Shown here piece by piece: positions 1 to 64,000 of a stretch of 64,000 nucleotides of DNA. A model generated the notes under the pieces. That model saw only the letters and a list, made by a program, of their open reading frames with translations, had not been told where the DNA came from and made no database searches. The first letter of the stretch is position 1, and every line of letters begins with the position of its first letter. A program made the position numbers and the translations under genes. Origin of the DNA: Isoetes taiwanensis (lineage: Eukaryota; Streptophyta; Lycopodiopsida; Isoetales; Isoetaceae); assembly GCA_021234155.1 (NCBI GenBank), contig JAJEKV010000075.1, forward strand, positions 5,902,908 through 5,966,907, read 5' to 3'.

Positions 1-552
1 TCATATGGGAAAAAGGTTGATATTTTGGGGCCAAGATAATAATAGCAATGGTTTATTATTTGGACAAAAAGGAATCGTGAGCACTTATAGAAGGAGGCAC
101 TTTTAAAATAAGGGTGGACGCTCAAAAAAGGGAGATACTATTATGGGCAATTGCCTTTTGTCATAAAAAAGGCAATGAAGATATAAGAAGGCATCGACAT
201 GTAATAGGGTTCCATCCATGGAATTGGAGCAATTTCCTTCTTTGTGTGAAGGGTGAATATGTAAAATTGAGGGAGGAGCCTTCTTATCCGATAAGTGGAT
301 TATCAAAAAGGAATCTTTGCTCTAGAGCTACGTGGAGTAGCTAGAGATTGCTTGCCATACCAGTTGTCATAATAACCGCCATAACCTTGTGGACCCGGTT
401 GGGTGGTTAAGCGTGCTTAGCAACGTATTTGTCTGTAACATATGTGATGTAACTGGATCATGTTATACAATAAGATGATGTAACTGGATCATGTTATACA
501 ATAAGATGTTGTTGAGTAGTTTCTGTTTCCCCATAAACATTGAATTGTATCA
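1..552 (+). repeat. 5' LTR (3' portion only)
   Basis: Direct repeat of 2033-2578. It ends in TGTATCA just before the primer-binding site. It contains a 10-bp stem (150-159 with 167-176) and two copies of a 31-bp unit (446-476 and 477-507) beginning GATGTAACTGG. Both features recur in the 3' LTR, so they predate the insertion. Confidence 0.8.
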
Positions 553-554
553 AG

Positions 555-566
555 TGGTATCAGAGC
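555..566 (+). promoter_or_regulatory. Primer-binding site, initiator-Met tRNA
   Basis: TGGTATCAGAGC lies 2 nt downstream of the LTR end. This is the standard complement of the plant initiator-Met tRNA 3' end used for minus-strand priming by many plant LTR elements. Confidence 0.88.
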
Positions 567-787
567 GGAAGTTTGCGATTCTTCTGGGAATCTATGGGCT
601 ATGGAAACATCACCGGGATTTGTATTCCTACTTCTGATTTGAATCAAAGAAGATGGAACTAGTGGTGGTATTATACTCTAAGGCTGCAACACCCCAAGAA
701 TCTTGCAAGTTTGTGCTGCAAGTACAGCTGGGTAGAACTTCGTCAAAAAGTGTGTTGGGGTCAAGAATATGAGTGAGCTGGCGAATC

Positions 788-1029
788 CTTGGAACGTGGA
801 ATCCAAGTAAGGAGGATTTGACGACTACTGCTGCAAGTGAAGTTGGAGCAACAGTAGCAGAGAAAAGAAAAGCTCGGTGCTTTCGTGGAGAATGCTCGAA
901 GCATATAGGAACCGACTTGTTGAGAACGAGTTCGGATTACTGGGGAAAATTCCTATGATCCTTTTGGGGATTATGGAATAAATAAAAGCATCTTGTTTGG
1001 GATTGCAGCGTCAGAACGTGGAGATCTGA
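788..1029 (+). other. Scattered stem-loops exposing GTGGA
   Basis: Three imperfectly spaced stem-loops lie in the element interior. One is 788-807 (CTTGGA paired with TCCAAG, loop containing GTGGA). One is 878-903 (a 7-bp stem with one bulged T; the loop side begins with TGGA). One is 1011-1029 (TCAGA paired with TCTGA, loop containing CGTGGA). They share the loop motif of the array at 1434-1604 but have longer loops. Pairing was read by eye. Confidence 0.45.
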
Positions 1030-1433
1030 GAGACTGACTGGCCGTGGGGGTCATTCATATAAATATTTGACTTTGGGAGCCATATTAACATTGGACCTTA
1101 TTTGCAGGTTTGCTTAGTATTAAGCATGGGGAAGGAACTTTACGGACAAAGCCGTCAGTCAAGAGTATGGACGCTAAGATTTGGATGCGGAATCTCAAAT
1201 TGCTTCCTATGGGACAGACTTATGGGTAAAAGTTCGTAAGTTGATTTTCTTTATGCGGAATAGGGAATAAGAATTTTATTTCTTGTGTGTATCCAAGGTT
1301 GATTTGGTTTGTAATATTTGATTTTTATGTGGAATAAAAATTAAATTATTATGAAAACATGGTGCATTGGATGTAATTTTTTTAGAGAGGGTAATTGTGG
1401 TTATTGCACAATAGGCCTAACAAAATTACATTA

Positions 1434-1604
1434 GTACCGTGGAGGTACAAAATTAGGTAGTACCGTGGAGGTACGAAAAATACTAACGTATCGTGGAGAT
1501 ACAATAGTTTAGTATCGCGGAGATACTATAAAATATTATCGCGGAGATACAAACGATAGTGATGTGCCATGGAGGTACAAGGATATATCGTACTGTGGAA
1601 GTAC
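1434..1604 (+). repeat. Tandem array of covarying 5-5-5 hairpins
   Basis: Seven 15-nt units begin at 1434, 1460, 1488, 1512, 1536, 1564 and 1590, so they are 24-28 nt apart. Each has a 5-nt arm, a 5-nt loop and a 5-nt arm. The loops read GTGGA, GTGGA, GTGGA, GCGGA, GCGGA, ATGGA and GTGGA. The arms change together: GTACC/GGTAC twice, GTATC/GATAC twice, GTACT/AGTAC once, and GTGCC/GGTAC with a G-U pair. The fifth unit keeps four pairs with one mismatch. Units 4 and 7 extend the stem to 7 and 6 bp. Spacers between units are AT-rich and not conserved. Arms that vary while pairing is kept, around a nearly fixed loop, suggest selection on RNA structure. Confidence 0.8.
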
Positions 1605-1698
1605 GCGCATATCCGTAACTATTTCTTGAATTTGCAGAACCTTCAGACGTATGGGGCAATCGCCTTGAGAAGGGATGGGGCCCACTGGAGCGTCTTTG

Positions 1699-1718
1699 GA
1701 AGATCGCGGACGATCTTC
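1699..1718 (+). other. Strong stem-loop with CGGA loop
   Basis: An 8-bp perfect stem, GAAGATCG paired with CGATCTTC, closes a CGGA loop. It lies about 95 nt downstream of the hairpin array and shares its loop core. Confidence 0.55.
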
Positions 1719-1900
1719 TTTAAGAAGGGATGGATTGATACGGTATCATAGCACGGGGGAGTGGTCCACGGCGCCAGGGTTATGGGGGCGTGGCAAAAAT
1801 ATGGCAAAGTATGGCAAACATTTGATGGCAAGGGATAACCATTGGAAATTAGAAGGGCGGATACACATTACTAGGGACCTTTATTATTTGAAATAAAAGG

Positions 1901-2578
1901 TGATCACATTATTGATGGGGTCGTGGAGATAAAGAAGGGACTATTTTACACAAAAGGGCCTTTCTTAATAAAAGGGCGTTGACTAATATTAGGCAAGGGG
2001 GGAAACTTTTGAAAAAGGGCCTACGCTTGTTTTCATATGGGAAAAAGGTTGGATATTTTGGGGGCCAAGATAATAATAGCAATGGTTTATTATTTGGACA
2101 AAAAGGAATCGTGAGCACTTATAGAAGGAGGCACTTTTAAAATAAGGGTGGACGCTCAAAAAAGGGAGATACTATTATGGGCAATTGCCTTTTGTCATAA
2201 AAAAGGCAATGAAGATATAAGAAGGCATCGACATGTAATAGGGGTTCCATCCATGGAATTGGAGCAATTTCCTTTCTTGTGTGAAGGGTGAATATGTAAA
2301 ATTGAGGGAGGAGCCTTCTTATCTGATAAGTGGATTATCAGTCTTTGCTCTAGAGCTACGTGGAGTAGCTAGAGATTGCTTGCCATACCAGTTGTCATTG
2401 CACTGCCATAACCTTGTGGACCCGGTTGGGTGGTTAAGCGTGCTTAGCAACGTATTTGTCTGTAACATATGTGATGTAACTGGATCATGTTATACAATAA
2501 GATGATGTAACTGGATCATGTTATACAATAAGATGTTGTTGAGTAGTTTCTGTTCCCCATAAACGTTGAATTGTATCA
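1901..2578 (+). repeat. 3' LTR
   Basis: Matches the 5' LTR from 2033 to 2578 and ends in the same TGTATCA. The start at 1901 is inferred: TGATCAC there follows a purine run, AAATAAAAGG, that could be the polypurine tract. The true start lies somewhere between 1606 and 2033. Tandem 31-bp units recur at 2473-2503 and 2504-2534. Confidence 0.65.
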
Positions 2579-2633
2579 GTTGCCTAATGGAACCACGATC
2601 CTCTAGCCACGCATAGAAGCACCATGCTCTAGA

Positions 2634-2904
2634 GGGTGTAAATATGGTAATGCTACCCAAAAAGCACCATCCGGACAAGTGCTTTAGGTGCTTTGCTTGA
2701 AGACATTTCTCTTCAATGACCTTAGAGTTGTGACTTAAAAAACAATATATATGATGTAGGAAGGCAAGGAGCGATGATATAGATCTCGTGGAGGAGCGTA
2801 CAAATTGTGGAGGTCAAGTTATGACACATTTTTTCTTAGTCATAGGTGCTTTAGGTGCTATGTGCTTTCGCGCTTTTTTGGGTAGCATTACCATATTTAC
2901 ACCC
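2634..2904. mobile_element. Foldback MITE with about 31-bp terminal inverted repeats
   Basis: The left arm starts GGGTGTAAATATGGTAATGC at 2634. Its reverse complement ends at 2904, perfect over about 31 nt apart from one A indel. Both outer flanks read TAGA (2630-2633 and 2905-2908), a possible target duplication. The interior is about 210 bp, non-coding, with repeated GTGCTTTAGGTGCT. The superfamily cannot be assigned from these ends alone. Confidence 0.75.
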
Positions 2905-2953
2905 TAGAAAGGATTTTCCCATTTCCTGCCTCATCGAACCGGGGAGATGTAAC

Positions 2954-2997
2954 CTGGAGTAATCTCATCGGGTGATTCCATGAGATTACGTCTCCAG
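2954..2997. other. Stem-loop
   Basis: CTGGAG plus TAATCTCAT pairs with ATGAGATTA plus CTCCAG, with a 3-nt bulge (CGT) and an 11-nt loop. It lies in non-coding DNA between the MITE and the next LTR-like region. Function unknown. Confidence 0.4.
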
Positions 2998-2999
2998 AA

Positions 3000-3507
3000 G
3001 GCTACAGCCACGCCATAATGTGATTCAACCTATCTACAAAGTGTGCACAAGAGGGGCGGATGGAATGGACTACCCTAGCCATTGTTCTATGCCAGCCAAT
3101 GCATTTGTCATGATTCCGTCTGTTGTTATCTGGAGGCCCTGACCGTCAGTTGATTCCCTGGAGTTTGAGCCTGGGTTAGATCCCCTTTGAGGTATTGCGT
3201 ATATTATGTTGATGTTGGGATGTTGTTCATATTGATGATGGATGCCACCCTTCACGGTGGTATGATATTCTGTTTTGTATGCTAGATGCTAACTTGTACG
3301 TACGCTTCCGCTATATAGGGTTCCCATAGAAGGCGTGGGACGAATGACACCTCCGTGTCCTTCACCCGGGCACTTGACCATCACAAGTGGTCCGGATAAA
3401 CGCAGGGCCTTCCTGTGGTGATGAGGTCACCATGGGAGGGGAATTTCCCGTGCGTATACGATGGGAGCATCGTATAGGCTCGGGGAGCGTCACAATGGTA
3501 TCAGAAC
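3000..3507 (+). mobile_element. LTR 3' end with primer-binding site, second LTR element
   Basis: TGGTATCAGAAC at 3496-3507 is a variant of the Met-tRNA primer site and directly follows a sequence ending in CACA (3491-3494), as expected at an LTR/internal junction. The presumed LTR end holds several short stem-loops: 3371-3389, 3417-3431 (GGTGA, loop TGAGG, TCACC) and 3455-3476 (9-bp stem, loop GGAG). The LTR start and a matching 3' LTR were not found, so this is probably a fragment. Confidence 0.4.
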
Positions 3508-4199
3508 ATGATTCTGGTAGAGCAGGTCATTGCACTAGCCATACTCTAACTCGCTAGATCGTTTAGTAGTAAGGGAGAGTCTTTTCTCTAGTATAGGGTA
3601 CTTAGATACCTATAGGGAGGATGTATATGGCTAATTGATTTGATTAAGAACGGGTTAAGTAGGGTAAAAAAAATTGATGAGGTATTAGGGTAAAAATATG
3701 TTGAGTTCTGTCAGCGTAGGGTCCCTTAATTCTGAGTGCCATAACTTTCTCTAGGAGGCTCAGATTTGGCTGATTTTTGTTCCATTGCAAGGGGGACATC
3801 TTATTTAGCCTATGACAACTCCCAGACTGCCTGGCAGCATCGACATGTTGGCTAAAAAGCAAAATCAGCATAGACAAGGTTCTGTGTATTTTAAATTTGA
3901 TTCGGGGCGTTCGAATCCTCGTCGGTGCCAAAATACACGTGCTTTGTATTTTATACATATAAATTTTTTTTTCCATTAGAAAAGAAAAAAGAAATATTTT
4001 GAATTCAAATCTTCTGGATGCTTATTTTTGCGTCCGTTTTCTTTTGTGTCTTCAGCACCTTGGATGCCATAGCCGCCGGACCAAGCTTGATTGCCATAAC
4101 CAACCTTCGCCAAACGTGATTGCCATAGCCGACCTTGGCCACCTACCTTGCTACCCATCCTACCTAGAGCTTATCTAAACCCTCATATCTTCTGACGAA
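3508..4199. other. Non-coding stretch, possible LTR-element interior
   Basis: No supported gene. Small open frames on the minus strand lack recognisable domains. A tRNA-like end at 3901-3930 was examined and not accepted. Confidence 0.3.
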
Positions 4200-4643
4200 A
4201 TGGCTCATATGCGCATGGAACAAACGTATGAGAGCCTCAGCATCGTCCAAATCTTTGCCGTCCTTGGGTCGCTTCTTGGTGTCAACCTTGAACTTGAGAA
4301 AGTAGAACTCCTCCTAAACCAGTTAGCTCTGCGCTTCAGGTCAGGAGGGAGGATTCCCTTTTCCAAGTTCCACTTAACAGAGCGATATCTTCTAAAGCTT
4401 AACACCTTGGGAGAAATGTAGACATTGATGGAACAGCTGGATCAGGTATTGATGCTCACCAAGTTCTTCCCGCTAGAATCCTCAACGGCCAATGACTCCG
4501 AAGCCGCCCGGGTTGAAGCACAAAGAGTGATGGATATGGCCTTAGAAGCTGATGCCAGGGAAGCAGCAAGGGGAGAAACACGAGTTCTCAGAAATCTTAT
4601 TCCTAGGATGGGTCCTATGATAGGCATATACTGGCCGAAGTGA
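4200..4643 (+). pseudogene. Unknown frame split by one TAG
   Basis: Two open stretches, 4200-4421 and 4425-4643, lie in the same frame and are separated only by a TAG stop at 4419-4421, giving about 147 codons in all. The second half is rich in Ala, Glu and Arg and looks helical. I recognise no domain. The mix of a Leu-rich first half and a charged helical second half could be a remnant of a retroelement gag or a host gene, but neither can be shown. The same segment is also open on the minus strand, which lowers confidence. Confidence 0.25.
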
Positions 4644-5169
4644 AGTGATGTTCTCATTGAGCTTTGTAAATATCGTTGAGTATAAATTGATTCCCCAACG
4701 GGCTATAATTTTTGAAAAAACACTTGAAATCTGCATGCTCCGAAACTAGACAATCATCGAGAGCATGACGAAACTAGGGATACAAGATAAAAAATGATAT
4801 ATCCACCACATTGTCCATACAAAATGTGGGAAATGTGATGACTGCTTCTCATCGGGATGAAAAACCCATCCCTTTCGGGTTTTCGAGGAAAACCCTAATG
4901 AGAAACAACCGCCAACGCTCTTGAAGAATGCGTTCGCCGAGATGATGACGCTGACAACTGAAAGAACTGCAAGAAAAGAACCTGCAATGGAATTTGAAAA
5001 GGAGAATAACCCGTTAGAAAGTTAGAAGCTTCAGGCATAAGCATGTGCCAAAGTGCAAAAAACAAGAATATAATAGCACTCGGAGGCTCCAGGGCCACGC
5101 CGAGGAAGAAACAACAGCCGACCAATCAGGAACCATCCACGGAACTTGACTATTTCAGAGGCAAAGAAA

Positions 5170-6232
5170 GCTAGCAAAACCTAAATCCTATAGATTTAGT
5201 AGGGTTCAGGGATCATGGGGCCAAGACTGCTCTATCTGCTAATCCCACCGTTCAAATGTTAGTTCGTGTCCCATGAAACATATCCAACAAGAAAAAAAGG
5301 ACATCCACCACATAGATGTGCCAATCCCTCCCCCCCTTGACGTAGGGGCAAGCTGGGAAAATGGCTTGTTCCTCCAGTTTGGCCACCCTAGGAGTTCAAA
5401 ATGCAGTTTTGACTATGTGCATATGTCCAAAGCATCCATTTTACTATAGTGACCAACTATTACGACCAACAGAGCCAAACTTGACTCGCTATGGGCAGCT
5501 AGTCGACCTTCCTCTCCTTGCATGGTGAGGCTAGTCTAAACATAGCATGTGCTCCGCAATCTATACTTTTGATCGATTGTCTACTTCTCAAACATGTGTC
5601 CTAGAGTAAGTCTGGCCTTTTGGATGCAATTGCACAGTCGAACGTCATGTCATGCCTTCAGGCATGCTCGAACGCACAATGTCAAGCTTGTCATGACCCA
5701 TCACGACGATGCAAATTTGGAAACGGTGTCTAGGGAAGGTTCTTTTGTTTTCTCTCTTGAGGATCTTTCTTTGAGCAAAAACCTAAACCCTACAGATTTA
5801 GTAGGGTTCCGGGATCGGGGGACCAAGACTGCTATATCTGCTACTTCCACCGTTCGAAGGGTCTAAGTATCAAGGCACCAAAACTGCTCCATTTGCTTTC
5901 CACCATTTGAATGGTAGCTCGTATCCTACTAAACGTCCACAAAAAAAAGAAATAGAGATCCACTGCATCGATATGTCAATCCGCAAATTTTCCCCTTCCT
6001 GGCATAGTGCCACGATGGGAAGATGGTGTATTCGGCCGGTTCAGCAACTCCAGCAAGCTCGGAATACGACTTTGACTTCGCGCATGAGTTCAAAGCATCC
6101 AAGTTACCCTAGGGACAAACTTACATGACCAACCCAATACGGGCATCTGATACCATTCAAACGGTAGCTTATGACCCTCGAGATGCCCCCGAAAAGAAGA
6201 AACGGACATCCACATGCACGGATGGATCTCAT
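5170..6232 (+). repeat. Degenerate direct repeats, about 600-bp period
   Basis: The segment near 5176-5340 (CCTATAGATTTAGTAGGGTT, then a CCAAGACTGCT motif and a Lys-codon-like A run) recurs near 5780-5990. Parts recur again near 6130-6232. The motif around 5380-5470 with AAAGCATCCA recurs at 6035-6145. The copies are diverged and non-coding, resembling an old tandem duplication or satellite-like repeat. Confidence 0.55.
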
Positions 6233-6239
6233 ATGGTCA

Positions 6240-7495
6240 TTGTACTTATGGTATTCCCTGGTGTGTTCATTAGTATCCTGCGATACAAGTGTATGACATA
6301 ACCTGTACTTTTTAGCAGTGTTTTTTAACTCAAAAATACACTCTGGGTCTTCAGATATATTTATGTGATATTAACCTCCATTTGCCCATGTTAGCCATAC
6401 TTGGTCCGGATAATGGCTCATATATTAGGTGGTGTATGTGTACAATATGTTAGGTCAAGGACTACAAGAATGGAACATGTAGTATAGTGTTGACGACTAC
6501 CATTACCATCAAAGGGACAATGTTCAATCACCTTTTCCTCAATATGCCCCGAGACACATTCCTGCCAACGAATGAATTTCTAGAACCATGTGTCTAGTAC
6601 CACCCTTGGAATTTTGTTTTTTTTTTTTTGTTTTCAAATTATGAAGGTGATGCATAAGTTAAAAGGTAGGGCAAATGATATTGAGGTTGAAACATAGGGC
6701 ATATGCCTAGCATCTTTGTATTTTTCTCGTTTTCAACTTAGTGAGGGGGGTGTAGCAATTAAAAGATAGGGCAAATGTTGTGAAGTTGAAACATAGGGTT
6801 TAATATGCTAGCACATTTAAACATAGCATTCTTATCCATCCAAACTTATGGCCTCCAAGCACCCCTAGTATTTTTCCAAATTAACAGGCATTTACTAGAA
6901 AGGGAAGGGCAAACAGGGCAAAAACTATTACCACATTAAATTAGAGCATATTTATATAATTGATCGAGCCTACGCACATGAAAATGGCATTTGGTTTTCT
7001 ATTCCATGTTTATCCGGTGGATATACAGGGAACGGTAGACCAAATGCCATTCCCTCACGAAATAGAAATAGGGAAACATATGTTTTATCTTCCCCTCGTA
7101 GTCTCTATATTAGAGCTTATGAAATATGAATAGATTGGCAAAGATTCGACACTCGTTCAGCAAATCCGGCGGAAATTTAACTGCTTCGCAAAAATTTTGC
7201 ATTGTCCTGTGAAACTCTGCCCTGCAAATTTGCATCACAGGGTTGTGAATCTATGTAGGCAATGCAGCTATAGAAAAACTGCTATTGAGCCATGGACTTC
7301 CTGATCGTGGGAAAGAAATGTTAAAGAAAAAGCTTAGGCTGCCCTGAGGAAACTCTATCAAGGACTCAAAGAACAATGTGGTGGCGACAACTCTAAGGAA
7401 GAACTTTGCGCGAAAAACAGTGCGAAAACTTTGCAGGAAGAGCAATGCGGCGGTGACATCCCTAAAGAAACCTTGAAAACGGCTCCAGTATTAGT
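6240..7495. other. Intergenic DNA with a diverged local repeat
   Basis: No supported gene. Two diverged copies of a stretch containing GGGCAAATG and GTTGAAACATAGGG lie at about 6621-6735 and 6735-6805. Confidence 0.4.
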
Positions 7496-7643
7496 CATGT
7501 GGAATGGGGTTAGCCAACTTACATTTTGCATTGTAGGGACTTGCCATGTGGTAGTAAACTATTGGTTGCCATGTGGAATAGGGTTATCCGACTTACATTT
7601 TGCATTGTAGGGACTTTCCACATGGCAGTACACTATTGGTTGC
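7496..7643 (+). repeat. Tandem repeat, 2 x 74 bp
   Basis: Units 7496-7569 and 7570-7643 begin CATGTGGAAT and share the core CTTACATTTTGCATTGTAGG. They differ at only a few bases. Confidence 0.85.
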
Positions 7644-8879
7644 CAACAAAACCCTATTTCTATTGTAGCCTCGAACCTAGTTATGGAAACAAATTTTTCT
7701 CACGCGTGGAAACAGGTGCATTCGTGACAAACTACTTTTTGTCACGGGGGACAAAATGACCAAAACTTTTGTGACAAAACTTGATTAAAATTCAAGCAAA
7801 ATTCGATGGGAAGCGGGAAAGGGAATTGCTTTCTTGCTTTTCTTACATTCTCCGGCCCCAAATCTGGAATCAGAAAACAGGTAAATGGAATAGAAACCTG
7901 GTTTTGGTGTCCTGGATTAAGAGGTTTTGAGGATTTGATTTTGGAAGCAAAGTTTGCATGAATTCTATTTGTGATAATTTTACATGAAACTATAATTGCA
8001 GGTTAGTCAAAGGAACATTTCGTCCTACAGCAGATCCCAGTTTGGAAGCCAGAATATGTCGGACTTTCTAGTGACAAAACAAGAAGCTCAAATTGGAGGG
8101 CATGAAGGTTAATCCTATATAAGGCAATGCAAATTCTATTTGAGCCTTTTGTTAACTAGCGCAAGGTATTCTGATGCTACTTGATGCTACTGTGCTGATG
8201 CTACTCTACAGCAATTCTTGATATGTCTAACTTAACTAGGTTAGATTAGTCATCTTACGCAGCATCTATATCAGCTTATTAAAAGGCAGCATAAGTCCCA
8301 ATGTAACCACCATATAAGTTTTAAGGAAATAGATATAGCAAGTCTAAGTAACTACAATTTATAAGTCTTTGTATTGAAATAGTTTGTGTATTTATTTGAA
8401 AATGTAAAGTTGGACCTCACAATTGAGCTAAGAAGAGATGCAAAGTGATGCGGTTTCAAGAAGGACCTAGTCATTGGCTAGGCAGCAGTATTTTGTTTGG
8501 ATTGATAATAGAGATAAAAGCCAGACATGGATCAGGCCACTCAGGTGTGAATATATTCTTATCAAGACAAATAATGCCAACCTACTGTCTGTGCAATCAA
8601 GTACTTGCTGCTCTCTGTGCAACAGTCTGGAATGGTAGTGTGTGGTCAGACTAATTACTAGTGATAACCTGTGGGTTTATCAACACTGAAAACCTTTCAT
8701 ATTTACCTTAATAGCTTATGGTAATTGCTAAGAATTGACTGCATCTATTATATTCTTTCAGGTCATGATATTGGAGTCTGCAAAATATACCAAGGTACGT
8801 CCTTCCAAACTAAGCATTTGATGGTGTAAGCAGTTTAGACTTCCCTTGTTTATATGATAATCCTGATCTAAACAACTTC
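7644..8879. other. Intergenic DNA with exon-like scraps
   Basis: No supported gene. Two segments have plausible splice signals on the plus strand: one starting after ATAATTGCAG at about 8003 and a 33-nt one at 8762-8794. The 7971-8010 stretch resembles 11654-11694, so the region may be an old duplication. No coding frame links the pieces. Confidence 0.25.
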
Positions 8880-8883
8880 TTAA

Positions 8884-9886
8884 CACTAGAGTTCTCACTT
8901 GATGAACCCAAATGGGTTCATTTGTACATTTTTTTTTGAAATTCTATTATAGCTCTGAGATAAAGAATTTGTCTACATACTCACAACATATTGTCCTCCA
9001 TGAGTGTACATATAAGGAAAAATTTATGAAAAATATAGAAAGCTTCTATTACCAAACATATTGTGGAGCCGAATGCAAAGGGGTCAAGTTTATTCTCAAA
9101 GTCTTTAACATTTCTCACATTATTTTGTAAATATGATTTTTCCTAGGAATTCTAATTCTTCCATCTTGTAAATTATGATATGAGAAAGCTATCACAAGAA
9201 GAATTAAAAAAATCTATGGTAGAATTTTCGAGAAATAATTCCTTAAAGTTTGAAGTTCAAAAGTTCTTTATGGACCCAGTTAGGTCCCCCGAGGGTCAAA
9301 ATTTTAAAAATTCATAGTACTACTCTACTTTTTGAAAAAATGAAATCCATTTAGCAAGACGTGTAGTACTTAGTATCTATTTCCATTGAAAATTAATAGT
9401 ACCTTCACATTCTTATTCTATTTCAAATATCATGGATATGAAATGGTTCTTGGATGTCTGTTTTTCAGAAATTCCTTAAGGACCTGACTGGGTCTCTCAA
9501 GGATTGAAATTATGTTTTGCTCATTGATACATCAAATTTTTATGAAATCACATGAAATTTGAAAAATGAGTAGCATTTGTAGGCTATGTTCATAGAAAAT
9601 TAACATTATCTTGAAATTTGTATTCCATGTTAAGTGTCATGAGATTATATCATATCATCGAAACCATTGAATTGAGTGTATTTCAAGGTGCGATTATGCC
9701 AAACTTGTGAAGAATTTTATTGTGCCATTGAATATAGTGGTACAACTTCGAGTTAATCTTACAATTCAGGTGTTCATATTTAAAATCTCATAAGTATCAT
9801 GAAGAACTAGTCCTTAATATGGATAAGGGATTGAGGGACCCATACGGGTTGATGAACCCAAACAGGTCCCTGAGATAACTCTAGTG
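8884..9886. mobile_element. TTAA-flanked non-autonomous DNA element
   Basis: CACTAGAGTT at 8884 is mirrored by AACTCTAGTG ending at 9886. Both ends are bounded by TTAA (8880-8883 and 9887-9890). After a 2-nt indel the inverted match continues for CTCA. A 9-bp palindrome (ATGAACCCA, AA, TGGGTTCAT) lies at 8902-8921. A nested inverted structure (GGGACC with GGTCCC enclosing GGGTT with AACCC) lies at 9835-9870. The interior holds two diverged copies of a roughly 215-bp unit starting near 9265 and 9480. No transposase frame is present. TTAA duplication with these ends suggests a piggyBac-like MITE; the CACTA start leaves the CACTA superfamily as an alternative. Confidence 0.6.
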
Positions 9887-10136
9887 TTAAGTAACAATAG
9901 GATTGCAGAAGCACTTGTTGGTTTCAAATGCCTTTTGCAAATAAGGAGGACTGCATGAAAACATGCAGAAGATCAAAATTATGATATTCAACACTTCCAG
10001 GCCTGCTACGAACTGTAATGAATTGTTCTTCAAAGGGCAACCAGTCCATTTTAGTCTCAGCTTATAGGTACACCTTTGTCAGGTTCCATGTTAAACCTGC
10101 TAGCATTATATGGTGTGTAAGATTGGAATCCAGATT

Positions 10137-11100
10137 TTAGAGAGGATGAATAAACCCAATTCTATGTATTAAGGATGTCCAGAATGATAAACAATAGCCG
10201 TCGATTCTAGATGATATAATATTGACAACTTTGCATATAAACCTTTGCATCTTAAGGTTGTTCCAAGTGGTATTATTTTCATAAACAACGTCTTTTGCTA
10301 ATGCTCCCTCATGTATGAACAAAGATAATTGGTTTTCCTGGACGGATTGGTTTAGGGTCTTTTGAGCCTTTTGATGTGTCTCTGCCACTGCTCTCTTGGC
10401 GTCCTTCTGGTCTTGCCTGGTGATTTGCTTTACCTGAAGTCGTCCTACACTTGCCATTGCCTCGGCTTCTGCTGCATTAGCAGCTGCCTCATTTGTCCAC
10501 CCTGTTTCTGTAGTTGCCAGGCATGTTCCTCTTATTGCTGGCTCATCTTGCCTTTCCATTTTGTTCTAGTGTCACAGTACATAGAACAGGCTCATCACCT
10601 TTCTGCAAGAAAAGAATACTCTACATATACAATAGACCTCGGTAACATCTTATCAGAATATTTATAAAGACCACAACCTAGTATCACCGTTATCCTACAA
10701 AATGAACACCCAAAATGGCATGACCTTATGGTGGCAATCCAACCTGGGACAAGAAGAGCATCTCTCTCTAATTCCTTACGCCTATGGTCTAACATATCAT
10801 TCTCTATTTACCTTGCAAATCCTCCTCGTCATATCATCTAGACTATGTTCATTCAGCTTTGCAGATACCATCAAGGAAAATGCATTTTGACCCAACAAAT
10901 TTCATCTTGCATCATTTTCCACCAAGCTTTGAACGCCACATTCTTCATTTCCAATTACTTCACTAGATGCCTTGATATCTGCCTTTCACAAAAATGAACA
11001 GGCAACACTCAATTGTCTCTCAGCTGTTTCATATATTGCATCTAGACTAACTCTAACTCTTTTCTTTGCAGTTTTGCTTCCATGTGAAGCTCTACTTTGG
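10137..11100 (-). pseudogene. Possible decayed coiled-coil gene
   Basis: A minus-strand frame at 10559-10137 gives 140 codons. Its first 80 are rich in Ala, Glu, Gln and Lys, suggesting a coiled coil. Upstream on the same strand, near 10860-10740, a charged helical stretch (containing LDHRRKELERDALLVPG) is readable only across one frame change. A further charged stretch lies at 11100-10900 with internal stops. Together they look like remains of one helical protein gene. I recognise no family, and the splice sites are not convincing. It may equally be unrelated open frames. Confidence 0.25.
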
Positions 11101-11440
11101 AACCTATATTTGCTTGTGTCATGCTTTCCACGTTAAGTTTTTTGAGCCCTAAAAGGTCCTTTCAATATAATATGGACAACGACATTATCATTTAACAAAT
11201 TAGATCAAACAAATGCCTTCTTGTTCAATACCCAAGTCGAATGCGAGTTTCAAACAAATTCAGACAGGTCATGATATTTACCTGAGCATGCTTCCCAAGT
11301 GAAGGTCCAAGATAGCTTTTTCAGTGATTATCTTCATGAATAACTCCCTCTGCAGAAAGACCAAGTAGTTTTTTTGAGTAACTATCTTCCTAAATAACTC
11401 CGCTCAATTCTTCACACTATACCCGCAGTGTGTGGAATTC

Positions 11441-11547
11441 TTTTTAAGTTGTCTGTAGGGAAACCATAGGGTGCCTTTTTAACAATGTTAAAGGAGATTT
11501 TTTTTTTTTAAGTTGCCTGTAGGGAAACCATAGGGTGCCTTTTTAAC
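11441..11547 (+). repeat. Direct repeat, about 45 bp x 2
   Basis: The segment containing GTAGGGAAACCATAGGGTGC followed by CTTTTTAACA occurs at 11441-11484 and again at 11503-11547, separated by a T-rich spacer. The rest of 11100-12000 shows no gene. Confidence 0.75.
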
Positions 11548-12214
11548 AGTGCATTGCTTCAGTTCACAAAGAAATTGGCATGGTCCTTGGAACATAATGT
11601 TAGGCTAAAACCCATATTACATGATAGTGTCTAATTGGTTTCCCTAATCCAATTGTGATGATTCTATATGAAATATAATTGCAGGTTAAGCAAACTTGAG
11701 ATTACGTATTCAACTGCAGTAAAACAGTAAATTAGAAAAAGCTGGTAAAGAGGGAAAGACAAGTGGAGTGTCAATTTGGAGAGCCGAACTCATATTCCAA
11801 GAGGTTAGTTATAATACGTCACTAATTTGATAATTCCAAGAGGGCACTAAATAATTATTCAATGGTTGACATGTAGAAATCACTGTAGCAATGAAAATGA
11901 TCTTATTTTTACTGTAGCATAGAGTTTTAGAACATTTTCGACAGCAAGTTAATAGTCATTAGAATAGAATAGCATACATTAATGTCCCTTGTGCCGTAAG
12001 GCCCCTGGACTTGTGTAGCATGGGCGAGCTCCCTAAAAGGGTGCTACTAGCACATCACGCTGTTATAATGTAGCCTTTTCTGAAGGCTGACTTTTTTCTT
12101 TTAATACCAGCATCCCGCTTTACCTCGGCTTCTTGGCCGTGCAGTGATGCGTCGTTATCAATCTGCTTTTAGCTGAGCAATTTGTGTGAGGCTATATGAC
12201 CCGTTTTGTACAGT

Positions 12215-15200
12215 TCATATTACAAGCCCTCTTTCACTGTGTACTTCTCTGTGTCTGGTCGTCATTCTTTGGATCGCGTCTGCCAAATCCCGTAATGACT
12301 CTGTCATCTTCATCAGCCTGTGGACTGGTTCCCCCCACCTTATATTTCTATATCTGTCCATGATGTCTCCGTAGATCGGGCAGTCATTAATCATATGATT
12401 CTCATCCTCTATTCTCCCCCCGTCACAGATTCTGCATATCTTGTCCTCCTTGTCTACCCCTCTCCATCTGTCTTTTTCGATTCTTAGATCATGACTTCCC
12501 ATCCTAAACCGCCGATTGTGTTCCTTCATTTTTCCCCAATATGTTATCCGGTATATCCGGTGTCCTATTTGTTGGTCCGGATTAAAAACTTGTATGAGCG
12601 GTCTGTCTTGGGTCCTCAGATGCCTTTGCAGCCATGCTCTTGTCGCTATGTCCGCCCTACCTCATTCCACCCCTCTTCTATTAGGTCACTTTCGGGTTTA
12701 ATCCCATCCATGCGGGTCCATGTTGCCACCTCTTTAAACCATCCAATGCTTTCGAGGATGTGTGATTTCGCTGATTCGGTGATTGCAATGCTGGACAGTT
12801 TCCCTTGTATGTCTCCCGCGTTGTCTCTGAGCAGGTACCTTATGGTTCTCTCCCATGCTCTCACTTCCATCGGTTTTTGCCCTGTTTCGAGGACCATGAT
12901 TGTCAGCGGCGTGTTTGTCCTTACCCCAATTCACAATGTCGTGCCATTGCCTAAGAATTCCTTCTGCTTTTCAGTTTCTTTTGTTAAACACGCCCCCATG
13001 CTTACGCTTTCAGGTACAACTGAGTAGTGGCTATTGCTGCACTGAATAGATAACACTTGATGTCCCAATCAGTTATTCTACTTCTGTTACAGAAGTTTTT
13101 CATGTTAAAGTAGCTTCCTATAGCTGATTGGAATCTGGCGTTAGCTCCTTTGGCCCATTTCCCTGTGCCATGCGCATCATAACCTAGATATCTGTATTCT
13201 GTTGCTTCCTCTATCTCTTTATCTTTATATCTGAAAGGTTTATGCCTGTTCTTATGTCCAAAGATGACTATCTTAGTTTTTGCTAGATTCACTGTCAGCC
13301 CTGTATCCTCACAGAATTGTTCTAGAATTTTGAGCAATCTGTGCATTCCTTTGTTTTTTGTTGCCATCATACTGAGATCATCCGCATATAGCATTATCGG
13401 TACCTTCGTGTCTCCTAGTGTGGGGGCATACTCGTCCCCTTGCTGTTCTGCTATGTATCCCTATAGTGCATCTATGTATATTCCAAACAGAGTTGGGAAT
13501 AACGGGCAGCCCTGCTTTACACCGGTGTCACAGATTATCGGTTGTCCTTCCTGTTCCATCTTAGCATACACCTTGTGGTACAGTCTTGCTATAGATCCTA
13601 CCATATTTCTCGGGGCTTGCATGTCCATCAGTCTTTTTAGCAGCTTCTCTCTCGGATCAGATCAAACATCAAACGCTTTTCTGAAATCTACAAAGCAACA
13701 GATTATTTTCCTTCCCTGCACTTTGTTCTGCTCTATTAATATCCGCAGGGTCACGAGGTGATCTGTGGTTGAGTGCTCCGGTCTGAACCTTGCTTGCCCT
13801 TGTGCTCTCATATTTCCTTCTTCTGCCCATTTCTTTAGTTTGTTATCCAATACCTTTCCAAACCATTTTGCGAAAATCGAGCTTACCATTATCGTCCTAT
13901 AGTTCCCTGGATCTTTTCTATTTCCTGCCTTATGTAGAGGTATGACTCTGTTGTATGTCCATCTATTTGGGAGTCCTGTATGTATGATGCCATTGAAAAT
14001 GTCTGTAACCTGTCTGCCAATTTCTGTCTCAGCACACTTCAGCAGTTCCACGGTCAGGTGCTTTATGATTGGCCATCCTGTTTAGGGCCAGCATTACTTC
14101 TAGCATGTTGAAGCATTGGTTTGTCCGGGTCATGCTGTATTGGTATTGGTACCGGAGGTGCCCCTGTCTTGTATAATTTGTCCAGGTAACTCTCCCATCC
14201 CTCGGTTCCAATGCCATCTTATTCGTTCCTTGCTTTCATATTGCTACCCCCTCTTTTATTTTTGAATCCTCTCCAAAATCTTCGGGGCTGTTTTTTCAGC
14301 ATTTTCCCCATGTACCATTGGTGCTGTAGCAGGTTATTGTATATCTTTTCTTCTTCAGTAATCTTATGTATGCTGCCTTTTCTTCCGGTATGTCTCCTTT
14401 CCCCTGTTTTTCTTATTTTCCTCTTGTATTCTCTACACTCGTCATCATACCATACTGAAGCTCTGAATGCCCTGTTCTTCCTGATTTTGATCCTTTTCCC
14501 AAACACATCTGTTGTGACCCTTACCATGATGTCATTTAGGGTGTTCCCATTATCACTTGCATTGTGTTTTCCCCAGTCCCATTTTCCCATTTCCTCCTTG
14601 ATCATTTGGGTGAAGGTTTCTGCGTATTTCTCCTGGAATTGAATCCTCACCCTGTCTTTATTATCTTCCTTTCTCTCTGTGCTATCTTTTTGTGGCATCC
14701 CCTCCAGTCTGATTGTTAGTTTAATCGGTCTATGGCTTTCCCTTTTCCCAGTCGGCCATTCTTGTAGCATCAGCCCTTCTATCTTTTCCGCTGCTTGATC
14801 GTTCACAATTATATAATCCACTATGCTCTTACCATGTGTGTTTTGGCTCGTGAAACCTCCCGATCCCCTCCATTTTTTCACGCCATTAGCTATAATCATC
14901 CCTGTTGTCGTGCAGACTTCCAACAATAATTCACCTCTAGCATTGACCTCTGTCTTATCTTCTGTATCCCTCTGCCATTCCTGTGTCTTCATCGTGTACA
15001 CTATCTGACCATCTTCCTCATCCGTGTGTGTACTTTGTGTCTGTTCCTGTCTGGTTCTGGCATTTAGATCTCCTACTATAATCATTGGTCCTTGCTCCTT
15101 CCATTTCGTTATATTCTCTCCCAGTTCCAACCGGGTAATATGTAATTATCAGAACTACCTCTTGTTTGTTTTTCAATTGTATACTCAAAACCATATATCT

Positions 15201-15470
15201 TTTATTGATATCTGAATGTAACATACATGCATTGTTAACTGCACTGTTCTTTATATAACAAGCCAGACCTGCACTCCCCCTCCCTATCTTAAAATCCCTG
15301 TCTTTCCAGCATGTGAACAGCTGGAATCCTTCCTCCTCTGGCAGCCTTTTAACGTTATGCTCCCATGTCTCCGTCAGGCATATTATGTCGCAGCCGTGGG
15401 CACCTTCTAATCTTTCTCCATCATCCCATGGGTACCCGGTACAGTTCCAGTACTATAATGTCAGCGTCTT
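12215..15470 (-). pseudogene. LINE ORF2: endonuclease / reverse transcriptase
   Basis: The N-terminal apurinic-type endonuclease is readable near 15450-14700, with WNCTGYP, LTETWEH, VGDLNART and a degraded ESHRPIKL in place of the usual SDH motif. Reverse transcriptase follows from about 14100 to 13000: KAPDR (frame-shifted near 14035), PLHKAGNRKDPGNYRT, FVDFRKAFDV, then a stop near 13660, KQGCPLFPTLFG and LYADDL at 13394. The C-terminal part at 12529-12215 carries a zinc-knuckle pattern, CRICDGG then HMINDCP, as in many LINE ORF2 proteins. In an active element the protein nicks target DNA and copies its own RNA there. At least four frame breaks make this copy non-functional. Confidence 0.85.
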
Positions 15471-16541
15471 TTCCCCCGAGGTTGCTCCTTCAGGGTCTTC
15501 ATGTTTTCTGCACCATTGCCCGTTCTCCTTGGTCTTCCTCTGGTCTTCATTGTCGGGGTTGGCCCTCCGAACCCTGCTTGTGTTGCTCGCTCTTCGTTTC
15601 CCCCACTTCCGCTTCTTCCTATTGCTCTGTTCTGGTTCCCCTCTATCGTGATTGTTCTTAGTGCTCCCCCCTGCAGTCTGTTCTCCAGCCCCTGTTGTAT
15701 AGACTTCAGGGGGTGTATGTTTTCCTTCTCTGCTTCCGTTGATTTTGCTATCCCCTGCAACCCAGCTGTCTGCTCCTGCAGTTGAGTCGCTTGTTCTCTT
15801 ACCCTCTTGTGTATGTAGACCTTGCCATTCTTGACCCCCGCTTGTATCCTTGCTTGGTTCAGCTCCCTGGCTTTTGCCAATTCCCTGTGTAGCCCCTGTC
15901 TCTGCATCACCGTTTATGACTCCTGTACTTTGATTCCATTCCTCAATCTGGATCCCATTCGTAGGATCCTTTCCTTGGTTGCCATGTCCCTCAACGTCAG
16001 GTTTATGTGCCTCGATCTCCCCCTCCATTGGCCTGATCGTAGGGCTTTGACGATGACGCCCCTGTGTTCCTTGAACACCGTTTCTATCACTTCTGCAGTA
16101 ACTCGATATATATCCTCGTTAGGCCTCTCTGCTATCCCAATCAGCCTAACATCATGCTTAATTTTATTTTGCTCCTCATATTCCATTAAATGTGGCTTTA
16201 TCCTATCAAATGACTCCCATGCATCCAGCTCAACATTTGATTTCTCTAATTCAACCAACCTTTGCAGGATCTTTGCTTTCTCTTCTTCGATCTCGTCCAT
16301 TCTGCGCTGCATTTCCTCATTCGCCTTCTCCACCCCTCCTACTCTCATGTCCATGCTAGTGATGGCTATCTTGTTGCTATTGCACGTTTCAGCCAAACGC
16401 GTTGAGTGCATCCAAGTTCGGGATCTTTGATTCTAGCCGCTTATCCATCTGTGCCAGGAAGTCTCTAAGGTCCTGTTGGCTCACCGGGGCTCTTGCCGCA
16501 TCCGATCTTCTCTGCTGGCTACTGTTGATACTGTCAGCCAT
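15461..16541 (-). pseudogene. LINE ORF1 nucleic-acid-binding protein
   Basis: It starts at ATG 16541 (MADSINSSQQ). A frameshift near 16411 shifts it into a coiled-coil region (EEMQRRMDEIEEEKAKILQR), followed by an RRM-like part (HDVRLIGIAE). A TAA at 15914 interrupts it before the typical ending with ELNQARIQAGVKNGKVYIHK. It then runs to 15461 as an Arg/Gly-rich tail. ORF1 proteins of this type trimerise through the coiled coil and coat LINE RNA. The break positions are read directly; the RRM assignment is inferred from order and motif. Confidence 0.75.
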
Positions 16542-17039
16542 AGCTCTCGTTTGCAAGAGAGTCCTGTGCAGAAAGACTCTGTGGTGGCTCTAGGCAGTGC
16601 GCTCGTGTTCGGCTCTCACTTGTAAGATAGCCGTCGCCTCTCCCTGAGTCTATGTATTTCCTGCTTCTAAACGGTATTTTTATTCATAATTACCGTTCTA
16701 ATTTGAAATTCAAAATTTAAAATGCAAAAGGCCATAATTAATTCCGTTCGTCTCTTTTTATTGTCATTCACCTTCTTTCGTCTGTTGCCCAAGGTTGATC
16801 TTTTCGGGTTTTTCGAGGCTGATTAGTTGGGTAGATGCCTGTCTGTATTGATTACGTTGGTATTTCGTCCGTTCTGAACTTCTGTATCTCTGTATCTTTT
16901 GTAGTTCTGTATTCTTGTATTTCTGTGCATGTGTCATTTTGGTGGGCTGGAACCATGGAATCAGAGGGGGGCCGTGCCCGCGCTCCCCTGGTCTGTGGCG
17001 TGGGGTAAAACCCTACTGTCCATAATTTCCCCAATCCAT

Positions 17040-17440
17040 AGTGTCGGCAATTTCGTCATCTGAGGTATTCTTCATACCTCGCTAGAGGTCATATGTTGTT
17101 CACATATGTTATATTATATTATATTATAGTGAGTTTTTAGTGGTCCGGGTTACCAGTTGGTGGGTCCAGCCCTCGCTATCCTGGTGTACGGCGGAGGCTT
17201 GGCCTCACTGTCCCGTATCTTGCCCCCGTCCACCTTTTACTCTGTGTTGACAGAAATCGGTAAATGAGGTATTCTCCATACCTCTCTGAATAAGTCATAT
17301 GCCGTTCTCCAGGTGCTAATGAGTTTTTGGTGGTCCGGGTTACCAGTTGGTGGGTCTAGCCCTCGCTATCCTGGTGTACGGCGGAGGCATAGCCTCTCTG
17401 TCCCGTAGCTTGCCCCGTCCGTCTTTTACTCTGAAGTTCC
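17040..17440 (-). repeat. Two 5' monomers of the LINE, 204-bp period
   Basis: Two near-identical units lie upstream of ORF1, marked by GAGGTAT-TCTTC-ATACCTC at 17062-17080 and GAGGTAT-TCTCC-ATACCTC at 17266-17284. Each is a 7-bp stem with a 5-nt loop. Both units also carry GTGGTCCGGGTTACCAGTTG and the same GTGTACGGCGGAGGC stretch. Tandem 5' monomers act as promoters in some mammalian L1 elements; that role here is only analogy. An ATATT microsatellite sits at 17107-17127. Confidence 0.65.
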
Positions 17441-18299
17441 TTTGTTCTCTGTGTGTACCTTTGACGATCCCACCCTACTTGTATTTTTACGAGTAGGGTT
17501 CCGCATGGCAAATTATTCTTGTTCCTTGCCTATCTGTCACTTATCTGTCGCCCCTCATCTTGTACTCCCCTTTGTTTCGATGTGTTCACCACCTTTTCGT
17601 TCTGAGTCGATATCTCCCACGATATGGTCCATTTTTGTCTAATTTTGCATGTTATCTTTTCTGTTCTATTGCCCAATGTAGCCCGACGTCTCCTGTAAAG
17701 CTTTCCTACTTTGTATATACATCCGCTGGTGTAACTTATCAGCACTATACTCCCTCAATAATCCTTCAAAAATCCCTATTATGTTCTATATTGTTAAAGT
17801 CCATAATTTCTCATATATTCGTGCATTGTCTCCGTGGGATATAATACTATGGATCGGAATCATTTCATCACTAAGGCGATTTTTAAGAATGCACAATGGA
17901 GCTAATTTATCAGTAACAGCTATTACTTTAGATTTTATTGAGGCCGCTTTACCATTGACAACTATTACTTCATATTTCCTTCATTCAAACATTTCTCCAT
18001 ACAGAGATATTACATATTTAAACATATATCATTGGGAACATGTTCAGGCATTCAGCTACGTCTAATTCTGCATAGTTCAGCTATGCATTCAGCTATCAAA
18101 CAAGTCTGTCAGTCATAATTTGTTCCTGCTATGTCCGGGTTTCCCCGCATCATTTAAACATTTTTCATACAGCATTTTGCTGATATATCTTACCTATTTG
18201 GCAACTGGAATCATAAAAGAACGAAGAAGGTAAAGGACAAACAGTAAAAAAACGAAAAACAAGCAAAAGAGATTACATGCCGCCAATCTTTCTCCTCCA
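17441..18299. other. No gene seen
   Basis: No supported coding region. It may include further 5' LINE sequence, but no repeat boundary could be found. Confidence 0.3.
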
Positions 18300-18325
18300 T
18301 TGCTGCCCTTTCCCATCCTGGATGT

Positions 18326-18547
18326 TCAATGCTTTGGCCTTTTTTCTGCCGACGGCTCTCCGATCATCCTAACCTTTTCCAAGTTTCTCCCAACATACGC
18401 CCGGCACACGAAATCCACAGGATTCTTCTCACAACAATATATACAAACCTTTCCGAGGTCGCAGATTATGGGGTTAAATGTTTGGTTTGATATTTTGTGA
18501 ATTTGATTCTTGATTTCACATGTCTTCTGAAGCGACCCAGCATTCAT
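18326..18547 (-). CDS. Small Cys-containing ORF, unknown
   Basis: A 73-codon minus-strand frame with a cysteine cluster (CDLGKVCIYCCEKNPVDFVC), followed by a basic stretch (GRNLEKVRMIGEPSAEKRPK). The cysteine spacing could bind a metal, but it fits no finger family I can name. The frame has its own ATG and a stop near 18326; beyond the stop the other frame stays readable for a few codons, so it may be a fragment of a longer decayed protein. It lies upstream of the LINE on the same strand, outside the recognisable LINE parts. Confidence 0.25.
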   Translation of the reverse strand: MNAGSLQKTCEIKNQIHKISNQTFNPIICDLGKVCIYCCEKNPVDFVCRAYVGRNLEKVRMIGEPSAEKRPKH

Positions 18548-18559
18548 ATTTTAATCAAA

Positions 18560-19354
18560 AATCAAGTGAGCATCCTACGATTTGAACTCAAGGGGAAATT
18601 TGATGCATGTACACCTTTTCAATGGTGTAGCTGAACTTGGGTTGCAGATTGCACTAGATGTGGCAACTAGGTTGTAATTTTTTGTCTGAGCCGTGCTTGC
18701 TTTATTTCTAATGTTTGATTTCACATTCAGATGGGCGATAACTTGGATGATCCGTTGCACCAAGCAATAGTGATACCCGGGGGGTGCACCTCTATATATG
18801 GACAGATGGCATGTGCGATCGAGGGGTCATAGAAAAACCCCTGTATACGGCTTTTTGGAGTAGAAAAACCCATACCATACGGTTTTTCGAACTAACATAC
18901 AATATAGCCCCTATCCGTAGATTTACGATTGATTGTGCCAAATTATATAATCCCTTTCTGACTTTGTACCATATGCTTGCATGGACCATATGCTTGATAA
19001 TGAAGGCAGGGAAAGCCTGCCAGTCTTATCAGCAATTAAGAACATTTGGCAATTCTTTGATTTGCACCAAGTGCCCCAAAACATTTCTTTGACATTGCCT
19101 TCTGCCAATCTCTGGGAATGTTTCCCCATTATTCTTTTGGTTGCATACATCTAAAAGAGGTGTGAAATATAATTTCCAAACCTCGCCCAAACTGCATTAC
19201 CCACAAAATGCTACATCAAGCTAACAAATAATACTGACCTCTTTACAAAATGCTAAAGGCGTCTAAAGAAGAACAAAACCCTACTCGTTGGCTTTGCTTA
19301 CCACTAGAATGAATCTGGCTGCTTACACGTTCATTCTTTCATCTTTTTTTTCTT
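18560..19354. other. No gene seen
   Basis: AT-rich intergenic sequence. Short frames on both strands lack domains or supporting splice signals. Confidence 0.3.
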
Positions 19355-19462
19355 GTTCCTTTGTCTCTTATTTCAAGTTCCCAAAATCCTATTGTTTAAA
19401 TTTGGTTTGTTCCTTTGTCTCTTATTTCAAGTTCCCAAAATCCTATTGTTTAAATTTGGTTT
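19355..19462 (+). repeat. Tandem repeat, 2 x 54 bp
   Basis: GTTCCTTTGTCTCTTATTTC begins at 19355 and again at 19409. The two copies look identical, implying a recent duplication. Confidence 0.9.
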
Positions 19463-19753
19463 TTCTGACAAGTGAGAAACTTTTTGGATTTTTTTTTCAG
19501 GCTTCTTTTCTAAGGTTGTGGGGATTTTTCACGTCGGAAAATATTTCTGATTACCAAAAATCAAGAAAATTTCCTCGAATATGATTTCAGCAGGTTTTGC
19601 TTTTGATGGATTATTTCCTTTCTGGCATCGAGGCCTTGCATGCATGTCGGATGGAAGACACGTTCATAGCGTGTTTGGCATTATTACATGCCATTATCAG
19701 AAACTTTGACCGGCTTAGAAATTTATCGAGCAGTATGATTAGCTGGGCGAAGA

Positions 19754-19858
19754 GGAGGCTAACCCTCCCCTTGAGGGGATTATGGCAAATAACCCTCGAG
19801 GCCGGCAGGCCGAGAGGGTTATTTTGCCATGATCCCCGAGAGGGGAGGGTTGGCCTCC
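19754..19858. repeat. 105-bp near-perfect foldback
   Basis: The left arm (GGAGGCTAACCCTCCCCTTG and on to about 19803) pairs with the right arm ending GGTTGGCCTCC at 19858, about 90 percent complementary with a few small indels and a GC-rich turn near 19806. It may be a foldback MITE or a long-hairpin RNA source. No target duplication was evident. Confidence 0.7.
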
Positions 19859-20758
19859 CTTAAACCCAGGTCCGAGCAAGTCCGAGCAAGTTATGCATCT
19901 GATATCTAGGGCAATTTTCATGATTCACAACAGCCTGTTTCTAGCTTCAGGATTTTTTGGGCTGCAAGGTTTTCTGTGCTGCAGAGTCATTGATTTTTTG
20001 AAAATCTGTTGGATACAAGCTCAAGCCATGCCATCGCTGCACAGATTTCTGATTCTGTACTTCCATTCCGAAGCATCTCTCAAAAGGGCATGAACCTTGT
20101 TTTTGCCTTCATAGTTTCATGTTTTGAAACAAGAACAAGGCAGGAGCCACCGGATTTTATACGATTCACTGCTATGCAAAGCTATTCAAAAAGGTATGCC
20201 AGAGCAGTGCTGGATTTGGTGCTTAGTAGCCAAGGTATGGCAGAGCAGAGCAAAGGTATGGCCAAGAAAAACATTCCGATCCAAAGGCGCATCTGGATGC
20301 AGCCAAATTTCTGCCCATCCCAAATTTTCAATGCCCACAAGCTCGAAAATTTTCAGCACTGCAATTTCCTGCCGGTTATGTCTATTCCTGTTTTTTTCCA
20401 AGCTCCACGATACAAAAATTAAAGGATTTTTCCTGCACAAACCATAATTATTGGCACAAAACATTGTACCTGAGATGGGTCTTCATGTTTCGTCTCTAAA
20501 TCCAAGCTTTTTATCACCAGTTTGATGCTTATTAACAAAGGCATGGCAGAGCGGAAGAGTTTTCTCGGAACAGAGCAACAGAGAAAACAGGATACGGTGG
20601 AATCTTCTCTACAAAAGAATATTCGAAGGATTATTGTCAATAATTCATAGGATATTCTATAAAAAAGAATATTCGGGAAGTTCTGGGATATAACCACCCT
20701 TGAATCCAACGGCCAGGGACGGTTGGATTAATATAACTTGCAAGGACCTGGGTTTAAG
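19859..20758. mobile_element. 900-bp segment bounded by inverted repeats
   Basis: CTTAAACCCAGGTCCGAGC (with CAAGT following) at 19859-19881 is matched in inverse by ACTTGCAAGGACCTGGGTTT (with AAG following) at 20736-20758, 20 of 23 bases. The left arm abuts the foldback at 19754-19858. Several copies of GGTATGGCAGAGC-like words lie inside (20192, 20235, 20540). There is no transposase frame and no clear target duplication. A decayed non-autonomous DNA transposon is the best guess. Confidence 0.4.
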
Positions 20759-21131
20759 AGACTTTGTGGCGTCCGAGGGCTTTATGAAGCATGCAAGGCT
20801 TCTTAATAATTCTTTATTGTTTGACAGGTATGGTGCGCATCCTTTTTTTTTTTGTCTGTTCTGCTCTTTGTTTCCATTTCCATGCTTGGATGTTCGGTTC
20901 ATATGTCTTTGGATTCAGGGCTTCAATATTGACACTCTACCATGGTGCCGATCATCTGGCCTAGGTTATAATCCATCACAAGCTTTCGCTCTGCCATGGG
21001 GTGGGAAAAAATTCTATTTCTTTTCTTCTTTGTAGTGTCTCCTATGGATCTGCTTCGCTGCCACTGGATTTGCTTCACTGTGACTCGAAGTTTCGAAATT
21101 TATATCTCACGTTTCTGATATATGATCATGG

Positions 21132-22318
21132 ATGGTGACTTTGACGTCCTACCCAAAGGCACACGTAAAACCTGGAACTCCGTTATTTATTTGCAAAGGA
21201 AAAAATGTTGCTTCAAAAGGTAGGCAATTTGGGTTTCTTTCGAATTTGCATCATCATGTATTTGAACTTTATCAAACGTCAGATGTCCTCAAGCGGTTGC
21301 ATGGTCTTTACCAATGCCAGATGGCTGCATTTCCTTTTTTTACTTTAGAAAGCTCTCTTCAAAATACGTTCTGCAGGAGGAGTAAGTATTTACAGTTTTA
21401 GGCTTTGATTTTTAACTTGATCTTTACCCCATTGAAATCTGTGCATCACATTCGATGCCTCACTGCATTTAGATCACGGTTCTCACCTTCATCTCGACTA
21501 CACCAAGTGGGCAAGAGGTAGACATTCAATTATTGTTTAGGTTGTTGCCTTTAAGTTCTATTAATCGGTATGAGTGATGTCTTGCAGTAAACGTGTATAC
21601 GGTTCTATGCCATGTATTGATTGCTTCTCATAGTAAAGGTCACAGGCTATCTGAGCCTATACCTTCATTTTACAACACATGGATGTGCTTACATGTACAT
21701 GATTTTGACTTCTCTTTTTACAGGCTACAGATTTAAAAGTCTTGAAGAGTGGAGAAGCAACCATGTGTCTTATTGGGACCACCATAGCAAACAGGGAGCA
21801 CATGTAGCATGTAAGGTGAGAACTATTTCTCATTTGTTACATGCAAAAGTGGTTCTTTTCTTTTGAGGGCAAATGCATTCATTGTTAACATTACTGGGGA
21901 CTTATATTCTGGCTAATTTGTTATAATAGAAAACTTTTGAAACCACATGTCTAGAAGATGACCATTTAACTAACCGTTACAAGCTGCTGGAGGCACGTTT
22001 GTTTGGTAAGATACAACTGGAGGCACGTTTGTTTGGTAAGATACAACATTATTACTATTTAAAGATAATCATTATAACAATAGGAAATTAGTTAAGAAAG
22101 TAGTATGTTAACTGAAGGTTACCAACAATGGACCATGATCTAGAATGCCTTACTTAGAATGCTCTAGAATCTTTCCCTTCCGAAGGGGTTTGCAAGGCTC
22201 CAAAGTTTGTGCTTGGATCGTTTGCATTTTTTTTACTTCATGTTCGCTATTGGGCCATATTCTAGCTCCATCTGCCTTCTTGAAGGACGTAATTCTGAGC
22301 TTCTATAACTGCTCTTAG
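21132..22318 (+). CDS. Small six-exon gene, product unknown
   Basis: Six exons can be joined with matching phases: 21132-21219, 21349-21381, 21473-21517, 21724-21815, 21930-22005 and 22266-22318, ending in TAG. All introns begin GT and end AG. The product would be about 129 residues. Recognisable stretches include RFKSLEEWRSNHVSYWDHH in exon 4, LEDDHLTNRYKLLEARLF in exon 5 and PSAFLKDVILSFYNCS at the C-terminus. Exons 4 and 5 are open in the joined frame and look protein-like; exon 2 is short and open in other frames too. Exon 1 also has an overlapping ATG at 21128 in another frame, so the start is uncertain and upstream exons may exist. I recognise no family. Confidence 0.4.
21987..22046 (+). 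repeat. 30-bp tandem duplication of an exon end and splice donor
   Basis: CTGGAGGCACGTTTGTTTGG plus TAAGATACAA occurs twice back to back (21987-22016 and 22017-22046). It copies the end of the predicted fifth exon together with its GTAAGA donor, so two equivalent donors lie 30 nt, ten codons, apart. Confidence 0.85.
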
Positions 22319-23259
22319 TTCAATAAGCTCACAAAGAGCTACATGCAGAAACCTTGAACTGGAAAGAGTAGTGGTGAAGACATTGTATGTCATTCTGAAT
22401 ATTTTTCATTCACTGTTGAATCTCGGTCACCAAGATCTTGATGAATATTTATTATATTTGCACGTCTTTCCATATGGTAACTCTGTTATCTAGCACTACT
22501 ATATCATCTTATTTCTCCATGTACTAAAACTTATGCGGTATAAGCAGGCGCATATATCGGGAAAAAGCTGTCCAAAGAGCAAAAGCATTGTAAGTGCAGA
22601 AGATGCTGACAGTAGGTGTTGAGATGCCATCGCATATATACATGCATATGTGACAAGTAAGTTTTAATTGAAGTCTACAATCGAGCACCTGTATTTAAAA
22701 CATTGATTAGATTGTCCATGGCTGGTACCCTGGTATTGGACTACATGTTTATGAAATTGCAGTCAAAGTGTCTTTCAAAGTTGTCTCATGCTCTCTACCT
22801 ATAGCATAGCATGCATTTGTGATCTGGTATTTTAAAGTTGTCTAATGCTCTCTACCTATAGCATAGGATGCATTTGTAACATGTTATGGGCTGCCATTGT
22901 ATCAAACAATGTTTTCTTCTTCTACATCATGTAAATAAGAGTTTCAGAAGTGACAAAAGGTCTTCACTAGAACTCTGTTACAGTTCACTGCATGTGATAA
23001 GCAACTTTGAGAAAAATCTGAGAACGTTTCAGCAAGAGACCTTTAGGAATATGCGACTGCTACTTGCTACTGATCCGAGATTTTTAGTTGGAGTTTCGAT
23101 TTGTTGAAGCACATGTATGATTAAAGTGTGTTGCTCCTGAGATTGAATCTAATGTCTCTTCTCTGAGCTCCATTCACAGGCTCCATTGAAATGCAGATAA
23201 CAAGGTGAGTTGTGTGTTCTTTCATATTTGTAGAATCCTCAAGGAAGGGAGCTCATTTA
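22319..23259. other. No gene seen
   Basis: AT-rich sequence. A CTCTCTACCTATAGCATAG word occurs twice, near 22790 and 22850, each followed by CATGCATTTGT or GATGCATTTGT. No coding support. Confidence 0.35.
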
Positions 23260-23745
23260 TGAGATGATACTACCAGAAAGAGCTTTAATGTGGTACAATT
23301 ATAGAAAATACCTTGGCTGATATGTATGCCAAGTGTGGACAGTTGTGCCAAGCCTGTCATGTCTTTACAATATGCCAATACGACATTTAGTTTCATCCTA
23401 TGCAATGATTGCTAGATACATACAACATGGAGAAGCCATTTTTTAGCTCTAGAGTGTTTCAGAAACTGGAAGACAGTGGCATACAAGCCCAAGTATGTTC
23501 CCGTGGAGTGCAATAATCTCCGCTTATGCCCATGGTGAGGAGAGCCATATGACATTTCTTAGTGCCTTAAAAGAGCATGTGACAAAGCAGTAGAGTGGAA
23601 AGGGTTCCTTCATACAATATTGGCCTCCAATTGAATGTTGATATGTATATTAAGTGTTGTAGCCTTGAAGAAGCGAGTATTGTATTTGCTTTCATGTCAT
23701 TTGAAAACGTTCTTTCATGGATAGCAATGATTGCAAGACCTTTAC
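23260..23745 (+). pseudogene. Pentatricopeptide-repeat (PPR) pseudogene
   Basis: Characteristic PPR repeat wording is readable in several frames: LADMYAKCGQLCQA near 23311, SYAMIARYIQHGEA near 23400, TFLSALKE near 23555 and DMYIKCCSLEEA with VLSWIAMIA near 23640-23740. Frame changes and stops separate them, so this is dead sequence, with no start or C-terminal domain visible. PPR proteins bind organelle RNA. The right end is cut at about 23745 by the minus-strand copia element. Confidence 0.75.
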
Positions 23746-26700
23746 GCTCCTCCAAGAAAGGAAACGAATCCAGTAATGCATTTTCTTTTCTCAAGGTCTG
23801 TAGATGCCATATCGGAATCTGAGAACAACATAAGAGTAGGATGATCAACTTTGGTATATAGGACTCCTTCACTTTGAGTACCTTTGAGGTAATGGAGAAC
23901 TCGTTTAGCTGCTTTCCAATGCGGTACTTTAGGATGATGCATAAACCTAGTAAGGACTGCAACAGCATATACCAAATCTGGCCTAGTGTTGGTAAGATAA
24001 AGTAAAGCCCCAACTAGCTGTCAAATCTGGCCTAGTGTTGGTAAGATAAAGTAAAGCCCCAACTAGTCGTTCAGTAAAGAGTGGCATCAACATCCCAGGA
24101 TGGTTGGAGTCTAGAGTTAGAGTGCAACCTACCCTCAAACGGAGTGGATGATGCTTTGCAACCGCCATATGAAACTTCTCAAGAAGTTCAGTGGTGTACT
24201 CTCGCGAGTGAGATGAATGCTTTGAGCACCTTGCCAAATTTCCATTCCCAAACAATAATGCATTAGGCCCAAATCTGTTACTTCAAAATTTTACGTAAGT
24301 GCTTTCTTAGTATGAGAAACAATAGAATCTGCATCCCCTGTCATAATCGTGTCATCAACATAGAGAAGGAGCACACTAACTTGAGAATCAGTGAACATGA
24401 AATAAAGGCTCGGGTCTGCTCTAGATCTCTCGGTAACCAAGACGCAAGAGAAATGCATTGATTTTTGATTCCAAAGAAATTGTGAGCTTGTCCGAGGCCA
24501 TACGGGCTCTTTTTCAATTTGCACACGTAAGTTGGATGCTCCTTATCTTTAAAGCCCGGTGGTTGAAACATGTAAAGTTCCTCTTCTAGATCTCCATTTA
24601 AAGGCGGATTTGAAATCCATTTGATAGAGAGGCCAGCCTTTTTTTTGCCGCCAAAGCTATTCTTGCTTTAAGTGTGTCTAACTTGACAACGTGTCTAACT
24701 TGACAACTGGAGCAAACACATCATGATAATCAAACCCTTCTTTTTGATGAACCCTTTTGCAACCAGCCTTGCTTTGTGCTTAGAAAGAGTACCATCAGCA
24801 TGGTACTTTGTTTTGAATACCCATTTAGTTCCAATTATATTTTTCCTGTTGGTTTAGGAACCAGCTCCCATGTACCTTGGTTATGTAACATGGATAATTC
24901 GTCTTCCATTCTTTTGCAACCCGGTGTGGTTCTTTCATCGCTTGAACATGATTACCGGGATCAACTTCAGCCGATAAGACCTTGGTCATAAGAGCATAGT
25001 TCTGAGGTAACTTTAGAGGAGCCATCTTCGAGTAGTCAATAGTCAGTAACTTTCGGCAATTCTCGCAGATCTTCTAAGCAAGGGAAGATCGGGAACTATT
25101 GCCTCCTCTGGCGTGGTTCAGAATGGGCAGCTCAAATGAATGTGAATCGGACTCATACCGTTCACTATCTTCATCCGCAATGGGCTCGTGATATTCAAGG
25201 GGTTCATAGTCCGCATAGGCATCCGCACCATCTCGCTCTATTTTGCCGCAACAGCAGTTGGAATATCGAGAGTTTGGAAGAGCTTGCAACACTAGAGTAG
25301 CAGCAGACGTGAAGGGCTTGCAACAATGGAAGGTACAACAGAAGTAGATGAAATGCCACCATTATGAACCATATGAGAAGACCCGCAGGTTGGCTGGCTT
25401 GAGTGTCGTGGTTAATATCAAAAGTGTTGATGATGACTTTGGCATAATCGGTGTTGTTAGGATGATAAAACTCCTTAGAGTAGACTGCATCCTCAAGAAA
25501 GTGCATGCTTCTAGAGGCAAACACACGCTTGGTAACAAGGTCAAAGCATCGCCATCCCTTCATGTTGCTTGGATATCCAATAAAAATCACTTTTATGGCC
25601 TGTCAGCTAATCCTGCCCCTTTTTGCGATAATTCGCGAGGAACACTAGCAAATCCTAGGCAGCCAAAACCCTTAGATTAGACACATCCGGGCTTCGTTCC
25701 CACAGAGCCTCAAAAGGTGTCTTAAAGTTGATGGCCTGGGTGGGAGCCCCTGTTACACAAATAAGCCCAGTAGATTAGAAGCGCCTCAGCCCAAAGTTCG
25801 AGGAGGTAACTCTTTATATTTGAGCATGTTATGAGCCAAATTCATAAGAGTTCTATTCTTTTCGTTCGCTACTCCATTTTGAGAGTGAGCGTAAGGCACA
25901 ATCAACTCTCTATGGATCCCTTTGATGAAGATAGGTCTGAAATTCATTAGAGATATACTCCTTCGCATTATCGTAACCAAGAGCTTTAATAGTAGTAGAT
26001 AATTCATTTTCAATTTGCGGACTAAAGGTTTTGAAGATAGCAAGAGCTTGAGACTTGAATTTGATTGGAAAAACCCATGTATATCTACTAAAATCATCCA
26101 CTATGACAAGGAAAACATTGTTACCAGCCAAAGTGATTCAAGAGGGAGATGACATATGTCCGTATGCAGCAGTTCAATGGTTGTTGGGCTCGAAAACTCA
26201 GCTTGTGATGGATAAGATGCTTGTACTTGCTTTCCAAGACTACATGCAGCACATTTCAAGTCCTTGGTAGTAAGTGTAGGCATGCCTTGAACCATATTCA
26301 ATTTTGAGGCTGAAACTAGAGCTGGAAGATGAATATGTCCGAATCTTGCATGCCATAATGATTCCTGTGTTCTTGGAACAGCAGCAACAGCAAGTGATGA
26401 TTCACATGATACTCCTTTTTGTTGTGAAGTAGAATCCAAAATATACAAGCCTTCCTCGTTTAAATGACCATTGGCTATAGGGCCCAAAAGTTGAAGATCA
26501 ACAAAATCCAAAGGATTTTTATGAAGAATGTGAACATACCCACCGAGAATAGCAATGAATAGCCCATCTTTCGATCAAACTCACTTACACTAAGTAAGTT
26601 CACAAGTAATCCAGGCACTAGAATGACGTCTTTAATTTTGAGAGAAAGACAATGTTTGGTAGGAATAGATACATCACCTTTTGCCGCAGATTTAGCAATA

Positions 26701-27760
26701 TTTCCATCGGCCATTTTTACCACTGTTTTGTCATACAAATGAAGAGTCTGGAAATCATTCGATTGGCACGCCAAATGCTTGGTGGCCCCTAATCAACAAG
26801 CCAAGTTCGTGGCTGTAAATTCTCTGGTAAATGACATTGAGGAACTGTAATTACGCCTCCTCCAAATCAACATGGGAAACATGTGCATTTATTGCACTCG
26901 AAATAGTTGAATCTGCACCTTTTGGTTTGGCCTCCTTGTGTTTTAGAAATTCGGCCATATCTTTTAGAAGCTTTTCTGCAATCACGCTTAACATGACCCT
27001 TTTTATCAAAGTAAAAGCAACCTGAAGGGTTGCTTAGATCCAGATTTGGAGCCCGATTTTGCTTCCTCGGCAGACCTCATGGGAAGGGGAAGAAGAAGTA
27101 GATCCAGATAAAAGCAACTAAAGGAGTAACAGGAGGTGAAGAAAGCCTAGTTCTAGAATAGAAACTAGCTTCCATTTGATCATATCTTTTATGACCTTGT
27201 TCAAGATCTACAAGTTTCGGTTGAAGTTGATGGAAAGAGATAGTGATCTTATCTTGGAGCTTGTAATAATCAGAGATACTTTGATACTCACGAGGCAGAC
27301 CTTTGAGAGTATAGTGGATGAGAGACAAATCTGATCTGATTACCACACCGGCAAGCAATTTTTCCTTCAATGCTTTCAATTGTTGCAGATAATCTAGCAT
27401 ATTATTGCAAGTTTCCAACCCGAGATTATCCATCCGGCTTTGAATACCAAGTTGTTGACCTTCACCGCTTTGAATGCAATTTTTATGCAAAAATCAAATC
27501 TTTGGGGTAAAAGTTGTATACCCTCGAATATCTCTCTGAAAATCTGGACAAATACATGCTTTGAGATGATTCAAAGCCATAAAATCCTTTTCCAAATCAT
27601 CAGCTGAAGTAGGGTTCCATTTGGGTTGAAAAACAGCTCTCAAACCTCTCAAATTAAGATTGGTCTCAAAGGCATCTCGCCATGTGAAATAATTGTCAAT
27701 ATCTAACACAGGGTGAATAAAATATTTCCAAGGATTGGCATCTGTAGCCATTTGTGGTGA
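23745..27760 (-). pseudogene. Copia gag-pol polyprotein, decayed
   Basis: Gag (UBN2-type) spans about 27760-27080, with a frame break near 27490. Protease-region wording VNLLSVSEFDRKMGY lies near 26600. Integrase has its zinc-binding motif WHARFGHIH then CAACSLGKQ (26400-26220), followed by FLVIVDDFSRYTWVF and VPYAHSQNGVA. Reverse transcriptase carries FQPPGFKD, a damaged [11 protein letters not shown] and [12 protein letters not shown] at about 24360. RNase H-proximal RFMHHPKVPHWKAAKRVL lies near 23950. A 50-bp direct duplication (23967-24014 versus 24016-24063) interrupts the part after YVDD. Multiple frameshifts make it inactive. Confidence 0.85.
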
Positions 27761-28128
27761 AAAGAATGCAGATCCAAACAGTTCAAATTGAACAGAGCCA
27801 AGAAGGAGGCACGGATTGAGGGAGAAAAAAGGTGAGGCACGGATTGTCAAAGAATTGTCATCGGGTGTTCTTCACCTAATTTTGGCCAAACGTCAAAAAA
27901 AGGGAGAGAATCCGGCAAGCCAAAAATATTTTAGGTGACGTGTATCACATCCAGCCCTAAAAGTTGCCCTAAAAGGTTGACGAAAATTTATTTCAGCCAA
28001 CGATTTCAACCAACGATTCAAATTCGAATTTGAATCGATTCAAATTCCTCCTGATCAGACCCGAAAAAAGGAAAAGTCGTTCTGATCCCACCTGCTAGGA
28101 TTCGCACTCAATTCCTCCTTGCATTAAG

Positions 28129-28140
28129 CTCTGATACCAT
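28129..28140 (-). promoter_or_regulatory. Primer-binding site of the 23.7-28.3 kb copia
   Basis: TGGTATCAGAGC on the minus strand, immediately inside the 5' LTR. Confidence 0.88.
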
Positions 28141-28337
28141 GAAGATATGACTGGATATGAATAGGATGAAGACTGCAAGGATAGAATGAGATAGACGATC
28201 TAGCTAGTCTAGTGAGTGAACTCTGAATGAAAAACAATGAAGCGTGACTATGGCTTTATAGGAGAGCCATGTCAGCAACACCTAGGTGGCATGCCTAGTC
28301 ATCTATGAATAGACACGTGACATGTGTCTTGCTAACA
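28141..28337 (-). repeat. Copia 5' LTR, 197 bp
   Basis: On the minus strand it starts TGTTAGCAAG and ends CTTCA directly before the primer site. No partner LTR was found in the window. Confidence 0.7.
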
Positions 28338-29578
28338 ATAATCAATACTCCACCTCCATGAATGTCTTCAGAGGCAGCTTTTAAGGTCTCCATCTTTTGT
28401 TGGTTCTTTCTAGAATAAAGCATGCAGACAAATTTGATAATTGTCTTGCTTTTTGTTTTATAATTCACTTCTTAAAAATGAATTCTATCTATTATCATGG
28501 CAGCCTTAGCATGGAACGTTTCTAATTGGATGGACATGGTTTATTCCAGTTGAAGGAAGATTCTTAGATCCTGGCTACAGAGAATGCAAGGCGAACTATT
28601 TCAAAATAATGTTCTACATATAGATAATAATCATTTTAAGGAAAAGAAAAAGCCACTACTTAAAATACATAGTAACCGGTTGCTTTTTACGTATATTGAA
28701 GAATGGGAAGTGCTCGGTTGCTTACTAAAAAAACACTCCAATTGTTGCAAGCAATTGCTCGAGTTGTCCATGCAACACTTAATAAATTGAGAGATTGTGA
28801 GTTAGACTATTAGAACGAACCATGAAACAACAGTATTGACTTTTGTAATATTGGTGATTTTCCTAACTTAACATTAGGTGTTCTCAAGCTTTATGATCTG
28901 GGCTTTGAGGCTACAGACATAAAACTTACTACAGTAACAAATTATCATCTTTGTTAAAGTGCTGAATATCTTCCAATTCGAGCACATCTCTTCAACCACA
29001 TAACAAACTAAACCACATTTCAATGAATTCAAGAAGAAACTTCGAAGAAAGTGAGGCAATTATCTCTCCATAAGTGGTTTCATTTCTCGCATTCGTAGTG
29101 ATGATATGGTGGTTTAGGAATAATATGGTGAAATACTAAACACGTCTTTTGAGATATTTATACAATGGTGTTAGAAGCGTCTTGATCTATGGAGGAGAAC
29201 AAATTGCTTCCACAAGTGACATAGGTAAATCTTATGCCTAACATGATGTTGCCTTTTGATGGATAGATAGGCCACCATTTTCTTTTATTTTAGGCTTTCG
29301 CATTGCAACATATATTAGTGATGTCCAACATTGTAACATAACCATGGTTGTATTTTCAAATTATTTGGTCCATGTTTCTACTTTTTTTGTCAAATTACAA
29401 TGCGGTCAACATGTTGCTATATGAGTGTTGTAGCTTTGTAAGAGTGCAATGGTGTTGCTAATCCATTTACTCTCATCTTACTTAATCTTTGTGGTCAATT
29501 TTGTGCTTGCTTTATAAATATCTCCCTTCTTGTTCCTTCTCAAATACAGCTACGTATTATAACATAAATCGTATTTAT
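28338..29578. other. Non-coding, probable Helitron body
   Basis: No supported gene. It lies upstream of a Helitron-type 3' end, so part of it is likely a non-autonomous Helitron. The 5' TC start could not be located. Confidence 0.35.
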
Positions 29579-29607
29579 GCCCGGCAACGCCGGGCACCCA
29601 TTACTAG
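29579..29607 (+). mobile_element. Helitron 3' terminus
   Basis: GCCCGGC-AAC-GCCGGGC (29579-29595, 8 bp if the T-A pair outside is counted), then 8 nt, then CTAG (29604-29607) followed by T. A GC-rich hairpin shortly before CTRR at an A/T insertion point is the known 3' signature of plant Helitrons, and CCCGGC hairpins are common in them. Confidence 0.72.
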
Positions 29608-30112
29608 TTGATATTATTCTTATTCCTTTCTTAATACAACAAAAAAAAGGACGTAAAAATGTTTGTACCACATGGAATTAAATTTGTTGGCTACTGCCCA
29701 TTATGTACATGCATAATTTCCTAACTTCACAAAAAGGTAGTTCGCCACCTTAAAAATGGCAATCTGTTTGTTTCTGTAAAGAATAAGGATCCACTTCGTC
29801 GTACAACTTCACCAACATGGGAAGTAAAAAAAGAAACTCTTTAATTCAATGATGACTTTAATGTAAAATACAAGCTTGCTCATGTAAAAGAAGGCAAGAT
29901 CATATAAAGCTATTTGCCATCCTTGTATCCCATTTGGTGCAAATCAAAAAGTTTTAATGGTTTTCTCTTTTGAAAGCTGATGAAGATTCCTCTGCCAACA
30001 TCGATGATGCGTAAACATATACAAGAACACGAACCTAGTAGCCAGAGAGAGGAAACGTTTCCAGCCTTAGCTGGTCTGCATCTCCATAATGAATTATACA
30101 GATCAGATTGGA
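29608..30112. other. No gene seen
   Basis: AT-rich sequence downstream of the next gene's stop codon; probably holds its 3' untranslated region. Confidence 0.3.
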
Positions 30113-32233
30113 CTATTGCTTCTTGTTCCTGGAATAGGAGATATGCGCTGCTCTTGAAGGGCTGGGAGGATGAGAATCTGTTGGAAAGCTTATTGAACCA
30201 TGCAACAAAGGTTCATGTACAGATCCATTATCAACAGCATGTATAGAAATTGGAGCACCCTTCTCGACACCTCTGATTCGTCCTTCGGTTGATGATGAAC
30301 TGATTGAGTGTGACCGCTCTAGTTGTTGTAGTATATTTATTGCACTTGGACAATATATAAAACGAAAATATTTGAGGGCAAAAATAGGTCCCATGCCTAC
30401 AATGACAACAAGCTTTTTCACCATGGAGAATAAGTTAGAAATAAATTAAAGAACCATAAATAAAATGCACAAGCCACCATTTTATGTCAGGCATATGCAA
30501 GAGACGGCTGTGTGATTTAACATAATCAGGATGTTTCAAACATTATTGTTACGATCCAATAACAATGGGCTGTTTGTGAAACATAATATATTATGAAATG
30601 AAGGGAACTCTTGAGTTAACTGGAAAAGATGAATTAAGTCAATTTGAATAGACGAACTAACAGATAGCATAAAAGCACAGGCATGTCATTGTTTGATATG
30701 CACCTATGCAGCACCTAACTTCATGAACCTCGCTGAGGATTTGGGAAGGCAAATTATAGCCAAAATTTTACAAAAAAAAAAGGTATGCTTACCAGTATTG
30801 TTAACCAATAACAAGGTTGTCTGTATATTTGGAACATCATAGCGCACATGCTCCCCCCACGCGGATGGTGTGCTTGCAATGAAGTTAATCATGTAAAATG
30901 CCGTAAGGTTGCCCCAAATAGCTATATGCTGGATTATTGTAAAAGAACTGCATGTACAAGAGAATGGATTAGCTAATTGCCAAAAAGACCCCCCAGTCCC
31001 AAGTCAGGTGCATACTTAGTTTCAAGGACAATAACAAATGCCTGGAGCCAGATGCAACCAGATAATGCTACCATAGATACCTCTTGAAACTCTGTTTTTT
31101 CATGTGCATATATGTGCATGGTAAGTACAAACACATGTGAATAATGAGCGCCATGAGTTGGATTATCAATACTCACATGGTACAGTGCCCTTCCAAACCA
31201 GCCCGCAAATGTACTGGGATTAAGCAACCTGTTAAGGAAAATTGTCACCTATGCTTCAGGAGATGCATGAGCGTTATCGATAGTGAACATGATTGATACA
31301 ACTGTATATACATAACTGTAATTACTCTAGCTTCCTCAATTTTGGGAATGCCTATCCTTTCCTATAATTCATATCAGAATGTAGCCTTCAAGGGCCATTC
31401 GCAAAGTTAAGAAGATGCAGACTAACTACTAACCATGTCCAGAAACCATTGGCATATACCTGCCACCTTGACCATAGTACAGAATCTGTGGGTGTTGCAT
31501 GACAGTTTTCTCACAAAGATCCTTATCAGGTACACTAGTGTACAGGACATTGTAAGACATCAAGCTGAAAGAATTAAACAGGCTTGTGCCTGATATACCT
31601 GAAACAAATGAAAAACTTTAACAGCACAAGGTTCAGAAAACATCTCACACTTGCACACGCTGAGCAAGAGGGCAAGAGGGCAGACAACTCTATAGTCACA
31701 TGTTGCAGCAACAACATCACAGAAGGAAGCATGGGAACCACAACCAGAAGAACAAACAAGGTGTTACATTACAAAGAAAAATAGCATTTTATATCATCAT
31801 TACAAAATATTGGCAGAGAACATAGGCACGGAAACTAGGGCTTCCTGAAACAACCTGCACTTGTGCATAAAGTTAACTTCAAAGTGTCAGCCTCAAAAAT
31901 TGCACTAAAAGATAAAGCAAGGCAATAAAAATTCCAATCGATATACATCTCGAAGTGGATTGTTATCAACTTCGAAGAACTGCAAAACCACAACCAACAG
32001 TTATTATGCATAAAAGAAGCAATATGACTGAAATATCCTCATACCTTCCTTGGATCTATTGGGTCAGCATAGAGGCTGTAATCTGTTTCACTCTTATCTT
32101 TGTTCAGGAACTGGCTCAAGCTCTGCAGACTTTCAAGTGTATCTTTAGTAGACTCCAAAGCAAAATAAGACAATCTAGAACTCCAGAAATAAGTCCGGGC
32201 TAAGACGCTAGATGGGTCATTCCATCCACAATT
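30113..32233 (-). CDS. Spliced gene, probable multi-pass membrane protein, family not recognised
   Basis: Exon-like segments on the minus strand, 5' to 3': 32233-32045 (63 codons, ending ADPIDPRK), 31979-31947 (FFEVDNNPLRD), 31598-31460 (SLMSYNVLYTSVPDKDLCEK), 31228-31177 (LLNPSTFAGWFGRALYH), about 31080-31016 (hydrophobic, VALSGCIWLQAFVIVLETK), 30928-30793 (IAIWGNLTAFYMINFIA) and 30396-30113 (ALKYFRFIYCPSAINILQQL, then a Ser-rich tail and stop). Phases agree between 31598 and 31177, and between 30928 and 30113. They do not agree around 31947-31598 or at 31016, so exons are missed or the gene is damaged. Hydrophobic segments suggest membrane spans. The start is not located. Confidence 0.5.
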
Positions 32234-33599
32234 CTATCTGCTTCAGATTTTTCAGTCGAGGGGCTCATTGTTGAAGTAGAAACCTGGTCAGTAGGGTTTC
32301 TTTCTGCTTTCATGGCCACTGCATATAGGACCAGAGCATGACAATACAAACAACAGAAACATACCATAGCCAAGAGAAATATGAGACGCCTGTGAGTGCC
32401 AAAAACTCTGCATGAACTACATTATTCGATTCAACATGAGCAAAAACATGAACTGCCCAAATTGACCACCTACGGATCTCTCCTTCCCGCCTTTGCTCCC
32501 TCCACGTTCAAAGCCGGAAGTATATGCTTTCGACCGCATGAGACCTCGACCGTAGACGGTCGACCCACCCCAAAAAAAAAGCCCTAAACGTTCACGCAGT
32601 TGGTCCATACGTGACCATTAGGTGAACCCCCCTTGTCGTGATATTGCGGGACCTATGGTACTGGTGGCGATCCCGCACAAAGGTTTCGTGAATGGGCTCA
32701 AAATCCTCAGGAGACTATTAATGAGGTCAGGGTCCTTAATACAACCTTTGATCGACGGATGCGGGAGCTACTACAATTTCAGTTATAGACTTTACTTCAA
32801 TTTTTTGTTAAATATTATATCCTCTTAAATTAGTGGTTCTCTCTAAAAACATACTTCAAGAACATTCTACTTGCAAGGAAAAGTGTCACCTTAAAAAGAT
32901 CAATTCTCTCGTTACACAAAAAAATTAGTCATTTGGCGGGGAGGGGTCAAAATACAATTTTATGCACCCTTTTTTTAAACCTCATTTTACCCTCTTTTTT
33001 GAAAAAAATGACGGCCCTTGTTTTGATGATTTGCTCCCGTTTAATACGCAATCTTCTTATATGCACTTTGTAAATGTGCAATGAGATTACAGGTCATGTG
33101 ATCCTTGCTTCTTCTTTTTTCTCTTCTTGATTTATATTCACTCACTGAATCAATTATTTTTTCTTTGGGCTATGTTTATCAGATGTCGATGATTGACACT
33201 AGGGAAAAGCATTACTAGCATTCTTGTTGTCTAACATATGGACGTAAGGGACATGCTTTTCCAAGATATACATTTAGGGCAATGGGCATCTAATTTTACG
33301 TTGTAAAGTTGTGGCAACCGAAAAAGTCGTCCAATGACCTCTTTTAAGCGAATTGTGCAAGCCTCAAATTTATGAGAATGATGCCCTTGCAATGAAGAAA
33401 TGTTTGATAAGACATGCAGCCAGGGATGTTGAAAAGATGAGTACAAAATATTTGCTCCATTAGAGGTGTTTACTAATGCCACGACACAAAAGCTCCAAAA
33501 ACATAATGTGTGAAATGTCGCAATCATGAGCCTTTGGGTCAGTTAACAAAGTGTCACATATGGAAATATTGTTAGCATTGATAAAATAACATAAAAATC
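32234..33599. other. No clear gene; possible 5' part of the membrane-protein gene
   Basis: A short frame near 32345-32234 could be an upstream exon of the minus-strand gene, but its frame does not join cleanly. The rest is AT-rich, without features. Confidence 0.3.
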
Positions 33600-34600
33600 T
33601 TTATTTAATAAAGCTTTGGCGTGATCTTTTTGGAAAAAGATCACTTCTAATAGTAAAATTACTTTGATTATCTTTTATAAAAGAAATATATATGTATCTT
33701 ATTTTGAAGTAAAGTGTGAATATATGACGTGCTCGTTTATTAAAGTACTTGCACTTGGGGTGATAAAGTATTTTAGATGCAAATAGGAAGGGGCAATTTG
33801 TCAACAAGTAAGAAAGCGTAACACCATGCGAAATTATTGTGTTCCATTTTTTTTACATATGTATTATTCGCTTGGTGTGATCCTTCTTGAAAAAAGATAT
33901 GCTCTTTGAAAAGAGCTAATAACTTTATGTGCTTGTGTTTAATTTTAATTTGACAATAAAAAAAAAGTGGATCACACCATGCGAATTTGGTGTGTTTCTC
34001 TTGAAAAAAGATATGCTCTTTGAAAAGAGCTAATAACTTATGTCCTTGAGGGTGATAAAGCATTTTAGATGCAAATAGGAATGGGTACTTATGTTTAATT
34101 TTAATTTGACAACAAATAAGAAAGTGGATCACACCATGCAAATTTAGTGCATCCCTTTTTTTTTCATATGTATTATTCGCTTTGTGTGATCCATCTTGAA
34201 AAAAAAAAAATAGCTCTCAAGTAAAATGAAAAAAAAAATGTCTTATTTAAAGTGTGAAGTGTTGGTTTATTAAGAAAGTGTTTGCTATTTGAAATAGGCT
34301 TAGAATTTCACATGCAAATGGGGTATTTGAGTTTATACTATATTTAATTTAACAACAAATAAGAAAGTAGTTTACACCATACAAATTTGCTATGTTCCAT
34401 CTTGATGTTATGTTATACAAAAAGAACATTATCTGTTTTAATGCAAAGTGTAAGTAAGAGACTATTTGCTTACATTAAGTTGTAAGTTCAATATTTGTGT
34501 TTCTATTTACTTTTCTACTGAAGGATCACACCATGCAAATTTCTTATATGCAATTATTTTTGCACATGAAGATTTCGCGTTGTATGATCCTCTTTAAACA
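33600..34600. repeat. AT-rich repeats with inverted GGATCACACC / GGTGTGATCC words
   Basis: About five diverged units contain GGATCACACCATGCAAATTT or close variants (near 33815, 33965, 34125, 34365 and 34523). They alternate with the inverse word near 33876 and 34179. Two neighbouring copies share AAAAAAGATATGCTCTTTGA followed by a GAGCTAATAAC stretch (33894 and 34005). The region is non-coding and may be satellite-like or a decayed foldback cluster. Confidence 0.6.
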
Positions 34601-35480
34601 AGGATGGTTTTGATGTTCAATGTTCATAAGTTTTATGAATGTTTAATTTCACACATCATATTTTCTTAGAAAATGGTCATCAAATGGATAATAAGTCAAA
34701 GAGTTCTTCTACTACTTAAAGAGTTTCTAAGACTCATTTTTGCTATATAGCAATGAATTTTTAAAGGAATTTATTGTGAAAATTAGTCAAAGGCTTCTTG
34801 TATTAGAGCTATCTAGATACAAACACCATAACTTTTGTACTTCATGAATCTTCACACATTTCCCCTTCTTTATTAGCATTTTCGCGGACGTTTTCTCTTC
34901 TTTAAAGGGGTACTTCTTGATCGATGTTATTCCAGTGATCTCCTCCCCTTCAACACAATAAGTTATTTTGGCATAGCTATTAATCATATCTCCATTCTGT
35001 CATATATCTAAGAGGGTTAGTGGCTATTTTTCCTCCACCCTTTTTAGTGCTTCTATGAAAAAAGCTACCTCGGCTGCTTGTGGGATTTCTCCATGCCTTG
35101 TTCACTCTATAATTGTTCCATTTCTAAAAAAACCAAGTGCATGCGACCTAGGAGGTGGATGCACCCAAGGGCTTCCACAAACCTCTTCACATCTTGTTCT
35201 TTGATATGTATTCGTTGTATGTATGGTAACAAGTCTGATAGATCATCTCAAGCTTGTTTCTTTCTCAATGAGGAATGGACATCATCAGCGTCCTCCCTTC
35301 AACATCAACCATCACTTTTCTATATTCAAATTCCTTTGCCTTGTGAATGTCAGTAAGCCATCATCATTAGCCGCGATGGTTTAATGCCATAAATATTTTT
35401 TATTTGTTTTTAATATGTGAAAGTGGGACAATAAATGCATGCTCTCTCGAAACCCGTGAAAAACTATAATTATGAAGGGT
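34601..35480. other. No gene seen
   Basis: AT-rich sequence. Short frames show no domains. Confidence 0.3.
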
Positions 35481-35487
35481 AATCTAC

Positions 35488-37290
35488 ATGGCATTGGGGA
35501 GGAGAATAAGAAATCTGGCATGGAATGGCTCTTACAAAGCCATTTTGAGATCCCAAATCCGCCCTAATGGAAATCCTTTCGTAGTTGAGAGAGGGTTGAG
35601 ACAGGGTGATAGGTGCATGAAGTCCTTTTCCTCATCCGCTCTACTGCGCCATCAAAATTCTTACTCTTACCTCTATTTGCATGGAGAATGAGGGCTATGT
35701 CTCTGCCCCTAAACAAGTAAATCAATTCTTGGTCTTGCATTTTACATCATTCTTTCAGAGAAAAACACTTCCCTTTCAGAAAGAGGCAATGGACATTGTA
35801 CTCCCAAAAGTGAAGCCTATCATCTCTCCTGCGCAATGGCAGGAACTCGAGGCTCCTCTCACAGATGAAGCAGATCTAGAGTCTGCAGTATCTCTGATGG
35901 CCAAGGATAAGTGCTCACGTATAGACGGTATACACATTGATTTCATTCATTCTTGTTGGGAGTGGAGGCCTGACCTTGTGTGGCAAACTTACCAAAATCT
36001 ATTAGAGTCTCATCAGTTGGTAGGTCTCATTACCATGACTCCTAAGGTTAAGGAATCTACTTAATTTCTCATTGGAGGCCTATTACTCGCTACCAGTAGT
36101 GTACAAGATCATAGTGAGGGCATATGCAAAAAAAGTTGAAGAAAATGTTGGCGCTCTCAATCAGTGAAGAACAAACTGGATTCTTGTCTGGCAGACATAT
36201 CTTGGATAATGTTGTTGCAGCATATGAGGGTATGTATTAGGCAAGGAAAATTGGTCAGAGAGTGGTATACCTTGCAAAAGCTTATGATAGTATTTCATGG
36301 CTATTCCTTTGTCGTATCATGGATAGGCTAGATTTCGGTCCCTCCTCCTCCATTGTTTGGAAACTATTGAGGTCTATTAAAGAAGCGATGCTTTTTCAAG
36401 GGCATCCATCACAGTTTTTCATAGTGGAAAGGGGCATTAGGCAGGGTTGTCCACTGGCTCTATTTCTCTTCACGATTGTAGCAAAGGGGCTTTCGCAGCT
36501 GCTCCGTAGAGCATTGGACGATGATCTTATTATTGGTTTGGGCATGGCTGATGGTTCCCAAATAAATTGCAACCATTATGTTGATGATACGTTTCTTTTG
36601 GTGGAGGCTAATGAAGGGAATTTTGGCGCAATAAGCAATTTTTGGACTTATTTTCCGTGCCTCAGATTGCCTGTTGAACTGAAAAAAGTATAGTGCAATT
36701 TGGGCACTAATGGTCTGGCCCCAAGTTGTTTATCTCAATATCCTTGGAAACTTATTCCCCTAAGAACTGCTGCCAATTTGCTTGGAGTTCCTTTTGAAAT
36801 GGAGATTTCAATCGCTTAGTATGGGATCAGGTCATTCTTGGTCTTCAAAGGCGTTTGCTTTGATGGAGAAGTGCTTCTTTATCAATGGCTAAAAGAATAC
36901 AGGTAACTAAATCTGTTCTCAATAGTACACATGTCTATGTAGATTCAACGTCGCTAGCTCCTCCTCACAAATTTAAAGAGATCATTGCGCTAGTTCGGAA
37001 CTTTGTGTGGGGGACCAATGAGATAAGTGCATGGAGCAAATATATCCGCCCTAAAAAAGGATGTTGGCCTAGGTATGTCTAATCTCAAACTTCATGGTAA
37101 AATTCTTCTCTCCAAGTTCCTTTGATAGATCCTGTTGGGCGAGATTCGCAGTTGTGAAAGTTGCATGGAGCAAATACATCCGCTCCAAAAAAGGATGGTG
37201 GCCTAGATATGTGATCGTGGCCTAGATATGTTGATCTCAAACTTCATGGTAAAAATCTTCTTTCCAATTTCCTTTCACAAATCATGTTGG
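35488..37290 (+). pseudogene. LINE fragment with reverse-transcriptase domain
   Basis: A plus-strand LINE ORF2 remnant unlike the two minus-strand LINEs. It shows AKDKCSRIDGIHIDFI (36-kb start of the RT domain), SEEQTGFLSGRHILDNV near 36165, LAKAYDSISWLFL near 36270, VERGIRQGCPLALFLFTI near 36425 and HYVDDTFLLVEANEG near 36575. An early piece at 35560-35615 (VERGLRQGD) duplicates an RT motif out of order, so the locus is rearranged. Many stops and frameshifts are present. A diverged direct duplication of about 135 bp (37030-37130 and 37163-37275) lies at the 3' end. No endonuclease or tail was recognised. Confidence 0.75.
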
Positions 37291-38302
37291 GCTTGGTACC
37301 ATCATGTGGAATGCGCTTACTTGTTCGATTTCTACAGCACTGTGTTGTTTTTGGCAAACCTACAATAAAACCCCAGTTGCCATAGATTCTCTTCTATCCC
37401 CTCAAGCCATTCCCGCATGCATCGCCCTTTCTGAAAGGTTGTTGAACGCCTGGCAAACTTTCAAGCCTTTGGTGGCCATTGACCCTCTGCATTGCATGCA
37501 AACCTCCCTTGCATCCTTCGTCTCTTTGGGCACTAACGGTGCAAGACGAGCATTTGCATCGCATGTGAAACTCCATTTGAAATAAAGACATCAATCCCAA
37601 CACTTAGTGCTCCTCTGGCCGATTATTCATTGCTCAATTGAAGTGAATGCGAATATACATTCATTTAGGCCATAAGTCGACCCATTGTGCCCTATCTACA
37701 AATTGTTGCTTGAGACTATCGAACATTGCTTTGGCTTGTGTGACGATGTTCATACACATGGGCATGGATTTAGGCTCGTTTTCAATCCATCTACAATCAA
37801 GAAATTCTCCTTGGTTCACTCCCTGGCAGTTGGCAAAGACTTAAAAGGAACTAGTGTTCCATATTACGCTATTATGCGTGCATTGTCCTGTTGGACCATT
37901 TGAAAAGGGCGATGTTTCCCCTGCCCCGGATCACATACCTCGAGAGATTAAAGATAAATTATATGATTAATATTTGGTATCCATAACGATGATAAAGATG
38001 AGACCATCTTATCTAATTGTTCTTTGAAGTGCTGTAACATTTGAGTTTTTAATATAAGTCATACGTCCTTCAAAAGAAAAGGGAGAAAAAAGGAGATGGA
38101 AAAAATAATCCTCGGATCCAATGACCCTCACACCATACCATTCCCCCACTCCAAACTTCTTAGGGAAAGCTTGTCTTTCTTTCCCCACATTGGAATTAAT
38201 GGAGATTTGGTTGCCCGAGTGATGGAAAGCAATTAGGGAAGCTCAAGATCTCTTTGCCTACAGGAATACCGTTGGAACTTTTATGCAGTCTGTAATTCTC
38301 TA
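37291..38302. other. No gene seen
   Basis: Intergenic between LINE debris and the MOM1-like gene. A 93-codon plus-strand frame at 37304-37585 has no recognised domain and is probably chance or LINE tail sequence. Confidence 0.3.
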
Positions 38303-38308
38303 TTTATT
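38303..38308 (-). terminator. Candidate poly(A) signal of the MOM1-like gene
   Basis: AATAAA on the minus strand, about 70 nt downstream of the stop codon at 38378-38380. Confidence 0.4.
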
Positions 38309-38377
38309 TACAGTATGATACATATACTGGAGAACCATTCGTAGTGGTTCTTTCTTCCTAAAAATCTATATTCCATG

Positions 38378-41300
38378 TCAATCATCATCTGACAAACATA
38401 TAAGCTCGGGATCTAAAGCAGGCCAAGTAGTTCCCAAACCATTGTCTATTTCCAATTGACCAATTTCACACCGTCCAAAAATCTCTGCATGCCCATCAAC
38501 TGCAGGTAGGTTAGCAGATGCAGTACTTGGACTGCTCGCAGTCATCACTGATGCTGTATACACTGGAGCTCCAACCAATGTTCTGGTTATTATTGGAACA
38601 CTTGCTCCTGTGGATATGCACATTGGTATTGCAGTGCAGCCTGGAGGACTAAGCTCCAAATCTTGCAGAGCAGAGCTTGCTGGGGTGTTATATGCATTGA
38701 ACTCTGATAATTGATTTGCTCCTATCATATCACCATTTTCAACCTGTCGAGATAGTGCATTATAGGCCAATGGACTAGCAGGAACAAACATTTCTTGACG
38801 ACCCAACATTGGAGTTGCAGTACTCCATGAAAGCTCGGCATTGCTCAGGGTTGTATGTTCAACAACCCTACCATTATGTGCAAGTACTGGTATATGGTTA
38901 GGTACAGCTGCCAAACCTGTACCCAAACCTGCTGTCCTAACACCATTTGTAACTTCAACTGCAACTCCTACACAAACAAAAAAGCAATTAATACAAGTAA
39001 GGAGACCCTCTGTTCCAAGACAATGATAATCTAGCACGCACACCTCTTGCTGCTGCAGCAGCAAATGCATCCTTGGCTCTTAGCGCATCTGCAAGGCGCC
39101 GATTATTTTCAACCTTTGTGATGCTCCATTGAAGGCACTCGTATCTTTTACCAAAGTGATGCTTTTCTTCTTGCAAACGTGCCTCATATTTTTTCTTCAA
39201 GGCGCTTACTTCAACTTCATAGTCTTGTTTGATCTGGGCATTCTGTAGACAGAAATGGACACAGTTTAAGCTGCCAATCTGTACATTTATAGACAATCCT
39301 TAAAGGGAATATAATTAATAGCTAGACAAGTGGCAACTAAACCTGATCTTCAAATGCTTTCCTCAGTTTTTCCTGTTCCTTCTTAAGCCTCATCTCCTCA
39401 TTCCGAAGTGGATCCAGTGATGGTGAAATTGCAAAAACAGGAACACCGTTCAGTATTCGAGGTAGATGGGAATGGCCAGACACAGCTACTAATGCCGGAG
39501 ATGCTGAGACGTTTAACAAATCAGAATCATTTCTTTCCACAGATACTAATGCCGGAGCTGCTGACACGTTTAACAAACCAGAGTCATTTCTTTCCACAAA
39601 CATCTGAGAGCAGGGTGCAGTAGCTGGGATATACTGCTCCAAATGATTATGATCCATTTGAATAAATCCTGCAACTTGTTCAGATACCGTTTCTTGCTGT
39701 CCAAGAGGGGATATTGGATGTAGTGGATCATGCAAAAATACCGATGAAGTGGATTCTAACTGCGCTGTGGCTACAGTTTGTCCTAATAATGAACCATTGC
39801 CAAGTTCTGGGACAACATTATACTCAGAATGATCTGCTGTACCAGCTGCCAGAAATCCATTAGGAACTTGATGTTTATTTTGTAATCTAGAATCAAAGTT
39901 TTTTAAATCGTGCAAAAATTTCTCATGCTCTTTGTCTATCTCATGTTGGTATAACAAAGCTCGTCCCATGACCTCACCATGCGGTACTTGTCCCTCATTT
40001 GTCTCTTGAAATAGCCTATTAAAACACCTGTTTAATCTTTCACGGACATCTTTCTGTTCATTCTTGAGTTTAGTTTCCCATTCTTTGATAATCATTTCCA
40101 GGGCTCTATTCTGGACCCTGTTGCATTCCCTATTTCTTGCCTCGCTTGCCTTCTGCTGGGATATTAAAAGTTGTTGCTTCTGGCTATCAATCAATCTCTT
40201 CATGCTTGTCCTCTGATACTTTCTTAACTCCTCTATCACACTTGCTAGCCTTTGAGTAGGTACTTCCCTAAACTTTTGCGCTTGTGTTTCATTAGACACC
40301 GCTTGACTAGAAACTTCATTTTGCAATAATAGCCCACCTGTTTGAGCATTTGATATGGCTTGACTAGAAGCTTCATTTTGCAATAATGATCCACCTGGTG
40401 CAGGTTGCCCATGTTGTGAGCCCAATGTTGAAGGCGTGCTTTTAATCTGTTCACTGAGTTTGGTGAAGATCACTTTCACTTTCCGCTCATCCAGGTTACT
40501 ATTCAATACAGTATTTGAAACATCAAGTGTTCTACCCACATCTATAGCAAAACCAAGTTCTTCTGCAGCAATCCAGCACTGCCCATAGGAAAATTCAAAC
40601 ATTAGAAACAAGTAAATATGAACTAGAAAAATGAACTGGAAAATGAAAAGCTATAATCTACAACAGGCTGGCACTGTTATAAATATTGTAAGTAGATGGC
40701 TTGGAGCTAGCATTAGAAGTAATATTCAAGAAGTTAAGGTCTGCAAAAACACCATTAGATCTATCAGAAAACAGAAATAGGAAACACAGAGGAACGTTAT
40801 AGGATACAAATAAATTGACCAATGTTTATGATCAAACGAGGGGAAAAAGGGGATTTATGCAATGAGGTGAATTGAAGGCCAACATTACATACCAGAGAAA
40901 TCTCCACTGCATGAAGAAGAGAGGGGTGATCTTTCAGTTGCAAATTATTTAACACATATAACAGTAGTTCATTTGCCCTGGAAGATACACTCTCCTGAAA
41001 AGCAACCCATCACCATGCCTTAAAAAACGAAATTGATTAAAACTAACAACCGTAAATAACAAATGTAAACATACATGCAGGTTTAGTGCAACAGACAGCG
41101 ATGCCATCTCCAGCATCATGCTCTCATAGAGATGCTTTTGTTGTCTCAATTGTGGATTCAGATGCTTCTCAACATATCCTTCATGATTGTAAGCTCCAGA
41201 TCTCAAATTAGAGTTTGGCTCCAAATTTCCTATAGGCTCAGCGCTTTGCGGAAGGTCTGCTGCATTTGATCGCTGCCCCTCTGCATAAAGTATGAGAACA

Positions 41301-44300
41301 CAAATATGCACCTCTAAACACTCTGTTCAACAAAGAAACATTAAAATGGAACTTTACCTTTATTAATTGATGAAATGTCTACTGAAGAAATTTCCACCAG
41401 CCTTCCACTTGGCATACATCCACTCTCAACCTGCATTGCCGAGGCTTCAATCTCATCATCCTGTTTTCTCCTCTTTTTTCTCCTCCCATCTTCTAGAACT
41501 AGAGCAAATGCATCACCCAAGGCAGCATCATGCTGCATGTCACTTTGTTCATTATACTGCACTCTTTTCCTTGCGCGCTGCCTTTTACCATGGGTACCAA
41601 GTTCCCGTTTTTCAGACCACTCTGAATATCTTTCTTGCAATAAATGTTTCCAAAACTCTTTGGCATTTATATCTTCATTAAAAGCCTCTGTGAATGTGCC
41701 ATACAGTGATCTAGTAGTGTTTTCATGACTTCCAGACATGTCCTTAGTGGAGAAAATAGCTTGAAGCATTGGATCACCAAGACTTGATATGTCATTATCA
41801 GGGGAAAAACTTAACACAGCTCTGATCTTTGGTGGGTCCCAACAGATCATAGAATTGCCATCAAAGCTAGGGCAGTTGATGACTAATGACTGCTTACTGA
41901 TATCTATGTTTGTGTCCGAGGGCCCAATTTCCTGGTCATAAACCTTATTTAGCTCTAACAAGCAATTGGCATGCCACCTAAGGACTTGCTGACAAAGTTT
42001 CGTTTGGTTTTTCATGTTGGTGTTGGGATCCAAAACCAGATTATCCTTTGACGCAATGAGTATCCCCTCTTCAATGGAAAAATGACTATACAGTCTATAG
42101 ATTGGTAAAGGTTTTGACTGATTATTCAGACAAAGCTTTTTTAAATAAGATATATCCTTTGATGGATCCCAATCACTAGAAAATATAATGATTGCATCAA
42201 GGGCTGTTAGCCTGTAGCTCACGTTATTAACCTTTCTGTCAAGCAAGAGAACAAATCGATCGGAATCCTTAGCGTTAAACCTTTGGAAGGCAGCTTGTCT
42301 CTTTGACATGCTAAGTCCACTTTCAACACGTTCAAAAGAGTCAACACCAAACCGCTGTCTTAAATAGTCTTCAAATATATCCATCAAAGAAATTTCTTTT
42401 GTCACCCGGCGCATAACTGGCTGCATGATAGATACAATGTTCATTTAGTGGAGGAGAGAAGAAGAAATGCAGATGACAGCACCGACAAAAAAGATTCAAT
42501 ATTCAAAGACGTCCAGATACAAAATACATTTTCTCCAAGGCCATAATTAGAAACTTTATCCATCCTAAAGACCACACACGTCAACTCCTACATAGACTCT
42601 ACTTTTATACTATGTACATTATGTGCATGATACATTTGCACCATTAACTAACATGCTAACAAATCCTCCCCTTAATGTGCAAATGCCGTCACTCCATGAT
42701 GAGACCACTCCAAGACGTTGCCTGAGATCCTCAAACTTTGTCCTGGAAAGTCCTTTTGTCAAATTATCAGCCACTTGGTAATCTGTTCTGCAATGAACTA
42801 GATCAGCAATACCATTTGATACCATTTTCAACTGCTTCCCTTATAAAATGATAATGAGTAGCAATGTGTTTTGCTCTGCTGTGAAAAAACTGGATTTTTA
42901 GTCAAGTAGATACTGCTCATGTTATCATAGTAGATTTTTACTGATTCTTGTTGACCAAATCCCAAGTTTGCTAGCAGCTTACCTAGCCACATGACTTCAC
43001 AAGCTGCTGCAGAACAAGTCTTATATTCAGCCTCCGTTGAGCTTATAGACACCGTATCCCTTTTTGCTCAACCAACTTACCGCAGCTGATCCAAAATTGA
43101 ATACATAAGCTCCTACAGATCTCCTATCATGCACGCATCCTGCATGATCAGCATCACAATATCCCTGCAGCAAGAAGTTTGCTGAATTTCTCATAATTCA
43201 GCCCATAATTCGGTGTACCTTTAATGTACCTTAGAACTCGTTTGGCAGCCATCCAATGAGTTACTGTAGGCTTAGACATGAACCTACTCAACACTCCTAC
43301 AGCGTAAGAAATGTCAGGCCTCGTGATTGTCAAGTATATGAGAGATCCAACGAGCAGGCATGCCCAATGGCTTACATCCTTCCATATGAAATTCTTTAAA
43401 ATCTCATGTGCATATTTGCTTTGCGAAAGGAAGATCCCCACATCACGCTGCCATATCTTTATTCCAAGGAAATAATGCAAGAGTCCTAAGTCCGACATTT
43501 CAAACTCGCTTCCAAGCATTGCTTTCACTTCTGAAATTTTTTCAGCATAATTACCTGTGATTACGAGGTCGTCAACGTAAATGACGATTATTAAAAATGA
43601 CGATTATTAAAATTTCATCACCATTCAACCTCACATAAAAAGTGTGATCCGCGTCAGTTCTCCTAAATCCTTTATGCAGAAGAACATCATGGATCCTGCT
43701 GTACAAACCATACAAAGATTTTCTCAATTTACAAACAAAAGCTTCTTTACCTGGCACCTCGATGGTTGCTCCATGTAGACCTCCTCCTCGAGGTTGCCAT
43801 GTAAGAACACATATCTTTACATATGGCCAATTTTCATTTGCAGCTACGGCAATGATTGTTCTTACCGTTGCCATCTTCGTGAACGGGAGCAAATGTTTCT
43901 TCGTGGTCGATTCCTTTCCTTTGCAAGTAACCTTTTGCGACAAGCCTTGCTTTGTACTGATCTATGCTGCCATCAGCCTTACATTTTATTCTGTAGACCC
44001 ATTTTGAGGCTATTACGTGCTGATTTTGTGGTTTCATAAGAGCTTTGTACTCTTCATTCATTGCATTTAGCAGCCTCTTCAGAAGGAAGCAAAGTATTCA
44101 AAATTTTCGTCATAAGAGCAAAGTTACAATGCTCTTGTTCTTCCTGTCTCGTCTTGCTCCGCGTGAAAGGTGGAGAATACCACGAACGAACTGAAAACCT
44201 TAAATTAGACTTTGCTTCCTGATTTTGACCATCCGTACCACTACTTGTACTTCGCTGATCAGCAGATTTGTTACAATACCAAAACTCTTCACTTGTTTCA

Positions 44301-47300
44301 TCTTTGAATGTAACAACTTTGCTTTTATCAATTTGATCCACCTGTGGTGTTTGCGGCTGATCCCGGCTGATCCGGAAGACTGTCAAGAACATCCTCGAAA
44401 ATTGGAAAAGATCCTCCCCTTGATCCATGGCTGATAAAACAGCGGAGCAGATAATCAAGTGCAATTATAGGTGCTCTATTATATATGCTTTATTGAATCT
44501 CTTTTTCCATTCTTCCATGTCTCTGTTGTGAGAGGCATCTTGGGAGATTTCTCCTTTATACAAGATTTTGAAGAGAACTGGGTCTTCGCTCAGCCATACC
44601 AGTTTGACTGTGAGAACAAGGTACAGTACAGCCAACTCTCTATGAATTCCATGATTCTGTTTTTGGACCCATGCAACTATAGCTTAACCAAGTTATGTTT
44701 TAAAATCTAGGAGGTTACGTTCTAAAATCTAGGAGGTTCTTAATTTATACCTTACTACATACAGATCACGCTCATTATTTTCTGGCTCGACCTTTCAAGG
44801 CTCGAGAATACAACATTAAGGTTTGTTTCTTTTCCTTAATGTTGCTGTATATTCATGTAACCTTCCTACATGTAATATAAACCACTGCCTTAACCTCCAA
44901 CAAAAAATAAAAATAAAAAACAGGCTCATTATTTACATACATTGTTGGTTCTTAACGCTTAGCTTTAATCCCCATTTGCTTCTCTATGAGTCATAAACTC
45001 TTTGAAACGAGAGAATACTTATTCTTGGTAGGCAAACAGAAAACCCATGTGTAACCAGAATAGTCATCAACAATAACAAAGAAATAATTGGCGCCACCCA
45101 ATGACTGAATCGGCATGTGCAATAAGAAGGATAACTTGATATTTTAGTAGCAAGAGAAAGATAGGGTACATGAAATGTTCTCAAAAGATCGAAGGCTTCA
45201 CAGTCCAAAGATTAAGATTGAAGAAAAGGTACGCCTTCAACCATGGAAAGATATTCTTCAGAAAGCCCATCAGCAAGATATGTGACAGCTTAAAAAAGTT
45301 TCTCAGCCTCAATTGCCTGCAGCATTCAAATGCCCTTGAAGTAAATCCCAACTGCCCAGGCTTTGCAACGTGAAAGGATTTCTTCTGGTCAATTACATTT
45401 TCTGATCCCCAAAAAACATATGCAATCCTTGGAGATCAAACTTTGGAACTGACAGAAGAAGTGTAAAGACTAGGTGAATAAGAAACATCTGGAATTTGTA
45501 TAGTACCATGAGATGTTAAGACAGTTTGAACAAGTCCATGGAACTTCAAAAAATGACAGCGTCATAATGGATTTGCATTTCATAGAGACGCCCTTCTTTT
45601 ATGAAATGCATTTATAGGAGTAGATACTTTAAAAATTGTACCATTTGTGCAAGCATTCCGTAACTCTTAACACCCCTGCGGAAACAGAACTCTAACTAGG
45701 AAGGAAAAACAATGCTGAAATCAATGCTGTAGTGAATAAACACGCAGCAACTCCTCCATCTTCCTAAATGGAGTACCAATGAGAGGTTTAGTCATTTCAC
45801 CTGCAAGCCGTTTAGCTGTCCCACAATACTGCAGATCAAGAACAGACAATTGCACTTTCTCGGACAAAACAGACCTTCAGATTGAAATGCTTTGTCTCTG
45901 GAAAATATTTGTAGTCTTTGACCAATGTTATAGCTCCTGAATTGTCTACAAATATTTTAGTTGTTGTAATAAGAAGCTGAAGATCTTGAAATAAGTGGAG
46001 CAGCCATATCATTTCTTGTGTTCCAGTACAAAGTGCTTTAAGCTCAGCTTCTGTTGTACTTAAACTTACTATACTCTGTTTTCTGGACACCCAAGTAATG
46101 AGACTAGAACCAAGGAATGAAACATACCCTGTAGTGGACTTTCTGAGCTCAGATCATTACCTGCAACATCTATGTAGAGAATGAGGGTTGGATCAACCTG
46201 CTTATACTGTACCAGACCTTTAGTGACAGTCCACTTCAAGTAGGCAAGAATTCGTTTGGCTGTTTTCTAATGAAATGAGTAGGAGCTTGCATAAACCTAC
46301 TGACCCTTCCAACAACAAACATGATAGCAAACATGATTGTGACATCACAAGGCTCACCACTGAATCTAAAACCAAATTTAAGAAAGAAAGAAAGAAAGAT
46401 TATATTAACGTCTACGGAAGACCGCTTGGGTCTATGAGACCATTTATATAGCAATCATGTGCATCTAGGGCTGCATTTGGAGCCTCCTAGAGATGTTACA
46501 TAGAAATGAAAAAAAGAAAACTAAACAATGAAATCATGAAGCTTTTGTCTTCTTGGTCACTTTCTTGGCCACTGGCTCAAAGTACGAAGTGACGTCAGAC
46601 TTGTTTTCTATTTGAAAGGACTGCTTATGTTTGTCCTTTACAGCCCCTTTTCTTCTTCTTGACACTTTCATGGATACCCCTCTTGAGACCAGATTAGGAG
46701 GTCCAGGAAGAGGACCTGACTTCCGTTTATTATCACTATTCCCTCCAACGAGAAAGATGTTAGAATAGTATAATGTGATTTATGTTGGACATGTTAAGTA
46801 ATTGTAACTTAACGCGTAACTTAATGTTGTACCCCATGGGACATTTTATATTAGCCCATGGGCCCCCACATTATCTTTTGCCCTATTCGCCACCCAACAT
46901 GAGGACGTGGCACATATATATGTACCATCTCATGAGTTAGTGTAATATACATAAGTTTCTTGCTCCTCCCTTGTTGCTTGCTGCGTCTCCTCTCTCCATA
47001 GTGTTTTGCTGTTCAGATCATCTTCTCCACTCAACATTTGGTATCAGAGCAATGTTGTCATCCTTGGATGCTTCATTCTGTGTAGGAGAGGAAGTATTTT
47101 GAGAAGCTTTTTCTGCCTTGTAAAAAACAGAGCAGATTTTAACCCTAACTTGTGTTTGAGCCTAGAGAGAAGCATTCTTCTGTTATAGAGAGTTGCATGC
47201 AGTGTTAATCAAGCTAAAGGAAGCCCTTGAGTGTAAAAATCTAAAAGATTTGTTGCAGCAGCTTGCATATTACCTTGCATGTCGAAGATAGAGTAGAAGT

Positions 47301-50300
47301 TTGCAGATTTGTGGCTTTAATTAGAAGAGGCTTGTGTTTTTCACAATGGACAGCCTGGAAAAGGTGTTCATGAGTGAAAAGTTCTTGCTTAAAGGCAAGA
47401 ACTACTCTATTTGTAAGGAGAAGATGACTTTGGCACTTGATCTTGCTGGAGTTTGGGACGTAGTAGCTGGTGAAGACCAAAATGAAGATGACAAATGGGA
47501 GGAGTTGAACAAAAAGGCCCTGCTGCTCATCAAACTTGCAGTGGATGATTCCATGCAAAGGCGAACGTTGGAGTTCATACTCCAACAAAAATATCAACGC
47601 TCATGTTGTGATGAAGTTGGCCATATGGTGAATGATTGCCCTCTAAAAAGAAGTATATTGAAAATGAAACTTGAAAAGGAGTCGCATTACCTTGAAGAAG
47701 GTGTCGCCGGAACAAACCTCTACAGCTGCGCAAGATTTTGCAATGTTTCTAGATGAGGTTGATCATATAAGAGACAAGTCTGATAGGTGCGTTGCTTGTT
47801 TGGATAGTGGCTGCTCGACTCATGTAACAGGTGATAGGTGATGAATCATCTTTTAGGAGATGATTCATCACTAGCAAGAAAAGGGAATGGAAATGTAAGA
47901 GTGGAAGGAGAAGGAGAATGGAAATGTAAGAGCGAAAGGAGGAGACACTATTGTGACATTTCAAAATGTCAAATTTGTACCGGATTTAAAGAGGAATCTA
48001 CTTTCTATTGCTTCTTGCATAACTCGTAAGGGTTTCAAAGTTTTTTTTTTGATGAAGATGAAGAAATAATTTTTCAGCCAAGTGAAGAATTCATGAAGAT
48101 GATAAAGAAATATGAAGGTGATTGCTCGTGAAAGAAGAGAATGGCAATTTATATAAAATGGAGATTGTCCCTGCCCAAAATCAGGCCAATATAGTAGCAG
48201 GTAGCAGCAGCCAATCAAAGATTTGGCATAAAAGGTATGCCATATCAGTTATGGAAGTTTGCGTACGCTGTTCCAGCAAGGAAACGTGCATGGTCTACCA
48301 CAAATCCATGATGACAAACAGGTATGTGAGCCTTGCGTCCTAGGGAAATAACATATTGCTCCATTTCCTCAAGAATGTGAATTTAGAGCGCAAAAACCAC
48401 TGGAATTAGTGCATGCTGATCTTTGCGGCTTTATGCCAACAAAATCCATTGGTGGGTCCTTATATTTCTTCTTGTTAGTGGATGATTACTCAAGAAGAAC
48501 GTGGGTTTATTTTCGGAAAACAAAATCAGAAGCTCTTTATCATTTCAAAGTCTTCAAGGAAGAAGTGGAATCTGATACAGTGCAGAAAATACTCACTTAA
48601 GGACTGATAATGGAGGAGAATTTTTGTCCACAAAATATGAACAATTTTGTGGAAACAATGGGATCAAAAGACAATTGACAACGCCTTGCTCTCCACAACA
48701 AAACGTCGTAGAAAGGCGCAATAGGACAATTTATGAAATGGCAAATTGCCTAATGGCTCAATGGAAGATGCCACATCGTTTTTGGCCTGAAGCAGTACTC
48801 ACTGCAGTGTATTTGCTGAATAGAGCAGGAACAAGAATTTTAGATGGAAAGACAAAAGATGAGGTTTATTACAAAAGAAAGCCAGGTGTGAATCCTTTGC
48901 GTGCATGTTTTGGATGTAAAGCTTATGCACATGTTATTAAGGAGGATGGCAGGAAGAAATTTGATGACAAAGCAAGAGTTTGTACAATGCTTGGCTATAT
49001 AGTTTGAGGGCTAAGGCTTATAGATTATGGGATCCTACTAAGCAGAAAATAATTGTCTCGCGTGACGTGACGTGGCATTTGATGAGAACACTGCAGGTCC
49101 AATATCGGTCAGTGATCAGCAAGAGCAAGAGGAGGAAATATTTGAATTTCCACTTAAATGGCAGCAAGATGAAGCATCAGATCAAAACAGGCCCGTTACA
49201 CCTCAATGTCAACCAAGAGTTTGGCCCGATAAAGTGCTTACCTATGAAAGAAGAGGTGATAAGGAAGTAGCAAAAGAAGATATTGTTGAGAAACCAACAG
49301 AAAAGTCTGATACAACTCAGCTGAACGTAAAATCAGCCCCTAGTACCAATGTGGCACCTTGGGCACAAAGGCCATTTACAAGTCGTCAAGGAAATATTGA
49401 GTCCAAAACAAGTGCAGCAGCTCATCAATGCAATTTTGCCAATATTTATGAACCCATTTCGTTTGAAGATGCTAGGCATTCTAAGGAATGGAAGGATGCA
49501 ATGGATGAGGAGTATAAATCCATACTAGTCAACAATACATGGGAATTGGTGCTAAGACCAAAGGATAGAAATGTCATTGGATGTAAATGGGTCTATAAGC
49601 TAAGTATAATGCAGATGGGACTGTTCAAAGGCACAAAGCCAGGCTAGTGGCAAAAGGTTTTGCTCAAAGAGAAGGGGAAGATTACTTACACACTTATGCT
49701 CCGGTAGCCAAAATGGAAACAGTGAGGTTATCCATATCACTTGCAGCTCAATTTGGATGGAAATTGCATCAACTTGATGTGAAACGCACTTTCTTGAACG
49801 AACAGCTCAAGGAGTTGGTCTATTTGGTGCAACCACCCGGATACAAGCACGAAGGTAATGATTTTGTTTGCAGACTGAACAAAGCATTATTGTTAGAATA
49901 GTATAACGTGATATATGTTGGACATGTTAAGTCATTGTAACTTAACGTTGTAAATTAACGTTGTACCCCATGGGACATTTTATATTAGGCCATGGGCCCT
50001 CATTTTTTATCTTTTTCCCTATTTTTTTCCCTATTTGCCACCCAGCATGAGGACGTGGCACATATATATGTACATCTCATGAGTTAGTGTAATACACAAG
50101 TTTCTTGCTCCTCCTTCGTTACTTGGTGCGTCTCCTCTTCTCTCCATAGTGTTTTGCTGTCCAAATCATCTTCTCCACTCAACATTTGGTATCATAGTGG
50201 TGTTCCATCCTTGGGTGCTTCATTCTATATAGGAGAGGAAGTATTTTGAGAAGGTTTTTCTGCCTTGAGAAACACAGAGCACATTTTAACCCTAACTTGT

Positions 50301-53300
50301 GTTTGAGCCTAGAGAGAAGCATCCCTCTGTTATGGAGAGTGATGGAGAGTTGCATGCAGTGTCAATCAAGCTAAAAGCAGTCCTTAAGTGTAAAATCTGA
50401 AAGATTTATTATAGCAGCTTGCATATTGCCTTGCATGTTGAAGATAGAGTAGGGGTTTGCAGATTTGTGGCTTTGATTAGAAGAGGCTTGTGTTTTTCAC
50501 AATGGATAGGAAAAGGTGTTCATGAGTGAGAAGTTCTTGCTTAAAGGCAAGAACTACTCTATTTGGAAGGAGAAGGTGACTTTGGCACTTGATCTTGCTG
50601 GAGTTTGGGATGTAGTAGCTGGTGAAGACCAAAATGAAGATGACAAATGGGAGGAGTTGAACAAAAAGGCTCTGCTGCTCATCAAACTTACAGTGGATGA
50701 TTCTATGCAAAGGCACATACTTGGAGTGAAAAGTGCTAGTGAAGCTTGGCGCAAATTTCAACAAATCTATGAGACCAAGAATCATACAAGGAAGCAACTG
50801 CTAAGAAATCAGCTTAACAGCCTAAAGTTAAGAGAATATAAAGATGTGAGTGACTTCATTGCGAAGATCACAGAAATTGCTGCACAATTGGCTTCCAGTG
50901 GAGTTGAAGTTGAAGAGGACGAGCTCTTAAATGCCATATATCAAGGAGCACCTGAATATGAGCACTTCCTTGATGCTTTTCAAGCACGGGAGAATGAGCC
51001 TAGCTTCGAAGAGCTTGCAGCAGCCCTACAGCAAAAGGTTTTGAGATCACAAATCTTGGAACAAACGGAGCAGGTTAATTTCAGCCAATCAAGAAGAAAT
51101 TACAGCCAATCGAGAAGTAGGGGGAGTAGGAGTCGAGGAAATTGGAGTATCCCGACACTTTTGGAAGGCCAGTTTCTGTTGTTTCATGTGTTTCTGACAG
51201 AAAGACAATACCTCTATCTTTTACAAGGTCCATAAGACCACCAGGATCACTTAAGGTCTATTACAATTCCATGCTGCCATAGCCAGGGATTTGATGGTCT
51301 TATAGACCGTTAACCCCTATTTGTGGATCTTGTCACGAATAATGACTCGACCATCTCTATAAACAGCCCATTTTGTTGGATTTTTTCCGAGCCTCTGCAA
51401 CCTCTTGCAAGCATCTTTTTTTGTGTTCAACCTGCATTGGAGTGAGGTCTTCATCCATGAAGACCTTGGGAATTGTTGCAAGTTTTCTCCTATTCTTGAG
51501 GGCATTCATCCTATCATCCAAGGTCTTAAACTTAATGATTAAAGGCTGTTCTCTTCGGTTGCCTTTGTTTATAGTCCAAGCAGCTTCAACATTGTGATCT
51601 GAGATACCTAAAGTGTTGGTCACAAATATAACTGCAGTATCCAGGGGAACCGTGGTCATTTCCAGCCAAAGGACCCTGATATTGCGTGCTTTCAAAGATC
51701 TTTGTTTTTCCTCCTCTAATGTGCCATTAATTGTCTCCTTCGCAGGTTTTTTAACAATATTCACCCATCTAGCTTCTTCTCGATGGGAGTGGAGCTCCAA
51801 CTCAACATGTTTCAGTCCTTCAATTGAAGGCAACTTCCATATTACTGCAATTTCAGATTTAATATTCTCCAATTCATCCAAGTTAGCCTGGTTAGACTCC
51901 TGTTTCATTGACTTCTCAAGAACCTCGATCCGTGAAATCAGGCTTGCTACTGTCTGCTGGAACATATCAAAGTTACGTATCTTGTTGAAGAAGTCAATGA
52001 TTTGCATCTCAAAAAACTCCATACGCTTCTGTATCTGGCTCTAGTTTCCTGCCGAGATTGTCAAATCAGGGCCAGTTAAAGGACTATAATTGCCCTTTTC
52101 CAATTCTGGAGCAGCCAAATAAAGTTTAATTTCAATCCGGATAGTTAAATCCGGAATTAGGTCATGGAGGTTTTTTAGGTCAGCACCTAAAAAATAGACG
52201 CCAGCGCCAGCGCTCAACAAAGAGAGACAAATCCGGAAATGAGCATCTTGTCTGCAAAATGTAACAGAGCTTTTATAGTTTGAAACAAGCTCCAAGATGT
52301 TGGCATGAGAAGACTAATGTTTTTCTTCCTTCTCAAAGATTTACTAGGTCTCGAGCTGATCCTAGTTTATATTACAAGGTGGATGGCACTCAAATCTGCA
52401 TTCTTACTCTTTATGTAGATGACACTTGTTACAAGAGATGCAGAACATTTACTTAAACAAATCAAACAGCAAATGAAATCTGCCTTTGAAGTCACAGATT
52501 TGGGACTGCATTTTTGCCTTGGAATGGAGATATTGGCAACATTCTAAGTCTATTCAGCTCGCTCAAACTAAATATATCAAGGGAAAAACTACAAAATACC
52601 CTTATATTTTGACGACATACCCCTGAGTTTTTATAAATTTTTGTAATACCCTTGGTCAACATATTTAGTATTTTATATTATTGAAAATTGTTGAAATGCC
52701 CTTAAGATGTATCTTAATTACTCAAATGCCCTTGAGATTCTACACAATTCACCAAATACCCTTAAGATGAGAGATGATATAGTTTTTATCCTGATAATCT
52801 GATTAGGGTTACCATCAAATCCGAGAGCCATGATCAGAATATTAGAGTCTTACTATACGGCTTCAGATGAATGTAAGATGAGATATTCAGAGATATTCAT
52901 ATCTATATGGCAGTGAAGAGCGGATTCAAGCACGTGAGGTCGAATAAGGTTTTCCACTGGGATTCCATCAAGTTAGAACGTCTAAAAATCTTTGCTCTGT
53001 TTTCTATTCAAAAATGAAAACTGCCCAATGTCAAATCCTTGCCCCCAAAAATATATCCATTCAGAAGGGCTTTATATGAAATACGTAAAATACAAGGGCA
53101 TTTGATGATATACAAAATTCTACAGAGCCAAATACGTTGACCAAGGGCATTATAAAAATTTATGAAAACTCAAGTGTATGTCGTGAAATTCGTCGAAACG
53201 TAAGGGTATTTTGTAGTTTTTTCCATTTTTTTTTTCCATATATCAATAATCTCTTAGCTAAATCCTTTACACAAGTCTGCAAACCTGCCCCACACCTTAT

Positions 53301-56300
53301 GCGTGGCTGTGTCATATAAATGACCTCATGCAAATCTCCATTAAGAAAGGCACTCTTGAAGTCTAATTGACGTAATTTCCAACCCTGCTGAAGGCTAAAG
53401 CAATAACAGCCCTAACTGTAGACATATGTGCCACTGGAGCAAAAACTTCTCTGTAGTCGAGAACAAATTCCTGACTGAAACCCTTAGCCACCAGGGGTAG
53501 AATGCTTTATACAGCCCCCCTCCCTGCATCGTTTGATATTTGGCCCTCCATGCTTGGATTGGAGGGCTAGTATAGTGTCGCGTAGGGAGGGGGGCTGTAT
53601 AAAGCAGTCGTCCCTCCCAAGTACCTTGTTTGATAGGCATGAAATATTCCTCATACATAGCATCATCCCATTGTTTTATACCTGCAGCTTCTTTGTAACA
53701 TTGAGGAACTTGAGTTGCTAAGACTGTAGCCATGAGAGCATAATTGCAACCCCTGCAGTAGCAGGAGAAAGACCTTGCAATCTTCTTGGTCTTCTTAAAG
53801 TGTCTGGAGCATTAAGAGCCGCTACAACAACAGTAGAAGAATCTGGAGTATCTTTATTCATCAATTAAGAGGCCAGTTTTCAAACTCAGCACCCATGTCA
53901 TAGGTTGCATTCAGATTATCATTCTGCAGAAATGGAAGCCCATGGTGAAGAAACGGCTGGCAGAACATGTGAAGCAATAAAAGATAAAGGTTCAACTGTA
54001 AGATCATGAGCAGAAACAATACTAGCTAGAACAACCTGTCTAGAAGAACTGCCTTCACGAAGATGTTGAGATAAATGACTAACAACAGACCAAGAAACCA
54101 GGACCAGAACCTTTACCATCCGTGTATCCAGTATATTCAACAAATTGAACATTGCAAGAAACAAAGACTATTGTAGCCTTAGAATCATACAATTCCTAAG
54201 CTTTTTGTTGGGTTGGATAACCCACAAAAATGCATTTTACTGCTCGTTCAGACAACTTGCGTTTTTTCTCTGGTATCTCCATAGGAACAGCTGAATAGGC
54301 CAAGCAACCATATACTCTCAACTCTTGAACGTCTGCTTTACATCCATACAAGCTTCATATGAAGTTTTTTTATTCAAAGCCACTGTTGGTGCTGTTGGTG
54401 CTCTGTTGCCAACATAGGCTGCAGTCTGCAATGTTTCTTCCCAAGATGGAGGCAAATGTTTATGAAAAAGAATGGGCCTTACCAAACTTTGTAAAGACCA
54501 GTACCTTTGTTCAGCAACTCCATTTTGAGCATTTGCATATGGTATAACAAGATCTCTTTCAAATGCCATGAGTATGACAATAATTTTCAAACTTGTTTTA
54601 ATATATTCAGTAGCATTATCTGTATGAAGTGCTTTGAGAGATCTTCCCAACTGTTTTTCAACAAGCACATGAAACTGTTTGAGACAAAAAACCAGAGTAA
54701 AATGTGTGCAGTCATCAACCAAAACCAAGATATATTTTGCTCCTCCCAAAGAGTGTGTTAGCGGAGGAGAGAAGAAGAGACGCAGATAACAGCATCAACC
54801 AAAAGATGATTCTATTCAAAAACGTCCAAAGGAGAAAATACATTTCTGCAGGGCCATAAATAGAAAGTTTATCCATCCCAAAGACCACATGTCAACCCCT
54901 ACATAGACTTTACTTCTATACTATGTACATTATGTACATGATACATTTGCACCATTAACTGACATTGCTAACAAAGAGAGGGTAGGCATGTAACAGAGAT
55001 CAGAATGAACCATTTCAGAAAGAAATTTAGCTCTGTAAGTGGCATGCGCTAAATATGGTGCTTCACTTGTTCCCTTTGTAGCAGGCATCACAATTCAAAC
55101 ATGAGACTCAAGATAAACCAGCTACCATCTTGAGCCTAGATAGTTCTCACAAAGCCCAACAAACCAGCAGAATTACTATAATTCTTGCTCATGCGAACAA
55201 ACGGCATTGCATGCAAGAATGAGTAGATCTGCCCCTGATCAAGCCAAGATTCTCTCTTTCTGACCTTAAAACATCACTATTTTACTCCTCTCTAGAAAAT
55301 AAAAACAAAAACTTCCATGAAAACTCGCCAGATCTTCTTAGAGATCCATGAAAAACAAAAATCTCTATGAAAACTCGCCAGATCTTCTTAAAGATCCGTG
55401 ATCTAGAATCAACCCGACTTAGATCCTGGAATGTCTTAGAGTAAGAAAGAAAATATTAATGTCTATGAGAGACCACTTGGGTCTATGAGACCAATTATAC
55501 AGCAATCATGTAAAGATAGAGACATGAGAGATTTTTCATGTTGGAGAAATTCGACACCACAAGAAAGATTTTTCATGGCATGCTCTTTACTCTTTTCGCC
55601 AAAGAAAGCTCCGATACCATACTTGAGTATGAGACTTTTAAAAATCACGCATAATTGATTGAGAGAGGTAGAGTGAACATTTCTTAACTCTAACAAAATG
55701 AAATATGTGAATTAAATGTAACTTAAACAGACCTGAGTAACTATTAGAACTCTTTCACCCTTGGATTGTAGTTGGCAGAGGAACATATCTAGAATGTGCA
55801 GCTTCCCACTTGCTTTAATTCCAGCATCTAACCATTCACATGCTGGTACATGCTTCATAATAGATTCTTGCAGAGATGATGACACAAGGTATGGGTGATT
55901 ACAACACTGCATATAGACAATATAAAATTAAAACCACCATGCAGCCTTTAAAATAATATTGATCTAAGTATAAATATGTCCTACAACAGCAGCTACATTA
56001 ATGATGTCCTGGTAGTTTAAGTAGAACATATCTTCCATGCAAAATGTAAAATGATTGCATATTGTAAATAAAAGGTAGTAGGCCCAAATAATGTCTCCAA
56101 GTGGACCCTCGTGACTTACTTCACGTAGCTTTAGAAGAACATCATGCAGTGAAATGTCTTGATGAGAATAGTGCCCTGATTGCAGAACTTCGTAGTTTTG
56201 TATAAGTAAATTACAATACTCATGAACCTGCACCAAAGGCATCTGAACTGGAACCCAGTACTCTACCATGGAACTCGAACAAGCTTCATCTTTAAACTCA

Positions 56301-57364
56301 TGGATACTATATTCATTTAGTTTCTCCATTAGACCACTTAGCCCTATGCTAATTGTTTCATCTGCACTGTCAGCAATGAGCAGATCGTTCCCATGATTCA
56401 TGAATACGAGAAGTTGTAGAACTTCATCTACATTATTCTGTAAAATTTCCATGAAAATCAGTGCATGTCAGTTTTATGTGTCCCATAAGAATGATAAAAC
56501 AATGACAAGGCTTCTAAAGATTTAGGGCGACCTTCAGAGATTCAGATAGAAATATTAGATGGAAGACAGCATTCAGTTGTCTAAGTAGACGCAAATAGGT
56601 TTTTGACGTCTTTGGCCTTGAGCCCTCATCAACTATTATCATCTCCCACTTGTATTTCTTCAAAAAGTCGATATCCTATGTCATAGAACAGTAAAATCAT
56701 TTCGGTTACACAAAACAAAATACAACTCACAAATTGTGAAATCGAAATAAAGGCTGATTCTTGCTGTGCATGTATACAAAAGCACGGAAGGAAAAGAACA
56801 ATATAGCAGCTGTTCCTTCAAAAAGGGAACGCGTTAGCAAAAGATCTATAAAAAGAATGCAACTGAATTCCAAATGTGGTCAGCATATCATGTTGAACAG
56901 GCCAGGAATTATCTAATATCCATGTTTCAAAAACTAACATACCGAATTTACGACGTCAAAAGTTGTAACAACAATATCTGCTTTCATGCACTCTCCAAAC
57001 TCGTACTTCTGAATGATATCTCGTGCATCCCTTGAACCAACATACGTGACACAATTAAATTTTGAGGCCAGGTTGCATAGTTCCATCTCCCAGACAGCAA
57101 CTTTATCTGATGGCCCGACAATTATCACAGGACTAACAGCCCGAAATTCTTCAAATATAGACACAAGAAATGCGACAGTTGAAGATATTCGTTCCTGGTA
57201 CAGTAGGAACCACCATATTAAATTGAAATTTGGAAAGCCATTGTATCATGTAAAACAGAAAAAATCCAGCCTGCACTAGATTACATAAAAGCCATACCAG
57301 CACAAACATCTGCCTTGGTCAATCCCTTAGCAGCATTCTCGAGCCACACATAGTTCAAGCTAAT
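38378..57364 (-). CDS. MOM1-like: MOM1-like SNF2-derived silencing protein (5' end missing)
   Basis: Exons on the minus strand: 57364-57308 (tentative), 57194-56943, 56675-56532, 56437-56120, 55906-55733, 42420-41358, 41280-41075, 40994-40893, 40578-39343, 39242-39044, 38967-38378. All junctions have GT/AG signals and matching phases and give about 1446 residues. The SNF2 N-lobe has [17 protein letters not shown] and IIVDEGSRP. The C-lobe has [15 protein letters not shown] and [13 protein letters not shown]. Catalytic motifs are degraded: [11 protein letters not shown] stands where the Walker A GKT should be, LSESLK replaces TGTPL, and the HRIGQ arginines are absent. Basic nuclear signals ([16 protein letters not shown]), a helical domain and a long coiled coil follow. 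In Arabidopsis, MOM1 silences transposons through its coiled-coil CMM2 region and not through helicase activity. Upstream exons are outside the window or displaced by insertions. Confidence 0.82.
42438..42661 (-). repeat. Copia family-B 3' LTR next to an exon
   Basis: On the minus strand it starts TGTTAGCATG, after a polypurine tract AAGGGGAGGA, and ends CCACTAAATGAACA. It matches LTRs at 54754-54973 and 57730-57948. Its last base lies about 15 bp upstream of the 3' splice site at 42421-42422, so the pyrimidine-rich LTR end now forms the intron end. Confidence 0.8.
42438..44464 (-). mobile_element. Copia family B, copy 1 (5' truncated)
   Basis: Minus strand, 3' LTR plus RNase H (43052-42619, [20 protein letters not shown]), reverse transcriptase (44061-43154, with [20 protein letters not shown] and a VDD site near 43570) and the linker before it (44464-44054). 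The integrase, gag and 5' LTR are absent. A 16-bp duplication near 43580-43610 and other breaks inactivate it. It lies in the large intron of the MOM1-like gene, in the same orientation. Confidence 0.8.
44533..44620 (+). other. Exon-like segment of unknown origin
   Basis: An AG before 44533 and AACAAG then GTACAG at 44620/44621 bound an 88-nt segment. It is open in a protein-like frame ([20 protein letters not shown]) on the strand opposite to the MOM1-like gene. Another frame is open too. It may be a fragment of a host gene carried in with the transposons. I cannot identify it. Confidence 0.25.
44781..44923 (+). mobile_element. Short retroposed insert with A-rich tail
   Basis: A 143-bp segment ending in an A-rich tail (about 44902-44920) is flanked on both sides by the 11-bp direct repeat GCTCATTATTT (44770-44780 and 44924-44934). 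Tail plus long target duplication is the mark of LINE-driven insertion, as for SINEs or processed RNAs. No tRNA-type promoter boxes were recognised, so the source RNA is unknown. Confidence 0.6.
44935..45560 (-). pseudogene. Copia fragment: protease to integrase start
   Basis: The minus strand shows protease-region wording near 45480-45400 (SSVSKFDLQG) and the integrase start near 45110-45020 ([18 protein letters not shown]). The piece is interrupted by stops, and its relation to the neighbouring copia fragment is unclear. Confidence 0.6.
45561..46460 (-). pseudogene. Copia fragment: RNase H and 3' LTR start
   Basis: RNase H wording [19 protein letters not shown] lies at 46080-46020, followed by [12 protein letters not shown] and, near 45800, the typical polyprotein end. 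A polypurine tract then precedes TGTTAAGAG at 45672, the likely LTR start, which is truncated. The stretch at 46380-46450 resembles 55443-55505 and may be LTR sequence of another family. Confidence 0.65.
46534..46757 (-). pseudogene. C-terminal fragment of an unidentified basic protein
   Basis: A clean minus-strand frame of about 73 codons, rich in Lys and Arg ([37 protein letters not shown]), ends in TGA at 46536-46534. It is cut at its 5' side exactly where the plus-strand copia LTR begins (46758). It belongs to neither the copia polyproteins nor the MOM1-like exons, whose intron it occupies. It could be a captured host-gene end or a retroelement ORF I do not recognise. Confidence 0.35.
46758..47036 (+). 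repeat. Copia family-A LTR, copy 1 (279 bp)
   Basis: Starts TGTTAGAATAGT, ends CTCAACA, and is followed by the primer site TGGTATCAGAGC at 47039-47050. It contains GGACGTGGCACATATATATG, a likely promoter part, and closely matches 49891-50184 and 59052-59317. Confidence 0.88.
47340..49890 (+). pseudogene. Copia family-A gag-pol, copy 1
   Basis: Gag starts [20 protein letters not shown] at 47346. It lacks 539 bp of central gag relative to copy 3, and the junction shares a 4-bp AGGC microhomology. The zinc-knuckle remnant [12 protein letters not shown] follows. Integrase shows [20 protein letters not shown] and [13 protein letters not shown] (48480-48730), with a stop near 48600. The RT part has GCKWVYKL, then [10 protein letters not shown] and [11 protein letters not shown], and is cut at 49890 by the LTR of copy 2. 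A perfect 13-bp stem at 47839-47870 was created by a deletion. Confidence 0.85.
49891..51147 (+). mobile_element. Copia family A, copy 2 (LTR and gag only)
   Basis: The LTR (49891-50184) lies inside the reverse-transcriptase domain of copy 1, just after the codons RLNKAL. Its primer site at 50187 is mutated (TGGTATCATAG). After gag the copy breaks off at about 51147 against a LINE piece. No 3' LTR remains. Confidence 0.8.
50503..51147 (+). pseudogene. Copia family-A gag, copy 2
   Basis: The normal start region carries a 4-nt deletion (ATGGATAG, then GAAAAG), which breaks the frame; an internal ATG at 50516 opens the rest. Gag is otherwise well preserved: [38 protein letters not shown] and [18 protein letters not shown], ending at the Arg/Ser-rich tail, where it runs into LINE sequence at 51147. 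Confidence 0.8.
51147..52300 (-). pseudogene. LINE fragment: ORF1 and start of ORF2
   Basis: ORF1 reads from 52022 ([18 protein letters not shown]) through a coiled coil to [20 protein letters not shown] and [21 protein letters not shown] frame change near 51370 then leads to [18 protein letters not shown]. This is the typical LINE ORF1 order. ORF2 begins near 51245 with MAAWNCNRP; its endonuclease start ([14 protein letters not shown]) is reached after a frame change, and the piece stops at about 51147. The rest of ORF2 and the 3' tail are gone, so a deletion joined this LINE to copia copy 2. Confidence 0.78.
52581..53237. mobile_element. Mutator-type MITE with 9-bp target duplication
   Basis: GGGAAAAACTACAAAATACC at 52581 is mirrored at 53224, and similarity continues for about 80 bp (52581-52668 and 53131-53224). 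The identical 9-mer ATATATCAA flanks it (52572-52580 and 53238-53246). It sits inside copia reverse-transcriptase sequence, whose frame continues cleanly after one copy of the 9-mer. Nine-bp duplication and long inverted repeats indicate the Mutator superfamily. The 657-bp interior is non-coding. Confidence 0.85.
53503..53606. mobile_element. 104-bp MITE with nested hairpins
   Basis: The ends TGCTTTATACAGCCCCCCTC (53503) and their inverse (ending 53606) pair over about 23 bp. A second 8-bp stem, GCCCTCCA with TGGAGGGC, lies at 53543-53567. It interrupts copia family-D reverse transcriptase. No clear target duplication. Confidence 0.7.
54754..54973 (-). repeat. Solo LTR of copia family B
   Basis: Matches the LTRs at 42438-42661 and 57730-57948, without adjoining internal sequence. 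It is flanked by AAGAG on both sides (54749-54753 and 54974-54978), the expected 5-bp duplication. It probably formed by LTR-LTR recombination after insertion into family-D copia. Confidence 0.82.
55231..55732 (-). mobile_element. LTR-element fragment with primer-binding site
   Basis: TGGTATCGGAGC on the minus strand (55608-55619) is a Met-tRNA-type primer site. The stretch 55443-55505 resembles 46380-46450 and is probably LTR-derived. A tandem duplication of 2 x 50 bp lies at 55302-55401. It ends immediately beside the exon at 55733. Confidence 0.45.
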
Positions 57365-57729
57365 CTAAAATGCTAAATCAACTCCATAGTTACCTATCCC
57401 AAAAACTTCATATCTTGCACAAGCATTTTAAATACAAGAAATTGTTCTTGTAGAACTGCCTTTCAATGGTAATTCCTTGAGAAGATCCACTTGCCTGCCA
57501 CATACATGTGTTCTAAATCATGTCAAATAATCATATTTATTCACGTGAGTATTGGGAGCTGAACGAACATGTTTAAATGGCAGGAGATGATATATTGAGA
57601 AGCTCATTTTGTTAAACAGCTTGCAAGATTCAGACCCTATCGGCAAATGTTCTAACTTTTGTGCCACATCATAGATCCAAGCCTAGAGGAGTTGCTGATG
57701 TGGCCAAGTAACTGTTCAAATTGTGACTT
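57365..57729. other. Possible upstream exon sequence of the MOM1-like gene
   Basis: A minus-strand stretch near 57495-57430 (VDLLKELPLKGSS) follows an AG acceptor and could be exon sequence, but no donor in the right phase was found before a stop. Otherwise no feature. Confidence 0.2.
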
Positions 57730-57948
57730 TGTTAGTTTAGTGGAGGAGAGAAGAAGACATGCAGATGACAGCACCGACAAAAAGATACATTATTCAAAGA
57801 TGTCCAGATACAAAATACATTTTGCAGGGCCAAAATTAGAAACTTTATCCATTCTAAAGACCACACTTCAACTCCTACATAGACTCTACTTTTATTCTAT
57901 GTACATTATGTACATGATATATTTGTACCATTAACTAACATGCTAACA
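57730..57948 (-). repeat. Copia family-B 3' LTR, copy 2
   Basis: 219 bp. Starts TGTTAGCATG on the minus strand after the AAGGGGAGGA polypurine tract and ends CTAACA. It lies about 365 bp from the tentative first exon of the MOM1-like gene. Confidence 0.82.
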
Positions 57949-59051
57949 AATCCTCCCCTTAATGTGCAAACGCCGTCACTCCATGACGATGCTGCAGGTC
58001 ATTTCAGAAAGTTCGATGATGAGACCACTCCAAGACGTTGCCTGAGATCCTCGAATTTTGTCCAGGAAAGTCCTTTTGTCAAAATATCAGCTACTTGCTG
58101 ATCTGTTCTGCAATGAACTAAATCAGCAATACCATTTTCAACTACTTCCCGGATCAAATGATAATAAGTAGCAATGTGTTCCGCTCTGCTGTGAAATACT
58201 GGATTTTTAGTCAAATAGATACTGCTCATGTTATCACAGTAGATTTTTTGTGATTCTTGCTGACCAAATCCCAAGTTTGCTAGCAGCTTGCCTAACCGCA
58301 TGACTTCACAAGCTGCTGCAGAACAAGCCTTATATTCAGCCGCGTTGAGCTTATAGACATCATATCCTGTTTCTTGCTCAACCAACTTATGGCAGCTGAA
58401 GCAAAAGTGAATACATAAGCTCCTATAGATCTCCTATCATCCACACATCCTGCATGATCAGCTCCCTACAGCAAAAAGTTGCTGAATTTGTCATAATTCA
58501 GCCCATAATTCAATGTACCTTTAAGGTACCTTAGAACTCGTTTGGCAGCCATCCAATGAGTTACAGTAGGCTTAGACATAAACCTACTCAACACTCCTAC
58601 AGCGTAAGAAATGTCAGGCCTTGTGATTGTCAAGTATAAGAGAGATGCAACATGCTGACTATATATGTTCTTGTCAAAGTATTCTGCTTTGTCAAACTTT
58701 GACAATTTCAAACCAACTTCAACTGACGTGCCCAATGGCTTACATCCTTCCATATAAAATTTCTTAATAATCTCATGAGCATACTTGCTTTGCGAAAGAA
58801 AAATCCTGGCATCATGCTGCCATACCTCTATTCCAAGGAAATAATGCAGGAGTCCTAAGTCCGACATTTCAAATTCGCTTCCAATCATTGCTTTCACTTC
58901 TGAAATTTGTGCAGCAGAATTAACTGTGATTATGAGGTTGTCAACATAAATGACGATTATCAAAATTTCATTACATATAAAGAGTGATCCGCGTCATTTC
59001 TCCTAAATCCTTTATGCACAAGAACATCATGGATTCTGCTGTACCAAGCAC
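57730..59051 (-). mobile_element. Copia family B, copy 2, cut by family-A copy 3
   Basis: 3' LTR, RNase H (58385-57999, KNPVFHSRAEHIATYYHLIR) and reverse transcriptase (58963-58466, IIVIYVDNLIITVNSAA, then [20 protein letters not shown]). The catalytic YVDD reads YVDN. At 59051 the family-A LTR interrupts it just before the codons [10 protein letters not shown]. Confidence 0.85.
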
Positions 59052-59317
59052 TGTTAGAATAGTATAATGTGATATACATTGGACATGTTCAGTCATTGTA
59101 ACTTAACGTTGTACCCCATGGGACACTTTATATCCATGGGGCCCTCATTTTTATCTTTTTCTCTATTTGCCACCCAACATAAGGACGTGGCACATATATA
59201 TGTACCATCACATGAGTTAGTGTAATACACAAGTTTCTTGCTCCTCCTTTGTTACTTGCTGCGTCTCCTCCTCTCTCTATAGTCTTCTGCTGTTCAGATC
59301 ATCTTCTCCACTCAACA
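59052..59317 (+). repeat. Copia family-A LTR, copy 3 (266 bp)
   Basis: Starts TGTTAGAATAGT and ends CTCAACA; an intact primer site TGGTATCAGAGC follows at 59320-59331. Confidence 0.88.
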
Positions 59318-59634
59318 TTTGGTATCAGAGCGGTGTTCCATCCTTGGGTGCTTCATTCTGTGCAGGAGAGGAAGTATTTTGAGAAGGTTTTTCTGCCTTG
59401 TGGAAAACAGAGCAGATTTTAACCCTAACTTGTGTTTAAGCCTAGAGAGAAGCATTCTTCTGTTATGGAGAGTTATGGAGAGTTGCATGCAGCGTTAACT
59501 AAGCTAGAAACACCTCTTGAGTGTAAAATCTGAAATATTTCTTGCAGCAGCTTGCACACTGCTTTGCATGTTGAATATAAAGTAGGAGTTCGCTGATTTG
59601 TGGCTTTGATTAGAAGAGGCTTGTGTTTTTTACA

Positions 59635-60426
59635 ATGGACAGCCTGGAAAAGGTGTTCATGAATGAAAAGTCCTTGCTTAAAGGCAAGAACTACTCTATT
59701 TGGAAGGAGAAGATGACTTTGGCACTTGATCTTGCTGGAGTTTGGGATGTAGTAGCTGGTGAAGACCAAAATGAAGATGACAAATGGGAGGAGTTGAACA
59801 AGAAGGCCCTGCTGCTCATCAAACTTGCAGTGGATGATTCCATGCAAAGGCACATACTTGGAGTGAAAAGTGCTAGTGAAGCTTGGCGCAAATTTCAGCA
59901 AATCTATGAGACCAAGAATCATACAAGGAAGCAGCTGTTAAGGAGTCAGCTGAACAGTCTAAAGTTAAGAGAATGTAAAGATGTTAGTGACTTCATTGCG
60001 AAGATCACAGAAATTGCTGCACAATTGGCTTCTATTGGAGTTCAAGTTGAAGAGGATGAACTCGTAAATGCCATATATCAGGGAGCACCTGAGTATGAGC
60101 ACTTCCTTGATGCTTTTCAAGCACGGGAGAATGAGCCTACCTTCAAAGAGCTTGCAGCAGCCCTACAGCAGAAAGTTTTGAGATCACAAATCTTGGAACA
60201 AACGGAGCAGGTTAATTTCAGCCAATCAAGAAGAAGGGGGAGCAGGGGTCGAGGAAATTGGAGAAATTTCCAACACCAAGAAGAAGGTACTCCCAAAAAT
60301 GATTCTCAATCTCATCAGTCTCAACGAGGAGAACCTCAACGAGGAAGAGGCCATGAAAGGGGGCGTACAAATAGAGGTAGAGGGAGAGGCGAACGTTGGA
60401 GTTCATACTCCAACAAAAATATGTAA
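59635..60426 (+). CDS. Copia family-A gag, best-preserved copy
   Basis: A continuous frame of about 263 codons from [20 protein letters not shown] to an Arg/Gly-rich tail (RGRGHERGRTNRGRGRGERW), ending in the LINE tail. It keeps the UBN2-type gag pattern: [18 protein letters not shown], a [16 protein letters not shown] segment and [18 protein letters not shown]. Gag packages the element RNA in the virus-like particle. The natural continuation, a CCHC knuckle ([11 protein letters not shown]), resumes at about 63700 beyond the LINE, so the protein is truncated. Confidence 0.8.
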   Translation: MDSLEKVFMNEKSLLKGKNYSIWKEKMTLALDLAGVWDVVAGEDQNEDDKWEELNKKALLLIKLAVDDSMQRHILGVKSASEAWRKFQQIYETKNHTRKQLLRSQLNSLKLRECKDVSDFIAKITEIAAQLASIGVQVEEDELVNAIYQGAPEYEHFLDAFQARENEPTFKELAAALQQKVLRSQILEQTEQVNFSQSRRRGSRGRGNWRNFQHQEEGTPKNDSQSHQSQRGEPQRGRGHERGRTNRGRGRGERWSSYSNKNM

Positions 60427-60460
60427 TGTAATGTAATGTATTAAAAATCACGCCCACTAA

Positions 60461-60478
60461 GGACCTTGAAGGTCATGG
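60461..60478. repeat. Left arm of 18-nt perfect inverted repeat in the LINE
   Basis: GGACCTTGAAGGTCATGG. Its exact reverse complement is at 63652-63669, overlapping the LINE's ORF2 start region. The core GACCTTSAAGGTC is itself nearly palindromic. Confidence 0.85.
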
Positions 60479-60501
60479 AGCGACATGTACATGTGTTCTG
60501 T

Positions 60502-63500
60502 TCACAGATTTAAAACCAAAGAACGGTGTGTTTCCACCGCCTTAAAATATAGACCCAACTTCATTGGATCTTGCTGTAATAGGGATGAAAAACTGGTATC
60601 TATTATGCAAAATTTCACTCGAATATCTTCATAAGCCGGGCAATATAGGAACGTATGAGTCTCGTCTTCAACCAAGGTTGTCTCACACACCCTACAAAAC
60701 CTTTCATCTTTCGGAGTACCAGACCATCTGCCTGTCTCAACATGTAACTTGTGGGAACTCGTTCTATATCTCGCTATGCATTGCTTTAAATACCTGGGGA
60801 TGTGAGCACTCAAATACCCTTGCTCGGAATATACCAACAAAGGATTGACTTCTGAAATGTATGTGACCATTCGGGAACCTTTCTCTGCCCATAATTTCTC
60901 TACTGCCCGAGTTTGCACAAGATCACGAGTTCCTATATCCGTGTCGGGGAGCTGATCCAAAGAAATCCCCATTTCGCAGCCCATAAATTGACATCGTGAT
61001 ACCATCCCGATGCTGCAGACTGATCCAAAGCCAACTGGATAACTTTGTCTTCCGGGCCGCTTACGGACCCGAAAGTGATGAAGTTCAAAGTTTGATACTG
61101 AGCCTCCGCTTCAAGAGGGAGCATACCAGCTTACGCAAGTACTATTGCATAGGGGATCCGAGTTTTGGTTCCCAATTCTTCCCGTGAAAAGGTTTTTAAC
61201 ACCATTTCCACTTGAGCCCATTGCTGCAATGAAGCTCCGGCCCCCAAATTGGCGAGCCATACAAAACAACGGTCTGCACCGGTGTTCTAAACAAGATCTT
61301 TTAAGATCCCGGTTTGTGAGAGAGGCATGGACATCTGGATAGCATACTTTGTACAAAGCTGCCTTGCCTCCTTGAACTCTTTTCTTAATGCAATCCTTCC
61401 AACTGTATTTAGCGGAGAATTCCAGCCCCAGATATTTGTAGCTATCCACTAATTCCATGGCTCTACCCTGGTATGTGAATTCGGGCGAGAACTGTCCCTA
61501 CAACCATCACCTTGGATTTTGCCGGATTAACTTTCATGTGCTTTGCCTCACAAAATGTAGCCAGATGGTCAAGATGAGATTGGAGCCCTTACGGTTTTAC
61601 TCGCCATCGGAACCACATCATCAGCGTAGAGGAGGAGCTGCACAAGGAAATCACCTAACACGAGCCATACAAACCCTTGGTACATAGCCAATCCTCAAGC
61701 TCGTCTATATACGACCCCGAGAGTGGGGGACAAAGGGCACCCCTGCCTCCACGCCAATTGTGTTATTGACTTCTGGGCTATATCAGCTGGTAACTTTACT
61801 ATTACCTCAGAGTATAGTTGGGATATGGCACCTCGATCCCTTCAGAACACCAAGTTGCTCCATTCTCATACCCAAGTCTCTTCGTGGACTCAGATCGAAT
61901 GCTTTTTGGAAATCTATGAATGCAAGATAGAGGGCTTGCCTTGGGTTCTTTTGTTTTTTTCAAACAACACCCGCAGACTAAGAGCATGGTCTAGGGTGCA
62001 GTGAAATTTCTAGGAAACCAGCCTGGCATCTTGCTCTCTTGCCCGGCTCCATCAGCCCACGAGCTGAGTTTCTTTTCCAGCAAGCTGCCCAAGAGCTTAG
62101 CAAACATACCGCCAACCAAAATGGTTACGTAATTCCGCACATTTCTTTTGTCACCAGACTTGTGGATAGGGATCACCCCTGTTTGTCTTCCAGCTGCGTG
62201 GGCAGGCCCCGCCTAACAGCCATGTTCATCAAATTTGTGATCACTTCAATGGCACCGTCTCCACTCCACTTCAGTAGCTCGATACTAAAACCCCTGTAAA
62301 TCTGCTGCCTTTCCGTTACTCATGTTTTGGAGAGCAAATTCTACTTCATAATCTCTGAACAGATCCTCATTTACTGCCTGTGTTGGCATACCTTCGGAAT
62401 CCTTGGCATATAGTTCTTTGATCATATCTAACAGTTCCACGGGATCTAAGTCTGCCTGTGGTATTGCAGGTGACATCTTCTTCAGAAAGTCTTAGGATGC
62501 GCACTAAACCAATTCAGCAAGTTAATCTGTCTTTGTTTCAAATAAGTTCTTTTCTTTCTTCGCAGGAGGTCTTTGTACCATTTCGGCTTGTACATGCAGC
62601 CAGCAGGTAATTGGGCTCGTGCCATTCTGCATTCGGCATCCCACCAGCCTTTGTTTCCATGTTTTCTTTCCTTAGTGCATCCAAAGATGTCCATAGCAGC
62701 TGCATATAGCAGCTCAGAGAATTTAATCGCATCCATCTCAATGTCTCCTGTCCAAGTAACCCCCCTGACAGATTCTTCCAGACAATCTGCATATTTACTA
62801 CTTTTCCGGTAGTCTATCCTTAATCTAGATGTAAAGCTTGCTTTGTTTTGCTTGCCGAGAGACTCCTCCTAGAAGCTCAAAGCACAATGGTGCATGGTCT
62901 GATTCGGTAATTTATCCAGGACACGGAAGTCAAGCACATAGTTATAGCTGTTTCCCATCAAATAATCTACTGTGCTTGCTCCTAGATGGCTGAAACATGT
63001 ATTGTTATGTGAATTTGGGAAGCGACCAGTACCGTTCAATACTTTCAAATTGCAGATCGTTCCTAGCTCTAGGAGCAAATCTCCCATGCAATTCTTCACA
63101 AGGTCTGCTGATTGTCTGCGGAAAGAGAGTATCCTCCGTTTCAATCAGCCTTACATCATTTAGGGGGTTCTCAAACGATACAGCCTGCAAATTCTTTGTT
63201 CTGGCATTGAAGTCACCGACCAGTAATACTTCCCCTAACTCGCTGAATTGGAGTGTGTCTTTGCACAGATCGTGAAATGGGTTTGACCTGCCATGTTCTA
63301 GCTGGTCGTAAATGTGCATGTTCAAAGGAGCAAAGTAGCATATAGCTACATATGTATGCCTGCCAGCGTGTTCTAAATGCATCCATAAATATTGATTGTG
63401 CTCATGTTTGGAATGCATGTGCACCTTGTGAGCAATATCAGATCTAGCATATGCAGCTACCCCGCCAAATCCTCTTCCCACACCAGGCTCTTTCTCATTC

Positions 63501-63664
63501 CAGACATTTCCTACCAATTGAAACCCTTGCAGATCTGGAAGCACTCTTGATTGGTGTTCCCATGTCTCAGATAACAGTAACAGATCTTTATCATGCCATG
63601 TCTGTTTTGCTGCTTGCATCTTTTCATATGATAGACCTCGGACGTTCCATGCCATGACCTTCAA
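60502..63664 (-). pseudogene. LINE ORF2: endonuclease, reverse transcriptase, zinc knuckle
   Basis: The endonuclease begins MKVMAWNVRGLSYEKMQAAK at 63664 and carries LLSETWEHQ and LLVGDFNARTKN. A frame change near 63100 leads to HLGASTVDYLMGN. Reverse transcriptase is broken into frames between 62480 and 61110, with the active-site LLLYADD near 61625 and YKYLGLEFSAKYSWKDCIKK near 61430. The C-terminal zinc knuckle, FCRVCETTLVEDETHTFLYC, is at about 60690, and the frame ends at 60502. Motif order matches the LINE at 12.2-16.5 kb, but the sequence is a different family. Breaks show it is inactive. Confidence 0.85.
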
Positions 63665-63690
63665 GGTCCGAAATCCCTAATCTCGTCTCC

Positions 63691-64000
63691 GTGATGAAGT
63701 TGGCCATATGGTAAATGATTGCCCTCTAAAAAGGAGTATATTGAAAATGAAACTTGAAAAGGAGTCGCATTACCTTGAAGAAGGGTCACCGTCAACCTCA
63801 ACCTCAAGCTCAAGGGAGAAAACCTCTACGGCTGCACAAGATTTTGCAATGTTCGTAGATGAAGTCGATCATGTAAGATACAAGTTCGATAGGTGCGTGG
63901 CTGCTCGACTCATGTAACAGGTGATGAATCCCTTTTCTCAAAATTCACAAAGTATGATGGAGATAAAATCCTTTTAGGAGATGATTCCTCGCTCGCAATA
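63691..64000 (+). pseudogene. Copia family-A zinc knuckle and protease start
   Basis: Resumes after the LINE with [20 protein letters not shown], then a Ser-rich linker and FVDEVDHVRYKFDRC, matching copy 1 at 47605-47790. A frame break lies near 63905. It continues past the window end. Confidence 0.75.

Follow-up and report, generated by a model that had tools for sequence, protein, structure and literature searches.

Our results suggest that the seven hairpins lying in tandem in a non-coding LTR retrotransposon of Isoetes taiwanensis, together with related hairpins elsewhere in the element, form a multivalent cis-acting signal by which Gag would recognise RNAs for packaging, in a family made up of gag-only and non-coding elements; we give this reading a probability of about 0.55. 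That the hairpins form and that they are under selection is well supported. The contact between Gag and the RNA, the packaging and the mobilisation in trans are steps that we infer from the conservation of the loops.

The element and its hairpin array

Positions 1-2578 of the window (the whole 64,000-nt stretch of DNA that was analysed) hold most of a non-coding LTR retrotransposon that measures about 2,889 nt (~2.9 kb) overall and whose features are collected in Table 1. The target-site duplication, GTTGC, precedes the 5' LTR and directly follows the 3' LTR. Leaving gaps out, the alignment of the LTRs with each other, in pieces of 296 and 555 columns, shows 10 mismatches. The array of seven GTAYC-RYGGA-GRTAC hairpins sits between the PPT and a PBS that we take to be of the initiator tRNA-Met type. 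With ATG, GTG and TTG as start codons, this copy has 13 frames that reach 50 aa, the longest of 76 aa, and no gag was seen among them on inspection. The claim of the earlier note that the element encodes no protein thus holds for the window copy but not for its relatives, which carry gag.

With two LTRs, a PBS, a PPT and a target-site duplication, and being non-coding and shorter than 4 kb, the window copy falls into the TRIM size class, whose range is given as a few hundred bases to 4 kb (PMC6696364). A LARD identity is ruled out by its size (~2.9 kb vs the required >4 kb), and the window copy itself does not fit TR-GAG, as no gag frame was seen in it. Searches of the 1.66 Gb genome assembly returned 1,211 matches to a two-unit array pattern, 535 to the pattern of the LTR hairpin at 2354-2370 (GCTACKYGGAGTAGC) and 437 to the PPT pattern (AAGGGATGGATTGATA), vs 1, 8 and 0, respectively, for the reversed controls. 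Further along the window, a stretch at about 3300-3505 that ends in a TGGTATCAGA site looks by eye like the terminus of a different LTR, unrelated to this element, with its PBS behind it.

Table 1. Coordinates in the window of the features of the retrotransposon copy
Feature	Position	Strand	Basis or remark
5' LTR, most of	1-552	+	direct repeat of 1736-2578; starts 311 nt upstream of the window (L040:190)
LTR hairpin AGCTAC-GTGGA-GTAGCT, 5' LTR copy	326-342	+	within a 57-nt block identical to 2342-2398
PBS TGGTATCAGAGC	555-566	+	two nt after the LTR; same site after the LTR in several relatives
Hairpin H1 TTCTTTAT-GCGGA-ATAGGGAA	1247-1267	+	same stem with TTGGA in other loci
Hairpin H2 ATTTGATTTTTAT-GTGGA-ATAAAAATTAAAT, 13 pairs	1316-1346	+	related hairpins in L064, L073, L079, L080
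Stem-internal-loop-stem module, directly before the array	1370-1432	+	module alignment, arm-swap test
Array unit 1 GTACC-GTGGA-GGTAC	1434-1448	+	sequence, copy alignment
Array unit 2 GTACC-GTGGA-GGTAC	1460-1474	+	sequence, copy alignment
Array unit 3 GTATC-GTGGA-GATAC	1488-1502	+	sequence, copy alignment
Array unit 4 GTATC-GCGGA-GATAC	1512-1526	+	7 pairs with flanks, 1510-1528
Array unit 5 TTATC-GCGGA-GATAC	1536-1550	+	outer pair T-C, four pairs
Array unit 6 GTGCC-ATGGA-GGTAC	1564-1578	+	five pairs, one G-U
Terminal hairpin: unit 7 (1590-1604, GTACT-GTGGA-AGTAC) inside outer stem GGATAT/ATATCC	1581-1614	+	fold, alignment
Hairpin before PPT, GGAAGATCG-CGGA-CGATCTTCT	1698-1719	+	different stem pair in clade B, same place
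Polypurine tract AAGAAGGGATGGA	1722-1734	+	sequence adjoining 3' LTR
3' LTR, TGATAC...GTATCA	1736-2578	+	direct repeat; then GTTGC
LTR hairpin CTGATAA-GTGGA-TTATCAG	2323-2341	+	of 51 loci, only the window copy shows this form
LTR hairpin AGCTAC-GTGGA-GTAGCT, 3' LTR copy	2354-2370	+	535 genome matches of GCTACKYGGAGTAGC, 8 for the reversed control

The array was found as the earlier note had described it, with seven 15-nt units spaced 24-28 nt apart (26, 28, 24, 24, 28 and 26 nt between successive starts); the 5-bp stems also described there are present in six of the seven units, the fifth unit having four pairs. The loops are GTGGA in four units, GCGGA in two and ATGGA in one. Across 59 copies the array counts 3 to 9 units under a permissive rule, and the arrays of clade B, one of the two main gag clades, have two clear units. 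One extra unit each is carried by L021 and L029, and in L074, L075 and L077 the units are followed by an extra GGGAC-GCGGAG-GTTCC-like hairpin, whose loop has six nt and whose stem is unrelated to theirs. The Rfam 15 models gave no match to window positions 1-3000 at E up to 1. None of 200 dinucleotide shuffles folds as well as the sense strand of the array (z -4.19). Note that the reverse strand scores likewise (z -4.78), so the strand is not readable from the folding energy of the array, and that in the MFE fold unit 1 is paired to unit 6, so that the hairpins do not all stand separately.

The alignment of 40 copies (the 39 best genome matches and the window) revealed paired change in the stems. 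At pair 4, unit 1 has C-G in 22 copies and T-A in 18, the mixed state occurring in none, while unit 5 has CG in 28, TA in 7 and TG in 5. Uncompensated arm mutations, which the earlier note had held to count against a selected structure, do occur at the outer pair of unit 5 (T-C in 12 of the 40 copies) and at pair 4 of unit 3 (C-A in 4 of the 40), but never at pair 4 of unit 1. Over 57 distinct units the arms pair in 259 of 285 cells, vs a mean of 240.5 and a maximum of 251 in 5,000 arm permutations (the sequences in this and the other paired-change tests being related, not independent, and uncorrected for phylogeny). The spacers had been called unconserved, which overstates their variability: in the 40 closest copies there are 0.12 shared variants per site in the spacers and 0.13 in the stems, and slower change of the stem sites was not seen among them. 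Since the two rates are alike, the case for the array rests on pairing and loops and not on slow stems.

Paired change was also analysed in the structures next to the array. The module directly before it was found by rule in 34 of the 51 loci that are defined below, and 28 distinct sequences were aligned, identical ones being kept once. The own arms of its outer stem, P1, beat 5,000 of 5,000 arm permutations (20 distinct pairs), and a pair inside the internal loop is A-U in 14 of the 28 sequences and G-C in 11. Stem P2 gave no arm-swap covariation signal (564 of 5,000 permutations), and RNAalifold reached only -1.99 kcal/mol on the module, with one doubly changed pair. The outer stem of the terminal hairpin gave a weak arm-swap signal (88 of 5,000 permutations; 23 distinct pairs, from the loci among the 51 to which its rule applied). 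The PPT-side hairpin contains AAGATCG-CGGA-CGATCTT in five of the six clade A loci in which its place was found, and is GTTGATCG-TGGG-CGATCAAC in 10 of the 16 such loci of clade B, most of the others being close variants. The earlier claim of a selected RNA structure with compensatory change is supported by more than the note had to go on, since both arms change together again and again from one subfamily to the next and the loop is common to unrelated stems of the LTR and the internal region.

The 3' regions of L033-like clade B elements (L081-L096, e.g. L085:960-1375:-) have three successive stem-internal-loop-stem modules before a short array, and the region as a whole folds with z -4.46 (14 of the 16 loci were aligned, omitting L091 and the interrupted L086). 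The clade B module loops are 7 nt long, with the palindromes TTGCAA and CTGCAG, and may be dimerisation hairpins. Note that this is not a retroviral-type dimer initiation hairpin kept family-wide, the TTGCAA module loop being restricted to many clade B and some non-coding loci; the palindrome is absent from the module loop of the window copy and of the clade A rows shown.

One loop on unrelated stems

Outside the array, RYGGA loops are found in 4 of the 12 perfect hairpins of the window copy (six or more pairs, five-nt loop). When this copy was shuffled 4,000 times, preserving dinucleotides, 3,807 shuffles contained none, 188 contained one and 5 contained two, which was the maximum. Elsewhere in the window, none of the 184 RYGGA sites on the plus strand and none of the 255 on the minus strand lies in a stem of at least six pairs; lowering the threshold to five pairs gives 1 and 2 RYGGA hairpins, respectively. 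The commonest hairpin loops in 20 further loci, array included, are GTGGA (51), GCGGA (17), TTGGA (12) and ATGGA (9); these loci came from the first places of the two-unit pattern listing, mostly one per local cluster.

The comparison was extended to 51 loci, comprising 20 found by the array pattern, 20 by gag, 10 by the PPT and the window copy, a choice that does not sample the genome at random. With the array units masked, NNGGA loops are present in 107 of 553 plus-strand hairpins of these loci, 70 of the 107 being RYGGA, vs a mean of 8.45 and a maximum of 19 NNGGA hairpins in 60 shuffles. The 107 hairpins span 32 distinct core stems, which include G-U-rich ones, stems met with once and stems that are variants of others in the set.

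Gag lineages and loop type

Among the 20 pattern-found loci, six have gag frames upstream of the module and array (L062, L064, L065, L066, L076 and L079; several are broken), and the L076 frame matches Retrotrans_gag (9.6e-16) and Ty3_capsid (1.3e-10). The genome search for gag gave 14,873 candidates, of which 131 were scored, many of them having a frame that stays open for about 400 codons; a listed gag place adjoins 13 of the 40 listed array places. In the gag-bearing relatives, the stretch from gag to the LTR showed no pol. In a set of 20 gag frames without stops, chosen for being open, the median dN/dS is 0.117 within clade A (45 pairs), 0.110 within clade B (45 pairs) and 0.069 between A and B (100 pairs), the last at a mean dS of 2.9, which is near saturation. 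By this measure, the gag of the related elements is under purifying selection (dN/dS ~0.11). The two clades are 61% alike in the linker and knuckle and 78% in the part before them. The knuckle has the spacing CX2CX3HX4C in 18 of 20 rows, with differences between A and B; the canonical knuckle is CX2CX4HX4C.

At the place where other members have gag, L071 (C101:537100-539450) has a stretch resembling the starch branching enzyme of plants (rice chain, E 4.6e-77, two stretches), which, as judged from this match, is a captured host gene fragment, and a similar stretch was seen by eye in L067. In L111:1-1501 the gag copy is split by an intervening stretch, in which a 12-bp perfect inverted repeat flanks TCGGA.

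A gag-pol element was sought at PPT-LTR sites without a listed array. There were 12 of these among the matches listed up to contig C255, and 11 were examined (C113:525758 was left out, as a listed gag adjoins it). Ten of the 11 belong to the gag-only and non-coding family, as seen by eye from hairpins, modules or gag frames; L105 is the only one in which none of these was seen by eye. Four stretches between widely spaced LTR hairpins contained one copia-like and one LINE-like insertion (frames by eye), and two had no 140-aa frame. Thus, no gag-pol element with these hairpins was found among the PPT-LTR and LTR-hairpin matches listed.

The loop type differs between the gag clades. Hairpins of at least five pairs with NNGG(A/T) loops, array included, were counted in loci grouped by hand (L106 and L110 were placed in clade B by their 3' region and broken frames). 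RYGGA, TNGGW and other loops number 54, 3 and 1 in clade A (10 loci) and 7, 56 and 8 in clade B (18 loci); the corresponding counts are 79, 13 and 8 in the non-coding A-like loci (nine) and 48, 36 and 10 in the non-coding C-like loci (12). The difference falls on stems that are homologous between the lineages yet mutually unrelated. Thus, the H1 stem TTCTTTAT carries GCGGA or TTGGA depending on the lineage; the last array unit, with its GTACT stem, has RYGGA in one lineage and TTGGA or TTGGT in the other; and the LTR stem CTAC/GTAG has GTGGA or GCGGA in A-like loci and TTGGA in C-like and two clade B loci. Because the difference is common to unrelated stems, one trans-acting reader of the loop would be its simplest cause.

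A third gag lineage, D (L138 and L111), is nearer in gag to A (78-82%) than to B (64-70%), as compared over the longest pieces, and has A-type loops; its array is short and poorly paired. One change common to several hairpins is therefore the simplest history, and the loop difference between the gag clades is probably one evolutionary event, so the link between loop and gag should be read as a correlation of one.

Candidate readers of the loops and known systems

The most likely reader of the loops would be the elements' own Gag, through its CCHC-like knuckle. Gag is the candidate because it differs between the clades, adjoins the array and has a nucleic-acid-binding knuckle. Short stems show a nearly fixed pentaloop many times in the sense RNA. 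They occur as an array downstream of gag, next to the PPT on its 5' side and within the LTR, and the pentaloop is RYGGA in one lineage and TTGGA-type in another. The many loops would bind Gag with avidity, and Gag particles would take up the hairpin-bearing RNAs. Non-coding copies, which keep the signal without gag, would be packaged in trans, with reverse transcription and integration supplied by a pol-bearing element. Protein recruitment read by the gag of a partner element had been among the possibilities raised in the earlier note. Recruitment by gag is now the best explanation, since related elements have gag shortly upstream of the same kind of array and the loop type differs by clade; the partner sought in gag-pol form did not appear among the matches listed. 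We tentatively propose, as a less probable extension, that the hairpins are an RNA address code, in which each Gag lineage would read its own pentaloop, the hairpins of the elements would change to match, and some non-coding families would carry both loops (as in the C-like counts of 48 RYGGA and 36 TNGGW) so that either Gag could package them.

Another possibility, which we consider doubtful, could be that a host RNA-binding protein acting in export, stability, translation or escape from silencing reads the loops, different lineages using different host factors. The 3' untranslated position of the array in gag-bearing copies, its retention in non-coding copies and the mixture of both loop types in some non-coding loci would all suit such a protein. 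However, a loop change common to one lineage within a single genome, where the host proteins are the same, would be better fitted by a reader that the element encodes.

It is unlikely that the hairpins act through RNA-RNA contacts, in dimerisation or long-range folding, even though the 6-nt palindromes in the module loops of clade B and part of the non-coding loci could kiss and the arms of different array units are alike enough for pairing with one another. Neither RYGGA nor TTGGA is self-complementary, and the loss of the palindrome in clade A and the window would leave the array unexplained.

Less likely still is that the units are tandem, partly palindromic sites in DNA for a DNA-binding protein. 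Such sites, of the enhancer or insulator type, are exemplified by the Su(Hw) sites of gypsy, and the tandem spacing of 24-28 nt inside an LTR element would suit them. Against this, the loop is kept while the arms change together between subfamilies, and the NNGGA hairpins outside the array are almost all in sense, the 107 on the plus strand comparing with 5 of 329 on the minus strand. Moreover, single non-Watson-Crick positions are G-U in 24 and A-C in 6 cases at the NNGGA sites, vs 124 and 74 at other loops, a bias that, because of CpG decay, is no more than suggestive. Finally, functionless slippage or local duplication of one ancestral palindrome is very improbable, for it would account for units that resemble one another and vary in number, with the extra ones in L021 and L029, but not for the same loop on unrelated stems nor for the paired stem changes in P1 and the PPT-side hairpin.

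The family shares features with several known systems. TR-GAG elements, non-autonomous LTR retrotransposons of plants, were reportedly described by Chaparro et al. in 2015, and we know of no hairpin code for them. Like these, the gag-bearing relatives have LTRs, PBS, PPT and gag without pol, but the window copy differs in being without gag. Repeated hairpins that offer GGA loops to one protein are present in the CsrB and RsmZ RNAs, which are bacterial, so the likeness is an analogy of layout only. TR-GAG is also named in PMC6696364. Like TRIMs, the window copy is small and non-coding, with LTRs, PBS and PPT, but its family differs by the structured hairpin array in the internal region and by gag in related copies. 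Head-to-tail copies sharing LTRs are listed for Cassandra (PMC7215508); as occurs there, copies of this family are also found head to tail, at regular intervals of about 1.9-2.4 kb, as though successive internal regions had LTRs in common in a tandem row (L100, C966:499300-502700; C64:18427-23109; C235:436735-446269).

The layout of the hairpins, with multiple stem-loops, variable stems and a common loop motif, is that of dispersed packaging signals, which are described for ssRNA viruses and hepatitis B virus as many stem-loops with variable stems and a common short loop motif, -RGAG- in the case of HBV (PMC6281560, PMC7612645). Such a signal is by definition bound at its loop motif by the capsid or Gag protein and required in assembly, a role that is a prediction for the hairpins described here; the family also differs in being an LTR retrotransposon with a tandem array and a loop type that goes with the gag clade. 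In retroviral psi and DIS hairpins, G-rich or palindromic exposed loops have been proposed for Gag binding or dimerisation (PMC4588261); here, in contrast, the hairpins are mostly 3' of gag and in the LTR, and are repeated many times. In the literature surveyed, which covered titles, abstract openings and few subscription papers, no such hairpins were found for an LTR retrotransposon, which does not prove novelty.

To our knowledge, how the RNAs of plant LTR retrotransposons are chosen for packaging is poorly known, above all for the abundant non-coding ones. If our reading is true, the hairpins would provide a concrete recognition code that can be put to the test, would give non-coding copies a means of borrowing a capsid, and would extend the dispersed packaging-signal model to LTR retrotransposons.
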